Source of the DNA: Paenibacillus sp.
GTDB taxonomy: Bacteria; Bacillota; Bacilli; Paenibacillales; NBRC-103111
Direction: 5' to 3'
Length of the DNA stretch: 64,000 nucleotides
Assembly: GCA_031180825.1 (NCBI GenBank)
Contig: JAPSLM010000014.1
Coordinates: forward strand, 1-64,000
Under the pieces are notes generated by a model. That model ran no database searches. It had not been told where the DNA came from and worked only from the letters and a program-made list of their open reading frames with translations. Shown one piece after another: positions 1 to 64,000 of this stretch. Positions within the stretch are counted from its first letter, which is position 1. Each line of letters opens with the position of its first letter. The translations under genes were made by a program, and so were the position numbers.

Positions 1-131
1 GACTTCACTTCCTTGGTTGTTTTCGGGTTTGGTCGCTTTGAAAACTTCTCCAAGCCGGGGTGAAGTCCCTTTTTTATGCTCAGAAATCCTTGTACCTCAA
101 GGGCTCAGATTTTTGCAAAATGCTCAAATAA

Positions 132-192
132 AAAGCACTCTTCGTCCCCTACGTCGCGCATGGCGCCGACGGGCGAAGAGTGCTTTGTTTTT
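132..192. terminator. Long-stem intrinsic terminator-like hairpin
   Basis: AAAGCACTCTTCG (132-144) pairs with CGAAGAGTGCTTT (174-186), followed by a T-rich run; lies just 3' of the minus-strand CDS ending at 236. Confidence 0.7.
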
Positions 193-235
193 TCAGAGGC
201 TCTTACATTCGGTTAATCTGCGGTAACGCCGAGGC

Positions 236-1813
236 TTAAGGCAGCGGCTGTGCAGGTACATTCGAGATGGTGACAGCCTCCGTCTTCAGATTGTTGCTCG
301 CTTGTCTGAGCCGGAGATTCGCCGAACCGCTCGTTCCCGGCTTCATCTGAACCGTCAAATCCTTCGTTGCTTTTCCTTGACTGTCGGCCGTCAGCGAGAA
401 ATTCGCGCTGTAGCCGTAGCTGCTCGGCCACGAGCCATCCGCATTGCGGATCTTCGCCACCTGGGTTCCGCCCGACACATAAATGCCGAGGTTTAAGTTC
501 GATACCGTAGCACCGGGAGCCAAATTGTCCGCGACGACACGGATCTGGAACTCTTGGGCGTTCGGGAGCGGCTCCTGCTTGACGAAGCTGTATGCCGGAT
601 TGGCGACCACCGAACCGGAGCCGTACGATCCCGGCTTGAACGTCGAACGGTCCCACCATTTATACCCGGACGCAGGCGCCGACCACGGCTCGGGCTTCGG
701 CTCGGTCGAGTTCGCCGGGTTCTCGAACGGCAGCAGCGCCGTCGGTTGGTCCAACTGCAGATTCGGGACCTGGCTGAGCTGCGTGTAGCTTTCCTTTTTG
801 GCGAGCCAGTTTACGAGATTCACCAGCAGCTTGCCGTCGTCCTTTTCCTTGAAGCCATCATAGGTCTTTTTGGCTTGTCCGGTTTCTTCGCGGAGATATT
901 TCGGCGTAGCATCCTCGACCGGCGACGAATCGCCGATGAATGCCGCCTTCCCTGCAGCCACTTTGGCGACAGCCGCGTACGGCCCTTCCGCCGTTCCGCC
1001 GCCGTTGTACACGCCTTGATCGACCGCATTCGGCCAAGACGCATTCGTCTGGGGCAGGTAAACGATGCCTTTTGCCTTGAGAGGATCGATGATGGCGAGA
1101 GTCGAACCGGCGTGCATCGCGACTGCCGAGACGCCCTGGGTAATGCCGAACGCCTGGTCAGGCGGCACGATCTGGTTGGCCGTAACGTCTCCTAGCGCAT
1201 TGTAACGGAAACGGACGCCGAAATTCGTTGCGAGCCAATCCGAGCTGACCACTCCCTGCATCGCGCCGGAGGCGCGTTCTTCGGCGCTCATGCCTTTCCC
1301 CGGGTCGGTCCAAGCTCCGCGCCGGAAGCCGTTCATCACTTCCGAAGAATCCCAGCGGTTTTTGTTGCGGTCCGCATTATAATGGTCGGCGATGAAAAAG
1401 ATGCTGCCGCCGTTCCGAACGTACTGCACCATCGCCTCCTGCTCGCTTGTTTTGTAAGGAACGTTGGCCTCTCCGATCACGAATACGTCATAACCGCTCA
1501 AATCGCCGAGCGTGATCGGCGCCGTTTTGCGCAGCTCCTTGACGTAGTAGCCGTTGTTCGCGAGCGCATTGGCAAAATCCGAGAACGCTCCGTCAATGAC
1601 CCAGTCGGCGGCCCCGGCCGTCTGCCCGTGCGTATTGTCGAACAAAATTTTTTTGCCCGCATTTTCGTTCACGACCGTGGGATTAAGGAACGGAGCAGGG
1701 TCCGTCGGCCCTTCCGCCAGCGCCTTCGGCGCCTCCCCGATCCATCCCGGCAGCGGAAGGAGCAGCGAAAACGCCAGCGCCGTCTTGGCAAGAACAGCTT
1801 TAAAGGATCTCAT
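236..1813 (-). CDS. Secreted protein with N-terminal signal peptide and a GATase/DUF4350-like N-terminal half (exported hypothetical)
   Basis: 525-aa ORF, MRSFKAVLAKTALAFSLLLPLPG signal peptide; 'YDVFVIGEANVPYKTSEQEAMVQYVRNGGSIFFIADHYN' resembles GATase-like domains. Confidence 0.75.
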   Translation of the reverse strand: MRSFKAVLAKTALAFSLLLPLPGWIGEAPKALAEGPTDPAPFLNPTVVNENAGKKILFDNTHGQTAGAADWVIDGAFSDFANALANNGYYVKELRKTAPITLGDLSGYDVFVIGEANVPYKTSEQEAMVQYVRNGGSIFFIADHYNADRNKNRWDSSEVMNGFRRGAWTDPGKGMSAEERASGAMQGVVSSDWLATNFGVRFRYNALGDVTANQIVPPDQAFGITQGVSAVAMHAGSTLAIIDPLKAKGIVYLPQTNASWPNAVDQGVYNGGGTAEGPYAAVAKVAAGKAAFIGDSSPVEDATPKYLREETGQAKKTYDGFKEKDDGKLLVNLVNWLAKKESYTQLSQVPNLQLDQPTALLPFENPANSTEPKPEPWSAPASGYKWWDRSTFKPGSYGSGSVVANPAYSFVKQEPLPNAQEFQIRVVADNLAPGATVSNLNLGIYVSGGTQVAKIRNADGSWPSSYGYSANFSLTADSQGKATKDLTVQMKPGTSGSANLRLRQASNNLKTEAVTISNVPAQPLP

Positions 1814-1922
1814 CAGTTACCTCCAGTATTTTCTATATTGGGGCATACCCCCCAAATCCATTTTATCATTTTGTAAAAGACTGGGAGGTTAAGTTTTCGT
1901 AAAAAAGATAGACGGGAAGCAT

Positions 1923-2633
1923 TCACAGATCGGTGACATGCTTCTCATTCCCTTCCTCCCGGCGCATGGCGGCAAGCTCGCTGCCAAATTTTCGTTCGAT
2001 CGCTTCCTTATCTCCGTAGACGAATAAGATGTCCCCCTCTTGAAGAGCGAGCCGAAGACATTCCCGGCGTATTTTCGTTTCTCCTCTCTGCACGAACAAG
2101 ACATTGATATCTTCCTCCCGACAACAGACGTCGCGGAGACCGCGCCCGGCCATCGCGGACCCCTTGCGGATCGATATCCGGGTAAATAAATCGCTGTCCG
2201 TAAAATACAGCACCTCTTCGATCGGCAGCTCGTGCAGCTCGAATTCCTGCTTGAGATGCTTGTGAAACCGCCGCTTCAAGCTGCCCACGACACGCTTGTT
2301 TTTGGCTGCGAGCAATACGGCGCCGAACGCCAACGTCACGCCTGTCAGCTGCGGCACGCGAAAGCTTTGGGCCAATAGATTGCTGAGCGTGGATATCATT
2401 ACCGCGAGGGAAAACACTCCAAACGAGATAAGAAACACGCCGATCTTGCGCCGGACGGGATGCCTCAGAATCAGCTCCGACTCCTTGGTGGTGAACCCGG
2501 TGGAGGTCAGCATGGAGACGGCCTGGAAGCGGGCGATTTCGCTGTCGAGACCGGTGACGATCAGCAGCATGACGGCAATTTCCAGCACGATAAAGATCAA
2601 GAGAAAATAGATCAAAATGAAAAGAAAGCCCAT
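1923..2633 (-). CDS. Membrane protein with C-terminal TrkA-C (RCK_C)-like domain
   Basis: Start at MGFLFILIYF preceded by GAGGAGCCGGGAG RBS; two hydrophobic segments then a TrkA-C-like tail. Confidence 0.75.
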   Translation of the reverse strand: MGFLFILIYFLLIFIVLEIAVMLLIVTGLDSEIARFQAVSMLTSTGFTTKESELILRHPVRRKIGVFLISFGVFSLAVMISTLSNLLAQSFRVPQLTGVTLAFGAVLLAAKNKRVVGSLKRRFHKHLKQEFELHELPIEEVLYFTDSDLFTRISIRKGSAMAGRGLRDVCCREEDINVLFVQRGETKIRRECLRLALQEGDILFVYGDKEAIERKFGSELAAMRREEGNEKHVTDL

Positions 2634-2689
2634 ATCTCCCGGCTCCTCTCTATCCGTTTCTATTCTTTTAATTACCTTGCTCGTCCGCC

Positions 2690-2935
2690 GGTGAACCCGA
2701 TGCGATTTACCGTTTCCTGCGATGCGATTCGCAAACTTAGAGGAACTGCGATGCGCTGTGGCGTCCACTTTTGCCAGCCTGGCCAAAAAAGAGAACCTGC
2801 GGTGTGCTATCGATCTCATTCCGGGGAGCATGAACATTTTTCGACATACTTAAGCACCTCGGTTCCTCTAAGCCCCCATCAACAATTCAAAGCACCGTTA
2901 ACGCGCATCGCTAGAGCCGTTCCTCTATTTGCGCA
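2690..2935. repeat. Cluster of degenerate GAGGAACTGCGATGCGCT / GTTCCTCTA-type interspersed repeats
   Basis: Motif variants around 2693, 2716, 2740-2760, 2790-2810 and inverted at ~2856-2871 and ~2892-2930; AACATTTTTCGACAT at 2833-2847 is also found in the 46.4 kb repeat. Confidence 0.55.
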
Positions 2936-3066
2936 TGAAAACAAAACGCCGCCCCTTCGTCCCCGGAAGCGGCAGCTTGGGCTGCGGCTTTCCCGGGACA
3001 GAGGGAGCGGAGCTCCGGATCTAGGTCGGCGGCGGTGCGGGACAATGCGTCCGCTGCACGCCTACC

Positions 3067-3495
3067 TTAAAATGTGCTATAAATGCTTTCGCATTCTTGC
3101 GAGGTCGGCTGGTAGAAGCAGTGCTTCTTGTACCTGGCCACGAGCGGCTGATTATACCATGTCGGCGGGCAATCCCCTTCCGGCCGGAAATACCAGAGAC
3201 TGAACTTGGCCGGCCATTGCCGTTCGCCGTTCACCGCCCGGCGCGCCAAGCGTTTCTCCCGGTCTCTGGCTTTCTGATAAAAGTACCCGTGAATGACGGC
3301 TTCAAACGCATGCGGCTGATAAATCATTTGCGGAATCGTGCGCAGCCCTTTAAAGTCCGAGCAATTCGCGCGAATGCGGTTAATTCCGACATTGCCGACC
3401 AGTATCATCCCTGTTTCCCCTTCTCCCTCCGCTTCCGCGCGAAGCAGTCGGGCCAGCAGATCGATATCTTGCTGCCTGGCTTTGACAACGGCCAT
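3067..3495 (-). CDS. cwlJ: Spore cortex cell-wall hydrolase, SleB/CwlJ family
   Basis: MAVVKARQQDIDLLARLLRAEAEGEGETGMILVGNVGINRI..., typical CwlJ/SleB catalytic domain. Confidence 0.8.
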   Translation of the reverse strand: MAVVKARQQDIDLLARLLRAEAEGEGETGMILVGNVGINRIRANCSDFKGLRTIPQMIYQPHAFEAVIHGYFYQKARDREKRLARRAVNGERQWPAKFSLWYFRPEGDCPPTWYNQPLVARYKKHCFYQPTSQECESIYSTF

Positions 3496-3822
3496 GATGT
3501 CACCTCTGTTATCGTTATGATACTTACAGAGTATTGCGTTACATTCCCATAGGTGACTGTCTCGGGGCTGCCTTTTTTTCCAAGCGCACTGAAACAGGCA
3601 GCATGGGAACACCGCATGCGGCTTCGGATGCAGCGGCCTTAATAAGCGCGCAGAACATGAAGCAAATATTCGTTCCGGTTCAACGAATTGTAATCGGTCC
3701 GCGTGCGGGTCGGCGCGTCGCCATGCACCCTTACGAATCCGGCCGGTTCCACGAGCATGAAGCCTTCCCCCTGGGTAAACGCATGCAAGCTCCTTTTAAA
3801 GCCTAAATCCCCGGAGGTTACT

Positions 3823-4363
3823 ATGGTGCCTTATTTGATGAGAGCGGTGTACGATATGCCGACCGGGCTCATCGGAAGCGCCATCCTGTTCCCCGGCACC
3901 TTGAGCGTCATCCTGTTCGGGATGCTTGGCGGGATGCTGGCCGACCGCCGGGGCCATATCGCCGCAATGCTGGTCGGCTTACGCATGATTGCCGCCGGTT
4001 TTCTGATCGTCCTGGTCTATACGGACCGGGCGCCTTGGTGGATTACGGCATCGATGATATTGACGTTTGGCGGCCTGTCGTTTGTCAAAACCGTCGTTTC
4101 CGCAAGCGTCGCCAATACGCTGGAACCGGATGAAGCGGGCTCCGGCATGGGGATACTCAACTTCGCCTGCTTCCTCGCGGAAGGATTGGCATCGCCGGGG
4201 TCGGCGGACTGCTGACGAAGCCGTGGCTGGACTTTCTCTCTGATCGGGACGGTAAACGAGGCAAGCGGCCGTGCTTTACAGCAACATGATGCTGATTTTT
4301 ATGGCGCTTGTGGCGGTCGGCGGCAGCCTTTTCGTTATGTCGTATAAGCGCAAGCGTCAGTGA
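3823..4363 (+). pseudogene. tet(L)/tet(K)-like MFS efflux pump, C-terminal half only, frameshifted
   Basis: VPYLMRAVYDMPTGLIGSAILFPGTLSVILFGMLGGMLADRRG matches my recollection of the TetL/TetK C-terminal half; homology continues in other frames ('GIAGVGGLLTKPWLD', 'VLYSNMMLIFMALVAVGGSLFVMSYKRKRQ*'). Confidence 0.75.
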
Positions 4364-4369
4364 TAAAAA

Positions 4370-4391
4370 GCTCCGGGGATTTCCCGGAGCT
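4370..4391 (+). terminator. Intrinsic terminator-like hairpin after the tet(L)-like pseudogene
   Basis: AGCTCCGGG-gatt-CCCGGAGCT. Confidence 0.6.
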
Positions 4392-5297
4392 CAGGCTGTC
4401 GACAAAGCTCTGTTTTTAAAGAGCTTACTTGAACAACTTCTATCTTCATGAAATATCGAGCATATAAAAAGCAGAAGATCGCCCTATCCGGCTAGCTTGG
4501 CCAGGTGGTTGGCGATCTTCTTGACGTTCTGGCAGATGGCAGTCATGAGCGCTTGCTCTAAGACTTTTTTCTTGCCGCGGAACCGGCAATAGCGAAGTCC
4601 ATGGAGCTCTTTGGCATCCGCGAAACTTCGCTCAATCGTTGGTACCGGAGACGGTACAGATATTTGCCCGAGCGAGACCGCCCGTTTTGTTTTACCCACT
4701 CCTTGCCTTGCCAAACATGTCGTGTTAGAATCCTTTGTTTGTTCCTTGAACGTGTACACTGGGAAAGCAGCGGACAGTCTTTGCACATCTCAGGATCCGA
4801 CTTGTACTGGCGGTAACCCTCCCGGTCTGTCGCGGCATAGGTCAGCTCTTGTTTTTGCGGACAGATATACAAGTCGCGCTCCTTGTCATACTTAAATCGC
4901 CACTTGGCGATCAAGCCTTTTACTGGAGTGTAGCTTCGACCGCCAACGACGGCATAAATCTTCCGGGCGTGGAGTTTCTTGCAGATATCTGCTGTGTAAT
5001 AGCCGGCATCCAGGGCAACGGCTTCCAGTGTTTTGTCAAACCCAATCCGACAAACCAGCGCTTTACTTTTTCAAGAATAAAGGAAAAGTCAATGTGTTTA
5101 TGGATCTTGCGAAGCAAATGATGTTGAGGCACCAGTTCTTCCAAACAAACGAATTCGTAGCTGTTTTGCACATTCGGATTGGAGCGAAGCATGCAACTAC
5201 CGCCTTGTTAAGGATAGCTTTATTATCATATTAACGCGGTGAATGAATAAATAACGAATACAAAGAAATAGCCTGTTGAGGGTTTCTCAACAGGCTG
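4392..5297 (-). mobile_element. IS1182-like element, copy 1, defective (frameshifts and a 135-bp internal deletion)
   Basis: Transposase pieces 4484-4914 and 4920-5192 nearly identical to copy 2; candidate terminal IRs CAGGCTGTCGACAAA (4392-4406) and CAGCCTGTTGAGAAA (rc of 5283-5297), 12/15 match. Confidence 0.7.
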
Positions 5298-5328
5298 GAG
5301 ACTGGTATATATCCAGTCTTCTTTATGT

Positions 5329-5757
5329 TTATAGTCCTTTTTCTAGATCAAATGGTTTGTCGTTAATGCCCTCTTGGGTGCAATTTTTGAAGATAAAGTT
5401 ATAAGAAAACCAGTTTCTCCTCTCCATTCGGCTGCAGCTAACGTGATCAATACTCTTGTTACTCATCCCGTCTAAAGTATTATCTTTTATTATTGCTATA
5501 TTTTGATCAGCACTGATACTAACTTCATAAGTAACAGGTCCACTATCAATCGATGGTTTCACGAATTTAAATTGAACAGGTTGATTGTACTTGTAACCAT
5601 TCCACAAACAAACCCTTCCCTTATAATTAAAAGAATTTGCTTTTTCAACACCACAATTATCTCCAGCAGTATTGAAGTAGAAATAATTTATAATAAGAAA
5701 ACTTAACATTACCAATAAAATACCTATCGAAACGGTAACATATTTATATCTGTTCAT
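5329..5757 (-). CDS. Hypothetical membrane-anchored/exported protein
   Basis: Start MNRYKYVTVSIGILLVMLSFLIINYFYF (signal/TM); conspicuously AT-rich compared with neighbours. Confidence 0.6.
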   Translation of the reverse strand: MNRYKYVTVSIGILLVMLSFLIINYFYFNTAGDNCGVEKANSFNYKGRVCLWNGYKYNQPVQFKFVKPSIDSGPVTYEVSISADQNIAIIKDNTLDGMSNKSIDHVSCSRMERRNWFSYNFIFKNCTQEGINDKPFDLEKGL

Positions 5758-5936
5758 TATTTCCCCTCTTTCAAACATAAAAGATGTGACCATATTTTAC
5801 TTTATATCCACATTGTATGCATTGTATGGAAAATAAACAAGCGCAGCTCCTTTTACATTTTTTCAAAATAACTGAATATATGTCTGAACAGGTTAATCCA
5901 CCATTACCATTTATTACGAGGCTCTAGTATCTCATC

Positions 5937-7074
5937 AATCTTTAAATTGTGGATAAAGGCGTTTTAGTTTGATTCTTGCATCGGAGCTCGTGAACTGCCA
6001 GTCCATGCCCCTTTGGCTTTGGTTTCGGACGCGCTCCCATGCCGATAGTTCATGAGCCAATTCGGAGATGGAAGGGATACGTCGTCCCAGACATTGGCTC
6101 GTCATTACGCTAAGTTCAATCTCCGCGATATTTAGCCAACTGCCATGCTTGGGGGTGTAATGGATCTCCAGTCGCTTGGCCAAGCCACGAGCGATTTCAG
6201 GCTCGAATGCCTGATAAGCGAAGCGATGGAATGGGTGTTCAAATTATCCATCACCAACTTGATTTTTGGCGCTTTCGGATAATAAATTTCCAGCAATTCG
6301 CGGATTTGCTCCGCCCAGTCGATCCGGGTTCGCTGCGGTCATACCGTAACATGACGCCAGCCCGCTAAAGGTTCCGTGAAGAGGACGATGCTGCAAGTTC
6401 CATTGCGAACGTACTCACTATCTTCCCGAAGCGGCTTGGCGGGCTTCATTGGAATCGGTTCCCGGGCTTCGTCCAGTAGTTAATATGGTTTCTCGTCCAT
6501 GCAAATGACCGGACAGTCGGCATCGTAAGGCAATTGATAAAGATCCAGCACATCCTCCATGGCCGCGACAAACGCTGCATTCTGTTCAGGCGGAATGCAC
6601 CAACATTTACGAAGATGAGGTTTGAGTTCGTTTTTTTAAGACCTGCCTGACCGTTTCATGAGAGATGCTATCGATGTAATTCAGCTCGACCGCCCGATCA
6701 GCCAACAACTCCAGAGTCCAACGGCTTCTTCCGTTTGGCGGCGCGCTGCAACTGAGAGCGATGATTTTAGCCTCGACTTCACCGGTTACTTTTGGCGCAA
6801 TAGGAGGCGTGACTCGCTTTTTTCTTCCGACCGCACCTTCCCAGCCTTGTTTGGCATAAGCTTTTCGAACGTTATACACGGTATTGACGTGCACTTGCAT
6901 GCGCTCGGCGATCTCCAATTCTTTTAAGCAACCGCCGGGTCTGTTTTCATCAGCGGCCAGCAGAATTAAAGCTCGTCTGATGGATCGTGCGGATGATTTC
7001 CCTTTAGAGATGAAGGTTCGTAACTTTTCTTGTTCTTCCACCGTTAAACGAACAGGGTTTTGGACTGGACGCAT
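5937..7074 (-). pseudogene. IS630-family transposase, multiply frameshifted
   Basis: N-terminal HTH part 6607-7074 and C-terminal 'IHYTPKHGSWLNIAEIELSVMTSQCLGRRI' 5935-6183, with disrupted frames between. Confidence 0.75.
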
Positions 7075-7434
7075 CTATGAATACCTCTTTTTAGCACTAA
7101 TATACCATATCCATCCAATCTATACTATTAGAGTTGAGAGAGTACTAGATTATAAAATATACCCATTTGTTTTAAGTAGGCAACTTCGACCGTCCTCACC
7201 GGGTCATTGCGTTGTTTAGCAAACATGTCCGAATCTGTTGTTTATTTATTTTACCTTCGAACGCTATTAGCCTGTTCATTTATCTCCTCCCTAAGCGGCT
7301 TCCTCTCTGAGCGCTCGATCAAATTTATCGGGTTCTTCAGTCGGTCAATTAGGTTGTGCAGATCATCTTTACGAACTACCATGAAGGAATAACCTCATTA
7401 TTCAAATGAGGCTATCCCCAAAAGTCATATGCGA

Positions 7435-8143
7435 ATGAAAGAAGACCACATGCGGAACGGCCAGCTCAAGCCGGATATAATGTGCAGCTCGGCACCGAAA
7501 ATCAATTCATTGTCGGCTACAGTTTGCACCAGCTCCCGGGCACCGTTATCACCGATGCAGGCCATGGCGGCGAAGAGAATTATGACTACCTGCAGCAGAA
7601 TTTGAAGTCGAAGCCATTGTTAAGTACAGCACGTATAACCGCGAAAAGAGTAAGGCATGGCAAAAAGACATCAGCAAGATCGACAACTGGACCTACCACA
7701 GCGAACAAGATACATGGACATGTGCGGCTGGACAAATGCTCCATTTCCGGAGAGTGAGTAAGGAGAAAACAGAAAGTGGGGATGAAATCGAATATCGACA
7801 TTACCGAAGCGCCGGCTGTGAAGACTGTCCGCTAAAGCCGCAGTGTATAAAAGCTCAAGGTGATCGCGAGATCAAAGTGAGCATGAAGTATTTACGGCTA
7901 AAGAACCAGGCAAGGCAAAAGCTCTGCAGTGAAGAAGGTTATGCCCTGGCCGTAAGGCGCATGATCGAGCCGGAGCCTGTGTTTGGCGATATGAAGAACA
8001 ACCGAGGCTTTAAAAGGTTCCTGCTTCGAGGCTTACTAAAAGTAAGTCTTGAGGTCGGGTGGCTTTCCCTTGCCCACAATTTACTCAAAAAAGCTGCCGT
8101 AGACGCCAAAAACCAAGGAGCTAAGCGAGAATCGACTGCTTAG
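7435..8143 (+). pseudogene. IS1182-family transposase, C-terminal half, frameshifted (different lineage from copies 1/2)
   Basis: '[13 protein letters not shown]-(frameshift)[19 protein letters not shown]', then 7736-8143 'RHYRSAGCEDCPLKPQCIK...GDMKNNRGFKRFLLRGL'. Confidence 0.75.
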
Positions 8144-8151
8144 CTCCTTGG
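8113..8151. terminator. 14-bp perfect-stem hairpin overlapping the transposase stop codon
   Basis: CCAAGGAGCTAAGC (8113-8126) / GCTTAGCTCCTTGG (8138-8151). Confidence 0.65.
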
Positions 8152-8182
8152 TATTTTACGAATACCATCCTATTTTCCTGAT

Positions 8183-8222
8183 GAGGGTGTTCCAATGTTT
8201 ACTTTTGGGACACCCTCTTTTT
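8183..8222 (+). terminator. Intrinsic terminator-like hairpin
   Basis: GAGGGTGTTCC...GGGACACCCTC followed by TTTTTTG. Confidence 0.6.
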
Positions 8223-8225
8223 GTT

Positions 8226-8849
8226 TTGTTCAGGCGCCTGTGCCGATAGGACCTGTCGATATTCGGGAGCCGTCAGAAACATCGGGTAGGTAAGCGGCAG
8301 AGCCGTCTTTCTGTGGCGAGATCGTGCGTCAGCAAAATAGATGCGAAAAAGTTCCTCTAAATCGGCTTTTTGACCTCTTCGTGCAAATACAAAGGAACTC
8401 AGATGCGCTAAATGCCTAATTTTAACCTTACTAACATTGTTTCGACACGAATAAAGGAATATATGTTCTCTATTTTGCAAACAGGTTTTTTAAGACTAAA
8501 AATAGCGCACGGCAGTTCCGTTGTCTTGTCTACCTCTTGCAACCTTACTGCGTGCACACAAGTATATACTCAGAGTGCTGAGAAAGCGGTCTTTGCTTGC
8601 TGGTATATCGAAACATACGGAGGCGGGGGATCTGCTGAGGAGCGATAGCGGCCGCCTTTGTGTGAAGGAAATGTTCGCTGTCAAGCGGCTCCAATCAAAG
8701 TTTCCCGCTGACCCGGAGGTTCCGCCAAGTATTCGGACTAAGCTTCCCTGATTCAACTTCGCTTTGTGGGGGAGAGCAGCGGCCGGAAGTGGATATCCTA
8801 TCCCTTCGTAACCTCTATTGTCCCGTTTGACCGCTTTCTCAACAAGCTC
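8226..8849. repeat. ~624-bp dispersed repeat, copy A (contains a 269-bp unit with 16-bp TIRs, 8576-8844)
   Basis: Near-identical to 46204-46826; TIR TGCTGAGAAAGCGGTC (8576-8591) and GACCGCTTTCTCAACA (8829-8844). Confidence 0.85.
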
Positions 8850-8877
8850 GGGAAGCCTGTTTTTACATTGACTTCTC

Positions 8878-10042
8878 CTAAATGATCACCACCTGCTGCT
8901 CCTGAAACCGGGACAGCCGGAACATGCTCAGATCGAATGCGTCCGGCTTTCCTTCGATCCGGTCCGCCAAAATTTCGCCGACGACGCTGGCAAACTTGAA
9001 GCCGTGCCCCGAGAAGCCGCAGGCGATCTGAATGTTCGGATCGTAAGGCGCCCGGTCGATGATGAAATGTTCGTCCGGCGACAGCTCGTACTTGCACACC
9101 CCGCCGCGCAGCAGAGCGCCCGCCGCAGCCGGCATATACGTCTCCAGCGCCCGGCGGAGGGCGACTTCGTCCTCCGGCAGCGTCCCGAATTCAGCCGGCT
9201 GCTCGACCGGAGAGAGAGAAAGGCCGTTCTCGTGCCCGCCGATCTTTACGCCGGACCCTCGAATGCTCGGAAAGCCGTAGAAGCCGCCGTTCGGCGTGCT
9301 TAGCGTGAATCCCGGGAACCGCTCGGCAGCGAACAGTGTTTCGTCGGCCTGAAACCAGGCGACCGCTTTGCGGACCGGCGCCACGGGCAGCGCAAGCGAC
9401 GGAAGCTGCACGCTGCCGACTCCGGCGCCGGCGCTTAGAATAAGATGGTCCGCGTGGAAGTCGCCGACCCCGGTTTTTACGGTAACGCCCGCGTTGCCCG
9501 GCACGACCTCCGTTACGCGCGTGTACGGAAGCAGCACCGCCCGATGCGCCAGCGCCGTCTCGCGGTACGCCTGCACGCATTGCTCGCTGAGCAAATAGCC
9601 TGCGTCGGGCTCGAACAGCCCCGCGTAGTCGTCCGGCAGCCGAACGCCCGGCCAGCGCTTGGCAATCTCCTCCGGCCGCAGCAGTTCGACCGGCAATTGA
9701 AGCGCAGCCGACGATTCGAGCTTGTCGCGAAGCCCCTCATGTCCGGCCGGCGCCATATTCAGCACGCCGCTGCGGAAAAACAGCTGCCGGCCCCGTTCCT
9801 CCTCCAGCTCGCTCCAGAGCCGGTGCGCCCGGACCGCCATAGCCGCGTATGGGCCTCCTCCGGCATAGGCATGCCGGAGCAGCCTGGTTTCCCCGTGATG
9901 GCTGCCTCCCCCGTGGGGCGGGTCGAACGCGTCGATGAGCAGCGTGCTTATCCCCCTTCGCGCCAAATGCGCCCCTGCGCTCATTCCCATGGAGCCTGCG
10001 CCGATGACGATGACATCGTATGACGTACGTATAACCGGTCAC
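8878..10042 (-). CDS. Monomeric sarcosine oxidase / N-methyl-tryptophan oxidase-like FAD enzyme; 5' end apparently frameshifted
   Basis: SolA/MSOX-like sequence from 9990 down; best start is GTG at 10042 with GGGAAGGAG RBS, but frame is broken by ~7 extra bp before the VIVIGAGSMG FAD motif. Confidence 0.75.
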
Positions 10043-10092
10043 TCCTTCCCGATCCTATATTAAACCGCCTTATAATTAGGTATAATCTGACT

Positions 10093-10986
10093 ATGGCCAT
10101 CCACATTCCCGAAGGAGTGAATTTTTTGGAACATAGATATTTCGGCGCGTCCGACAAGCAATTTCCGATTCTGGGCTTCGGCGCCCAGCGCATCGTGGAC
10201 GAGCATCAATGCACGGAGGAGGAAGCGATACGCATCGTCAACCGCGCGATCGACGAAGGCATCACCTACTTCGATACGGCCCCGAGCTATTCCGACGGAC
10301 AGTCGGAGGAGCGGCTGGGCAAAGCGCTCCGGCACCGCCGAGGCGACGTCTGGATCGCAACAAAGACGCACGACCGGACAAGAGACGGCTCGTGGCGCCT
10401 GCTTGAAGCCAGCCTGAACCGGCTGCAGACCGACCGTGTAGACGAGTGGCGTCTGCATAATCTGGTATCGATGGACGATTTGGAGCAATGCTTCGCCAAA
10501 GGCGGAGCGATGGAGGCGATGCTCGAAGCGAAAGAGCAAGGCATCATCAAGGCGATCAGCGTCAGCGGGCATACGAACCCGGAAGTGCAGCTCGAAGCGA
10601 TCGAGCGGTTCCCTTTCGACAGCGCCTTGGTGGCGCTATCCGCCGCCGACCACTTCATCTACAGCTTCGCCCACGAATTTCTGCCGCGGGCCGTAGAGAA
10701 AGGCGTCGCCGTGATCGGGATGAAGGTAATGGCGCTCGGGAAGCTCGCTCCCTGGTACGAGCAGGCGCTGCGGTACACGTTTTCCCTGCCCGTTTCCACG
10801 GCCATCATCGGGATGGAAACGATGGAGCAGCTGGAAAAAAATCTCGCCATCGCCAAACAATTCCGCCCGATGTCCGACACGGAGCAGCTTGACTTCCTGA
10901 AAGAAATCATCCATCTCGCCACGCCGGACGTGCTGCGCTGGAAAGCAAGCGAGTGGATGTCCGGCGAGTGGTACCGGCGCGATTAG
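10093..10986 (+). CDS. Aldo/keto reductase
   Basis: 'GLGKA/GITYFDTAPSYSDGQSEERLGKAL' AKR motif. Confidence 0.85.
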   Translation: MAIHIPEGVNFLEHRYFGASDKQFPILGFGAQRIVDEHQCTEEEAIRIVNRAIDEGITYFDTAPSYSDGQSEERLGKALRHRRGDVWIATKTHDRTRDGSWRLLEASLNRLQTDRVDEWRLHNLVSMDDLEQCFAKGGAMEAMLEAKEQGIIKAISVSGHTNPEVQLEAIERFPFDSALVALSAADHFIYSFAHEFLPRAVEKGVAVIGMKVMALGKLAPWYEQALRYTFSLPVSTAIIGMETMEQLEKNLAIAKQFRPMSDTEQLDFLKEIIHLATPDVLRWKASEWMSGEWYRRD

Positions 10987-12146
10987 CTCCGCAGACGCTC
11001 CAAAGCGCGAACCGCGGTAAGCGCAAATAAAGCCGCTCCCGGAGCCAGCGCATCTTCGCTCAGCGTAAATTTCGGATGATGCCATTCCTCCGTCCCGCTC
11101 GTGCCCATCCAGAGGAAGCAGCCCGGCACCTGTTCCTGGTAATGCGCAAAATCTTCGCCGCCCGTGGAACGCCGGGCCTCCGTCACCTGGAGGTTCAAGG
11201 CTTGCGCCGCCCCCCGGGCGATCTCCACCGCTTCCGGATCGTTTATAACCGACGGGATTCCCGCAAACCAAGTCAAATGCGCCTTCGCGCCGTAGCCCGC
11301 AGCGATGCCCCCGGCGATGCGCCGCAGCAGGTCCGGCAGCTTCTGGCGGACCTCCGGGCGGAACGTCCGCACGGTGCCGTCCAGGACGGCTTCGTCCGGG
11401 ATGACGTTCCACGTGCTGCCCGCATGAAAGCTGCATACGCTGACGACCGCGCTGTCGAGCGGGCTGACGCTGCGGCTGACCGCGGTTTGCAGGCCGCCCA
11501 CGATCGCGCTGGCGGCGACGATCGGGTCGATCGCCGCATCGGGAATGGCCGCATGCCCGCCCTTGCCGGTCACGGTCAGCTTGAAGCCGTCGACGCTGGC
11601 CATCAGCGGCCCCGGGGCCAAGCCCACGGTGCCGACCGGCAGCTCGGGCTTGTTATGCATGCCGAAGATCGCCTGCACGCCTTCCAGAGCGCCCGCTTTG
11701 ATCATCGCCTTGGCCCCCGTGCCCTTCTCTTCCGCCGGCTGAAACAGCAGCCTCACGGTTCCCCTCAGCTGGGCGGCATGCCGCTTGAGCAGCAGCGCGG
11801 CGCCCACAATCGCCGCGGTATGAAAATCGTGCCCGCAAGCGTGCATTTTCCCGGGTATTTCCGAGGCGAACGGCAGCCCGGTTTCCTCCGTCACCGGCAA
11901 TGCGTCAATATCCGCCCGCAGCGCGACCGTCGGCCCGGGCTCGGCTCCGTCTACCTCCGCCAGCACGCCGACAGGCAGGTCGAGCGGCAGCAGCCGGATG
12001 CCGGCTCCGCTTAACGCTTCCCGGATTTTGCGGGTTGTCTCCACCTCCTGCATCGACAGCTCCGGATGACGGTGCAAATCGCGGCGAAGCCGCACCAGCT
12101 CGGGCTTCAGTTCCTCAGCCTCTTGAAGCAATCGTTCAGGATTCAT
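10983..12146 (-). CDS. M20 amidohydrolase (N-acyl-amino-acid hydrolase, YxeP/YtnL-like)
   Basis: 'GPTVALRADIDALPVTEETGLPFASEIPGKMHACGHDFHTAAIVGAA'. Confidence 0.85.
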   Translation of the reverse strand: MNPERLLQEAEELKPELVRLRRDLHRHPELSMQEVETTRKIREALSGAGIRLLPLDLPVGVLAEVDGAEPGPTVALRADIDALPVTEETGLPFASEIPGKMHACGHDFHTAAIVGAALLLKRHAAQLRGTVRLLFQPAEEKGTGAKAMIKAGALEGVQAIFGMHNKPELPVGTVGLAPGPLMASVDGFKLTVTGKGGHAAIPDAAIDPIVAASAIVGGLQTAVSRSVSPLDSAVVSVCSFHAGSTWNVIPDEAVLDGTVRTFRPEVRQKLPDLLRRIAGGIAAGYGAKAHLTWFAGIPSVINDPEAVEIARGAAQALNLQVTEARRSTGGEDFAHYQEQVPGCFLWMGTSGTEEWHHPKFTLSEDALAPGAALFALTAVRALERLRS

Positions 12147-12164
12147 GCGCGGATTCTCCTTGGT

Positions 12165-12674
12165 TCAGCCTGTGGTGGCGCGGACTTCAGGCAGCAAATT
12201 TTTACGCAAAAAGACGAGCTTGTCGTCCCGGCCCAGCTCCCGTTCGTAGAAGCGCACGTAGCCCTTCCGCTCGTACATCGGCAGCAGCCAGGGATGCTTC
12301 GCCGAGGTCGCGAGCACCACGGCCGGCGATAGCAGGATGTCCCGCACGACGGCTTCCTCCGCATAGGCCAGAAGCTTGCTGCCGACACCGCGGTTCGCAT
12401 ACGCCGGATCGACGGCAAAGTTGTACAGGAACGGCAGATCGGTCACTTCCGGCAGCGACCTGAGCGAAATGGTCGCGACGATCATCCCGCCGATCTCCAG
12501 CACGTAGCTGGCATGCTCGGCGATATTCGTCCGCACCATCTCCAAATCCGCATGGACGGCCGCAAATTCGATTTCAAACTCCCCGATGCTCCGATAAGCT
12601 CTGCGAACCACGCCCAGAACCTGCTCGGCATCGTCTAACGTCGCTTGACGGTACACCTCGTTCACGGAACCCAC
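12165..12674 (-). CDS. GNAT-family N-acetyltransferase
   Basis: 'YNFAVDPAYANRGVGSKLLAYAEE'. Confidence 0.85.
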   Translation of the reverse strand: MGSVNEVYRQATLDDAEQVLGVVRRAYRSIGEFEIEFAAVHADLEMVRTNIAEHASYVLEIGGMIVATISLRSLPEVTDLPFLYNFAVDPAYANRGVGSKLLAYAEEAVVRDILLSPAVVLATSAKHPWLLPMYERKGYVRFYERELGRDDKLVFLRKNLLPEVRATTG

Positions 12675-12690
12675 CTCACGATTTTCGCTA

Positions 12691-13443
12691 TTATATCACA
12701 TAACTCCATTCCGGCGTGATTCTTCGCAGGAACTGCTTGGTGCGCTCTTCCTGAGGACGCGAGAACATGTCCTCCGGCTTGCCCTCCTCGACGATGACGC
12801 CTTCGTCCATAAACACCACGCGGTTCGACACTTCGCGGGCGAAGCTCATCTCGTGCGTCACGACGATCATCGTGATGCCTTCGCGGGCAATTTTGCGGAT
12901 GACGGACAGCACCTCGCCGACCAGCTCAGGGTCGAGCGCCGACGTCGGCTCGTCGAACAAAATCACCTCGGGATTAAGCGCCAGGGCACGGGCAATCCCG
13001 ACCCGCTGCTGCTGCCCGCCCGAGAGCTGGCTCGGGTAGGCATCGGCTTTCGCCGCGAGGCCGACCTTCTCCAGCACCCGCAGGCTTCGCTCCCTCGCCT
13101 CTTCCTTGGACAGCTTCTGCGCAATCACGAGGCCTTCCATCACATTTTCCAGCGCCGTCTTATGCTTGAACAAATTGTAATGCTGGAACACCATCGCCGT
13201 TTTGCGGCGCAGCGTCAAAATGTCGCGCTTGCCCGGATGCTTGCAGTTCACCGTAAAATCGCCGATCGTCACCTCCCCTTCCTGCGGTCGCTCCAGCAGG
13301 TTGACGCAGCGGAGCAGCGTCGTTTTCCCCGAGCCGCTGGGCCCGAGAATGACGACCACCTCCCCTTTCTCCACCGTCAAGTCGATCCCTTTCAGCACCG
13401 TTTGCTTCCCGAACGACTTTTGAATGTTCGTCAGCCGAATCAT
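12691..13443 (-). CDS. Polar amino-acid ABC transporter ATPase (TcyN/YxeO-like)
   Basis: Walker [10 protein letters not shown], signature [15 protein letters not shown]; start [14 protein letters not shown]. Confidence 0.88.
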
Positions 13444-14150
13444 GTCACGCCTCCCCGATTGTACTTGGTCAACTTTTTCTCCAAATAAGCCGTCAGCCGC
13501 TCCGCAATGACCGTGATCCCCCAATAAATCAGCGCTGCCGCGATAAAGGCTTCCAGAAACTTCAAATTATTCGACGCCACGACGCTGGCTTTGCCCAGCA
13601 GCTCCATCTGGGAGACTGTGAACGCGAACGTCGACGTATGCAAAAATCCAACAAACAGGTTGCACAGATTCGGCAAAATCACCCCGATCGCCTGCGGCAG
13701 CACGATGCGCCGGAGCGCTTGCGGCGTGCTCATCCCGACGGAATAGGCGGCCTCGATCTGACCGCGGTTTACCGCCAGGAGACCGGAACGGATGATCTCG
13801 GACATATAGGCGCCGGCCGTCAGGGAGAACGCCGTCAGCACAAACGACAAGATCGGGATCGACGCCGTCTTAATCCCCCATCCGTAATGCGCCGACAGCT
13901 TGTCGATCAGCAGCGGCAGCCCCCAATAGATGAGAAACACGTGCAGAATGACCGGCGTTCCGCGCAAAAAGGAAACGTAGGCGCCTGCGATCCGGTGAAG
14001 CCCCTTCACCTTGTACATGCGGATCAGCGCCGTCACTACGCCGATGACGAACCCGAACAGCAGCGGGACGATCGTGATGACCAGCGTCAAGGGCAGCGCG
14101 TCCAGTATTTCAAAGAAAGCCGTCAATATAAACCCGATGTCGATACTCAT
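13440..14150 (-). CDS. Amino-acid ABC transporter permease (TcyM/YxeN-like)
   Basis: HisMQ-type permease sequence. Confidence 0.85.
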
Positions 14151-14183
14151 TCGTTCTCACTCCATCCCCGGACCGGCAGCCGG

Positions 14184-14885
14184 TCAAGCGCTCGCGATTC
14201 TTTGCTCGTGCCGCTGCAAGCGGATTTCCGTCAGCGCAAAGCCCTTCTCCAGCACGAGCACGGTTAAATAATAAATGATCGTCAGCCCGATATACACCTC
14301 CAGCGTGTGGGCGGTCGCCGCAATCAGCGTCTGCCCCCGTCCCATCATGTCCATGACGCCGATGGAGTACGCCAGCGACGTATCTTTCAAGAAGCCGATC
14401 ACCGTGCTCGCGAAGTTCGGAAACGCAATGACGAACGCCTGCGGCAGGACGATCCGGAAGAAGGCCTGCGGCCCCGTCATGCCCACCGCATAAGCGCCTT
14501 CCAGCTGACCGCGGTCGACGGCATTGACCGCACCGCGGATCACCTCGGAGATCGAGGCGGCGCTGCCGAGCGCATACGTAATAATGACGAACACGATCGG
14601 ATTCATGCGCGACATGTCGAAATCCACGAGCTGCAGCAGCGCAGGCACCCCGTAAAAGACGAGAAACAATTGGATCAAAATCGGCGTTCCGCGGACAAAC
14701 GAGACGTAAACGGCGGCGATCCGGTTCAGCACCGGAACGTTATACAGCCGGGACAGCGCGATCAGCAGTCCCAGCAGTACTCCGAAGAAGAGCGAAGCGG
14801 CCAAAATAAACAGAGTAATGTGCAGGTAGGACAGCAGTATAGGAAGGAACTCCCATATGAGCGCGGCGTCAAACGATTTCCCCAT
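14184..14885 (-). CDS. Amino-acid ABC transporter permease (TcyL-like)
   Basis: HisMQ-type permease paralogous to the preceding gene. Confidence 0.85.
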   Translation of the reverse strand: MGKSFDAALIWEFLPILLSYLHITLFILAASLFFGVLLGLLIALSRLYNVPVLNRIAAVYVSFVRGTPILIQLFLVFYGVPALLQLVDFDMSRMNPIVFVIITYALGSAASISEVIRGAVNAVDRGQLEGAYAVGMTGPQAFFRIVLPQAFVIAFPNFASTVIGFLKDTSLAYSIGVMDMMGRGQTLIAATAHTLEVYIGLTIIYYLTVLVLEKGFALTEIRLQRHEQRIASA

Positions 14886-14918
14886 TCCACCCCATACCTT
14901 TCTGTAAGGAAATTTGGT

Positions 14919-15755
14919 TTATTTTTCCACAGTATAGTCGTCGCCCAGCCACTGCTTGCTCAGCTTCGCCAGCGTCCCGTCGGCCTTGATCGCCTTCAAC
15001 GCCTCGTCGATCTTGCTTTTCAGCTCGCTTTCGTCCTTGCGAAGCATGAAATACACTTTCGAATTGGAGAGCGTGTCGCCGACCGTCTTCAATTGGGCAT
15101 CCACGCTTTTATTCAAATAATCGATGGCAAACTGCGTGCTGATCAAGGCGTCGACCCGCCCGGTTTTGACTTGCGTGCTCGTATCTTCGCCTGCGCCGGT
15201 ATACACGATCTGGATCGGGTTGCCGTGTTCCTTATTGTATTTTTCGGCCAGCGCCGCCGCATTGCTCGTCGCGGTTGCGATCAGCTTCTTGCCCTTCAAA
15301 TCGGCAATCGACTTGACGTCGTTATTGTCCTTGTGCACGACGATTTTGTTCGGGAAAATGTTGTACGCTTCATCGTTGTACAAAAATTTCTTCTGCCGCT
15401 CCTCGTTCACTTCCATTTGATGCGCGATAAAATCGATCTTTTTCGTTTCCAGGCTCAGCAGCAAATTTTTGAATTCCATCGTTTTCAGTTCAAACTCATA
15501 CTCCGGCAGACGTTTGTCGATTTCTTTGACGAGCTCCACGTCGTAGCCGGTCAGCTTGCCGTCCTTGTCGATGAAGCAAATGTTCGGAAACTGCGTGCCT
15601 GTGCCGACGATGACTTTTTTCACGGCCTGACCGCTTGAACTATCGGCTCCCCCGGCCGCCTCCTTGTTCCCCGCTCCTCCCGTAGAGGCCTGAGCGCCGC
15701 AGCCGGCCAGAAGGAGGACGGTCAGCAGAGACGCCGAAAGAAATCGTTTTTTCAT
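14919..15755 (-). CDS. Amino-acid ABC transporter substrate-binding lipoprotein
   Basis: Lipobox LLLAGCGAQ; SBP_bac_3-like sequence. Confidence 0.87.
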   Translation of the reverse strand: MKKRFLSASLLTVLLLAGCGAQASTGGAGNKEAAGGADSSSGQAVKKVIVGTGTQFPNICFIDKDGKLTGYDVELVKEIDKRLPEYEFELKTMEFKNLLLSLETKKIDFIAHQMEVNEERQKKFLYNDEAYNIFPNKIVVHKDNNDVKSIADLKGKKLIATATSNAAALAEKYNKEHGNPIQIVYTGAGEDTSTQVKTGRVDALISTQFAIDYLNKSVDAQLKTVGDTLSNSKVYFMLRKDESELKSKIDEALKAIKADGTLAKLSKQWLGDDYTVEK

Positions 15756-15873
15756 GGAAGTACCCCCAATGATCGATTGATTGCCGGCCGAGCCGGTCTT
15801 TCCGTAAAGCCAATAAGCCCCTGCTCAATCCACAGGAGCTTTTGGCGGTCCAATCAGCTTCTTCGCGGGTATG

Positions 15874-16359
15874 TTATTTTACCGGCGGTTGGTGCGGGAG
15901 AGCCTGCTTGATTCGCTCGATCTGCCGCAGATGCGTCTGCACATGATCGATAAAAGCTTGAACGGCTTGCTGCAGCGTCACGGTTTCGCCTTTGACGTTG
16001 ACGCCGCTCTTGCCCCACTCTTCCCCGGTTAACCGGCGGAACAACCGGCTGTTGAAGACGAGAAGCGCGCGGAACACGTCCAAAATATCGTCTGCGGAGC
16101 TTTCGTTCGCCCGGGCCGAGCTCACCCACGGGTCCTGCCTGAAGGCAGGCAGCGGCGCCGCCGATCCGGACAACAGCTCGCGGATGCGAAACGAGACGAC
16201 GATGTTGTGATCGGCCAGATGCGACAGCACCTCCGTTACGCTCCACTGCTCCGGCGACGCTTTCCATTTCAGCTGGTTCTCCGGCAAGCCTTCGATGGCT
16301 TGCTTCAACTGCTCATGCGTATGCAAGTACGCTTCGATATCGATCACGCTCCGGCTCAC
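15874..16359 (-). CDS. DinB/YfiT-family protein
   Basis: 'KASPEQWSVTEVLSHLADHNIVVSFRIREL'. Confidence 0.8.
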   Translation of the reverse strand: MSRSVIDIEAYLHTHEQLKQAIEGLPENQLKWKASPEQWSVTEVLSHLADHNIVVSFRIRELLSGSAAPLPAFRQDPWVSSARANESSADDILDVFRALLVFNSRLFRRLTGEEWGKSGVNVKGETVTLQQAVQAFIDHVQTHLRQIERIKQALPHQPPVK

Positions 16360-16377
16360 GATAGTTTCCTCCTGACC

Positions 16378-18420
16378 TTATACGGGATAATGGCAAGCGG
16401 CCCAGCGGCCCGCTTCCACTTCGGTTAGCTCCGGCGGCTCCTCCCGGCATCTCGCCGTCGCGGCGGGGCAGCGCGGATGAAACCGGCAGCCCGGGGGCGG
16501 ATTCGCCGGAGACGGGATTTCCCCCGGAACGGCGCTCCATGTTCTTTTGCGGGAAGGGTCGGGGACAGGGACGGAGGCAAGCAGCGCCCTGGTATAATGA
16601 TGCGCCGGCCGGCGGAACAGCTCCTCGCTCGGAGCGATCTCAACCAGCTTGCCCAAATACATTACCCCGACCCGGTCGGAAATGTAGCGGACGATCTGAA
16701 GGCCGTGTCCGATAAACAAATACGTCAGCCCCAGGCGGCGCTGCAGCTCCTGCATCAAGTTGACGATCTGCGATTGGACGGACACGTCGAGCGCGGACAC
16801 CGCTTCGTCCGCCAAAATAAACTTCGGACGCAGCGCGATCGCCCGGGCGATGCCGATCCGCTGCCGCTGTCCGCCGGAAAATTCGTGCGGATACCGGTCG
16901 TACCACGCCGGATTCAGTCCTACGGCAGCCAGCAGCGGCTCCACCCGCTCCCGCTTCGCGCGTCCGCTCCAGCCTTCATGTACCGCCAGCGGTTCTCCGA
17001 TCAGATCGCCGACCTTCCAGCGCGGATTGAGCGAGCCGAACGGATCTTGAAAAATCATCTGCATGCTGCGCCGGACCTCCCGTAAATTACCGGCCGACAG
17101 CTTCGACAAATCGTGCCCATCGAACCGGACCTGCCCGCCGGTAGGACGGTCGAGCCGGAGCAGCAGCCGTCCCAGCGTCGACTTTCCGCTGCCCGATTCC
17201 CCGACGAGTCCGAACGTCTCCCCCTTGCGAATGGAGAAGGATACTTGATCGACGGCCTGAATGGGCGCTCCGGCACGACCGAAGCGGAGAAAGCCTTGCT
17301 TTACCGGAAAATGCTTGGTCAGCTCGTGAGCCTCGATCAGGTTCGTTGAGGGGAGCGTCGCAGTATCGTCCTCCTCCGGTTCAACAATCAGCGACACCCG
17401 GGCAGCGGCGGCTTCGGAGGCAAAGGCGGTCTCCCACCGCCCGGAGCGCGCCAAAGCCCCGGCGTGCCAGCAAGCTACCTGCCGGCCGTTAACGTCCGCC
17501 AGCGGCGGGCGCTCTTCCTCGCAGACCTCCGTGGCAAACGGACAGCGCGGATGAAAGCGGCAGCCGCCCGGCAGCTCGGACAGGTTCGGGATCGAGCCGT
17601 CGATCGAATACAGCTTCGCCCCCCGGTCGCTCTCCAGCGTCGCGACCGATTGCAGGAGCCCCTTCGTATAGGGATGCTGCGGCTCCCGGAACAGCTGCTC
17701 CGCGGCCGCCTGCTCCACGATCTCTCCGGCATACATGACGATGATGCGGTCCGCGATTTCCGCCGCCACCCCCATATCATGCGTAATGAGCAGAATCGAC
17801 ATATTGAACTCCGCTTTCAGCTCCTGCAGCAGCTGAAGAATTTGCGCTTGAATCGTCACGTCCAGCGCCGTTGTCGGCTCGTCGGCGATGAGCAGCTCCG
17901 GGCCGCAGGCCAGAGCCATCGCGATCATCGCGCGCTGCAGCATGCCGCCGGAAAGCTCCCCCGGATACTGCTTCATCCGGAGTTCCGGCTCCGGGATGCC
18001 GACCTTGCGCAGGAGCCCGATGCCGCGCTCCCAAGCTTCGGCCCGGGAAGCGATATCGTGAAGCACCATCGATTCGGCGATTTGACTGCCGACCGTAAAA
18101 ACCGGGTCGAACGCCGCCATCGGCTCCTGGAACACCATGGCGATTCGTTTGCCGCGCCAGCGCCGGATTTCCTCCTGCGGCAGCGCCGTCAAATCCACGC
18201 CGTCCATCCGGACATGGCCGCCCGTTATCACGCCGTTTTCGAAGTCGATCAAGCGCATCAAGGCTTTGGCCGTCACCGTTTTTCCGCTGCCGGACTCGCC
18301 GACCAGGCATACCGTTTCGCCGGCTCCGATGCGGAGCGACACGTCCCGGATCGCCGGAAGGCAGCCGGCGGGCGTGACGAAGTCGACCGTTAGATGCTCG
18401 ATCTCAAGCAATGCCTCCAC
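16378..18420 (-). CDS. Fused double-ATPase of an oligopeptide-type ABC transporter (DppD-DppF/GsiA-like)
   Basis: Two Walker A/ABC signatures in one 680-aa ORF, each followed by the oligo_HPY-type Cys motif (CRFHPRCP). Confidence 0.88.
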
Positions 18421-18508
18421 TCGGGCACCTCCTTCTGACGTAGTAGATATCCGGCGCTAAAGCTCAGTGAATAGCATGCCGACGATTTCCGCTATCTCCG
18501 CTCTTCTA

Positions 18509-19402
18509 TCACGGGCTTCGCTTCGGGTCCAGCCGGTCGCGGAGCCGATCGCCGATCAGATTAATGGCCAGCACGAATAAGGTAATCGCCATCCCCGGGA
18601 ACGTCGCCATCCACCAAGCGACAGTCAAATAGCCGCGCCCCTGCGACAGCAGCGTGCCCCAGTCCGGGATTTCCCGCAGCACGCCCAACCCCAGAAAGCT
18701 GAGCGACGCGCCGATCAAGATCGAAGAACCGACGCCGATCGTCGCCATAACAAGCAGCGGAGACCACGAGCCCGGCAGCACATGCCGCAGAAGGATATGC
18801 GGATGGGATGCGCCGACCGAGCGGGAAGCCGTTACGTAAGGACGCGCCTTGATGCTGAGCACTTGGCCCCGCAGCACGCGGGCGTATCTCGGGACGGCCG
18901 ATACGCTTACGGCCAGCACCACATTGAACAGGCTCGGGCCGAGGGCGGCGGCAATGGCGAGCGCAAGCAGCAGGCTCGGAATCGCCATCAGTATATCGAT
19001 GAACCGCATGAGCACGGTATCGACCGCACCGCCGATATAGCCCGACAGCGCGCCGATCAGACTGCCGGCCAGACCGCCGAGCAGCACGGACGCGACGCCG
19101 ATGAGCAGCGAGCTTCGGGCCCCGTAGACGACGACGCTGAAGACGTCCCGCCCGAAATAATCGGTGCCGAACAGGTGGGCGGCTCCCGGCGGCTGCAAAA
19201 TCCGGTCCGCACGCATATCCGTCGGCGAATAAGAGGCGATCCACTGCGGGAAGACGGCGCATGCCGCAAGGAAGAGCACCACCAGCACCGCCCCGCAGAA
19301 GAACGGCCCGGATAGGGACGAGCGCTTCGGACGGCTCGGAGCGGATACGAGCGCTCGCCTGCGGGACCAAACCGGTCTGGCGGCCGTAACGACGCTTTTC
19401 AT
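18509..19402 (-). CDS. Oligopeptide-type ABC transporter permease (DppC-like)
   Basis: 'HLFGTDYFGRDVFSVVVYGARSSLLIG'. Confidence 0.87.
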   Translation of the reverse strand: MKSVVTAARPVWSRRRALVSAPSRPKRSSLSGPFFCGAVLVVLFLAACAVFPQWIASYSPTDMRADRILQPPGAAHLFGTDYFGRDVFSVVVYGARSSLLIGVASVLLGGLAGSLIGALSGYIGGAVDTVLMRFIDILMAIPSLLLALAIAAALGPSLFNVVLAVSVSAVPRYARVLRGQVLSIKARPYVTASRSVGASHPHILLRHVLPGSWSPLLVMATIGVGSSILIGASLSFLGLGVLREIPDWGTLLSQGRGYLTVAWWMATFPGMAITLFVLAINLIGDRLRDRLDPKRSP

Positions 19403-19436
19403 GATTTATCCCTCATTTCCTGCCTGATTACTTGGT

Positions 19437-20369
19437 TTAAACTGAGCGTCTTACCCTCGGATCGACAATCGAGTACGAAATATCCACCAGCAGGTTCACG
19501 ACGACATACGCGATCGCGGTGAAAAAGACGACGCCCTGCACAACCGGCAAATCTTTGGCCGTAATGGCGTCCGCCAGCAGGCGCCCGATGCCCTGCCGGG
19601 AAAAGACGGTTTCGATCACGACGGCCCCCGCCATCAGCTCGCCGATCTGAATCCCGACCATCGTGATCGCCGGAATGAGCGCATTGCGCAGCGCGTGCCG
19701 GTACATGACGATTCGTTCCGGCAGGCCCTTGGAGCGCAGCGTGCCGATAAACGGCTCGCCCAGCACCTCAAGCATGCTGTTGCGCACCATGCGCACGATG
19801 AAGCCGGCGCCGACAAGCCCGAGCGTCAAAGCGGGAAGAATCAGCGTCCGAACGCCCTCCGAGCCCATAGCGGGCAGCCACTGAAGCTGCACCGAGAAGA
19901 TCAGGATGAGCAAAATGCCCGACCAGAACGTCGGCATCGAGATGCCGGACAGGCTGACGATCCGGGCGATCAGGTCGACCGCGCGCCCCTTATGGATCGC
20001 CGAGAGCACGCCGAGCACGACGCCGAGCGCAACGGCGACGATCGAGCTGACCAAGGTTAAGAGGACGGTGGCGGGGAACTGCTCCCAGATTTTCGGCAGC
20101 ACCGGATCGTCGCTGACAAGCGAACGCCCGAAATCTCCGCGAACCATATCCCACAGGTACGTGCCCAGTCGGACCCCTGCCGGCTGGTCGAGCCCGAGCT
20201 GGTGGCGCAGGTTCTGCACCGTTTCTTGACTGGCCGGCGACCCGGCCAGCATGGTCAAAACCGGATCGCCCGGCAGCAGGTACAGGATGAAAAAGACAAG
20301 GATCAAGGCTCCGAGGATGACCAAAACGGACGATAAAAGACGCTGAACGATTACCCCAGCCATAGCCAC
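19437..20369 (-). CDS. Oligopeptide-type ABC transporter permease (DppB-like)
   Basis: 'LPGDPVLTMLAGSPASQETVQNLRHQLGLDQP'. Confidence 0.87.
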   Translation of the reverse strand: MAMAGVIVQRLLSSVLVILGALILVFFILYLLPGDPVLTMLAGSPASQETVQNLRHQLGLDQPAGVRLGTYLWDMVRGDFGRSLVSDDPVLPKIWEQFPATVLLTLVSSIVAVALGVVLGVLSAIHKGRAVDLIARIVSLSGISMPTFWSGILLILIFSVQLQWLPAMGSEGVRTLILPALTLGLVGAGFIVRMVRNSMLEVLGEPFIGTLRSKGLPERIVMYRHALRNALIPAITMVGIQIGELMAGAVVIETVFSRQGIGRLLADAITAKDLPVVQGVVFFTAIAYVVVNLLVDISYSIVDPRVRRSV

Positions 20370-20383
20370 GGCTCCTTCCGTCG

Positions 20384-22048
20384 TTATTTTTTCACCGTCA
20401 CGTCATAGAAGAGCGGGTAACCGAGCGAATCGAATTTCAGGCCGCGAACCGATTTGGCGGCAGCCACCGTATACGGGAACACGTATACCGGGAAACCGTA
20501 GGCGTTGTCCACGACATAGCTCTGCACCTTCTTATATATTTCGGCGCGCTTTGCCCGGTCCTGCTCCCGCAGCCCTTCTTCCAGCCATTGATCCAGCTGC
20601 GGATCGGAATGCCGGGTATGGTTATGGCCCCATTTTTCCGGCGTCGGAATCGCGTTCGTGTGGAAGAAGCTGCGCAAAATGTCCGGGTCGCCCGATACAT
20701 TGCTGACGCCGACCAAATCGTTCGTCCCCTTGACCATGATCGCATGGGTCGTATCCGGAAGCAGCTCGATGTTGACGGCGATGCCGACCTGCTTCAGCTG
20801 CTGCTGGATCATGGCGGCGATGTCGTTGCGCTTTTCCCGGTTGGGCGAACCGTCGATGTAGCGCAGCGTCAGCGGCTTGCCGTCCTTCGCCCGGATGCCG
20901 TCGGCTCCGCGCACCCACCCCAGCTCGTCGAGCAAGGCATTTGCTTTGGCGATGTCGGGCTTCACGGCCTGTTCGAGCGAGGCGTTATAGCCCGGCATGG
21001 ACGGCGACAGCGGAGACCACGCTCGCGGATACGCGCCCAGATACAGCGTCTTGACGATCGCCTCGAAGTCGATGGCGAGCTGCACAGCTTTGCGCGCCTT
21101 CAGCTCGTTCCATGGAGGATGCTGCTGATTCAGCATGAGCGTATACGGAATGCCCGTCGATTCGGCCTGCAGCAGATTGACGTTCGGGTCGCCTTTGAGC
21201 GAGACGAGATTTTGCGGCGGCACGGTCTCGACGGCCAGCACCTGCCCGCTCTGCACGCTGCCGATGCGGGTCGCCTCCTCCGGAATGATTTTAAAGGTCA
21301 GCTTATCGATGCGCGCCGGACCGGAATTTTCGGCAATCGGCGGCCCCCACTTGTAGTCCGGGTTTTTCTCCAGCCGGATCGCCGCATTCTCCGTCCAGCC
21401 GGCGAATGTGAACGGGCCGGTGCCGACCGGATGCTTGCCCAGCTGGTCCTTGTGCTTCTCCGCCGCAGCCGGCGACACGATGCCGAGAAACGCTTGGCTC
21501 AAGCTGCTGAGAAAGGCGCTGTAGGGCGATTTCAAGCTGACTTTGACCGTGTGGTCGTCTATCACTTCCGACGATGCATAGGGCCCGATCAGCGTCACCG
21601 CAAACCGGGACTTGGTCGCCGGGTTGACGATGCGGTCAAAATTGAACTTGACGGCTGCAGCGTTAAACGGCGTGCCGTCGTGGAACTTGACGTCCTTGCG
21701 CAGCTTGAAAGTATAGCTTTTGCCGTCCGGGGAGACCGTCCATTCCGTCGCAAGCCACGGCTTGATCGTCTGGTCGGGCATTTGCACGACCAAGCTGTCG
21801 TACAGCGCCCGCATGACCCGGTAATCGACCGCTCCGGGGACGACGTTCGGGTCAAGCCCCGACGGCGACGTGGCGAGGCCGAAAGTCAATTCGCCGCCCG
21901 GCGCGCCCGGCTGCGTTTCTCCCGCCTGCCCTCCCGACGAAGGCTTGACGCCCGCTTCGCCTCCGCAGCCTGCCGCAAGAAGCAGCAAAGCTGCGGCGAG
22001 CATCCATGACCGTAGTAACCGTAACCGTTTCACTGGGACCCTCTCCAA
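20384..22048 (-). CDS. Oligopeptide-type ABC transporter substrate-binding lipoprotein (SBP_bac_5)
   Basis: Lipobox LLAAGCGGE; SBP_bac_5 motif 'GGELTFGLATSPSGLDPNVV'. Confidence 0.87.
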   Translation of the reverse strand: MERVPVKRLRLLRSWMLAAALLLLAAGCGGEAGVKPSSGGQAGETQPGAPGGELTFGLATSPSGLDPNVVPGAVDYRVMRALYDSLVVQMPDQTIKPWLATEWTVSPDGKSYTFKLRKDVKFHDGTPFNAAAVKFNFDRIVNPATKSRFAVTLIGPYASSEVIDDHTVKVSLKSPYSAFLSSLSQAFLGIVSPAAAEKHKDQLGKHPVGTGPFTFAGWTENAAIRLEKNPDYKWGPPIAENSGPARIDKLTFKIIPEEATRIGSVQSGQVLAVETVPPQNLVSLKGDPNVNLLQAESTGIPYTLMLNQQHPPWNELKARKAVQLAIDFEAIVKTLYLGAYPRAWSPLSPSMPGYNASLEQAVKPDIAKANALLDELGWVRGADGIRAKDGKPLTLRYIDGSPNREKRNDIAAMIQQQLKQVGIAVNIELLPDTTHAIMVKGTNDLVGVSNVSGDPDILRSFFHTNAIPTPEKWGHNHTRHSDPQLDQWLEEGLREQDRAKRAEIYKKVQSYVVDNAYGFPVYVFPYTVAAAKSVRGLKFDSLGYPLFYDVTVKK

Positions 22049-22085
22049 TCGTGAGCGTAAAATCGCAAGCCATGATCGAGTCCGA

Positions 22086-23435
22086 TCAGGAGCTTTTCAC
22101 AAAATCTTGCTGCTTTCGTCTGGCGAGCGTATAGCGGTTTTCCGGCTTGGCGAGGCCCAAATTCCCGCGCAGCGTGTCGGCCTCGTACTCCTTCCGGTAG
22201 ATTCCCCGCTCCTGCAAAATCGGAACGACCAGCTCGACGAAATCGTCGAGTCCTCCCGGCACGCTCGAATGAATAATAAATCCGTCGGCCGCCTTCTCCT
22301 CGAACCACTGCTGAACGAGGTCGGCCACCTTCTCCGGCGTCCCGATAAACCGGCCTTTCGGCGTCGCCGTCTGCAGAGCTACCTGCCGCAGCGTCAATCG
22401 CTGCTCCTTTGCCGTCTGCTTGATTTTGTCCGTCGTGCTGCGGAAGCTGTTGCTGCCGATCTCGCCCAAATCCGGGAAAGGTTCGTCCAGCGGGAACTGC
22501 GAGAAGTCGAAATGGTCAAAAAAGCGGCCCAGGTAGTTCAGGGCGTTCTCAATCGTCATGAGATTTGCGATCTCTTCGTATTTGCGCTCGGCCTCCTCCT
22601 CCGTCCGCCCGACGATCGGCCCGATGCCCGGGAAAATGAGAATATCGTCGGATGTCCGGCCGTATGCGGCGGCCCGCGCCTTCACGTCCCGGTAAAAGCG
22701 CTTGGCGTCCTCGATCGACTCGTGCCCGGCGAACACCGCGTCGGCCGTCTTGGCGGCCAAGGTGCGGCCGCTGTCCGACGACCCGGCCTGGAACACGATC
22801 GGGTGCCCCTGCTTGGAGCGGGCAAGGTTAAGCGGACCCTGCACGGAGAAAAACGGCCCCTTGTGATCCAGCCGGTGCATTTTATCCGGATCGAAAAATA
22901 CGCCCGAGGCTTTATCCCGCACAAACGCGTCGTCCTCCCAGGAGTCCCACAGCCCGCGGGTCACCTCCAAAAATTCCTCGGCGATCTTGTAGCGCAGGTC
23001 GTGCGACGGATGCTCCTTCTTGCCGTAGTTGAGGGCGGAGCCTTCCAGCGGTGAGGTGACCACATTCCATCCGGCCCGGCCTCCGCTGATGTGATCAAGG
23101 GAAGCGAACTGTCTGGCGACCGTGAACGGTTCGCTGTAGGAGGTCGACAAGGTGCCGACGAGACCGATCTTCGACGTGACCGCGCCGAGCGCGGATAAAA
23201 TGGTGACCGGCTCGAACCGGTTCAGAAAGTGCGGAATCGACTTTTCGTTAATGTACAAGCCGTCGGCGATAAATACCAAATCGAATTTGCCCTCTTCGGC
23301 CTTGCGGGCCTGCTTCGTATAGAACTCGAAGCTGACGCTGGCGTCCGCCTGGATATCCGGGTGTCTCCAAGCCGCCATATTCCCTCCGACGCCGTGGATA
23401 ATCGCGCCCAATTTCAGCTTTCTTGCGTTAGCCAT
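22086..23435 (-). CDS. LLM flavin-dependent monooxygenase, NtaA/SnaA/DszA (YtnJ/YxeK-like) group
   Basis: '[20 protein letters not shown]', '[27 protein letters not shown]'. Confidence 0.87.
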
Positions 23436-23460
23436 ACCGATTCCTCCCCCGTTTTCCCGT

Positions 23461-24474
23461 TTATACGACCGTCTCGGCGAATGCTTCCTTAAGCTCCGAC
23501 AGCGCCCAAAGCCTCTGCCCGAATTCCTTCAAGGCAACAATCAGAATCAGTTCGTCCACGCCGTACTTGCGCTGGATGTCCAGCAGCTTCGCGCGAACGG
23601 TTTCCTTGGAGCCGTGCACGACATCCGCATCCTTGACTTCGATCGTATATTTCTCCTCGCTTTGCCGTCCGAATTCTTCCGCATGCTCTACGGTTTTGAC
23701 GGTGATCGTCCTTCCGCTTTCCAGATGAATCTTCACGAGCTTGGCGTCGGCGGCAAGCCGTTGTGCTTCTTCGTCCGTATCCGCCACAATGACCGACAGT
23801 GCAAGAATGGCCTCCGGCCGGAGGGATCTCCGGGGCACGAACCGGTTCCGGTACGTGTCCAGCGACTGCCGGACAATCGCTTCGTCGCCGTTTATAAACT
23901 GCGCGAACACGTAGGGGATGCCCCGGCTCGCCGCAAGCTCCGCACTGGCCGGCGTTGTTCCGAGCAGGTACAGGTCTGCGGGCTCCGCCGGCACTGGAAT
24001 CGCTTTGAGCCCATGCAGCGGGTGGTCGCCGGGAATCGTATCGGTCAAAAACTGCTCCAGCTCGATCAGCTTATCCGCCAGCGGTCTGCCTTGTCCGGCC
24101 GTCTCCTGCTGGAGCGCCTTCGTCGAGCGGGGAAGCCCTCCCGGCGCCCGGCCGATGCCGAGGTCTACCCTTCCCGGAGCAAGCGAGGCGAGCACGTTGA
24201 AGTTTTCCGCCACCTTGTACGGACTGTAATGCTGCAGCATGACCCCGCCGGAGCCGATGCGAATGCGTTCGGTTTGCGCCAGCAAATGCGCGATCAGCAC
24301 CTCCGGCGAAGAGCCTGCGACGGCCGCCGAATCGTGATGCTCGGATACCCAGAACCGGCGGTAGCCGAGCTCCTCCGCTTTGCGCGCCAGAGCCACCGTA
24401 TGCCGGAACGCGTCGACCGCCGTTTTTCCTTCGTCAAACGGACTTTGATCCAAGATGCTTAGCTTCAGCCCCAT
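23461..24474 (-). CDS. LLM-class flavin-dependent oxidoreductase (YtmO-like group)
   Basis: '[51 protein letters not shown]'. Confidence 0.85.
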
Positions 24475-24626
24475 CGTCCATCCCTCCTGTAATCGGCTAT
24501 TGAATTATGTAAAATCCAATAGGTTTTGTCGGTTTTATTTGGTTAAAAAAAGTCTATCATCGCCCCTGGGGTCCGTCAACGGGGTTCGTAATAGAGGATT
24601 TCTATCCTTAAATCGAACAATTCGAT

Positions 24627-25517
24627 TCAAGCATCCCGTTTCCAATCGATCTCCCGGCCGAGCTCCAGCACCATTTTGCCGAAAGCCGATCCTTCCCCTT
24701 TGAGCGAAACGAGATTGGTACGCAGGGTGATGCCGGCAAGGGAAGGAATGTCGACCGGCCACAGCAGCCCTTCCTTCACTTCCTTGCGCACGCACAGCTC
24801 CGGCAGGAAGCTGATCCCCAGTTCTTTCAGCACCAGCTTCTTGGCCGTCTCCAGATTGTCGAGATGCAGCTCGATATTCGGCGGACGGTCGAGCGTGTCG
24901 AACAGCCGGTGAATTTTCATCCAATCGAGGGCCCCGCATTCGAAAAATACGATCGGCTCGTTTCCGATCTCCTCCAGCGCAATGCGCTCTTGGCTCGTAA
25001 ACGGATGCTCCCGGTACACAAATAGGCGGATCGGGTCCTCGTAGAACCGGACGGAGTCCACATGCGGGTGCGTAATGTTGCGCACAAGCCCGACGTCCAC
25101 TTCCTTGTTCAGCAGCTTTTCCAAGATCGACTCGCTTGAAGCCGTAACTAATTTCAGTTGGAGATCGGGGTATTTTTGCTTCAAAAGAGGCACCAGCTCC
25201 GGGATCATATAATTGGCTGCGGAGACGGTGCAGCCGATCCGAAGCTCGTGGGGCGCGGCGTTCATCTGCTGCAGCTGCTGCTTGCCTTTCTTGTACGTCT
25301 GCAGCACTTGCTGGGCGTAAGGCAAAAACCGCTTGCCCTTGTCCGTCAGCGAAAAATGCCGGCCTTCCCGATCGAAAAGCTTGACGTCCAATTCGCGCTC
25401 CAGCGACTGGATGCGGGCGGTAATGGACGGTTGGGACAAGAACAACGCGTCGGCCGCTTTGTTAAAGCTGTTAAAATGAATGACATAGACGAACGCCTCG
25501 AGATTCTCAATATTCAC
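24627..25517 (-). CDS. LysR-family transcriptional regulator
   Basis: MNIENLEAFVYVIHFNSFNKAADALFLSQPSITARIQSLERELDVKLFDREGR, classic LysR HTH. Confidence 0.9.
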   Translation of the reverse strand: MNIENLEAFVYVIHFNSFNKAADALFLSQPSITARIQSLERELDVKLFDREGRHFSLTDKGKRFLPYAQQVLQTYKKGKQQLQQMNAAPHELRIGCTVSAANYMIPELVPLLKQKYPDLQLKLVTASSESILEKLLNKEVDVGLVRNITHPHVDSVRFYEDPIRLFVYREHPFTSQERIALEEIGNEPIVFFECGALDWMKIHRLFDTLDRPPNIELHLDNLETAKKLVLKELGISFLPELCVRKEVKEGLLWPVDIPSLAGITLRTNLVSLKGEGSAFGKMVLELGREIDWKRDA

Positions 25518-25841
25518 GAGCGCTCCTCCTCCTTCCAGCTCTTGGCGAACTTGTTAAAAAACAATATATCATAAGTATTCCTTTCGGAATAGTGTAATTT
25601 ATATTCGAACGAAAACTCCTTGGCGGCACGCAACTTCCGCGACTTTGTCGTCCGGTATTTTTGCCGAGCGGTAGAAGCGAAGCCTTAAGGAGAAATCAAT
25701 ATCCGTAAAACTTAGTTCAGTTTCCGAGATATCGGCAAACGGGCAAATCCGTTAAGCTTATAAGAAAGGCGGCCGGCCGAGGCGGGTTTGGACCAAGCTT
25801 CACTGCCTGTAAAGCTATTCATTTCGAAAGGATGTGTTCTG

Positions 25842-26909
25842 ATGTTCGCCAAAACATACGCAGCACTCTCATTCGCAGTTATCGTTTGCTTTGCTCTTCT
25901 TGCTTTCGGAGCGCCGGCGCACACCGCATGGGCCGCGACCAAAACCGTCCCTTCCGGCGACGTGGCCAACCTGCGCAGCTGCCTGGCGTCCGTCCAGCCG
26001 GGAGACATCCTTGAAGTATCGGGCACGTATACCGTATCGGACGGCACGATTGCGACGTCGGTCAACGGAAGCGCGGGCAAGTATATTACGATCCGGGGAA
26101 CGGGCAGCGGAGCAACCTTCAACTTTACCGAATCCGCGGGCAATGCGGCTTTTCATATCAAAAACAATTATTACAAGCTGGAAAACGTCACGATTCATGC
26201 GAATTCCAAATCGAACAAAGGCATTCTGATCGAAGCCTCGCACGGGTATCTTACGAAAGTGACGGTAAAGAATACGCTGGGCGAAGCCTTCAAAATCCGG
26301 AAAAACAGCCAGTACTGGCTCCTTGAAGACTGCACCGCGGAATCTACGGGGAAAAGCGGAAAATTCGGGGAAGGGTACTATGTGGGGGATGCCGATCAGA
26401 ACTGGCGGACGAAGCCGGATGCGGACCGGAGCGGATACATTACGTTCCTGAACTGCAAGGCCATTCTGACCAAGAACGACGGCTTCGACTTCAAGGAAGA
26501 CACGCACCACATCAAGGTGATCGGAAGCACGGTCGATTTCAAGAAAACCGTGCCGGAGTCCTCGGTAGGAAACAACGGCCTGTACATCCGCGCAAACAAC
26601 GTGCAGGTAATCGGCACGACGGTGAAAAACAACGCCGGAACCGGCCAGGTTTTCCGCGCCAACAAAATGACCGCCGCCGACGGCGTATCGTACGGCAGCA
26701 ATCTTGAGCTCAAAGCCGTAACCGCTTCGAATCTCGGCGGCGCGATGATTCATACGAACTTCGGCTCGACGAAGCTGTATACGGATTATACGATGACCGA
26801 CGTCGCGGGAGGGCTGAAAAAGTCCGGTTCCGCCGCAATCACTACGCTCGCACCGTCCGCTTTCACGGAAATGACCTGGAACGGGGAGGGCGGCGATACG
26901 TACCAGTAA
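25842..26909 (+). CDS. Secreted right-handed parallel beta-helix protein, pectate-lyase (PL9-like)
   Basis: Signal peptide; RBS CGAAAGGATGTG; beta-helix repeats; 'DGFDFKEDTHHIKVIGS'. Confidence 0.8.
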   Translation: MFAKTYAALSFAVIVCFALLAFGAPAHTAWAATKTVPSGDVANLRSCLASVQPGDILEVSGTYTVSDGTIATSVNGSAGKYITIRGTGSGATFNFTESAGNAAFHIKNNYYKLENVTIHANSKSNKGILIEASHGYLTKVTVKNTLGEAFKIRKNSQYWLLEDCTAESTGKSGKFGEGYYVGDADQNWRTKPDADRSGYITFLNCKAILTKNDGFDFKEDTHHIKVIGSTVDFKKTVPESSVGNNGLYIRANNVQVIGTTVKNNAGTGQVFRANKMTAADGVSYGSNLELKAVTASNLGGAMIHTNFGSTKLYTDYTMTDVAGGLKKSGSAAITTLAPSAFTEMTWNGEGGDTYQ

Positions 26910-26921
26910 GTTTCAAGACCA

Positions 26922-26945
26922 AAGGCCAGCCATGCGGCTGGCCTT
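26922..26945. terminator. Bidirectional terminator-like hairpin between convergent genes
   Basis: AAGGCCAGCC-atgc-GGCTGGCCTT. Confidence 0.75.
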
Positions 26946-26954
26946 GCTGCTTGT

Positions 26955-27971
26955 TCAACCTGCCGCCTTCAGCCCGCCTTGGATCTTCTCCTTCCTGCCG
27001 AAGCCCTGCTGGCCCAGGAAAAGCCAAGTCAGCAAGGACGATTTGGACATGATCCAAGCCGCTCCTAACGGAAGCAAGACGCCGGCCAGTGTAAATACAA
27101 GCGAGCCGTATTCGAGGCCCAAGCCGTACTTTAGCACGATATTGACCGGAATGTGCAGGTACATGATCGAGATGGTCACCGTTCCCAAAAACGCCAGAAC
27201 GGAAGATACCGGCCAGCGCGAGATCCAATAGCACAATTGAAGCACGACGAGGACGCACGCCAGCGGTACGATCAGATCCAGCACCGGCTGGGTATACACC
27301 TTCATTTTCATATCCATGCGGAATATCCAGATTTTTTCTTTATTAAGAACAACAGCGGCTGCCGAAATCAGCAGCGCCGGAACGAGCCAAGTCCCCCGCT
27401 CCAGCCATGAAGCCAACTGCGCCTTGAAGGTATAGCCCAGAAAAAAGAACGTAACCGCCATGAGCGCCACATCCGCATTCCAAGGAATATCCACTTTGGC
27501 CAAAGGCGTCATACTGACGAGATGAGCGGCGGAATAGGACGCCAGTACCGCTACCGCTTGTACTTTGACCGAATATCGGGTAAGAAACCCCATCAAAAGA
27601 TGCACAAGCAGCAAGCAGGTGATGAACCAGAAGACGCCGTACCATCCGCCTAACACCGTTCCCCCGTAAATGAGATTCCAAAGATCGCGGGGCACGGATA
27701 ACGAATCTCTCAGCTTGGCTGCGACCAGCACTGCAATGCAAATCCCGTAGGCAAAATAAGGAATCATAAACGTCCGAATACGTTTCAGCGCCCACGATCC
27801 GTACTTGTCCGGCATCACGCTTTTGAACAAAAGCCCGCTGACCAGAAAAAACAACGGCATACGGAACCAACCGAAATAATGGTCGATCACTTCATTCCCG
27901 GAATGCCCCAATACGACCAGGATGATGCTTAACCCTCTGGCCACGTCAATCCACTTTCTGCGCTCCTGCAT
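26955..27971 (-). CDS. Acyltransferase family 3 membrane protein
   Basis: MQERRKWIDVARGLSIILVVLGHSG; about 10 hydrophobic segments. Confidence 0.82.
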   Translation of the reverse strand: MQERRKWIDVARGLSIILVVLGHSGNEVIDHYFGWFRMPLFFLVSGLLFKSVMPDKYGSWALKRIRTFMIPYFAYGICIAVLVAAKLRDSLSVPRDLWNLIYGGTVLGGWYGVFWFITCLLLVHLLMGFLTRYSVKVQAVAVLASYSAAHLVSMTPLAKVDIPWNADVALMAVTFFFLGYTFKAQLASWLERGTWLVPALLISAAAVVLNKEKIWIFRMDMKMKVYTQPVLDLIVPLACVLVVLQLCYWISRWPVSSVLAFLGTVTISIMYLHIPVNIVLKYGLGLEYGSLVFTLAGVLLPLGAAWIMSKSSLLTWLFLGQQGFGRKEKIQGGLKAAG

Positions 27972-28217
27972 GACCGCTCCTCCTCCCAGTTTCGTCACCC
28001 AGCTAAAACGATACTAAATTTGGGAGGAGGATAAAATAGGTTCTATTGTCGAAAACTGTAGGTCTTCCGAATGGAATATGGACGGCCTTCTTCGGCGGCT
28101 CCCCAGTCAGACGCAGAAAGCTAATCCTAATGGCATATTCATTTTGCGCCCATGCAGCCGATAATCCGCCAGCCGGTCCGCGCCGGAGCCGGTGCGAAAA
28201 TCTTGTGGGGGGTTCCG

Positions 28218-29066
28218 CTAACCGGAACCGGCGATCATGACAATTCCGGCAACGACGATAACGGATGCGGCGAGCCTTCTGGCCCCTTGCCGTTCTTTCA
28301 GCACGATCAAGCCCAGCAGCGTGCCGAAGACGATGCCGATTTCCCGCAGCGGCGCAATATAGGACACTTGAGCGTTTCGCATCGCGAGCAAAAACAACAA
28401 ATACGAACCCGGAGACAAAAGTGATCCGAGCAGCACGATCCCCCACTGTCCGCGCACCGCCCGCTTCAATCTCCCGGAGGCCAGAGCGGCCGGGGTCAAA
28501 CCGAGCACGAATCCGATATTGGAGACGGCGAGCAGCGACAGCGGCGACAAATACTGCAAATTTTGCTTGTCGATCAGCGTGTAGCAGGTAATGCAGAATC
28601 CGACCGACAGCGCGAACAGAATAGGCTTCCAGGCCGCGGGCGCACGCTCCGCTTCCGGCTTCCGTCCGCTCATGACCGCAAAGCCCATAAGCATGCAGCC
28701 GATCCCCAGCCATCCCCAGAGCGGGAGCGCTTCCCCCAAGAAGAGTACTCCCGTCGCGGGAATGAGCAGCGTGGACGTGCCCCGCATCACCGGATAGACC
28801 TGCGACAAATCTCCAAGCTTGTAGGTATGGGACAACAGCAAAGCGTAAGCGGCTTGCGCCAGCACCGAGCCGATGATGAAAACGAAGGCTTCGGCCGGAA
28901 TAGGCGTTTGGACAAGCTCAAAAATAAGGTACGGGATAAGAGCGATCGTCGTCGGCATGAAGATCGCCCACAGAAACGCGCTTTTGTCTTCGCTCTGCTT
29001 GGCGAACAAATTCCACACCGCATGCGACATGCCCGACCCGATAACAAGCAGCAAAGAAAGCAGCAC
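28218..29066 (-). CDS. EamA/DMT-superfamily transporter
   Basis: Two EamA-like halves; likely GTG start after GGAGGTGC. Confidence 0.82.
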   Translation of the reverse strand: MLLSLLLVIGSGMSHAVWNLFAKQSEDKSAFLWAIFMPTTIALIPYLIFELVQTPIPAEAFVFIIGSVLAQAAYALLLSHTYKLGDLSQVYPVMRGTSTLLIPATGVLFLGEALPLWGWLGIGCMLMGFAVMSGRKPEAERAPAAWKPILFALSVGFCITCYTLIDKQNLQYLSPLSLLAVSNIGFVLGLTPAALASGRLKRAVRGQWGIVLLGSLLSPGSYLLFLLAMRNAQVSYIAPLREIGIVFGTLLGLIVLKERQGARRLAASVIVVAGIVMIAGSG

Positions 29067-29242
29067 GGACAAGCACCTCCAGCCATATTCAACTTTTCCA
29101 ACATAATAACACACATACACACAAATATACAACGAATGATTATTATCTGCACAGGATATGACCTATTGCCAGCATAAAAAGTCCCGGATATACCGGGACT
29201 TTTGGGTGAAAGAGGTTTTGGCTAAAATAGATAGTCTTTCCG

Positions 29243-30034
29243 CTATTGATATACGATCTCGACGCCGTGCTTTTTATATTTGTCCACGATGGCCGGGTCG
29301 ATGTTCGAATCGGTCACGAACCGTTCGATCTCCGAGCAGCCGCACACTTTAATCAGCGAAACCGCCTCGAACTTGCTGCTGTCGGCCAGCGCGATCGTCC
29401 GTTTGGCGTTCCTCAGCATGATCTTCTTCATCTGCACTTCGCCGAGACCGTAGTCCGTGACGCCCTCGGTCAGCGTGACGCCGCTCATGCTCATAAAAAA
29501 CAAATCGGCATGAAATCGGGAAGCGAACTCCTCGGCCAAATCCCCGATCATGCCCTGCTCCTCGTTGCGGATGACGCCCCCGATCAGAATGATCGTGTAT
29601 CCCGGCATAGGCACCAGCTCGTTTGCGATGGGCAGCGAATTCGTAATGACCGTCAGCCGTTCGATTTTTTTCTTCAGCGCTTTGACGAACTGGGTATTGG
29701 TCGTGCTTACGTCGAGGGCGATGGACTGCCCCTCCGTCACATACCGCGCGGCAATTTCGGACAGCTCGTTTTTTCCGTCCAAATGGACTTTTTCCCGGAC
29801 GGTCAGCGGAATTTCCTCGCGGTAATCCCACTCCTTCAGAATCGCGCCGCCATGGACGCGCTTCAAGTACCCCGTCTTCTCCAAATGCTCCAGGTCGCGC
29901 CGGACCGTTTCGAACGACACGCCGAACAGCTCCATCAGGTCCGACGCCTTGATCGACCTCTCGCGGTTTATTTTTTGTATAATCGCTTGATGTCTTTGCT
30001 CAGCGAACAATCCCGCTCCCTCCTCTCCATGCAT
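29243..30034 (-). CDS. DeoR-family transcriptional regulator
   Basis: 'EQRHQAIIQKINRERSIKASDLMELFGVSFETVRRDLEHLEKTGYLKRVHGGAI'. Confidence 0.87.
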   Translation of the reverse strand: MHGEEGAGLFAEQRHQAIIQKINRERSIKASDLMELFGVSFETVRRDLEHLEKTGYLKRVHGGAILKEWDYREEIPLTVREKVHLDGKNELSEIAARYVTEGQSIALDVSTTNTQFVKALKKKIERLTVITNSLPIANELVPMPGYTIILIGGVIRNEEQGMIGDLAEEFASRFHADLFFMSMSGVTLTEGVTDYGLGEVQMKKIMLRNAKRTIALADSSKFEAVSLIKVCGCSEIERFVTDSNIDPAIVDKYKKHGVEIVYQ

Positions 30035-30212
30035 GACGGACGCCGCCGCACTTCCATGCAAGTAGTCTACCATAAATAAAAGCAAACACAAGCATTTGCA
30101 CATCAGCCGGCGGAATGGTTACGGGCGCAGCGGCCGTCCCGGGCGCTTATATGACGGTATCCGTTTCTGGAGATAATACTTCTATCATTTTCCACGTTTT
30201 TTTCGGGGGCTT

Positions 30213-30476
30213 ATGCCAAGCACGCCTGCGGTAAACATCGCGCTGAACATCAAGGGAATCGTCGAGGAGCCGGACGTCCGGCGGATTGCCGAGTATGAGA
30301 AGGCTGATCCGCAACTGATCAGCCGAGGCGTCGATCCGATCGGCTTCGGGCTGCGTTCCCGCGCTGACCGCATGACGACGGAAGAGGAATGGCGGCGCTG
30401 GCAGGCCGGGTATCGCGGAATGCCCGTCGAAGTCCGCACCCGCGTTCATATCGAAGGCACCGGGGCGCTGAAATGA
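30213..30476 (+). pseudogene. C-terminal fragment of a Ger(x)C-type spore-germination lipoprotein
   Basis: 'DPIGFGLRSRADRMTTEEEWRRWQAGYRGMPVEVRTRVHIEGTGALK' resembles the Ger(x)C C-terminus; no N-terminus or lipobox upstream. Confidence 0.5.
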
Positions 30477-30535
30477 AGCCGTTGTCCGTTTTAAACAAAA
30501 AGCCCTTGATTTCTCAAGGGTCAGAGCGTTAAAAA

Positions 30536-30560
30536 GCCCGAGGGCAGAAGAACCTCGGGC
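30536..30560 (-). terminator. Intrinsic terminator downstream of the NlpC/P60 gene
   Basis: GCCCGAGG...CCTCGGGC followed on the minus strand by TTTTT. Confidence 0.7.
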
Positions 30561-30680
30561 AAAATAGAAGCGGGCGATATCCCGCAAAAGTTTGCGTCCG
30601 CCTGCGAAACCCGCGAAAATACGCTGGTTGTACAGGCTTATTTGCCAGCCGCTTGTATGCTTCCGGCAAGCGTCCCTGTT

Positions 30681-31190
30681 TTAGCGGATAACGCGGCGGG
30701 CGGTAACGAAGGTTTTATCCCATGTGCTGCCTTTAAAGTTGGAAATGGTAACGCCTACACCGACCCGATATGTATGAAGCAGCTTTCCGTTTCCAATATA
30801 AATGCTCACATGATTGATTTTTCCGTCTCGATTCGTGTCCGAAAATACCAGATCGCCCGGCTTCAGCTGACTCTTGGCAACCTTGGTGCCAACCGCAGCT
30901 TGTTGTCTGGAGGAACGAGGCAATTTGATCCCATGCTGCTTGTACACATATTGAGTAAACGAAGAGCAATCAAATACATCCGTTCTTCCTGCAGGCGCTG
31001 CGTATTGATAACGGGTTCCTAAATATCGCTTCCCCGTGGCTATGATTTTATCTGCAACCGATGCTTTGGATACGGTAGCCGCTTGAGCCGATTGCGGCGC
31101 TGCAACCAAATTTCCCGTGACGGCAACCGACAGGCCCATCGTTATTCCCAGTAACGCTTTGACGATCCGGCTTTTCTTCGTGTTAATCAT
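30681..31190 (-). CDS. Secreted NlpC/P60-family peptidoglycan endopeptidase
   Basis: 'TDVFDCSSFTQYVYKQHGIKLPRSSRQQA...KPGDLVFS...INHVSIYIGNGKLLHTYR'. Confidence 0.9.
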   Translation of the reverse strand: MINTKKSRIVKALLGITMGLSVAVTGNLVAAPQSAQAATVSKASVADKIIATGKRYLGTRYQYAAPAGRTDVFDCSSFTQYVYKQHGIKLPRSSRQQAAVGTKVAKSQLKPGDLVFSDTNRDGKINHVSIYIGNGKLLHTYRVGVGVTISNFKGSTWDKTFVTARRVIR

Positions 31191-31408
31191 GATTTCCTCC
31201 TTGGTTTAGCGAATTGGGCAAACGCCCCAAGAACACCATAACACAAATAAAATGTGCATGATTTTCCAGGAAATCACTTTTTCCGCGCCCCGCCTGCATT
31301 GAGAAGCTATTATTAGAATTCAATGAGAATTTTTTAAGACTAAACGATTTAACAAAAAAATAAAGCCGTACTCCGAAGAGCACGACCTCCTGATTTGCCG
31401 TACAAATC

Positions 31409-32521
31409 TCAATCCATAAAGTCTTTCAGCCGCTTGCTGCGGCTCGGATGTCTGAGCTTGCGCAGCGCCTTGGCTTCGATCTGCCGGATGCGTTCCCGGG
31501 TCACACCGAATACCTTGCCCACTTCCTCCAGCGTTCGCGTACGGCCGTCATCGAGACCGAAACGAAGGCGCAGCACGTTCTCCTCCCGCTCCGTCAGCGT
31601 GTCAAGCACGTCCTCAAGCTGCTCCTTCAGCAGCTCGTAAGCCGCCGCGTCCGCCGGGGCAAGCGCCTCCTGGTCTTCGATAAAGTCGCCCAGGTTTGAA
31701 TCGTTCTCCTCGCCTATCGGCGTTTCGAGCGACACGGGCTCCTGCGCGATCTTCATAATTTCCCGTACTTTATCCGGCGTCAAATCCATTTCCTTCGCGA
31801 TTTCTTCCGGGGTAGCTTCCCGGCCGAGCTCCTGCAGCAGCTGTCTGGATATGCGCACGAGCTTGTTGATCGTTTCCACCATATGTACCGGTATCCGGAT
31901 CGTTCTCGCCTGATCGGCAATCGCTCGCGTAATCGCCTGACGAATCCACCAGGTGGCATACGTGCTGAATTTGAAGCCCTTGGTATGATCGAACTTTTCG
32001 ACTGCTTTGATTAATCCCATATTGCCTTCCTGTATCAAATCAAGGAACAGCATGCCGCGGCCGACATAACGCCTTGCGATACTGACCACCAGACGGAGGT
32101 TCGCCTCGGCCAATCTGCGCTTCGCTTCTTCGTCTCCCCGCTGAATCCGTTCCGCCAGTTCGATTTCATCGTCCCCCGAAAGCAATGGCACCCGTCCGAT
32201 TTCCTTCAGATACATACGTACCGGGTCATTGATCTTGATCCCCGGCGGGAGCGACAGATCGTCATGCAGCAGGTCGTTCTCCTCGTGATCCGGCTCGAAT
32301 ACAGGCTCCTCGTCCGCTTCGCCGCCCACCTCGATGCCAAGGTCGCCAAGCTGCTCGACGAACTCGCTGATTTGTTCGGGATCCGGATCGAACGGAGCAA
32401 GTTTCTCCGTAATTTCTTTATAAGCGAGCGAAGCTTGCTCTTTGCCCTGCGCGATGAGTTGCTGTTTCACCCGATCAATCGTAAGCTCTGTCTCCGCTTC
32501 CTTGTGCTGATCGTTCGCCAT
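31409..32521 (-). CDS. rpoD: Group-1 RNA polymerase sigma factor (SigA/RpoD), stand-alone copy
   Basis: Full sigma-70 regions including '[37 protein letters not shown]' and '[41 protein letters not shown]'-type region 4. Confidence 0.9.
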
Positions 32522-32561
32522 ATGCTGCCCCCTCTTCTCCGAACCGACTCTTTATTAATTC

Positions 32562-32590
32562 TTGACAAAGCCGTAAAGATATGATAGTAT
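32562..32590 (+). promoter_or_regulatory. Consensus SigA promoter pointing away from rpoD
   Basis: TTGACA (32562-32567)-17 bp-TGA-TAGTAT (32585-32590), extended -10. Confidence 0.65.
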
Positions 32591-32596
32591 AAAATT

Positions 32597-32718
32597 GGAT
32601 ATTAGTGATGAATCTCACATTTTTTTTAACTGCTAACCGTCATTTTAACACAAAACCGATCAAAATTCAACTCTATACTATGAAAACCGGTTTCCGCCTT
32701 GGCGGACGCCGGTTTTTT
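32597..32718 (+). ncRNA. Candidate ~120-nt small/antisense transcript bounded by promoter and terminator
   Basis: Promoter 32562-32590 and terminator hairpin AAAACCGG..TCCGCC..GGCGGA..CCGGTTTTTT at 32683-32718; no ORF of note. Confidence 0.4.
32642..32670 (-). promoter_or_regulatory. Candidate rpoD promoter
   Basis: Minus strand TTGAAT (32670-32665)-17 bp-TAAAAT (32647-32642). Confidence 0.55.
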
Positions 32719-32948
32719 GCTTTTTCCGCGCTTGATCGTTTTTTCGCTATAGCTTGCCGAACGCCTCTTTCAACGTAGTCTACGGGGGATTACAGGGCAG
32801 CATTATGCCGGCTTGCGGCGGCGCAAAGAAAACGGAGCCCGCAAATCTGCGAAGCTCCGCCATTCCTGTTTTTTTCCATTTCGCACAGCGCTAAACCAGC
32901 CCAACGTCTAATCTTGCCGGGCTTCCGTGATTCCCTTTTGCCCGGCCC

Positions 32949-33863
32949 CTACTCGAGCGTTAGCACTACTTTGCCGCGCCCGTGCCCTGTCTCGACCTCG
33001 CGGTGGGCATCGGCGGCCCGGTCCAAAGGGAAGGTGCTGCGAATATGGAGGCGCAGCTTGCCCTGCTCGAACAGATCGGCGAGCTCCGCCAGCCTTTCGG
33101 CCGACCGCTGGCTGCGGATCGGACGGACGCCCAGTTCCCCGGCCAAGTCGAAGCCGACGAGGGTGCCGATGCGCTCCCGGTTCCGGACCAATTCGACCGA
33201 GACGCGAAGGGCGTCGCCCCCCGCCCCGTCAAGCACCGCATCGATTCCATGCGGAGCGAGAGCCCGCACTCTGTCGGCCAAACCTTCTCCATAGGCGGCG
33301 GGAATGGCGCCGAGCGAACGCAGGTAGTCGTGGTTACGCTCGCTGGCGGTGCCGATGACCGTCGCTCCCCAAGCCCGGGCCAATTGCACGGCGATCGTCC
33401 CGACGGCGCCGGCTGCGGCATGGATCAATACCGTGTCGCCCGGGCCCGCTCCAATCGCCTTCAGCCCGGTGTATGCGGCTTGCCCCGCTCCGGACAAGCC
33501 GCCCCCCGCCTCCCAAGGCATGCTCCGCGGCTTGGCTGCGATCTGGCTGGCGTCGACCGTCACATACTCGGCATAACAGGCCAGCATTTTGTAGCCGATC
33601 ACTTCACTGCCGACCGAAAAGCCGGTGACGCCTTCGCCGACCTGATCGACAATCCCGGCAAACTCGTTGCCCGGAATTTGCGGAAGCTGTACGGTGACGC
33701 CCGGCGGAGGGCTCCAGCCGCTCCGCAGCGCCAAGTCGAACGGCTGCACGCCGGCCGCTCTGACGCGCACTCTCACCTGCCCGGGTCCCGCTTGGGGATC
33801 GTCAAATTCCATCGTCTGCAGCACATCCGGTGTGCCCGGAGAAGAAAACGCCGCTGCTTTCAT
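32949..33863 (-). CDS. NADPH:quinone reductase-like (MDR zinc-less alcohol dehydrogenase family)
   Basis: 'GPGDTVLIHAAAGAVGTIAVQLARAWGATVIGTAS'. Confidence 0.88.
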   Translation of the reverse strand: MKAAAFSSPGTPDVLQTMEFDDPQAGPGQVRVRVRAAGVQPFDLALRSGWSPPPGVTVQLPQIPGNEFAGIVDQVGEGVTGFSVGSEVIGYKMLACYAEYVTVDASQIAAKPRSMPWEAGGGLSGAGQAAYTGLKAIGAGPGDTVLIHAAAGAVGTIAVQLARAWGATVIGTASERNHDYLRSLGAIPAAYGEGLADRVRALAPHGIDAVLDGAGGDALRVSVELVRNRERIGTLVGFDLAGELGVRPIRSQRSAERLAELADLFEQGKLRLHIRSTFPLDRAADAHREVETGHGRGKVVLTLE

Positions 33864-34080
33864 ACCAAAACTCCTCCTTTTTTATGTTGCGCCGCTCCCG
33901 GAATGGTCCGCTCCCGCGCCATTCAAAGAATCGAAATAAGGTGCAATGGAATTCGAAGGAATTGCCCGCTTGCAGCATTTATTTTATACTGGAAAATAAA
34001 TAAACAAAAATACATCTTATCTCATATGTTATATAACCCCGGGTATATCAATGAACGAGAATGAAAAGGAGTGAACAAGG

Positions 34081-34998
34081 ATGGAACTGCTGCAGCTCCA
34101 TTATTTTCGGACGGTCGCCAAGCTGGAGCATATGACGAGAGCGGCGCAAGAGCTTCACATTGCGCAGCCTGCGCTAAGCAAAACGATTTCCCGGCTGGAG
34201 GCCGATGTAGGCGTGCCGTTGTTCGACCGCGAAGGCCGGCAAATCCGGCTCAATTCGTTCGGCAAAGCGTTCCTGCACAAAGTGGAGACCGCGCTGAACG
34301 CGCTGGAGGAAGGACGCCGGGAAGTGGCCGATATGGCCGGGATCGAGCATGGGAGCGTCGGCTTGGCCATGTCTACGCTGAATCGTCTGACAGACCCTTT
34401 AAGCGCGTTTCTGGCCGTTTACCCGAATGTGAACTTTCGCATTACCCAAGCTTCCATGGAGGAAATGGCGCGGCTTCTCGAAGCCGGAGAGGTCGATTTT
34501 TGCTTTACGGCAATGCCTATCGACCGGCCGGACATTAACGCCGCGGACGTCCTGCACGAAGAAGTGTTTCTGGCCGTGCCCCCGGGGCATCGTCTGGCGG
34601 ACCGCGGCAGCGTTGCTTTAAGCGAGGTGGCCGATGAGCCGTTTATCGGGTACAAAGAAGGATTCATTTTCCAAAAGATGAACGATGTTTTTTGCCGCGA
34701 GGCGGGGATCTCGCCGAACTTCGTCTGCCGGGTGGACGAACCTGCCGCCATCGCAAGCTTGGTGCGCACCGGGCTGGGCGTCGCATTTGCGGGAGGATGC
34801 AACATGGGAGCATCCTCTACGCCGCTCACTCTGCTGCATATCGAACGGCCCGTTTGCCGGCGCACCTTCCAGCTAGCATGGCACGAGAAGCGGTACTTAT
34901 CGAGGGCGGCCCGTCATTTTCGCGATTTTGTCGTCGACTACTTCGCCGGGCGGCAGAAGCAGGCCGAAATGCACAAGCCGGAAGCCGCCGCTAAGTAA
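34081..34998 (+). CDS. LysR-family transcriptional regulator, divergent from the quinone reductase
   Basis: MELLQLHYFRTVAKLEHMTRAAQELHIAQPALSKTISRLEADVGVPLFDREGR. Confidence 0.9.
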   Translation: MELLQLHYFRTVAKLEHMTRAAQELHIAQPALSKTISRLEADVGVPLFDREGRQIRLNSFGKAFLHKVETALNALEEGRREVADMAGIEHGSVGLAMSTLNRLTDPLSAFLAVYPNVNFRITQASMEEMARLLEAGEVDFCFTAMPIDRPDINAADVLHEEVFLAVPPGHRLADRGSVALSEVADEPFIGYKEGFIFQKMNDVFCREAGISPNFVCRVDEPAAIASLVRTGLGVAFAGGCNMGASSTPLTLLHIERPVCRRTFQLAWHEKRYLSRAARHFRDFVVDYFAGRQKQAEMHKPEAAAK

Positions 34999-35007
34999 AA
35001 ATAGCAA

Positions 35008-35037
35008 AACCGTCCGGAAAAGAGATGCCGGACGGTT
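35008..35037. terminator. Bidirectional terminator-like hairpin
   Basis: AACCGTCCGG-aaaagagatg-CCGGACGGTT. Confidence 0.75.
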
Positions 35038-35058
35038 CTGCTTTGTCACCGATAAAAT

Positions 35059-36135
35059 TTACCCAAGAAGGCCGGACTTCCGCACCTGCGCATAAAAGTT
35101 CCCGAACTCCTCGATATTGAGCTGCTGGGCGGCATCGGACAAAGCCGTGGCCGGGTCCGGATGCACCTCGACCATGACCCCGTCGGCACCGGCCGCTAAA
35201 GCCGCTTTCGCGCATGGAGCGAGAATGTCTTTGCGTCCCGTGGAGTGCGTAACGTCGACAAGCACCGGCAGATGGCTCTCCTGCTTCAGGATCGGCACGG
35301 CGGAAATATCGAGCGTATTGCGGGTCGCCTTTTCGTACGTGCGAATGCCGCGTTCGATGAGCATGACCTGCGTGTTGCCGCGGGCCAAAATATACTCGGC
35401 CGCATGCAGGAATTCTTCGATCGTCGCCGCCAGCCCGCGCTTCAGCAAAATCGGCTTGCGCACCTCGCCCGCCGCTTTCAGCAGCTCGAAGTTCTGCATA
35501 TTCCGCGCGCCGATCTGAATGACGTCGATATAATCGCATGCCATCTCCACATGAGCGGGATCTACAATTTCGCTGATCGTTTTCAGACCGAATTCATCGC
35601 CGACCTCCTTCAGTATTTTAAGCCCCTCGACGCCCAGCCCCTGAAAATCGTAAGGGGAGGTTCTCGGTTTAAACGCCCCTCCGCGCAGCACGGCAATCCC
35701 CGCCTGCTTCAGCGCCGCAGCGACCGTCCGCGTCTGATCGTAGCTCTCCACGGAGCAAGGTCCGGCAATCAGTACGGGACTTCCTCCGCCGACCGTCACA
35801 TCGTCTCCCAGCTTCACGACGGTATCTTCCTTTTGCTTCTTCCGGCTGACCAGAAGCTGCTTCTTATGATCGGTTACTTGAAGATTCAGCGAAGCCTGGA
35901 AAATTTGCTTGAACAGGTGCCGGATCGTATCGTCGGTGAAAGGCCCCTTGTTGCTCGCTACCAGCTCCGTCAGCATTTCCTTCTCCCGTACAGGGTCGAA
36001 TTTCGGAATGCCCTGCTTCTCCTTGAGGTTTCCGATTTCCTGGACAATCTTGGCGCGTTCCGACAACAGCTCCAGAAGCTGGCGGTTCGTTTCGTCCAAT
36101 TCTTCGCGTAAAAGCTCCAAACTTGGTTGGTTCAT
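35059..36135 (-). CDS. Bifunctional chorismate mutase / 3-deoxy-7-phosphoheptulonate synthase
   Basis: N-terminal chorismate mutase '[30 protein letters not shown]' then DAHP synthase '[15 protein letters not shown]'. Confidence 0.92.
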
Positions 36136-36171
36136 TTTCTCATCCGCTCCTTGAATTGTTTTTGGTTGGAA

Positions 36172-36470
36172 CATAAAAAAGGCCCCCCGTCGCAAGGGAC
36201 GAGGAGCCGTGGTACCACCCTTATTAGAAGTGCGCTCCCTTCGCGGACGAACCGGAGTGCTCTTCTCACTTTCCATCCTTTAACGCAGGACATACGGGGA
36301 ACCCTACCTAGAAGCCTTATCCATCATCGATTCAGGCCGCTCTTCAGGCACCAGCTCGGGAGTGAACTTCAGCGCAGTGCTCCATCGGGTGCTCTCAGTC
36401 GCCGGCACACCGTCCCTGGTAAGAAGCGTTCTTCGCCTACTCTCTCCTTCATTGCTTGTCAGAACATTCA
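36172..36470 (-). promoter_or_regulatory. T-box leader (tRNA-sensing riboswitch) with terminator/antiterminator
   Basis: Minus strand GGGTGGTACCACGG (36221-36208), then terminator stem and T-run; stem I contains GAAGTTCACTCCCGAGCTG (36370-36352). Confidence 0.9.
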
Positions 36471-36641
36471 GTTGATTTAGTTAAGTTGCATTTTATACCG
36501 AAACAGACACGAAAGACAAGAGCATGATTTAAAGCATCTTTGCTTTATAGCAGCAAAGTGTTTCTTGATGAAATCATGAGAAATTTCCGCTTCATTGCAT
36601 GGACCTGCATGAAAAGCCTCTGAAAACGTGCAGAAAAGGTA

Positions 36642-36670
36642 TTGACTTTGTTCTTGACCATGAGTAGTAT
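36642..36670 (+). promoter_or_regulatory. Promoter for the MFS operon, -10 inside a palindromic operator
   Basis: TTGACT (36642-36647)-17 bp-TAGTAT (36665-36670). Confidence 0.6.
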
Positions 36671-36792
36671 TATGAAATACCACTAAACTAAAAGGAGGCG
36701 TTAATGTGACAACCGCCGTTGTTTTAAATTTTTGTTGAGGACGCTGAACCGTATTTTTTTGTTTTAATGTTAGTGGTATTTAAAAATACTAC
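36664..36792 (+). promoter_or_regulatory. Paired 23-bp inverted repeats (36664-36686 and 36770-36792) flanking a 10-codon candidate leader ORF (36706-36738)
   Basis: GTAGTATTATGAAATACCACTAA versus rc GTAGTATTTTTAAATACCACTAA; AAAGGAGGCGTTAAT-GTG ACA ACC GCC GTT GTT TTA AAT TTT TGT TGA. Confidence 0.6.
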
Positions 36793-36819
36793 CTAAATCG
36801 CTTCGAAGGAGATTCATCC

Positions 36820-38256
36820 ATGACTCAAGCAAATGTCAGTGCTTCTTCCCAGCCGCCGGAAGCCAAGAGATGGTGGGCGTTGTCCGTTTTGCTGCTGGGC
36901 ACGTTTATGGTTATTCTCGATTCGTTTATCGTCAATGTCGCCATCCCGTCGATCCAAACCCAGCTTCAAGCCTCGTCTGCCCAAATCCAGTTTATCGTTG
37001 CCGCGTACGTTCTCAGCTATGCGGTGCTGCTGATCCCGGGGGCGCGGATCGGCGACTGGATCGGCAGGAAAAAAAGCTTCATTCTCGGCATGATCCTGTT
37101 CGTTGCGGCGTCGGCTTTGTGCGGTATCGCGACGGGCGCACCGTTCCTGATTTTCTCGCGCGTAATTCAAGGGATCGGCGCAGCGATCCTGATCCCGCAA
37201 GTGCTGTCCATCATCCATGTCATCTTTCCTCCGGAAGAAAAAGGAAAAGCGATCGGTCTCTACGGCGCGGTCAGCGGTCTGGGGTTAATCGCCGGGCAAA
37301 TCGTCGGCGGCACGCTGCTCCACTTCGATGCGCTCGGACTGGGATGGCGCAGCGTCTTTTTGATCAATATTCCGATCGGCCTGCTGGCTGTTCTGCTGAT
37401 CATTCCTTTGGTTCGGGAAAACCGTTCCGGCGAGAAAAAGAACATCGACGCATGGGGGATCGTTCTCCTGACGTGCAGCCTGCTTCTGTGCATTTATCCG
37501 ATGATCGTCGGAAGAGAAGCCGGCTGGCCACTTTGGGTATATGCCAGCTTCATCGGAGGTATCGCCTTCCTTCTCTTGTTCGTCGGGTATGAAAAGAAGC
37601 TGCTTCGCAACGGAAAATCTCCGCTAATCCCGGTGGCCATCTTCCAGGAAAGGTCGTTTACCGTCGGCGTGCTGGCGCTCATTGCATTCCAGTTGGGGAA
37701 TTCGGGCTTTTTTCTCACCGTCTCGGTCACGCTGCAGGATGGGCTGATGCTGTCTCCCATGCAGTCCGCCGCCGCCTTTATGCCGATCGGCATCGCCTTC
37801 TTCGCCGCTTCCCTGCTGGCTCCGAAATGGCTGAATCGCGCGGGGACGGCCGTTCTTAAGTGGGGCGCATGGCTCATGGCCGCCGGTTATGCCGCCGTCA
37901 TCTGGTACATCTGCGCGGGTGGCGCAGCGCATGATTGGCTGCCGCTGCTGATTCCGTTTCTGTTTATCGGATTAGGTCAAGGACTCGTCGCATCTCCTCT
38001 GATGAAGACGATCTTGTCGGGCATCCATAGCCGGTATGCGGGCTCCGCCTCCGGCGTGCTTACGACCTGCATGCAAACCGCCAATGTGCTCGGGGTCGCG
38101 GTCATCGGCACCATCTTCTTCTCCTTCTTGACCGGACATGGCACCGCGCCGTACCTGAACGCCTTCGCAGTCGCTCTCGTATGCAGCATAGCCTTAAGCA
38201 TCGTGACGTTCCTGTTCATTCTCGGTTTACAAAGCCGGCAAAAGGCGGCCGCATAA
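36820..38256 (+). CDS. MFS multidrug efflux transporter, DHA2/EmrB-QacA type (14 TMS)
   Basis: 'LDSFIVNVAIPSIQTQLQASSAQIQFIVAAYVLSYAVLLIPGARIGDWIGRKKSF'. Confidence 0.9.
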   Translation: MTQANVSASSQPPEAKRWWALSVLLLGTFMVILDSFIVNVAIPSIQTQLQASSAQIQFIVAAYVLSYAVLLIPGARIGDWIGRKKSFILGMILFVAASALCGIATGAPFLIFSRVIQGIGAAILIPQVLSIIHVIFPPEEKGKAIGLYGAVSGLGLIAGQIVGGTLLHFDALGLGWRSVFLINIPIGLLAVLLIIPLVRENRSGEKKNIDAWGIVLLTCSLLLCIYPMIVGREAGWPLWVYASFIGGIAFLLLFVGYEKKLLRNGKSPLIPVAIFQERSFTVGVLALIAFQLGNSGFFLTVSVTLQDGLMLSPMQSAAAFMPIGIAFFAASLLAPKWLNRAGTAVLKWGAWLMAAGYAAVIWYICAGGAAHDWLPLLIPFLFIGLGQGLVASPLMKTILSGIHSRYAGSASGVLTTCMQTANVLGVAVIGTIFFSFLTGHGTAPYLNAFAVALVCSIALSIVTFLFILGLQSRQKAAA

Positions 38257-38307
38257 CGACCGTTGTTTGACCGGCAACTTTTCAACATACAAAGGAGATG
38301 GAATTCC

Positions 38308-39105
38308 ATGGTACAAGTGAATGTAAACGAATTGCAGGAGTTATTCGCCAGCCTCGGAGGGCAGTTAAAGCAGAAGTATAACCACCGCACGGCCCCCCGC
38401 AACCGCGAAGAGATGTTCGCCAGATTCTCGGAAGCCAATGTCTGGGCCACCGAACAAATCAGACCGGTGCTGCGGCAAAAATACCCGGATATTCAATGGT
38501 CCTATGCCGATATTGATCCGGAGCTGCAGCATGCCGCTTCGGCATCCAAGCAGGCGTACTGGGTGCTGGACCCGGTAGACGGAGGCGTGCATTTGCATCA
38601 AGGGTTCAGCTCTTGGTCGATGGCCCTGTGCCTGATGGAAGGCGGAGAGCCTGTCTTTTCGCTCGTCTACGACCCCAACCGGCAAGAATTATTCCACGCC
38701 GCCCGCGGACAAGGCGCGTTCTTGAACGGAGCCCGCATTCACGTCGGGGAGAAGTCCGCGCTGCGCGACGCCTTCCTGGTAACGGCCCCGCCTTCTCTGC
38801 CGGATGAAGAACCGTTAACCGCGAAGCTTACCGCCGACGGAATCGGCAAGCTGCTTCCGCGTGTCTTCGGCATTCGTATGCTCGGCTCCGTCGCGCTTCA
38901 ACTGGCGTATGTGGCCAGCGGAAAAATGGACGGGTACTGGGAGTTCGGCGACGATTACTACGACCGGATGGCCGGAGCCCTGCTTGTCCGCGAAGCCGGA
39001 GGGATCGTAACGGATATCCGGGGCGAATCGTTTACCGCAGGGTCTTCGGGCATTATCGCCGGCAATGCGGCGATGCATGCCGCCATTCGCCACACCTTGG
39101 GTTAA
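38308..39105 (+). CDS. Inositol-monophosphatase-family protein
   Basis: 'YWVLDPVDGGVHLHQGFSSWSMALCLMEGGEPVFSLVYDPNRQELFHAARGQGAFLNG'; RBS AAAGGAGATGG. Confidence 0.87.
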   Translation: MVQVNVNELQELFASLGGQLKQKYNHRTAPRNREEMFARFSEANVWATEQIRPVLRQKYPDIQWSYADIDPELQHAASASKQAYWVLDPVDGGVHLHQGFSSWSMALCLMEGGEPVFSLVYDPNRQELFHAARGQGAFLNGARIHVGEKSALRDAFLVTAPPSLPDEEPLTAKLTADGIGKLLPRVFGIRMLGSVALQLAYVASGKMDGYWEFGDDYYDRMAGALLVREAGGIVTDIRGESFTAGSSGIIAGNAAMHAAIRHTLG

Positions 39106-39400
39106 AAGACGACTCGGAGACTTTCAGCCTGACGCGAGCATAGAGGAAGTAAAAGAACCCGTCGCCCCGCCCCCGAGGTAAAGAGGTAAAATCGAAGCGG
39201 AGCCGTCACAGCTTTCACTGTGCGGCTCCGTTGTCATAAATACAGCTTTCGAGAGCTTGACCTTACTCCGTTTCGTCTCGGGATGCTATGAACCGAATCA
39301 CGAAGGGCGGAACGGTGCTACCCGTCCAAAACCGGGAAAGTCTATGAAAACAAGGCCCGGATTATGTCAATTAACGGCCGGCCGTTCACAAACGGAGCGG

Positions 39401-40713
39401 TCATTGCGGCAAAGGAAGCAGCACATTCAGGAAAAGAATGGCCATGGCATGAACGGTTATGCGCAGCGGCGTCGCTTTAAATTTCGTTTTCCAGGTCCAC
39501 AAGCCGTAAACGGACCTGAGAATCAGAGCGAGGATGACCGCGACGATCAGATCGAGAATCACATAGCTCTTCGTATAATCGGGCAGTTCGGCTGCCGAGC
39601 GTTCCTGTCCGCGAACAATTCCGTTAAGTCCCGAGACGATGCCGTCGTAGGACGAAAGAAAATCGTAGGCATTGATCAGCAGGACGATGCCGTAATCCCC
39701 GTCCATCGCCATAAACGAATACGTATTTTCCGTAATGCCGTTATGAAAAATGACGCTGTTGTTGACGCTCCACCCCATGCCGTAAAATAACCCGTCTGCG
39801 ATCGGCGCAGTCGGCTCGTGCATTTGCCGGACGCCTTGCTCGGACAAGACGGTTCTGGCTTGGAAACGACCCCCGTTTAGCTGAGCGATCAAGTAATTCG
39901 ACATGTCTTCGGCGCTGGAAATCAAGTAGCCTGACGGACGGTGGCCTCGTGATTCAACTGCTTGGTTGGGACCATCACGCCGAAGACGGGCTGATACCCG
40001 GTCGCCAAACCGTCGTTCCGGGCTTGCTCCGGAGCGGCGTAGCTGTGATTCATCGCCAGCGGCTTGAAAATATGGTCGCTCACATATTGGGCATACGGTT
40101 TCCCGGAGACCGCTTGGACGATCCCGCTAAGAATATTGTAGTTTACGTTCGAGTACTGGTAGGCGGAACCTGCAGGCCCGATCAGCGGCGTGTCCTTCAG
40201 GTCCCGGATATGCTGTTCGATCGACTTGTCTCCTTCCACCATTCCTTTGCGCCCGGTATAGATGGAAAATCCGCTGGTTTGATTCAATAAGTACCGTACG
40301 GTGATTTGGGAAGAGGCTGCCTCATCGGCGGTTCGAAAATAGGGCAAATACCGCTGCACAGGCGCATCCAGCTCAATCTTCCCGGCCTCCGCCAGCTGCA
40401 TGACCGCCAGGGCGGTAAACGACTTGCTGGTGGAACCGAGGACAAAAGGCGTCTGCGGCGTGACGGGCGCTTGATCCGGGCCGGAGATGCCGTAGCCCTT
40501 CAGGTAGACGGTACGGTCGCCCTTGACGATCCCCAGAGCCGCGCCCGGAATATGAAGCCTGTCCATGGCCGCTTCGACGTAGGCATCGATTTTGGCAGGA
40601 TCGATCTGAAACGTTTTCTCCTCGGCTCTTGCCGACATAGGGGGTATGACCAACCATGCAATCATTATCATTAAAGTGAAAATATGGAAGTATTTTGCCA
40701 ATATAGCTTTCAT
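39401..40713 (-). pseudogene. Beta-lactamase-related serine hydrolase (S12/class-C-like) with C-terminal TM segments, single-base frameshift
   Basis: Frame 1 ends ...NHEATVRQAT*; frame 2 resumes PSGYLISSAEDMSNYLIAQ; SxxK motif 'GSTSKSFTAL'. Confidence 0.75.
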
Positions 40714-40751
40714 TGTTCTCTCTCCTTCATCCGGTCCTTCATGCGTTCTTG

Positions 40752-42090
40752 TTAGGATGCCGTGCCGCGCAGCACGCTTTTCATATAACCTCTGCAGGCG
40801 ACGACAAAGTAAACCGTCTGCATGGCCATATAGACGCCGATGACGACGAACGAGTACAGCCAATTGGATAAATGAAGCAGGTTATCCAGTGCCTTCATCG
40901 CAACCAGCGCGTGAACAATGCCGATCAGACAGGGCGCGATGAAAATGACGCCGACCTGCGGAACGACAATTTTGCGGATTTCCTCCAGGGTGACGCCGAT
41001 TCGGGTCAAAGCCTTGAACTGCTCCCGATCCTCCTGCAGCTCCGTAAACAGCTTGAAATAAATCATGCTGCCGGACGCGATAAAGAACAAGAGGCTGAGG
41101 AAGAGACCGATAAACATCGTCAGTGCGATGACTTCCCTAACGTTATCGTATTGCGTCTTCATTTCCTGGTATTGCCCTGCGACCGCAAGCATATACACCG
41201 CGCTCGACGCCGTTAAAATGACGGCGCTCAAAATCGATACGATAAATAGCACGCGGGCGTTGTCTTTCATTTTGTAGCCGAGCTGGGCGTAAACGAGCAT
41301 CTTCGTACGGTCGTAGTAAATGCCGGTGCGCTTTCGGATCAGCTGCAGCAGCAGAACGCTGAACTGCGTAAACAAAAGATATGTGCCCATGGTCACGGTA
41401 AGCAAAATCAACAGCGAAATACGCCTCGTTGAGCGTCAGCGCCAAGCTATAGCCTGCGCCCAGACAAACCGCCGCAAGCAGCGCAAGCCGGCGCGAATAG
41501 ACGAGCTGCCCTTTCGGCTTGCGCGAGGCTTTGAGCCGATCGGCGATCTCCGCACGGCTCATTCGCAGCGCCGCCCATACCGAAATCAGCATGAACAGCA
41601 GGAAGAAGCCCCCGGCCGTCAACCATACCGCTTGCTGCGGAACGGCAAACGGAATCGTATCGCTCATCCCGAGCAGCACGCCAAGCCCCATAAAGAACAG
41701 CTTGCTGAACAGGATGCCCAGACCGATACCCGCTCCGACAGACAGCGCCGCGATCGCCGCGTTCTCGTACAGCACAAGCTTGCGAAGCTGCCCGCGGGTC
41801 ATCCCGAACAGCGAGAGCAGGCCGAACTCCTGCTGGCGCGTCTTCAGAAACGCGGAGTTGGAATACAGCACGAACAAGAACGAAAAAATGACAATGACGT
41901 ATTCGCAGAACACCATGCCCTGTCTGACTTTTGCGGCAGCCGCAAGCCGGCCGCTCGCCACCTCGGGATGAGCGAGAAATGCGGCATAGATGTAGAAGAT
42001 CATCACGGAAAACACGCTGCTCATAAAAAATGCGCCGTACGAACGCCAATTGCCGCGGATGCTGCTAAGCGCGAGCGAGCGGAACGTCAT
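40752..42090 (-). pseudogene. BceB-type FtsX-like ABC permease, frameshifted and lacking the large extracellular domain
   Basis: Two overlapping frames (41143-42156, 40752-41411) joining at ~41405; homologous to bacitracin-type export permeases. Confidence 0.72.
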
Positions 42091-42841
42091 CGAAATTCCC
42101 TCCCAGCACGCTGAGCGCGTCCAAGATTTGTTGGAAGAACACCTGCCGGCTCGCACCGCGCCGCAATTCCGAGAACAGCTTGCCGTCTTTAATAAACACG
42201 ATGCGCCGGCAGTAGCTTGCCGAGAAAGGATCGTGCGTGACCATCAGCACGGTCGCCCGGAAGTGCTCGTTCATCTCTTGAAGCACATCCATGACATCTC
42301 CGGCCGCTTTCGAATCCAGATTTCCGGTCAGTTCGTCGGCCAGCAGCAAGGATGGCTTGTGAATGAGCGCCCGCGCAATCGCCGCGCGCTGCTTCTGCCC
42401 GCCGGACACCTCATACGTGCGCTTGCCGAGCAGTCCGACGATCTGCAGTCTCTCGGCAAGCGGCGCAAGCCGCTGCTCGATCAGATTGGGAGCCATCCCT
42501 TCCAAGACGAGAGGCAAAATAATATTTTCCTTGATCGACAGCGTGTCGAGCAGGTTGAAATCCTGAAACACGAAACCAAGCTCGCGCCGCCGGAATAACG
42601 CCAGCTTCTTATCGCTCAGCGACGCCGGGTCGGCCCCGTTGATCTCGATTCGCCCCGATGTCGGACGGTCAATCGTCGCCAGCAGATTAAGCAGCGTCGT
42701 CTTCCCGCTTCCCGACGGCCCCATGACGCCGACAAACTCGCCCGCTTCGATCGTCAAATCGATATCCTCCAACGCTTTATAAAGGATATTTCCGGGGGAG
42801 CCGTACGTTTTGCCCAGTCCCTGTACTCTTAGTACACTCAT
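42065..42841 (-). CDS. BceA-type ABC transporter ATPase
   Basis: '[71 protein letters not shown]'. Confidence 0.9.
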   Translation of the reverse strand: MSVLRVQGLGKTYGSPGNILYKALEDIDLTIEAGEFVGVMGPSGSGKTTLLNLLATIDRPTSGRIEINGADPASLSDKKLALFRRRELGFVFQDFNLLDTLSIKENIILPLVLEGMAPNLIEQRLAPLAERLQIVGLLGKRTYEVSGGQKQRAAIARALIHKPSLLLADELTGNLDSKAAGDVMDVLQEMNEHFRATVLMVTHDPFSASYCRRIVFIKDGKLFSELRRGASRQVFFQQILDALSVLGGNFDDVPLARA

Positions 42842-42949
42842 CGTTGCCCGTTTCCTCCTTTATGCTGTTTTCACTGTCTATAGCGCTAGTATAGCTCGGA
42901 GGAGACGCCGGTCCCATCGATTTGCGTGACATTGTACCTTACAAACTTG

Positions 42950-44053
42950 TTACCTGGAGCGCATGCCCCGTTCTCCCTTGTCACCTAACGCATGAATGCT
43001 CCGGGGATGAAAGAATACGGTAAACGTCGTTCCCTCGCCCAACTCTGACTCTACGGACAACCGGTGTCCAAGTCCGCTGCATACCTGCTTTGCCAAATAG
43101 AGTCCCATGCCGGTCGACTCTCCGGCCTCCCGTCCGTTCTCTCCGGTGAAGAACGGGTCGAAGATCCTCGGCAGATCGTGGGGCGCAATCCCGATTCCCT
43201 CGTCCGTCACTCTCAGTTTGCCGCCCCCGTCCGCACCCGGCTCCAGCCGGAAAATGAGCTTCTTGGCCCCCGGCTTGGCCTTGCTATATTTGATCGCATT
43301 GCTGACAAACTGGTTTAGAACGACCGTCATCCATTTTCCGTCCGTCTCCGCCCATGCCTCGCCTTCGAGCTGCGGAAAGATGGAGTACCGGATGCAAAGC
43401 CGCTTATGCGCATTCATGACGGTGCGCACCAGCTCATGAAGCGCCGTCTGCCGGAAATGGAGGTCCATTCGAAACTTATCGAGTCGCGCCGTATTCAGCA
43501 TCAGGTCGAGCCCTCTCGACATGCGTTCGGCTTCCTCCTGCAAACTGAGCGCAAGCTGCTTCTGCTCCTCCTCCGTAACGGGCAGCTGATGCAGCGCATC
43601 CTGCACCAGCAAGTCGATAACCGATACGGGAGTTTTCATATGAGGCACCCATTGCAGTACAAAATGATTGTGCTGCTCCTGCCGGCGGCGGTATTGCCCA
43701 AACTCGTTCAAGTAAGCGCTGTGCTGGTCCCGCAGCAAACGCCCGACAAGCCGCTGCTCGCCCGTAACCGCGGATTGAACGATGGCGGCGGCCTGAAGCT
43801 CGCCGGACTTCTCCACCGCTTGCTCCAGCTGCTTGTAATACGCTCTTTGGCGTATGTAATCTACGGCCAGCCACACGCCTGCAAAAAATAATCCGAGGAT
43901 GACAAAATAAGAGATGGTGCCCGTCCCAATCCCCTCCGGATTACGTGCCCGCTCCAGCAGCATGAGTCCTGCCCCGAGTCCGATCAAAAGTATGCACACA
44001 AGCGCATAAGCAAGCCGGTCGCGCAAAAATATGACAGCCGACGCACCGCTCAT
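42950..44053 (-). CDS. BceS-type (intramembrane-sensing) histidine kinase
   Basis: Two closely spaced N-terminal TM segments, 'QWVPHMKTPVSVIDLLVQDA', C-terminal HATPase 'TDEGIGIAPHDLPRIFDPFFTGENGR'. Confidence 0.85.
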   Translation of the reverse strand: MSGASAVIFLRDRLAYALVCILLIGLGAGLMLLERARNPEGIGTGTISYFVILGLFFAGVWLAVDYIRQRAYYKQLEQAVEKSGELQAAAIVQSAVTGEQRLVGRLLRDQHSAYLNEFGQYRRRQEQHNHFVLQWVPHMKTPVSVIDLLVQDALHQLPVTEEEQKQLALSLQEEAERMSRGLDLMLNTARLDKFRMDLHFRQTALHELVRTVMNAHKRLCIRYSIFPQLEGEAWAETDGKWMTVVLNQFVSNAIKYSKAKPGAKKLIFRLEPGADGGGKLRVTDEGIGIAPHDLPRIFDPFFTGENGREAGESTGMGLYLAKQVCSGLGHRLSVESELGEGTTFTVFFHPRSIHALGDKGERGMRSR

Positions 44054-44786
44054 ACGCCCGATTCCTCCCGCTCGTCGCGTAGGAGGAGCATATAGCCTTG
44101 GCCGCGCACCGTTTCGATGGCTTTCGGGAGCCCCAGCTCCTCCAGCTTTTTCCGAAGCCTGGTCACATTGACCGTTAACGTATTGTCATCGACAAACTGC
44201 ACATCGTCCCACAGCGCCTCCAGAAGCTGCTCCCGGGAAACGATCCGCTCCGGCTGCCGCATGAAGCATTCCGCCAGCAGCCGCTCGTTCTTCGTCAGCA
44301 TCGCTTTCCGCTTCTCCCATACCAGCTCGCCCCGTCCAAGGTGCAGCCGCAAGCCATGCGCGTTCAGCTCCGCTTCCGGCGCTCCCGCAGCCGTGCCGCC
44401 ATGCCCGCCCGCAGCGGCGTATTCCCCGTAGGCTCTTCGGAGCACGCCCTTGATCTTCGCCATGAGAAGATCCAACGGGATCGGTTTCGTAATATAGTCG
44501 TCGCCGCCGTTTTCAATGGCCATGACTTGATCCATCTCCCCGGCCCGCGCGGAGATAAAAATAATCGGCACGCTGGAGCGCGTGCGAATTTGTCTGCACC
44601 AGTAATAGCCGTCAAAATACGGCAGGTTAATATCCAGCAGCACCAAATGCGGCGCATAGGCTTCCAGCTCCGGTATCAAATCGCGGAACTGCGTCGCGCA
44701 TGCCGCCTCGAAGCCGTATTTCTCCATATTTTTTTCAGGACAGCCCCTATTTTGTCGTCGTCTTCTATGATGTAAATGCGGTACAT
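44050..44786 (-). CDS. BceR-type OmpR-family response regulator, with apparent A7 homopolymer frameshift near the N-terminus
   Basis: MYRIYIIEDDDKIGAVLKK in one frame, then MEKYGFEAACATQFRDL... in another, joined at T7 44729-44735. Confidence 0.8.
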
Positions 44787-44935
44787 AGCGCTTCCTCCCA
44801 ACGTTTCAACGAACATTACCAAGATAGCAGGATCACCGCCGCTAAGCAATTTTAATTTTCAGGACGCTTATTGTAATATAATTGTATATCATCCATTAAA
44901 ACGGTATACTTTCATTTCTAAAAAGGGGAATGCAC

Positions 44936-45178
44936 ATGAAAAAAGCAATTGCAATTTGCTTCGTTATAGGCAGTGCGGTTTTTGGTTCGTGGCTCTCCAT
45001 GCCTCATCGCCCCGATACTTACGTTATTTTCGCGCAAGCGACAAATGTAAATCAAGAACTAACGGCGGCTCTTATTTCCCGTTTGAAGCAAAACCATATA
45101 TCCTATCAGCTTGATACGAGTGGGAATGTCTTTGTCCTGGAATCCCATTTGAAAGATGCCGTGATTTGCTGTTCGTAG
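44936..45178 (+). CDS. Small exported hypothetical protein
   Basis: MKKAIAICFVIGSAVFGSWLS signal peptide, RBS AAAGGGGAATGCAC. Confidence 0.55.
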   Translation: MKKAIAICFVIGSAVFGSWLSMPHRPDTYVIFAQATNVNQELTAALISRLKQNHISYQLDTSGNVFVLESHLKDAVICCS

Positions 45179-45230
45179 CACGTTTTACTATTTTTTTGCA
45201 AGGCTATGTTAATTTTGATTTAAAAAATTA

Positions 45231-45252
45231 CCCACCTTCTCAGGAAGGTGGG
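45231..45252. repeat. Hairpin CCCACCTTC-TCAG-GAAGGTGGG flanking the IS/repeat composite (left)
   Basis: Inverted counterpart at 46827-46850. Confidence 0.7.
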
Positions 45253-45253
45253 A

Positions 45254-46176
45254 CAGGCTGTCGACAAAGCTCGGTTTTTATAGAGCTCGCTTGAATAATT
45301 ATCTTAATTTCCGAAATATCGAGCATATAAAAAGCAGAAGATCGCCCTACCCGGCTAGTTTGGCCAGGTGGTTGGCGATCTTCTTGACGTTCTGGCAGAT
45401 GGCAGTCATGAGCGCTTGCTCTAAGACTTTTTTCCTGCCGCGGAACCGGCAATAGCGAAGTCCATGGAGCTCTTTGGCATCTGCGAAACTTCGCTCAATC
45501 GTTTGGTACCGGAGATAGTACCGATATTTGCCCGAGCGAGACCGCCCGTTTTGTTTTACCCACTCCTTGCCTTGCCAAACATGTCGTGTTAGAATCCTTT
45601 GTTTGTTCCTTGAACGTGTACACTGGGAAAGCAGCGGACAGTCTTTGCACATCTCAGGATCCGACTTGTACTGGCGGTAACCCTCCCGGTCTGTCGCGGC
45701 ATAGGTCAGCTCTTGTTTTTGCGGACAGATATACAAGTCGCGCTCCTTGTCATACTTAAATCGCCACTTGGCGATCAAGCCTTTTACCAGGGTGTAGCTT
45801 CGACCGCCAATGACGGCATAATTCTTCCGGGCGTGGAGTTTCTTGCAGATATCTGCTGTGTAATAGCCGGCATCCAGGGCAACGGCTTCCAGTGTTTTGT
45901 CAAACCCAATCCGACAAACCAGCGATAGGCCACGTTGAGTTGAATCTCCTGCTCGAGCTGGCGTTCAGAACGAATGCCGTACAGATAGCCAATGAACATC
46001 ATTTTGAAGAGCATGATCGGATCGACCGAGGGGCGTCCGTTATTTTCACAGTAATATGGCTTTGCTTTTTCAAGAATAAAGGAAAAGTCAATGTGTTTAT
46101 GGATCTTGCGAAGCAAATGATGTTGAGGCGCAAGTTCTTCCAAACAAAACGAATTCGTAGCTGTTTTGCTGGCTGT
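45254..46176 (-). mobile_element. IS1182-like element copy 2, truncated at the transposase 5' end
   Basis: Left end CAGGCTGTCGACAAA (45254-45268); transposase pieces 45347-45778 and 45784-~46165; sequence diverges from copy 1 after GTAGCTGTTTTGC. Confidence 0.75.
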
Positions 46177-46200
46177 AACCTCTCTGCGGAGAGGTTTTTT
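46177..46200 (+). terminator. Intrinsic terminator-like hairpin
   Basis: AACCTCTC-TGCG-GAGAGGTTTTTT. Confidence 0.65.
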
Positions 46201-46203
46201 GAT

Positions 46204-46826
46204 TTGTTCAGGCGCCCGTACCGATAGGACCTTTCGATATTCGGGAGCCGTCAGAAACATCGGGTAGGTAAGCGAACAAAGCCGCCTTTCTGTAGCGAGA
46301 TCGTGCGTCAGCAAAATAGATGCGAAAAAGTTCCTCTAAATCGGCTTTTTGACCTCTTCGTGCAAATACAAAGGAACTCAGATGCGCTAAATGCCTGATT
46401 TTAACCTTACTAACAATTTTTCGACATGAATAAAGGAACATATGTTCGCTATTTTGCAGACAGGTTATCTAAGACTAAAATAGAGCACGGCAGTTCCGTT
46501 GTCTTGTCTACCTCTTGCAACCTTACTGCGTGCACACAAGTATGTACTCAGAGTGCTGAGAAAGCGGTCTTTGCTTGCTGGTATATCGAAACATACGGAG
46601 GCGGGGGATCTGCTGAGGAGCGATAGCGGCCGCCTTTGTGTGAAGGAAATGTTCGCTGTTAAGCGGCTTCAATCAAAGTTCCCCGCTGACCCGGAGGTTC
46701 CGCCAAGTATCGGACTAAGCTTCCCTGATTCAACATCGCTTTGTGGGGGAGAGCAGCGGCCGGAAGTGGATATCCTATCCCTCTGTAACCTCTATTGTCC
46801 CGTTTGACCGCTTTCTCAGCAAGCTC
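46204..46826. repeat. ~623-bp dispersed repeat, copy B (contains 268-bp unit with perfect 16-bp TIRs, 46554-46821)
   Basis: TGCTGAGAAAGCGGTC (46554-46569) / GACCGCTTTCTCAGCA (46806-46821); near-identical to 8226-8849. Confidence 0.85.
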
Positions 46827-46875
46827 ACCCACCTTCTCAGAAGGGTGGGTAATAGAGCAAACGTATTTCGGAAAC

Positions 46876-47277
46876 TTAGTCTCCAGAGTCATCGTTAATT
46901 ACCTTTATTCCAAACCCTATCCATCTTCCGTCGATGTCCTCGATAACAAATTCTTTATTGCCATAATCTGTATTCGATAACGGGCGGACAATTTTTACAT
47001 TCGAGTTTTGAAATTCGTCTTGAAGCATTTTTTGATCTCTTGTAATAAAGTAAGCATCATACCCATAACCGTATAATTCTCTATTCGGGATGACTCTTTT
47101 TCCGTTTGTCTTGGTTAAAATAATTTCTGTTTTATCACGATATAAACAAATGTGAGGTTCAGCCACATCTAAATAATGAACTGCTTTAAACCCCATTTTT
47201 TGTTCATAAAAATGAGCTGTTTTTATTATATCAGGTGTCGGAAACACACAATGAGACATTAATAAGAATTGATTCAT
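46876..47277 (-). CDS. VOC (glyoxalase/bleomycin-resistance fold) protein
   Basis: 'CVFPTPDIIKTAHFYEQKMGFKAVHYLDVAEPHICLYRDKTEIILTKTNG'. Confidence 0.82.
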   Translation of the reverse strand: MNQFLLMSHCVFPTPDIIKTAHFYEQKMGFKAVHYLDVAEPHICLYRDKTEIILTKTNGKRVIPNRELYGYGYDAYFITRDQKMLQDEFQNSNVKIVRPLSNTDYGNKEFVIEDIDGRWIGFGIKVINDDSGD

Positions 47278-47344
47278 TTGAATTTCTCCTTCAATCTTAA
47301 TTTCACGTATCAAAACTATACCAAACACTCGATAAATGTGAGCG

Positions 47345-47561
47345 GTAACAAATTCCTATAATTAAACTCCCGTTGTTCGGCAAGAAAACGCCGACCATCG
47401 AAGTTTATTGTTCGCTTCATTGCAGTAAACAGGCAAGAAGTGACCAACATTTGTTTCTTGTTTGACATTGTGTTTTCATATTCCTTGCCGTCTAAATAAC
47501 GGAACCAAGCTAAGTCATGTTGTAACTATTTAGTCGCAACACCGTTGAAGCGATCCATCCA
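47345..47561 (-). pseudogene. C-terminal remnant of an IS1595/ISXO2-like transposase with in-frame stop
   Basis: Minus-strand reading WMDRFNGVATK*LQHDLAWFRYLDGKEYENTMSNKKQMLVTSCLFTAMKRTI. Confidence 0.55.
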
Positions 47562-47713
47562 TTTCGACGATGCCTTGAAAAGCTTCGGTTGGAATTGCCC
47601 TCAATAAAACAAGGTTAGATGTGCCTCGCTATGCCTCTCTTCTGCACTAACATAGCCTTTACACAAAAAAAGCCTAATCCCGTCGGGGTTAGACTTTTTC
47701 CGGCAGCTCTCGC

Positions 47714-48550
47714 TTACAGAAAAACAAAATAAATGACGGCCGCAAGCACCAAGCGGTAGATCGCGAACGGCACGAGCTTGATGCGGTTGATCAGCTTCAG
47801 GAAGAAGCGGATCGACAGAAGCGCGAAGACGAAGGCGCTGATAAATCCGACGACGAAAAACGGAATGGCGTCCATCGTGATCGAGTCCCAGCTCTTCAGG
47901 AGCGACAGAAAGCTTGCCCCGGCCATAATCGGCACGGCCATAATGAAGGTGAAGTCCGCAGCCGCGCGATGGCTCATTCCGAGCAGGACGCCGCCGGAGA
48001 TGGTCGACCCGGAGCGCGAGAAGCCCGGCCACAGGGACAAGCATTGAACCAGTCCCACGAAGAAGGCTTGCTTGTATGTAATCTGATCGGCCGTCTCCGT
48101 CTTCGGGCGGCGGGGACGGAACCAATCGGCCGCGAGCATGAGAACGGCTCCAAGCACCAGACCGACGACGACCGTCTTCGTAGAGAACAAATATTCGTCG
48201 ATATAATCGTCGAACAGCACGCCGAGGATACCGGCCGGAACCAGTCCGACGAACACCTGAAGCAGATTCAAGCGCGGGCTAGAAGACGTTTGTCCCGGCA
48301 TTTTTTTTAGCCCGAGCAAGTTCATGAACCGGTCCCACATCAGGACGACAACTGCAAGAATCGATCCCAATTGAATGACGATCTTGAACGTATTCGCCAC
48401 GCTTGGGGAAAAGATTTCTTTGGATTGGAACAGGAAATCGTCGACGATGATCATATGACCGGTAGAAGAAACGGGCGCGAACTCGGTAAGGCCCTCCACG
48501 AGTCCCAGAATTAAAGCAACAAACGCTTCCCACAAATTCAACGGCTCCAC
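47714..48550 (-). CDS. uppP: Undecaprenyl-diphosphatase UppP/BacA
   Basis: 'GLVEGLTEFAPVSSTGHMIIVDD', 'WPGFSRSGSTISGGVLLGMSHRAAADFTF'. Confidence 0.93.
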   Translation of the reverse strand: MEPLNLWEAFVALILGLVEGLTEFAPVSSTGHMIIVDDFLFQSKEIFSPSVANTFKIVIQLGSILAVVVLMWDRFMNLLGLKKMPGQTSSSPRLNLLQVFVGLVPAGILGVLFDDYIDEYLFSTKTVVVGLVLGAVLMLAADWFRPRRPKTETADQITYKQAFFVGLVQCLSLWPGFSRSGSTISGGVLLGMSHRAAADFTFIMAVPIMAGASFLSLLKSWDSITMDAIPFFVVGFISAFVFALLSIRFFLKLINRIKLVPFAIYRLVLAAVIYFVFL

Positions 48551-48579
48551 ACTCCTATTTCTTGTCGTTTATCTATTTA

Positions 48580-49314
48580 TCAATGAATATCTACCTTCTT
48601 GAAGTAGATAATCGTTGCCGTAAGTCCGATGATCGAAGCGGCTATAATCGCAACGCAGGAAAAAGCCGGCGGATATTCGGGAACGAAAGCTTCATTGGCC
48701 AGGACGTACGTGGCGGACCATGGAAACAAAGCCTTGTATTCCGATTCGGACAGTACCACATTGGCCATCGTAATCATCGCGGTAAAGATGATGGTCGGAA
48801 CGTAATTTTTGAACAAAAAAGTGATCAACATCGTCGGAGTGCACAGGAGAAACAGAAGCGCGCCTCCTACGACAAATTGCTTTAAGGATTGGAGCAGCAG
48901 GGCCCCGGTCAAGCCTTCAAACTGTCCGATCAGCCCCAGGATCAGCGTCAGCGACCAAATGATGAGCGTTAGGACCATAATCCACAGGAACAGCAAAATA
49001 AGCTTGCTTACGATCAGACTGACTCGGGATACCGGAATGGTCAATAAATTTTTCAAGGTGTCTTCCGCATATTCCCGATGAAACAGATACGCCGTAATGA
49101 CTCCGTAAAGAAGGGTGCCTACGAGCAGAGTCACGTACATATTGGTGTTCGTAAAGGCAACCTCGAACTCAATCGGAGTCTCGGGCTTCTTGCTTTTCAT
49201 ATTCAGCAAGGCAAGAAACATCATGATAGGGGCCGACACGGCTCCGAGCATGCTGACCATAAACATCTTGGCCCGCTTCAGCTTGATCAGTTCCGTATAG
49301 AGCAAATTAACCAA
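48580..49314 (-). CDS. ABC-2-type transporter permease (BcrB-like)
   Basis: Six hydrophobic segments, directly downstream of a BcrA-like ATPase. Confidence 0.8.
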   Translation of the reverse strand: MVNLLYTELIKLKRAKMFMVSMLGAVSAPIMMFLALLNMKSKKPETPIEFEVAFTNTNMYVTLLVGTLLYGVITAYLFHREYAEDTLKNLLTIPVSRVSLIVSKLILLFLWIMVLTLIIWSLTLILGLIGQFEGLTGALLLQSLKQFVVGGALLFLLCTPTMLITFLFKNYVPTIIFTAMITMANVVLSESEYKALFPWSATYVLANEAFVPEYPPAFSCVAIIAASIIGLTATIIYFKKVDIH

Positions 49315-50227
49315 TCGTCCCGCCCCCTATCAATTTTATAAAGTAATCTTCCAATCTGTCTACACTCGTTGTCATTTTTGTGACTTCTATCCCATGCTCC
49401 ACCAGCATCCGGTTGAGCTTGCCCTGCTCGCCGATATGGCTGTATACCCGGATTACCCGTTCGTCGTGAACCTCGTAATCCGTTATGCCGAAGTGCTTCT
49501 CCAGCAGCATCGCCGCTTTATTGTCGTCGGACACTTGAAACTCGAGGTATTTGCGGTTTCGCTTGCGGAGCTCGGCGAAGGAAATCTCCTCCAGCAGCTT
49601 CCCTTGATGAACGACCCCGATCTGGTCGGCCAGCTGTTCGACCTCGGACAAAATATGGCTGGAAACGAGAATCGTTATTTTTCGTTCCTCGGCGAGAGAC
49701 TTGATCAGCCTCCGAATCTCCTTGATGCCCACCGGGTCCAATCCATTGGTCGGCTCGTCCAAAATCAACAGCTCGGGATGATGGAGAATGGCTCTGGCGA
49801 TCCCAAGCCGCTGCTTCATCCCCAAGGAATAGCTGCCGACCAGCTTTTTCGTTTCCTGATGCAGACCGACGATTTCCAAAGCTTCGTCCATGGCGTTTTT
49901 CTTATGTACGCCCATCAGCTTGGCGTTGATCGACAAGTTTTCGCGGGCCGTTAAATTCTCGTAAAATCCGGAAAACTCGACGATCGACCCGATTCTTCTT
50001 AAAATCTCTTTCTGGTGCTTGTGCAGACTTTCGCCGAAGATTTCGATTTCCCCGTGCGTCGGCTTGATTAACCCGAGCAGCATGCGGATGGTCGTCGTTT
50101 TGCCCGCGCCGTTCTGGCCGAGAAACCCGTAAATCTGCCCTTGAGGCACATTCATGTCCAGGTTGTCCACCGCTTTTTGGGTCCCGTAAATCTTCGTTAA
50201 TTGCGTCGTTTTGATAACCGCACTCAA
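49307..50227 (-). CDS. ABC transporter ATPase (BcrA-like)
   Basis: TTG start after AGGAGGG; 'VIKTTQLTKIYGTQKAVDNLDMNVPQGQIYGFLGQNGAGKTTTIRMLLGLIKPTHGEIEIFG'. Confidence 0.88.
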   Translation of the reverse strand: MSAVIKTTQLTKIYGTQKAVDNLDMNVPQGQIYGFLGQNGAGKTTTIRMLLGLIKPTHGEIEIFGESLHKHQKEILRRIGSIVEFSGFYENLTARENLSINAKLMGVHKKNAMDEALEIVGLHQETKKLVGSYSLGMKQRLGIARAILHHPELLILDEPTNGLDPVGIKEIRRLIKSLAEERKITILVSSHILSEVEQLADQIGVVHQGKLLEEISFAELRKRNRKYLEFQVSDDNKAAMLLEKHFGITDYEVHDERVIRVYSHIGEQGKLNRMLVEHGIEVTKMTTSVDRLEDYFIKLIGGGTIG

Positions 50228-50303
50228 ACCGTGATCCCTCCTGCTTTTCATTAGTCGTAATTTCATGATAAGCAGGCGATTTTAAATGCCTCTTAATCAA
50301 TTC

Positions 50304-51359
50304 TTAAATGTTTCTTAATCCCGGTTCGGAGCGCCGCTTCGGGACCGCAAAGCCGAAGGTCGTTTTCACGCCGGGCTCGCTTTCGGCCCACAGGGTCCCC
50401 GAATGCTTCTCGGCGAGCGCCTTCGCGATGGCCAGACCTAACCCGCTTCCTTGAGCGGAAGGATTCCTGGCCCGGTCCGTGCGGTACATCCGTTCGAACA
50501 CGCGGGGCAAATCCTCCGGCGCAATCCCTTTCCCCCGGTCCCACACCAGCAGCCGGTACCTGCCCGCGGCTTCGGCCAGCTCGATGCCCAAGACTTTACC
50601 GTCTTTTCCGTGCTCGACGGCATTTTTGATCAGATTGCTGACGATCCGCAGCATGCTGACCCGGTCGGCCACGATGAAGCAGGCGTTTTCCGGAATGTTG
50701 ACTTTTAACTCGATGGCATGCGTTTTCAGCTCGGGCAAAAATCCGATCACCGATTCCCGGACAATTTCCGCAAAATCCAGCGTTTCCGGCTTTAACGGAA
50801 TTTCGTCGGCGTCCAGCTTGGCGAGCTCGAAGATTTGGTCGATCAGCTCCTTCAAGGCGACGGCCTTCCGGGACAAAATATCCAGGTACAGCTCCTTCTC
50901 CTCGCCGGAAGCCGCAATGTCATCCTTCAACGCATCCGCATAGCCGATGATCGACGTGAGAGGGGTCCGGATATCGTGGGAGATATTGGACAGCAGGCTT
51001 TTTCTCGCCGCTTCGGAGCGGATCGAACGGACTTGAACCTTGACCAGCTGCTCGATCAATTCGTTGATCGAAAAGATCACTTCGTCAAAGTGACGGTCAT
51101 CGCCCGAAAGCAGCCGGGTATTCATATTGCCTTGCGCGGCGCGTTTCAGCGCAGCCGCCGTAGCCTTCAGCCTCGCCGTGAACCGGTACCGGACGTACAG
51201 ATGAGCGAGCGTGACGGCGAACAATCCAGCGAATAAAGCCCCGCGGACGATGCCTTGGGGCTGATAAGTCCAATCCACGACGAAAAGCACGGATAATAAG
51301 ATCAACTGCACGATAAGGAGAACGGCGCCCTTGTCATGCTTCATCTTTGTCACCTGCAA
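50304..51359 (-). CDS. Sensor histidine kinase
   Basis: HAMP/HisKA 'LLSNISHDIRTPLTSIIGYADAL' and HATPase motifs. Confidence 0.88.
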   Translation of the reverse strand: MQVTKMKHDKGAVLLIVQLILLSVLFVVDWTYQPQGIVRGALFAGLFAVTLAHLYVRYRFTARLKATAAALKRAAQGNMNTRLLSGDDRHFDEVIFSINELIEQLVKVQVRSIRSEAARKSLLSNISHDIRTPLTSIIGYADALKDDIAASGEEKELYLDILSRKAVALKELIDQIFELAKLDADEIPLKPETLDFAEIVRESVIGFLPELKTHAIELKVNIPENACFIVADRVSMLRIVSNLIKNAVEHGKDGKVLGIELAEAAGRYRLLVWDRGKGIAPEDLPRVFERMYRTDRARNPSAQGSGLGLAIAKALAEKHSGTLWAESEPGVKTTFGFAVPKRRSEPGLRNI

Positions 51360-52050
51360 ACTTGTATCCGATGCCCCATACGGTCTGAATCAATTTTGGA
51401 TCGGACGGGTCCTCCTCGATTTTCATCCGGAGCTTGCGGATATGAACCATCACGGTATTGTCGTCTTCCAAATAATCGCTGTCCCATACTTGCCGGAACA
51501 GCTGCGTCTTCGTAAACACCTGCTCGGGGTGCGAAGCCATAAATTTCAGCAGCTCGAACTCTTTGCCCGTCAGCGTGATCTCTTCCCCGCCTCGCGTGAC
51601 CGTATACTTTTGCAAATGAATCGTAATGTCCTTGAAGCTCAATACCGTCTCCTGCTGCGGGCCGCTTTCGCTGCCCAAAACCAGGAAACGGCGCAGATGG
51701 GCTTTAATCCGGGCGACCAGCTCATGGATGCTGAAGGGCTTCGTAATATAGTCGTCCGCTCCGATGCTCAGCCCCAATACTTTATCGATTTCCTGATCCT
51801 TGGCCGTGAGCATGAGAATCGGAACATTGGTTTTCATGCGAAGCCGCCGGCATACCTCGATGCCGTCGACCTTGGGCATCATCAGATCGAGCAGAATCAG
51901 GTTATAGCGCTGCGTTTCGAACAGACGAAGAGCCTCCTCCCCGTCTGCCGCCGCGTCGATCCGATACGTTTCTCTTTCCAAATACGTTTTTACCAGCTCG
52001 CGAATTTCCCGATCGTCGTCGGCAATCAAAATTCGAATATCCTGCTGCAT
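51334..52050 (-). CDS. OmpR-family response regulator
   Basis: 'ILIADDDREIRELVKTYLERETYRIDAAADGEEALRLFETQRYNLILLDLMMPKVDGIEVCRRLR'. Confidence 0.9.
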   Translation of the reverse strand: MQQDIRILIADDDREIRELVKTYLERETYRIDAAADGEEALRLFETQRYNLILLDLMMPKVDGIEVCRRLRMKTNVPILMLTAKDQEIDKVLGLSIGADDYITKPFSIHELVARIKAHLRRFLVLGSESGPQQETVLSFKDITIHLQKYTVTRGGEEITLTGKEFELLKFMASHPEQVFTKTQLFRQVWDSDYLEDDNTVMVHIRKLRMKIEEDPSDPKLIQTVWGIGYKFAGDKDEA

Positions 52051-52083
52051 CGTTCCACCTGCTTTTTTCTGGGCATTCTCCGA

Positions 52084-52680
52084 TTAAGGGCCGGTTACCA
52101 TCCGGATCAAGATGTCGCTGCTTGGAATCCGGTAATTTTCATCGTCCTGGGCGTTCAGCATCATAAGGCTGGAAAGAACCGATAAATAGGCGGAAATAAG
52201 CTCCGCGGAATCGCCCGCCGCAATGTCGCCCGTCCGCTGCCCTTCCTTGAAAACGGGAAGCAGCTCATGCACAAAGCTTTTCAAGGAATACCGGGCAATA
52301 AGTTCTTTGGCCTTCTCCGGAACGCCTTCGGAGGTGCGCGCTTGATAAATCAGCATGAAGTAAGGCCGGCCGCTTTCGTCGAGAATCTCTTTCGTTAAAT
52401 ATTTTATTTTGTCTAGCGGCGAGCCCTGCAGGTCGTAGATGCTCTTCATCGCGTCATGCGCGCCGACCATTGCCCTTTGAACAAGAGTGATGAAAAGCTC
52501 GTCCTTCGATTTGAAATAATGGTACAGCAAGCCGTGACTGATGCCCGCCTCGGCCGCAATCATGCTCATTTTCGTTCCGACGATTCCCCGCCGGGAAAAT
52601 ACCTTGAGCGCCGCCTCGATAATCTGTTCCTTGCGCTCATCGCGAATTTGAAGCAATTGCTCGTCGTTTAAAGGCGCCAA
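52084..52680 (-). CDS. TetR-family regulator
   Basis: 'KEQIIEAALKVFSRRGIVGTKMSMIAAEAGISHGLLYHYFKSKDELF'. Confidence 0.88.
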   Translation of the reverse strand: MAPLNDEQLLQIRDERKEQIIEAALKVFSRRGIVGTKMSMIAAEAGISHGLLYHYFKSKDELFITLVQRAMVGAHDAMKSIYDLQGSPLDKIKYLTKEILDESGRPYFMLIYQARTSEGVPEKAKELIARYSLKSFVHELLPVFKEGQRTGDIAAGDSAELISAYLSVLSSLMMLNAQDDENYRIPSSDILIRMVTGP

Positions 52681-52740
52681 AGCTTATTCCTTCCTTTGTC
52701 TGAAAATCTTGCGGCCATTCCTGACAGATAGACGTCGCCT

Positions 52741-52760
52741 ATGAGTATACCATTACTCAT
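52741..52760. promoter_or_regulatory. Candidate palindromic operator upstream of tetR-family gene
   Basis: ATGAGTA-taccat-TACTCAT. Confidence 0.5.
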
Positions 52761-52797
52761 GATCCGATGGCTATTCATATGCAGGCCGTAACGCGAA

Positions 52798-54279
52798 TCA
52801 GCGGCCCGCGGACGGATAAGGCGCTTCGGAAAAGGAAGGCACGATGTCGTCCCATACGTTTTCCAGCGGCTGACCGTATTGCTGCGTGAGTTCGGCAAGC
52901 CAGTGCCGGCCTTCCTCCGACGCCGCGAGCACGCTTCTCACCAGCTCCGGATTCAGCATTTCCCGCGGCGAGAGCGACAGCGTATTCACGCCCCAATACA
53001 GTCCGTACAGCATAAAATCGGGGCCGGCCGTCGCGCGCTCAAGATGCAGATCGAGATATTTCCGGCCGAACGAAATGCCCTTCAGCGGCTCCGCTCCCGC
53101 ATATTCGACTCCCGCCCATTGCAGATCGTTCGCGCAGTTCAACCACCAGGCGGGCTCGATTGCAGCCTGCAGTTTTCGGAGCGTTCGTTGCTCGAAATGC
53201 GAACCCGGGGCCTCCCTCTGCTCGCGCAGGCAGGCTTGCAGCACCTCCGCTTCGATCGCGGCGACGGTCATGCCTTGACCGAAGATCGGATCATAAATGC
53301 AGAAGGCGTCCCCCAATACCAGCAGTCCGGACGGCCACCGGTCCATTTGTTCGTAATGATGGCGGTACAAGGCCGGCACGCGAAATCCGCGCGGGGCTGT
53401 GATCGGCTCCAGCCCTTGCAGCAGCTCGGCAATAAGCGGGCTTGGAAGCTGGGCGACAGCCTGTACGAACTGCTCCGCATCCGTCGGGGGATAATGTCCG
53501 CCCGGCCGGTAGAGCGTCACCTCCGCGGTCTGATTCTCGATGATCGAAAACACGCCGGTGAACGTGCCGTTTGCCGGCTGGCCCCCGATGATCACGGTAT
53601 CCCATGTTTCGGTCAGATGGGCTTGGCCGGGAGGAATCCGGTACCGGCGGGTGCTGTAGCCCAGATTGACCTTCAGCAGGTCCGGCTTCGGCACGGCGTA
53701 ACCCAAATGCTCAAGCCATGCGCTCAGCTTGGAGGCACGCCCGCCGGTATCGACGACCAGATCGGCCAACAAAGACTTTTCCTGTCCGCCCGCTCCCCTT
53801 TCCCGGATTACAATCCCGGTAACGGCCGCACGGTCCGGCGTGGTCAGCAAGCGAAGCGCTTCATGCCCCGGAAGAAACCGGACGCCCGGAATGTCCCGGA
53901 CGCGACCGCGAATGACCCACTCCAGCAAGGCTCGGCTGAACTTGTAATCGTTGCGCGGATACCGGACGACAACGGTTCCGTGCTGGTTCATGTTATGTAC
54001 GGTCTTGTTCAGCACCGATCGGGCACCGCGCTCCGCCAACTCCCGTTCAAAGTCCGGAAAGAAGCGGGCCATAATCGTTTTGCCCCGTTCGGTGAAGCGA
54101 TGCGGGTGAAACGATTGGGGCGTGCCCGCCCGGTCTTCCGGATGGGCGGGAAAATCGTCCTTCTCCACGACTACGACCTCTTCGTAATCATCCGATAGCA
54201 CCCGTGCGGACAGTAATCCGGCAATCCCTCCTCCAATGACGAGGGCCGTTCCTTTTTTAGCCTTGCCGTTCATAGGCAT
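52798..54279 (-). CDS. FAD-dependent oxidoreductase/monooxygenase (halogenase/geranylgeranyl-reductase-like fold)
   Basis: 'ALVIGGGIAGLLSARVLSDDYEEVVVVEKDDFP' Rossmann motif; 'GLLVLGDAFCIYDPIFGQGMTVAAIEAEVL'. Confidence 0.82.
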   Translation of the reverse strand: MPMNGKAKKGTALVIGGGIAGLLSARVLSDDYEEVVVVEKDDFPAHPEDRAGTPQSFHPHRFTERGKTIMARFFPDFERELAERGARSVLNKTVHNMNQHGTVVVRYPRNDYKFSRALLEWVIRGRVRDIPGVRFLPGHEALRLLTTPDRAAVTGIVIRERGAGGQEKSLLADLVVDTGGRASKLSAWLEHLGYAVPKPDLLKVNLGYSTRRYRIPPGQAHLTETWDTVIIGGQPANGTFTGVFSIIENQTAEVTLYRPGGHYPPTDAEQFVQAVAQLPSPLIAELLQGLEPITAPRGFRVPALYRHHYEQMDRWPSGLLVLGDAFCIYDPIFGQGMTVAAIEAEVLQACLREQREAPGSHFEQRTLRKLQAAIEPAWWLNCANDLQWAGVEYAGAEPLKGISFGRKYLDLHLERATAGPDFMLYGLYWGVNTLSLSPREMLNPELVRSVLAASEEGRHWLAELTQQYGQPLENVWDDIVPSFSEAPYPSAGR

Positions 54280-54298
54280 CGCTCCTTTTTTTGTTTGG

Positions 54299-54459
54299 AT
54301 TGACTTGGTCAGTCAATAATTTGGTGCAGCTATTCCAGCAGGCTGCTCGTGATCGGGCTGGAGATACAAGGCTCCGGCGCTATCCGGGTGCCTCGAATCC
54401 GCCTGAAATTGCCGGACTGTAAATTCCGGCTCTTATTTAGATTGACTTGATCAGTCAAT
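54299..54459. promoter_or_regulatory. Two near-identical TetR-type operators (54299-54317, 54441-54459)
   Basis: ATTGACT-TGGTC-AGTCAAT and ATTGACT-TGATC-AGTCAAT. Confidence 0.7.
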
Positions 54460-54683
54460 TTCAAAGTACGCTGCTTTTCGTTTTTTGTCAACCGCAATTT
54501 TAGGACCTTCCGCTGCGCGGCGCCGGACAATTTCCGGTGAAAAACGGTTAAAGAAAAATTTTTTATTGACATTGCCACTAGTGTCAATCTTTTAGAATGA
54601 GGGTCGAACCCATTGAAGGAGGTGCTTGCATTGCAGCATAGCAACCCAAGCATGAGCAGGCAGGAGCATCCGGCCGCACGCCA

Positions 54684-54920
54684 GTAACGGTAATCGGCCT
54701 GGGAATGATGGGGGCGGCGCTCGCCGGCGCGTTCCTGAAGGCTGGCCACCGGACGACCGTCTGGAACCGCTCGGCCGGTAAAGCGGACGCTCTTGTCGCC
54801 CAAGGAGCGGCGCTCGCGAGCACGGTGATTGACGCCGTCGCCGCCAGCCCGCTGGTTATCATCTGCGTATTGGACTACAACGCCGTGAATGCCATTCTCA
54901 CCCCGGCAGCGGACGCCTTA
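54684..54920 (+). pseudogene. N-terminal fragment of an NAD(P)-binding beta-hydroxyacid-dehydrogenase-like protein
   Basis: 'VTVIGLGMMGAALAGAFLKAGHRTTVWNRSAGKADALVAQGA' then truncated. Confidence 0.7.
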
Positions 54921-55098
54921 AGGGTGCTCAAACCTAAGCGCAAGAAGATTTGGGTCGTTTTCACACACTCAACGGCCGATTCGTCGAACTCCCGGTAATC
55001 GTTTTCCAGCCGGTTTGCCGTCAGCAGCCTCTTCTTCTCATAGTGCCGTATGGAACGCGGGCTGACCCCGGTTGCTTTGGACAATTGGCTGATTTTCA
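54921..55098 (-). pseudogene. N-terminal fragment of a MerR-family regulator
   Basis: MKISQLSKATGVSPRSIRHYEKKRLLTANRLENDYREFDESAVECVKTTQIFLRLGL then runs into the antisense of the dehydrogenase fragment. Confidence 0.7.
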
Positions 55099-55655
55099 TG
55101 AAAATGCCTCCTTTACCAAAGTTTCGCACAGCAGCCCCAGCTTTTCCGCCAGCTCGCGATGCCCGCCGAAAAAATGCAAGCTTTCCATAACCGTCATATC
55201 CAGAAGCTCGGAGATGTTCTTGCCCTCGTACGTGACGCTCAGGATATCGTCCCGAAACCGCCTTCCGCCGCAAGCCGGGCACACGGCTTCCACATCCGGA
55301 AAAAATGCATATCCGGCAGCCGGAGAACAGACCGCGGATCAGCGTGAATATGGTATAGGTGGCGATGTTGGAGCGCAGCATACGTCCGATCGGCGATTGA
55401 TCGACCGTGATCCATTTGGTCGATATGCCCTAACCCGTCGATACTCCCCAAGCCGCCTTCCGGCCGCCCTCGAACATGCTGTCGTCCGGCCGGGTCGATC
55501 ACGTCGAACAGCAACGTCGATTTGCCGGAGCCGGGCAGCCCGTCAAGACGACGAGCTTGTTCTTCGGAATGCTTAGCGAGACGTGCTTCAAATTATTTTC
55601 GCAGGCGCCTCGGATGACGATGGCTCCTTCCATTCCTGTTACCTCCTCGCAGCAA
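55096..55655 (-). pseudogene. UvrA-like (UvrA2/drug-resistance type) ATPase, internally deleted and frameshifted
   Basis: 'GAIVIRGACENNLKHVSLSIPKNKLVVLTG' (5' end) and 'VCPACGGRRFRDDILSVTYEGKNISELLDMTVMESLHFF'. Confidence 0.7.
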
Positions 55656-55936
55656 TCTGGCTTGGTTACCTGCTCCTTCCTACACTGAGTATACGGGATG
55701 TTCCTGACATCTATTGTCATATTGGACGAGACCTGCGCTTAAAGGCTTACCGGAAAATGGTGAAAAAAATGAGGATTTCAATCGGAAAAGAGGGAGATTG
55801 GAGGAGGTTATGGCAAATCGGGCATGGGATGCCGCCGGACGAAATGGAGGACAGGTAAGCGGCCGGAGCTTGACGCGCAGTCTGCGCCGAAACGCGGACT
55901 GCACGCCTGCGGCTCCGTTCCGCCGCCGAAGCCGGG

Positions 55937-56098
55937 CTATTCCGACTCCAGAACGCCGGCCGTTTCCTGGGATGCCATTTGCTTCTGCGCGGAGGCAACC
56001 GGATTCCGGTTATGCCCGAATTCGTTCAATTCGCTAAATGACTTCGTGCCGCTTTGTTGCGGCTGCTTATCTTTGTCGGAGGCTTGGAATTCCGCCAT
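55937..56098 (-). CDS. Small hydrophilic Gln-rich protein (possibly SASP-like)
   Basis: MAEFQASDKDKQPQQSGTKSFSELNEFGHNRNPVASAQKQMASQETAGVLESE preceded by GAGGGAAG. Confidence 0.4.
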   Translation of the reverse strand: MAEFQASDKDKQPQQSGTKSFSELNEFGHNRNPVASAQKQMASQETAGVLESE

Positions 56099-56287
56099 CA
56101 TCTTCCCTCGCTTGTCGGTCGTTTGGTCTTTCACGTGTATAGAATATCCAGTCCGGCCGGAATCGTATGCACGCTCTCCCGCACTTCATGCCCCAAGCTC
56201 CGGCTTGACGCGACCCGGAAGGACGGCAGCAAGGGCGCCCTTCCCGGGCTCCGCTGCCGCCCGGCCGGAACAATCGCTGAACAAGCT

Positions 56288-57640
56288 CTAATCCAGCACG
56301 GTGCTTTCCTCCGCCGCCGCATGGGCCGGCCTTACGCGGACAAGGTAATAAAGAACCGCTACCGCAAAAATGGCGACAACGACGCCCCAGAGCGGGATAT
56401 TCATGCCGAACAGCGGAAGCGAGGTCGTCATCAGACTGTAACGGATTACGCAATAGAGAAACACCAATCCAAGAAGCAGCGCGATCGCCGGAATGACGGG
56501 AAAGGCTACTTTGAAAGGCCGCTCCATATCCGGTTCTTTCACGCGCAGAATGAACAAGGAAATCATGCTGAGAACGTACATGACGACGGCGCCGAATACC
56601 GCAAGCAGGATCAAGGCGTTGGCAAAAGCGGCCGAGCCGGCGCAGATCACGCCGATCACGCCCGGAACGATGAGCCCCCATACCGGTACGCTTTTGGAAT
56701 TAAGCTTGGCCAGAAACTGCGGGAAATAGCCGGCGCGGGCCAGCGCGTACGTCTGCCGGGAATAGCCGATAATAATGCCGTGCAGGCTGGCAATCAGGCC
56801 GAATAATCCGATAACCGCCACACTCATGGCCAGCAGGCTGCCTTCGCCGTAAACGCTCCCAAGGGCCTGAGGCAGCGGATAATCGGCCGGTTTGCCGATG
56901 CCTCCTCCAAGGCCGGCGGTAACGAACAGCGTCAACAGCGTAGCCGCGGTCAGCGTTAAAATGCCGGAGATAAAGCCGCGCGGAATGTCCCGCTTCGGAT
57001 TCTTGACTTCTTCCGCGGCCATCGCACCGCCTTCAATCGCGAGAAAGAACCAGATCGCAAACGGAATGGCCGCCATAACGCCGCCGCTTCCCCCAATAAA
57101 CGAATTGTCGTTCAGCAAATTCTCAACCTTCACATGCGGCAGTCCCGCTGCGTAAAAAATCGCAAGCCCGATCAACGCGGCGATCGTCGCGCCAAGCTCG
57201 ATCAGCGCGGCTCCTTTCATGCCCACCAGGTTGATCAGAATAAAAAATACGAACACGCCGATCGTCACATAGACCGGTTCAACCGCCGGAATTAGAAAGT
57301 GTACGTAAGCTCCTGTCGAAACCGCAATGGCCGGCGGCGCGAACACAAACTCCAACAGACACGCGATTCCGGCAATAAACCCGCCGAACGGCCCCATCGC
57401 CCTTGCCGCATAAGCCGAAGGCCCCCCGGCGTTAGGAATGGATGTGGACAGCTCGGAGTAGCTGAATATAAAACAGGTAAAAAATACGATGACGAGCAGC
57501 GAAGCGATCGCAAGGCCCATAATTCCGCCCTGCTCAAACCCGTAGTTCCAGCCGAAATATTGACCGGAGATGACCATCCCGACCGCGATTGCCCAAAGAT
57601 GAATCGGCTTTAACGTCTTCTTCAATTCATGATTTTCCAT
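56288..57640 (-). CDS. APC-superfamily permease, ethanolamine-permease-like
   Basis: 'LKPIHLWAIAVGMVISGQYFGWNYGFEQGGIMGLAIASLLV'. Confidence 0.82.
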   Translation of the reverse strand: MENHELKKTLKPIHLWAIAVGMVISGQYFGWNYGFEQGGIMGLAIASLLVIVFFTCFIFSYSELSTSIPNAGGPSAYAARAMGPFGGFIAGIACLLEFVFAPPAIAVSTGAYVHFLIPAVEPVYVTIGVFVFFILINLVGMKGAALIELGATIAALIGLAIFYAAGLPHVKVENLLNDNSFIGGSGGVMAAIPFAIWFFLAIEGGAMAAEEVKNPKRDIPRGFISGILTLTAATLLTLFVTAGLGGGIGKPADYPLPQALGSVYGEGSLLAMSVAVIGLFGLIASLHGIIIGYSRQTYALARAGYFPQFLAKLNSKSVPVWGLIVPGVIGVICAGSAAFANALILLAVFGAVVMYVLSMISLFILRVKEPDMERPFKVAFPVIPAIALLLGLVFLYCVIRYSLMTTSLPLFGMNIPLWGVVVAIFAVAVLYYLVRVRPAHAAAEESTVLD

Positions 57641-57725
57641 ACGTCAGTTCTCTCCTTCATGTGGGCTATGAGGTTCAACGACAAGCCGGCCGCGCTGACT
57701 TCAGCCAGATCGCGAAACGGCAGGA

Positions 57726-59096
57726 CTATTTCAGCAGCTTCTCTTCGGACGCCCCTAAACTAACGCTTTTTTCCGTATTTCGGAACGCTCCCGTATTATC
57801 GTCTCTTCCTTGCAGCAAATATTTGGCGTTTCCTGTGCCAATGCCGGAAGCGGCCGTTTTCGACAATTCCCCGATGTCCCCTCCCTTCAAGCGGTTGACG
57901 ATCAATCCTATTTTCATGTCTTTAAAATCCGTCAGCATCGCCGCATCGCCGTCGCTGTCTCCCGCCACGAAAATGGGTCCGTACCCGTATTTGGATACCA
58001 GAAAACGCTCGATCGTCTTCGTCTTTCCTTTGCCCTGCGTCTGGTCATACCCCTTGCGGTATTCCGGCTGGATGACCCCCGCGGCATCCCGCTCCAGCTC
58101 CATGGCCAGGACGTGATCCTCCGCGAGGGAGTAGCCGTATTTCGGGTTCGACGCAAATTCTTTGACCACGTCAACGAAGGAAGCGGAGCATACATACACA
58201 TCGAATCCGTTGTCCATGAACGCTTTATACAGATTTTGCTGCTCCGCAAACGTCCGCAAGCCGGTTTTGATCTTCACTTCGACAACGCCCGCTTTACCCG
58301 GCAGCTCGCCCGGACTGGTCAGCGTTTTTTCGCCGATGGCGTCCTGCAGATTGTAATCGATGGAGGCTCCTGCTAATTCGCGCACTTCCTTCCCCGTCAT
58401 CCCGGCGAGCAAATACGTCACCCAAGGATAGCTGACATCCGGACTGAAGGTTCCCCCGATCGCTTCATAAAGATATCTGGTCTTGGCGACAAAATCTTGA
58501 TACTGCGGGGTTGCTTTGATTTCCTCCAAAGATTTGGTTCCCTTGAACCCCTTGTAGTTTTCATATAGATACTTGTAATCCGCGCCCAAATCTTCACTGA
58601 TGAGATCGATCCGGACAGGGTTCCCAGCCTTATTATTGAATTCTTGTTTGAAATTATCCTTCGGAATATTGATTTTGATTGCGCTTACAAATTGGTCCGG
58701 CGTCATTTTAAAGTGCAAGTTCGTCAGCTGGTACGTTAACAAGGTCTCCTGAACATCGTTGAATGCGGAGGTATTGTCCCAGTCGAAGACGGCATAAGGC
58801 CTTTTGTCCTTGTTATAGCTTTTGCTGCGGATGCCGTAGTCGTCGATCAAGGCTTGAATCGCTTTGTGATTGGCCGGGGCCCAATGCATAAGGGCCAGTT
58901 GTTGCGAAGGGGATGGCGCAGATTGTTCCGTTTGGGTCTTGACTTCCTGCTGCGTTGTGGCCGACGGGCTGCAGCCTGCCGACAAGCTTACGAATGCGGC
59001 GGCTAAAATCAAAATGACCGTTTTGGCTGTTTTGACGCTTCCCGGCGGTCTTGCCGTTTTCGGTCTTGCTGTTTTCTTTGGTTCGGACAGCCTCAT
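57726..59096 (-). CDS. Exported lipoprotein HAD-family phosphatase-like
   Basis: Lipobox-like LSAGCSPS; HAD motif I 'YAVFDWDNTSAFND', motif IV 'PIFVAGDSDGDAAML'. Confidence 0.8.
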   Translation of the reverse strand: MRLSEPKKTARPKTARPPGSVKTAKTVILILAAAFVSLSAGCSPSATTQQEVKTQTEQSAPSPSQQLALMHWAPANHKAIQALIDDYGIRSKSYNKDKRPYAVFDWDNTSAFNDVQETLLTYQLTNLHFKMTPDQFVSAIKINIPKDNFKQEFNNKAGNPVRIDLISEDLGADYKYLYENYKGFKGTKSLEEIKATPQYQDFVAKTRYLYEAIGGTFSPDVSYPWVTYLLAGMTGKEVRELAGASIDYNLQDAIGEKTLTSPGELPGKAGVVEVKIKTGLRTFAEQQNLYKAFMDNGFDVYVCSASFVDVVKEFASNPKYGYSLAEDHVLAMELERDAAGVIQPEYRKGYDQTQGKGKTKTIERFLVSKYGYGPIFVAGDSDGDAAMLTDFKDMKIGLIVNRLKGGDIGELSKTAASGIGTGNAKYLLQGRDDNTGAFRNTEKSVSLGASEEKLLK

Positions 59097-59264
59097 ACTT
59101 TATCTCCCGCCCTTTCTCTGTTTGATCGAACCCTACCGGAAACAAAAAAATGCCCTGGAGCAGAAGCAAAATAACGCTTCTGCAGCCATGGCACCGTTGC
59201 CCCGTTTATCCACTTGTATAAAAAGATATTAAAACCAACAGCCCGAATTTGCAACCTTAATTTT

Positions 59265-59570
59265 TTAGAAAATTTCGCCGTTTACCTTTTGTACCGTTTC
59301 GCGGACGATTATGTGATGCGGAAGATACGTTCTGAGCGCAGCCGGACTCGCTCCGTCCAACACGTCCTGAAGCGTCCGGACCGCCTTGTAGCCGATCTTG
59401 TATATCGGCTGGGCGACGGTCGTCAGCCGCGGCAGCGACATGCTTGCGATTCTCTTATTGTCCAGCCCAAGGACGGATACTTTGTCGGGAACACGGATTC
59501 CGCTGCAGTAAAGAAAATAAAACGCCCGATCCGCCGGTGCCCGCAATCGATCAAATATTGCCTCGCAATA
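59265..59570 (-). pseudogene. C-terminal fragment of a LacI-family regulator
   Basis: 'GIRVPDKVSVLGLDNKRIASMSLPRLTTVAQPIYKIGYKAVRTLQDVLDG'; no HTH region upstream. Confidence 0.65.
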
Positions 59571-59709
59571 TTCAGATTCAGGGATTTGTGAAAATATTTT
59601 CAATATTAAGCGAAAACAAAACCGGCCTCTCTCGCCTTCGAGAAAAGCCGGCCATTTTGAGCTTCGTACCTATTCGCGGGGCTCACACCCTCAAGCCCTC
59701 AATCGCCAT

Positions 59710-60777
59710 TCATTTGCCGGGCAAACCGTCGCATTCCTTCATGCTCTGCATGATTTCACTCATCCCTACCTCGGCATAGCACATGGACGTATCCGCCGCT
59801 CCGTAGTAGATTCTAACCTTGCCTTGCTCGTACAAGGCGCCGCAGCTAAAAATGACGTTGCCGAAAAAGCCGTCCTTCTCGTAGGCCGTCTCCGGCTCCA
59901 TCAAAGGCAGCGTACTGCGCGCGATCACCCGCCAAGGCTGGTCGATATCGAGCAGCGCCGCGCCCAGGCAGTACCGGTTGCTGCGGTCGGCGCCATGATA
60001 CAGCTCAAGCCAGCCCTGCTCCAGCTTGATGGGCACGCAGCTCGCCCCGATTCTCGTCCCGTCCCAGCAGCCCTCCCGGCAGCCCATCAAATACCGGTGG
60101 TTTCCCCAGCAGAGCAGATCGGGAGATTCCGCGATCCACATGCTCGGCTTGCCGAAGCTTGAGCTGGACGGGCGATGCAGCGCATAATATTTGCCGTTGA
60201 TTTTTTGCGGGAAAATCGCGATATTTTTGCTGTCCGGTTGAAAAATGACGCCTTCCCGCTGCATAAAAGCAAAATCCTTCGTCGAGGCCAGACAAGTCGT
60301 AATGCCCAGATTCGATACCGCCGAATAGTTGATATAATAAGTATCGTCGATTTGCGTGATCCGGCAGTCCTCGATGCCGTAAATTTCGTACCGGTTCTCG
60401 GGAAACAAGGCGGGCCGGTCGTCGATCTTGAAATGAATGCCGTCCTTGCTCCGCGCGATGCGCAAATAGGAAATCGACGTCAATAAAGACCCGTCCGGGG
60501 TCCCGATCCCTCTGGCATCCGAAAAGTCGTAGCCCGGCATCCCCTTCTCCAGCCGGACAATCCCCATTTTGCCGTTCGCCATATCGTAGAAGGGACTTAA
60601 GCTATACTTCGGATCATGGTGCACCGGCCTTTCCGCAATGCGCAGCAGCAGCAAAATTTCATCGCCGTAGCGCATCACCCCAGCGTTAAACACGCCGATC
60701 ACTTCGTAATCCTCCAGATAAGGCGGAATGTCCTTCGGCTCAATAATCGGATTGCCCGGATAGCGGTAAACATTCAT
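59710..60777 (-). CDS. GH130-family glycoside phosphorylase/hydrolase (beta-mannoside phosphorylase-like)
   Basis: 'YPGNPIIEPKDIPPYLEDYEVIGVFNAGVMRYGDEILLLLRIAERP', 'IYGIEDCRITQIDDTYYINYSA'. Confidence 0.87.
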   Translation of the reverse strand: MNVYRYPGNPIIEPKDIPPYLEDYEVIGVFNAGVMRYGDEILLLLRIAERPVHHDPKYSLSPFYDMANGKMGIVRLEKGMPGYDFSDARGIGTPDGSLLTSISYLRIARSKDGIHFKIDDRPALFPENRYEIYGIEDCRITQIDDTYYINYSAVSNLGITTCLASTKDFAFMQREGVIFQPDSKNIAIFPQKINGKYYALHRPSSSSFGKPSMWIAESPDLLCWGNHRYLMGCREGCWDGTRIGASCVPIKLEQGWLELYHGADRSNRYCLGAALLDIDQPWRVIARSTLPLMEPETAYEKDGFFGNVIFSCGALYEQGKVRIYYGAADTSMCYAEVGMSEIMQSMKECDGLPGK

Positions 60778-60798
60778 CCGAACCTGCTCGCCTCCCGT

Positions 60799-61845
60799 TT
60801 AGGAATGAATATCGGCCAATTTCAGATACAAGGCTTCCGTCAGTAAAAAAGATATGGTGGATTCCGCGCCTTTATTCAAATTCGGGCCGTCCTCCCCCAA
60901 TCCGTCGCAGCAGGCGCCTTCCTTCGTATCAACCATCGATACGCCCGCGTCGTTATCCCCGTAAAACCAGTCCCGGCACCGTCGCGCAACGTCCCTATAC
61001 CCGGATTCGCCCGTGATTTCGTACGCTTTGGAGACGGCGAGCAGCAGCTTCATGACATCGATCGGCTGCTGATCCCATTGCGCCCGTTGCCCGGGAACGC
61101 ACCATCCCCGGTTGCCGACAGGACGCATCTGCCCCCGCTCGTTCACCGACATGCGGATCAAAAAATCGAGACTTTCCTTGGCGACAGCCAGAATATCCTC
61201 ACGCTCCATGATCTCGCAGGCGCACAGCAGTCCCCACGGAAGTACCCCGTTGCTGTAGGACAGCACCGGTTCGTACCAATGCCACTCCGGCTTCGCGTGC
61301 CGCGAGTAGCTGCCGAGCAGCCGGTCGGCCAAGCTTTCCGCCACCGGCATCAGACTGGGCGGACGGCCGCTGCGGATCAGGAGACTGACCGCGGCAAGCG
61401 CATAGGCCTGACCGCGGGGATATTGCATACCGTGAACCCGGGGCAGCGCCTTCTCGAACAGGTCTTCCGCCGCGATAACCCGGCTCTTGTCCTGCAGCTT
61501 GACCTGAGCCAACGCGCTGGCCCATAAGCAGCGGCCGAGGCAATCGTCCGAAGGCGTTTCATCCTCCGGCGTTCGGTCAAAGGCGATGTTATTATGAAAG
61601 TGTCCGTTTTCCCGCTGCACCCATTGCAAAAAAGACAAGTAGATATCCGTCAAATCGGATAGTATCCGTACCTCCGTGCTCTCCACCCTATCCAGCCATT
61701 CCAGACACGCCCAAAGCGCCCGGGCCTGATCGTCGGTGCTGTAGCCTTCCTTGCGCCGGGGAATGATCCCGAGCGCGTGCTCCAGCATCCCGGTATCGTC
61801 CGTCAGCCGCCGCAAATGTCTAAAACTAACGGGGGACGGACTCAA
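60799..61845 (-). CDS. (alpha/alpha)-toroid glycosidase-like protein of GT-linked type
   Basis: 'GYSTDDQARALWACLEWLDRV', 'SYSNGVLPWGLLCACEI', helical repeats. Confidence 0.65.
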   Translation of the reverse strand: MSPSPVSFRHLRRLTDDTGMLEHALGIIPRRKEGYSTDDQARALWACLEWLDRVESTEVRILSDLTDIYLSFLQWVQRENGHFHNNIAFDRTPEDETPSDDCLGRCLWASALAQVKLQDKSRVIAAEDLFEKALPRVHGMQYPRGQAYALAAVSLLIRSGRPPSLMPVAESLADRLLGSYSRHAKPEWHWYEPVLSYSNGVLPWGLLCACEIMEREDILAVAKESLDFLIRMSVNERGQMRPVGNRGWCVPGQRAQWDQQPIDVMKLLLAVSKAYEITGESGYRDVARRCRDWFYGDNDAGVSMVDTKEGACCDGLGEDGPNLNKGAESTISFLLTEALYLKLADIHS

Positions 61846-62980
61846 GCTTTCTCACCTCGGCAAACAATTGCTCGTGCCGTCTGCCCACTTCGGGCCAGTG
61901 CATGCTTTTTCCGACGGCTTCTATTTTTTTAACCCATCCTCTCAGCAGCACGTCGTTGCTCAAAAGCGAGACGACTTTATTGATCCAGGCTTGTTCGTCG
62001 TTATAGGGCATCAGCAGCTCCGGGTAATCGGACAGCAGGTCTTGTGCGTAGCAGTAAGGCGTCGACAGCACCGGACGGCCCAAGCCGACCGCATAGGCGA
62101 GTGTGCCGCTTGTGATCTGCTGCTTTCCCGGGTAAGGCGTCACATACACGTCGCAGGCCATAAGATGCTTGACCAGATCGTGTTCCTCCATGTACCGGTC
62201 GATCATCACAACGTTTCGCTCGATGCCGCTGCGCCGGATCTGCTCCAGCAGCTCCTCCCGGTAACGCTCCCCCTCGTGCTTTTTCACCTCCGGATGCGTT
62301 TGACCGACGATCGCATACAGAACATCCGGAATCTGCTTCGCGATACCGGGGAGCGCCTTGAGCAGAAGCTCGATGCCTTTTCCCCGGCTGAGCAGCCCGA
62401 AGGTCATCAGCACCTTCCGGTTTTCCCAGCCAAGCTGCGCTCTAAGCCGGTGTCTGCTCTCCGGGTTCGGCTCGGGCGTGCCATGGGGAATGAAAAAGAT
62501 TTTCTCTTTCGGAACGCCGAACGTTTCGTGCAAATAGTCGACCGCCTTGCGGTTCATAACGATAATTTTCCGGCTTCGTTCGGCGATCTCCCGCTGGATC
62601 GGGGTATAAGGCGGCAGCGGTTTGTCAAAAACCGTATGGAACGTCGTAATCAACGGCTTCTCCAGGTTGCGGATCAGCGTCAAAATATAAGCGCCCGCTT
62701 CGCCTCCGAAAATTCCGAATTCGTGCTGCAGGGATACGACGTCAATGTCCGATTGATTGATTTTCCGCGCCATCTTGGCATACGCCGCCTCCTGGTCGCG
62801 CGTCAGCGGCCACAAAATAGGATCGTCGCCTTTATCCGTGGCGGAATCGGTAAGGACGATGACCGGGTCCTTGCCTCGCCATTCCTTCGCCCCTTGAACG
62901 GCCTGCCGCAAATGGAACGTATAGGTGGCAAGCCCGCACTTTTGAGGCACGTAGGTACTGATGTATGCGATTTTCATCAT
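61826..62980 (-). CDS. GT4-family glycosyltransferase
   Basis: 'IAYISTYVPQKCGLATYTFHLRQAVQG', 'HEFGIFGGEAGAYI', 'TFGLLSRGKGIELLLKALPGI'. Confidence 0.87.
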   Translation of the reverse strand: MMKIAYISTYVPQKCGLATYTFHLRQAVQGAKEWRGKDPVIVLTDSATDKGDDPILWPLTRDQEAAYAKMARKINQSDIDVVSLQHEFGIFGGEAGAYILTLIRNLEKPLITTFHTVFDKPLPPYTPIQREIAERSRKIIVMNRKAVDYLHETFGVPKEKIFFIPHGTPEPNPESRHRLRAQLGWENRKVLMTFGLLSRGKGIELLLKALPGIAKQIPDVLYAIVGQTHPEVKKHEGERYREELLEQIRRSGIERNVVMIDRYMEEHDLVKHLMACDVYVTPYPGKQQITSGTLAYAVGLGRPVLSTPYCYAQDLLSDYPELLMPYNDEQAWINKVVSLLSNDVLLRGWVKKIEAVGKSMHWPEVGRRHEQLFAEVRKLESVPR

Positions 62981-64000
62981 GCCTGCATCACCCCCATCCG
63001 GTTCATGACCGCTTCGTGCAAAATCTGACGGGAGCCGAGCTTAAGCCCGTAGCCGAAAATGCAGTTATTCAAATGGATGGCGTCGTTGATCTTGCATCGA
63101 TCCCACATGATCGTTTCGGAGCACCGCACATTTCGGCCGATTTCGCAATCGTCCCCGATGACGGCAAACGGCCCGATGATGGAGCGCTCGCCGATCTTGA
63201 CGTTATTGCCGATCAGCACCGGCGGGACAAGCAGCGCTCCGGGACCGATCTCGCAATGGTCGCCGATCCATATCCCGCTGCCGTTCTCCCGACCCGGAAT
63301 CGGCAGCCGGCACGTGCGGTTCAACAGGTCCCAGTGAATTTTCCGGTACCGTTCTTTGGTACCCATATCCATCCAGTAGCCGGAAATGACTTTGCCATAT
63401 ACTCCCGCCTGCTCTTGGATCAGCAGCGGGAACGTTTCGCGCTCAATGGAAACCTCCCGGTCTCCGGGAATATAACGCAGCGCTTTTTTCTCCATGACAT
63501 AGATTCCCGCATTGATCCGCCGGGAGGGCGCTTCTTCCAGCCGGGGCTTTTCCACAAAGCGCAAAATGCGGCCGAGCCGGTCCTGCTCCACTCCCCCGTA
63601 TTGGCTCGGGTCGTCCACCTCCGTTAAGCCGATGGTGACCTCGCCCCTATGCTGGAGATGGTACTCCAGCAGAGGAAGCAGATGGATTTCATGCACAATA
63701 TCCGCATTGACCACAATAAAGCGGTCGTCGAGATAGGATTCCGCGTTTTTGATAGCGCCAGCCGTTCCTCTGAGCGTTTGCTCTACGGCATACCGGATGG
63801 AGACCCCCCATTTGCTGCCGTCGCCGAAATAATTCCGGATTTGCTCGGGATAATGCTTGACCGCCATCACGAAATCGCGGATGCCCTGATTTTTCAGATG
63901 GACGATAAGGTGCTCAAGCCATGGGCGGTTCGCAACCAGAGCCATCGGCTTCGGCAAATGCTCCGTGAGCGGCCTTAGCCTTGTTCCGAGTCCTCCTGCG
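62977..64000 (-). CDS. NDP-sugar pyrophosphorylase (mannose-1-phosphate guanylyltransferase-like), truncated by window edge
   Basis: AGGLGTRLRPLTEHLPKPMALVANRPWLEHLI in frame to the right edge; C-terminal left-handed beta-helix hexapeptides. Confidence 0.87.
   Translation of the reverse strand, partial: AGGLGTRLRPLTEHLPKPMALVANRPWLEHLIVHLKNQGIRDFVMAVKHYPEQIRNYFGDGSKWGVSIRYAVEQTLRGTAGAIKNAESYLDDRFIVVNADIVHEIHLLPLLEYHLQHRGEVTIGLTEVDDPSQYGGVEQDRLGRILRFVEKPRLEEAPSRRINAGIYVMEKKALRYIPGDREVSIERETFPLLIQEQAGVYGKVISGYWMDMGTKERYRKIHWDLLNRTCRLPIPGRENGSGIWIGDHCEIGPGALLVPPVLIGNNVKIGERSIIGPFAVIGDDCEIGRNVRCSETIMWDRCKINDAIHLNNCIFGYGLKLGSRQILHEAVMNRMGVMQA

Follow-up and report, generated by a model that had tools for sequence, protein, structure and literature searches.

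Organization of the Locus

Within the window (the whole stretch of 64,000 nt of Paenibacillus sp. DNA that we analyzed), a gene for an MFS efflux transporter is preceded by a leader that carries a promoter, two palindromes, and a short open reading frame (table 1). An EmrB-type subfamily model gives the best match to the transporter, yet the match lies under the curated cut-off, and an NCBIfam scan of the pump assigned no specific drug. The Inositol_P gene is the probable second gene of the operon, its in-frame ATG at 38308 being a likelier start than the TTG at 38263; homologs of this gene elsewhere are found beside the operator described below or behind trmB.

Table 1. Features of the pump leader and the two downstream genes, in window positions
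Feature	Position	Strand	Remarks
-35 element, TTGACT	36642..36647	+	Direct reading; TTGACA/T at the same spacing in 5/5 orthologous leaders
Predicted operator 1, GTAGTATTATGAAATACCAC	36664..36683	.	Covers the -10 element; retained in 5/5 orthologs
-10 element, TAGTAT	36665..36670	+	Inside operator 1; 17-bp spacer from the -35 element
Shine-Dalgarno of short leader ORF, AAAGGAGG	36691..36698	+	Retained in 5 orthologs, each with 7 nt to the start codon
10-codon GTG ORF, MTTAVVLNFC*	36706..36738	+	Peptide and frame not conserved
T7 tract	36754..36760	+	Ends 12 nt before operator 2; resembles the terminator U-tract of relatives' trmB-target junctions, without the stem
Predicted operator 2, GTGGTATTTAAAAATACTAC	36773..36792	.	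In transcribed leader; distance from its start to the pump ATG, 47 nt in 5/5
Shine-Dalgarno of MFS gene, AAGGAG	36806..36811	+	AAGGAGATTC retained in all 5
MFS efflux transporter, DHA2-type, 478 aa	36820..38256	+	PF07690, E value 4.4e-48
Inositol_P (inositol monophosphatase-like) gene	38263..39105	+	PF00459, E value 1.3e-41

Direct reading identifies two dyads of the motif GTRGTATT-N4-AATACYAC in the leader, which we refer to as operators 1 and 2 in anticipation of their predicted function. An earlier reading of this DNA from its letters alone (the sequence-only reading) had placed the -10 element within a palindrome and a second copy of that palindrome about 107 bp downstream, and both descriptions hold, the distance being 109 bp from start to start. 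Between the end of operator 2 and the MFS ATG lie 27 nt. Judged from the position of the -10 element, the RNA would start near 36677, so that operator 2 begins about 96 nt past this start, inside the transcribed region, and this position is retained in all five leaders compared below.

The leader repeats lie far above chance expectation. A repeat search returned a single inverted pair in the leader (30 nt, 83%), the best 23-nt inverted match is 21/23 whereas 60 dinucleotide shuffles of the leader gave no more than 17, and the best motif score is 16/16 as compared with at most 13 in 2,000 dinucleotide shuffles. Dyads of at least 7/8 number two in the leader against a mean of 0.14 in dinucleotide shuffles (P = 0.0075 for two or more), and the 64-kb window holds no motif copies beyond these two.

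Conservation and RNA Structure of the Leader

We compared the window with the orthologous loci of P. ehimensis, P. tyrfis, Paenibacillus sp. A3, and P. oleatilyticus; in these four congeneric genomes the pump is 91–95% identical and is preceded by the same leader. The five leaders retain the -35 and -10 elements and an operator spacing of 108–110 bp. Mean pairwise identity is 0.82 for the -35 element and operator 1, 0.83 for operator 2, and 0.86 from operator 2 to the ATG, as against 0.75 for the leader ORF and 0.60 for the stretch 3' of it; conservation is therefore centered on the operators and the ribosome site of the pump. In P. oleatilyticus (G010:C98:71163-72592; L013, L015, L041) the pump frame is broken into two overlapping pieces with internal stops, and both operators are intact.

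The ribosome-binding site, the GTG-initiated ORF MTTAVVLNFC*, and the small ACAAC/GTTGT hairpin of the sequence-only reading are all present on direct reading. That reading had staked its account on conservation of the ORF and the repeats in orthologs: the inverted repeats recur in all five leaders, whereas the peptide and its frame vary. The relatives encode MHMLLF (twice), MAPAIF, and MHMVLF, each with an in-frame TAA, and indels relative to them place the peptide of the window in another register. As a conserved sensor the leader peptide was rejected, its stop lying in a different register across relatives.

These observations bear on ribosome-mediated attenuation, in which ribosomes stalled by an antibiotic on the leader ORF would alter the RNA structures governing expression of the MFS gene. 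A perfect Shine-Dalgarno sequence at the same distance from a start codon in all five leaders and a U-rich tract downstream of the ORF speak for such a mechanism, but the stability of the window leader RNA does not exceed that of shuffled sequences (z = +0.70), folding of the five leaders revealed no common RNA structure, and neither a terminator/antiterminator pair nor a convincing stem ahead of the U-tract was found in them (z values for the stem, -1.05 to +0.34). A weak stem at the U-tract is seen in one leader only (G022, z = -1.05) and is absent from the others, an Rfam scan of the window gave no match above the gathering score, and the repeats recur at regulator promoters that have no such ORF. 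Because the peptide is unconserved, the fold resembles that of shuffles, and terminator and antiterminator are lacking, attenuation is unsupported and we regard it as very unlikely. Since the leader Shine-Dalgarno sequence and its 7-nt spacing to the start are nevertheless invariant among the five orthologs, ribosome binding or translation at this site may matter and the leader may have a role in mRNA stabilization; the 10-codon ORF itself is probably a leftover or an mRNA-stability element.

A further claim, that the two 23-mers pair in the RNA into a long stem, fails on the position of the promoter: an RNA starting near 36677 would lack the left half of operator 1, and the two copies therefore cannot fully pair. 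About 10 bp of pairing (AUACCACUAA/UUAGUGGUAU) are left in the window RNA and are also seen in the fold of G022. Such pairing of the mRNA 5' end with the second repeat could, together with the leader Shine-Dalgarno sequence, form a stabilizer of the STAB-SD type that needs no DNA-binding protein, and it would be in keeping with the inner arms, which covary in two of the five leaders: the inner half-sites are CCAC/GTGG in the window (36680–36683 and 36773–36776) and Paenibacillus sp. A3, and CTAC/GTAG in the other three. Covariation of this kind is expected either from an RNA stem or from template-switch correction of an inverted repeat, and five sequences are too few to be conclusive. Against the RNA role, operator 1 is only half transcribed, the 5'–3' stem is missing from two of the five minimum-energy folds (G004 and G010), and single, unpaired dyads occur at regulator and target promoters, which makes an RNA element a highly improbable explanation of the repeats. 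Inner half-site covariation of paired operators is also seen at L036 and at L007; at L007 an Inositol_P gene is preceded by two operators with a separation of 26 bp.

Association of the Motif with a TrmB-Family Regulator

Searching the window's own 4.33-Mb genome with up to two mismatches gave three sites, namely the two leader dyads and one that lies 20 bp ahead of a TrmB-family gene, unlinked and on another contig (G000:C22:121476-122246). The product is 59% identical to the homolog at L008, which matches the PF01978 winged-helix domain with 61.1 bits against a cut-off of 25.6; the G014 homolog matches the Pfam TrmB model (9e-17), and a profile of the regulator matches the solved TrmB 3qph (4e-7). 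The match to the PF11495 effector-binding domain is partial (residues 107–159, 22.7 bits vs. 22.2), and the recognition-helix region VSVSRTNVYAALR is almost invariant. The candidate regulator is thus a TrmB-family protein and not one of the HxlR, MarR, or TetR proteins initially suggested. The sequence-only reading is right that the pump has no regulator gene beside it, and this is so only because the two are encoded apart in this genome; trmB adjoins the pump in Brevibacillus, Cohnella, and Cytobacillus.

Within the genus, two trmB lineages that share about 59% identity substitute for one another (L033 and L045 vs. L047, L050, L051, and L052). One, found in P. ehimensis as well as in the genome of the window, adjoins genes for a 2-oxoacid oxidoreductase, and the other is located elsewhere in P. 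elgii-like genomes; both apparently use one operator. In the window genome the genes divergent from trmB (L077:924-4288; G000:C22, about 117923–121287) encode a 340-aa subunit and a fused subunit of 767 aa of a 2-oxoacid:ferredoxin-type oxidoreductase and probably use the trmB operator region too.

Across the order, TrmB homologs were collected from 53 of 399 genomes and 33 loci were inspected. At all 33 the motif lies over or near the promoter or start of trmB itself, with a mean score of 14.3/16 as compared with 9.5 in shuffled upstream sequence, and many of these promoters have the layout of the pump promoter, TTGAC(T/A), a 17-bp spacer, and TAGTAT within the operator. Among 25 congeneric genomes, the motif (no more than one mismatch) was found in 12 of the 14 that encode the regulator and in 1 of the 11 that do not, a co-occurrence with a Fisher p value of 2e-4 among related and hence not independent genomes; in the two regulator-containing genomes with no match (G002 and G006) the copy is weaker and has more mismatches. 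Beyond the pump, the sites found in the genus lie at genes for TrmB-family proteins, Inositol_P, a 2-oxoacid oxidoreductase subunit, and PDH-type E1. In Brevibacillus parabrevis, Cohnella sp. SGD-V74, and Cytobacillus massiliigabonensis, an ortholog of the pump (60–65% identity) is encoded directly behind trmB in the order operator, trmB, terminator, operator, pump, and in the congeneric G005 trmB and operator 2 are followed by a decayed MFS gene. These comparisons establish the sites, their conservation, the regulon, and the linkage to the regulator.

Since binding by TrmB is read from linkage, a different regulator could in principle own the operators and also control trmB and its neighbors. 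We give this explanation very little credence, as the motif tracks trmB over 33 loci in several genera while the neighboring genes change, and the window's own genome has no further site. The sites in that genome, the motif at 33/33 trmB promoters, and the linkage of regulator and pump agree in designating the palindromes as TrmB-family operators; very probably, both are operators of an unlinked, autoregulated TrmB-family repressor that would act in trans.

trmB-Target Junctions and the Origin of the Leader

At 11 loci (L037:2138-2969, L038:2109-2947, L039:2124-2960, L049, L050, L052, L055, L057, L063, L064, and L067) a pump, PDH, or Inositol_P gene lies behind trmB, and the junction consists of a terminator-type hairpin with a T-tract followed by operator 2. 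The gap from U-tract to operator is 12 nt in 10 of the 11 and 13 nt in L055, and the arrangement spans several genera independently of the downstream gene. Terminator stems at six pump and PDH junctions have z values of -2.7 to -3.6; the GC-rich Inositol_P junctions have low folding energies with mostly unremarkable z values. In the window and two of its orthologs a T7 tract, 12 nt, and operator 2 follow each other in the same way; in the remaining orthologs the gap measures 13 nt and 14 nt. The simplest reading of this likeness is that trmB and the terminator stem were lost from between two operators and that the leader ORF may be a remnant. Loss would be favored over insertion because the leader retains the U-tract; the pump tree sets leader-type pumps apart from trmB-linked pumps, with rooting too poor to distinguish trmB loss from insertion.

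A Model for Regulation of the Pump

We infer binding and repression by the TrmB-family protein as follows. As operator 1 overlies the -10 element, a repressor bound there would mask it and block initiation, whereas one bound to operator 2 in the transcribed leader would form a roadblock to elongation or cooperate with operator 1. An effector would free the repressor and allow expression of the pump and the Inositol_P gene. The same operator is present at the regulator's own promoter and at target promoters and overlaps core promoter elements, as expected under autoregulation. Looping or cooperation between the operators is possible; looping is not specially favored, because 109 bp is a non-integral number of helical turns and the spacing varies by 2 bp. 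Of the two modes initially proposed, two-operator repression has gained strong support, and attenuation is unsupported by peptide, fold, and terminator. TrmB proteins can also activate, which counts against a pure repressor reading.

The distance from the active site of RNA polymerase to its front edge is about 12 nt. Because the near-fixed 12-nt gap is close to this distance, polymerase could be held at the U-tract by repressor bound ahead of it. Tentatively, and with appreciable doubt, we propose a widespread module of Bacillota in which TrmB bound about 12 nt past a terminator U-tract would halt polymerase with the RNA end at that tract and so combine roadblock and intrinsic termination to set read-through from regulator to target, the window being a derivative that would have lost regulator and stem and retained U-tract and operator.

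As for the signal, the usual ligands of the TrmB family are sugars (PMC4158304), and the co-regulated genes encode central-carbon enzymes. All 12 bacterial TrmB homologs that we aligned share Cys56 in the winged-helix domain (L033:1501-2271), a possible redox sensor; by analogy with the archaeal TrmB protein OxsR, which responds to a redox signal (PMC9426492), the regulator might respond to such a signal.

Comparison with Known Systems

To our knowledge, TrmB-family regulators are rare in bacteria and have received little description, and our literature search, the coverage of which was incomplete, did not turn up a member from Paenibacillus or Bacillus whose operator is known. The mechanism belongs to a known class, and the searchable literature appears to contain no description of the regulator, its operator, or its regulon. 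A bacterial member of the family would thereby gain an operator sequence, a site of autoregulation, and a small regulon spanning genera and consisting of an efflux pump, an Inositol_P enzyme, a 2-oxoacid oxidoreductase, and PDH-type E1, and an apparent "leader peptide" before a pump can be the remnant of a departed regulator gene.

The regulator shares the PF01978 winged-helix DNA-binding domain with archaeal TrmB of Pyrococcus furiosus (PDB 3qph), which represses transport genes from a palindrome over the core promoter, as predicted here, and autoregulation has been proposed for the family member Tgr (PMC4158304). It differs in being a bacterial protein of about 257 aa with a partial effector-domain match, in its targets (efflux pump, Inositol_P, and pyruvate-type enzymes), and in its operator, which is GTAGTATT-N4-AATACTAC as opposed to TACT-N3-AGTA (PMC4158304); against the NCBIfam equivalogs for archaeal sugar-sensing TrmB it scores far under the cut-off (35.8 bits vs. 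500). The leader resembles the BmrB-bmrCD attenuator of Bacillus subtilis in having a short ORF with a strong Shine-Dalgarno sequence before a drug transporter (PMC4191407), but no terminator/antiterminator was found here, the peptide is unconserved, and the operators account for the repeats. Repressors bound to transcribed DNA stop polymerase in the cases of CcpA and CodY of B. subtilis and of LacI (PMC4132739, PMC10310618). Operator 2 likewise lies within transcribed DNA, at a distance of about 100 bp from the promoter, where we propose such blocking; unlike those sites, it trails a terminator-type U-tract by a near-fixed 12 nt across loci, and this terminator-operator module is the part that merits an experiment.
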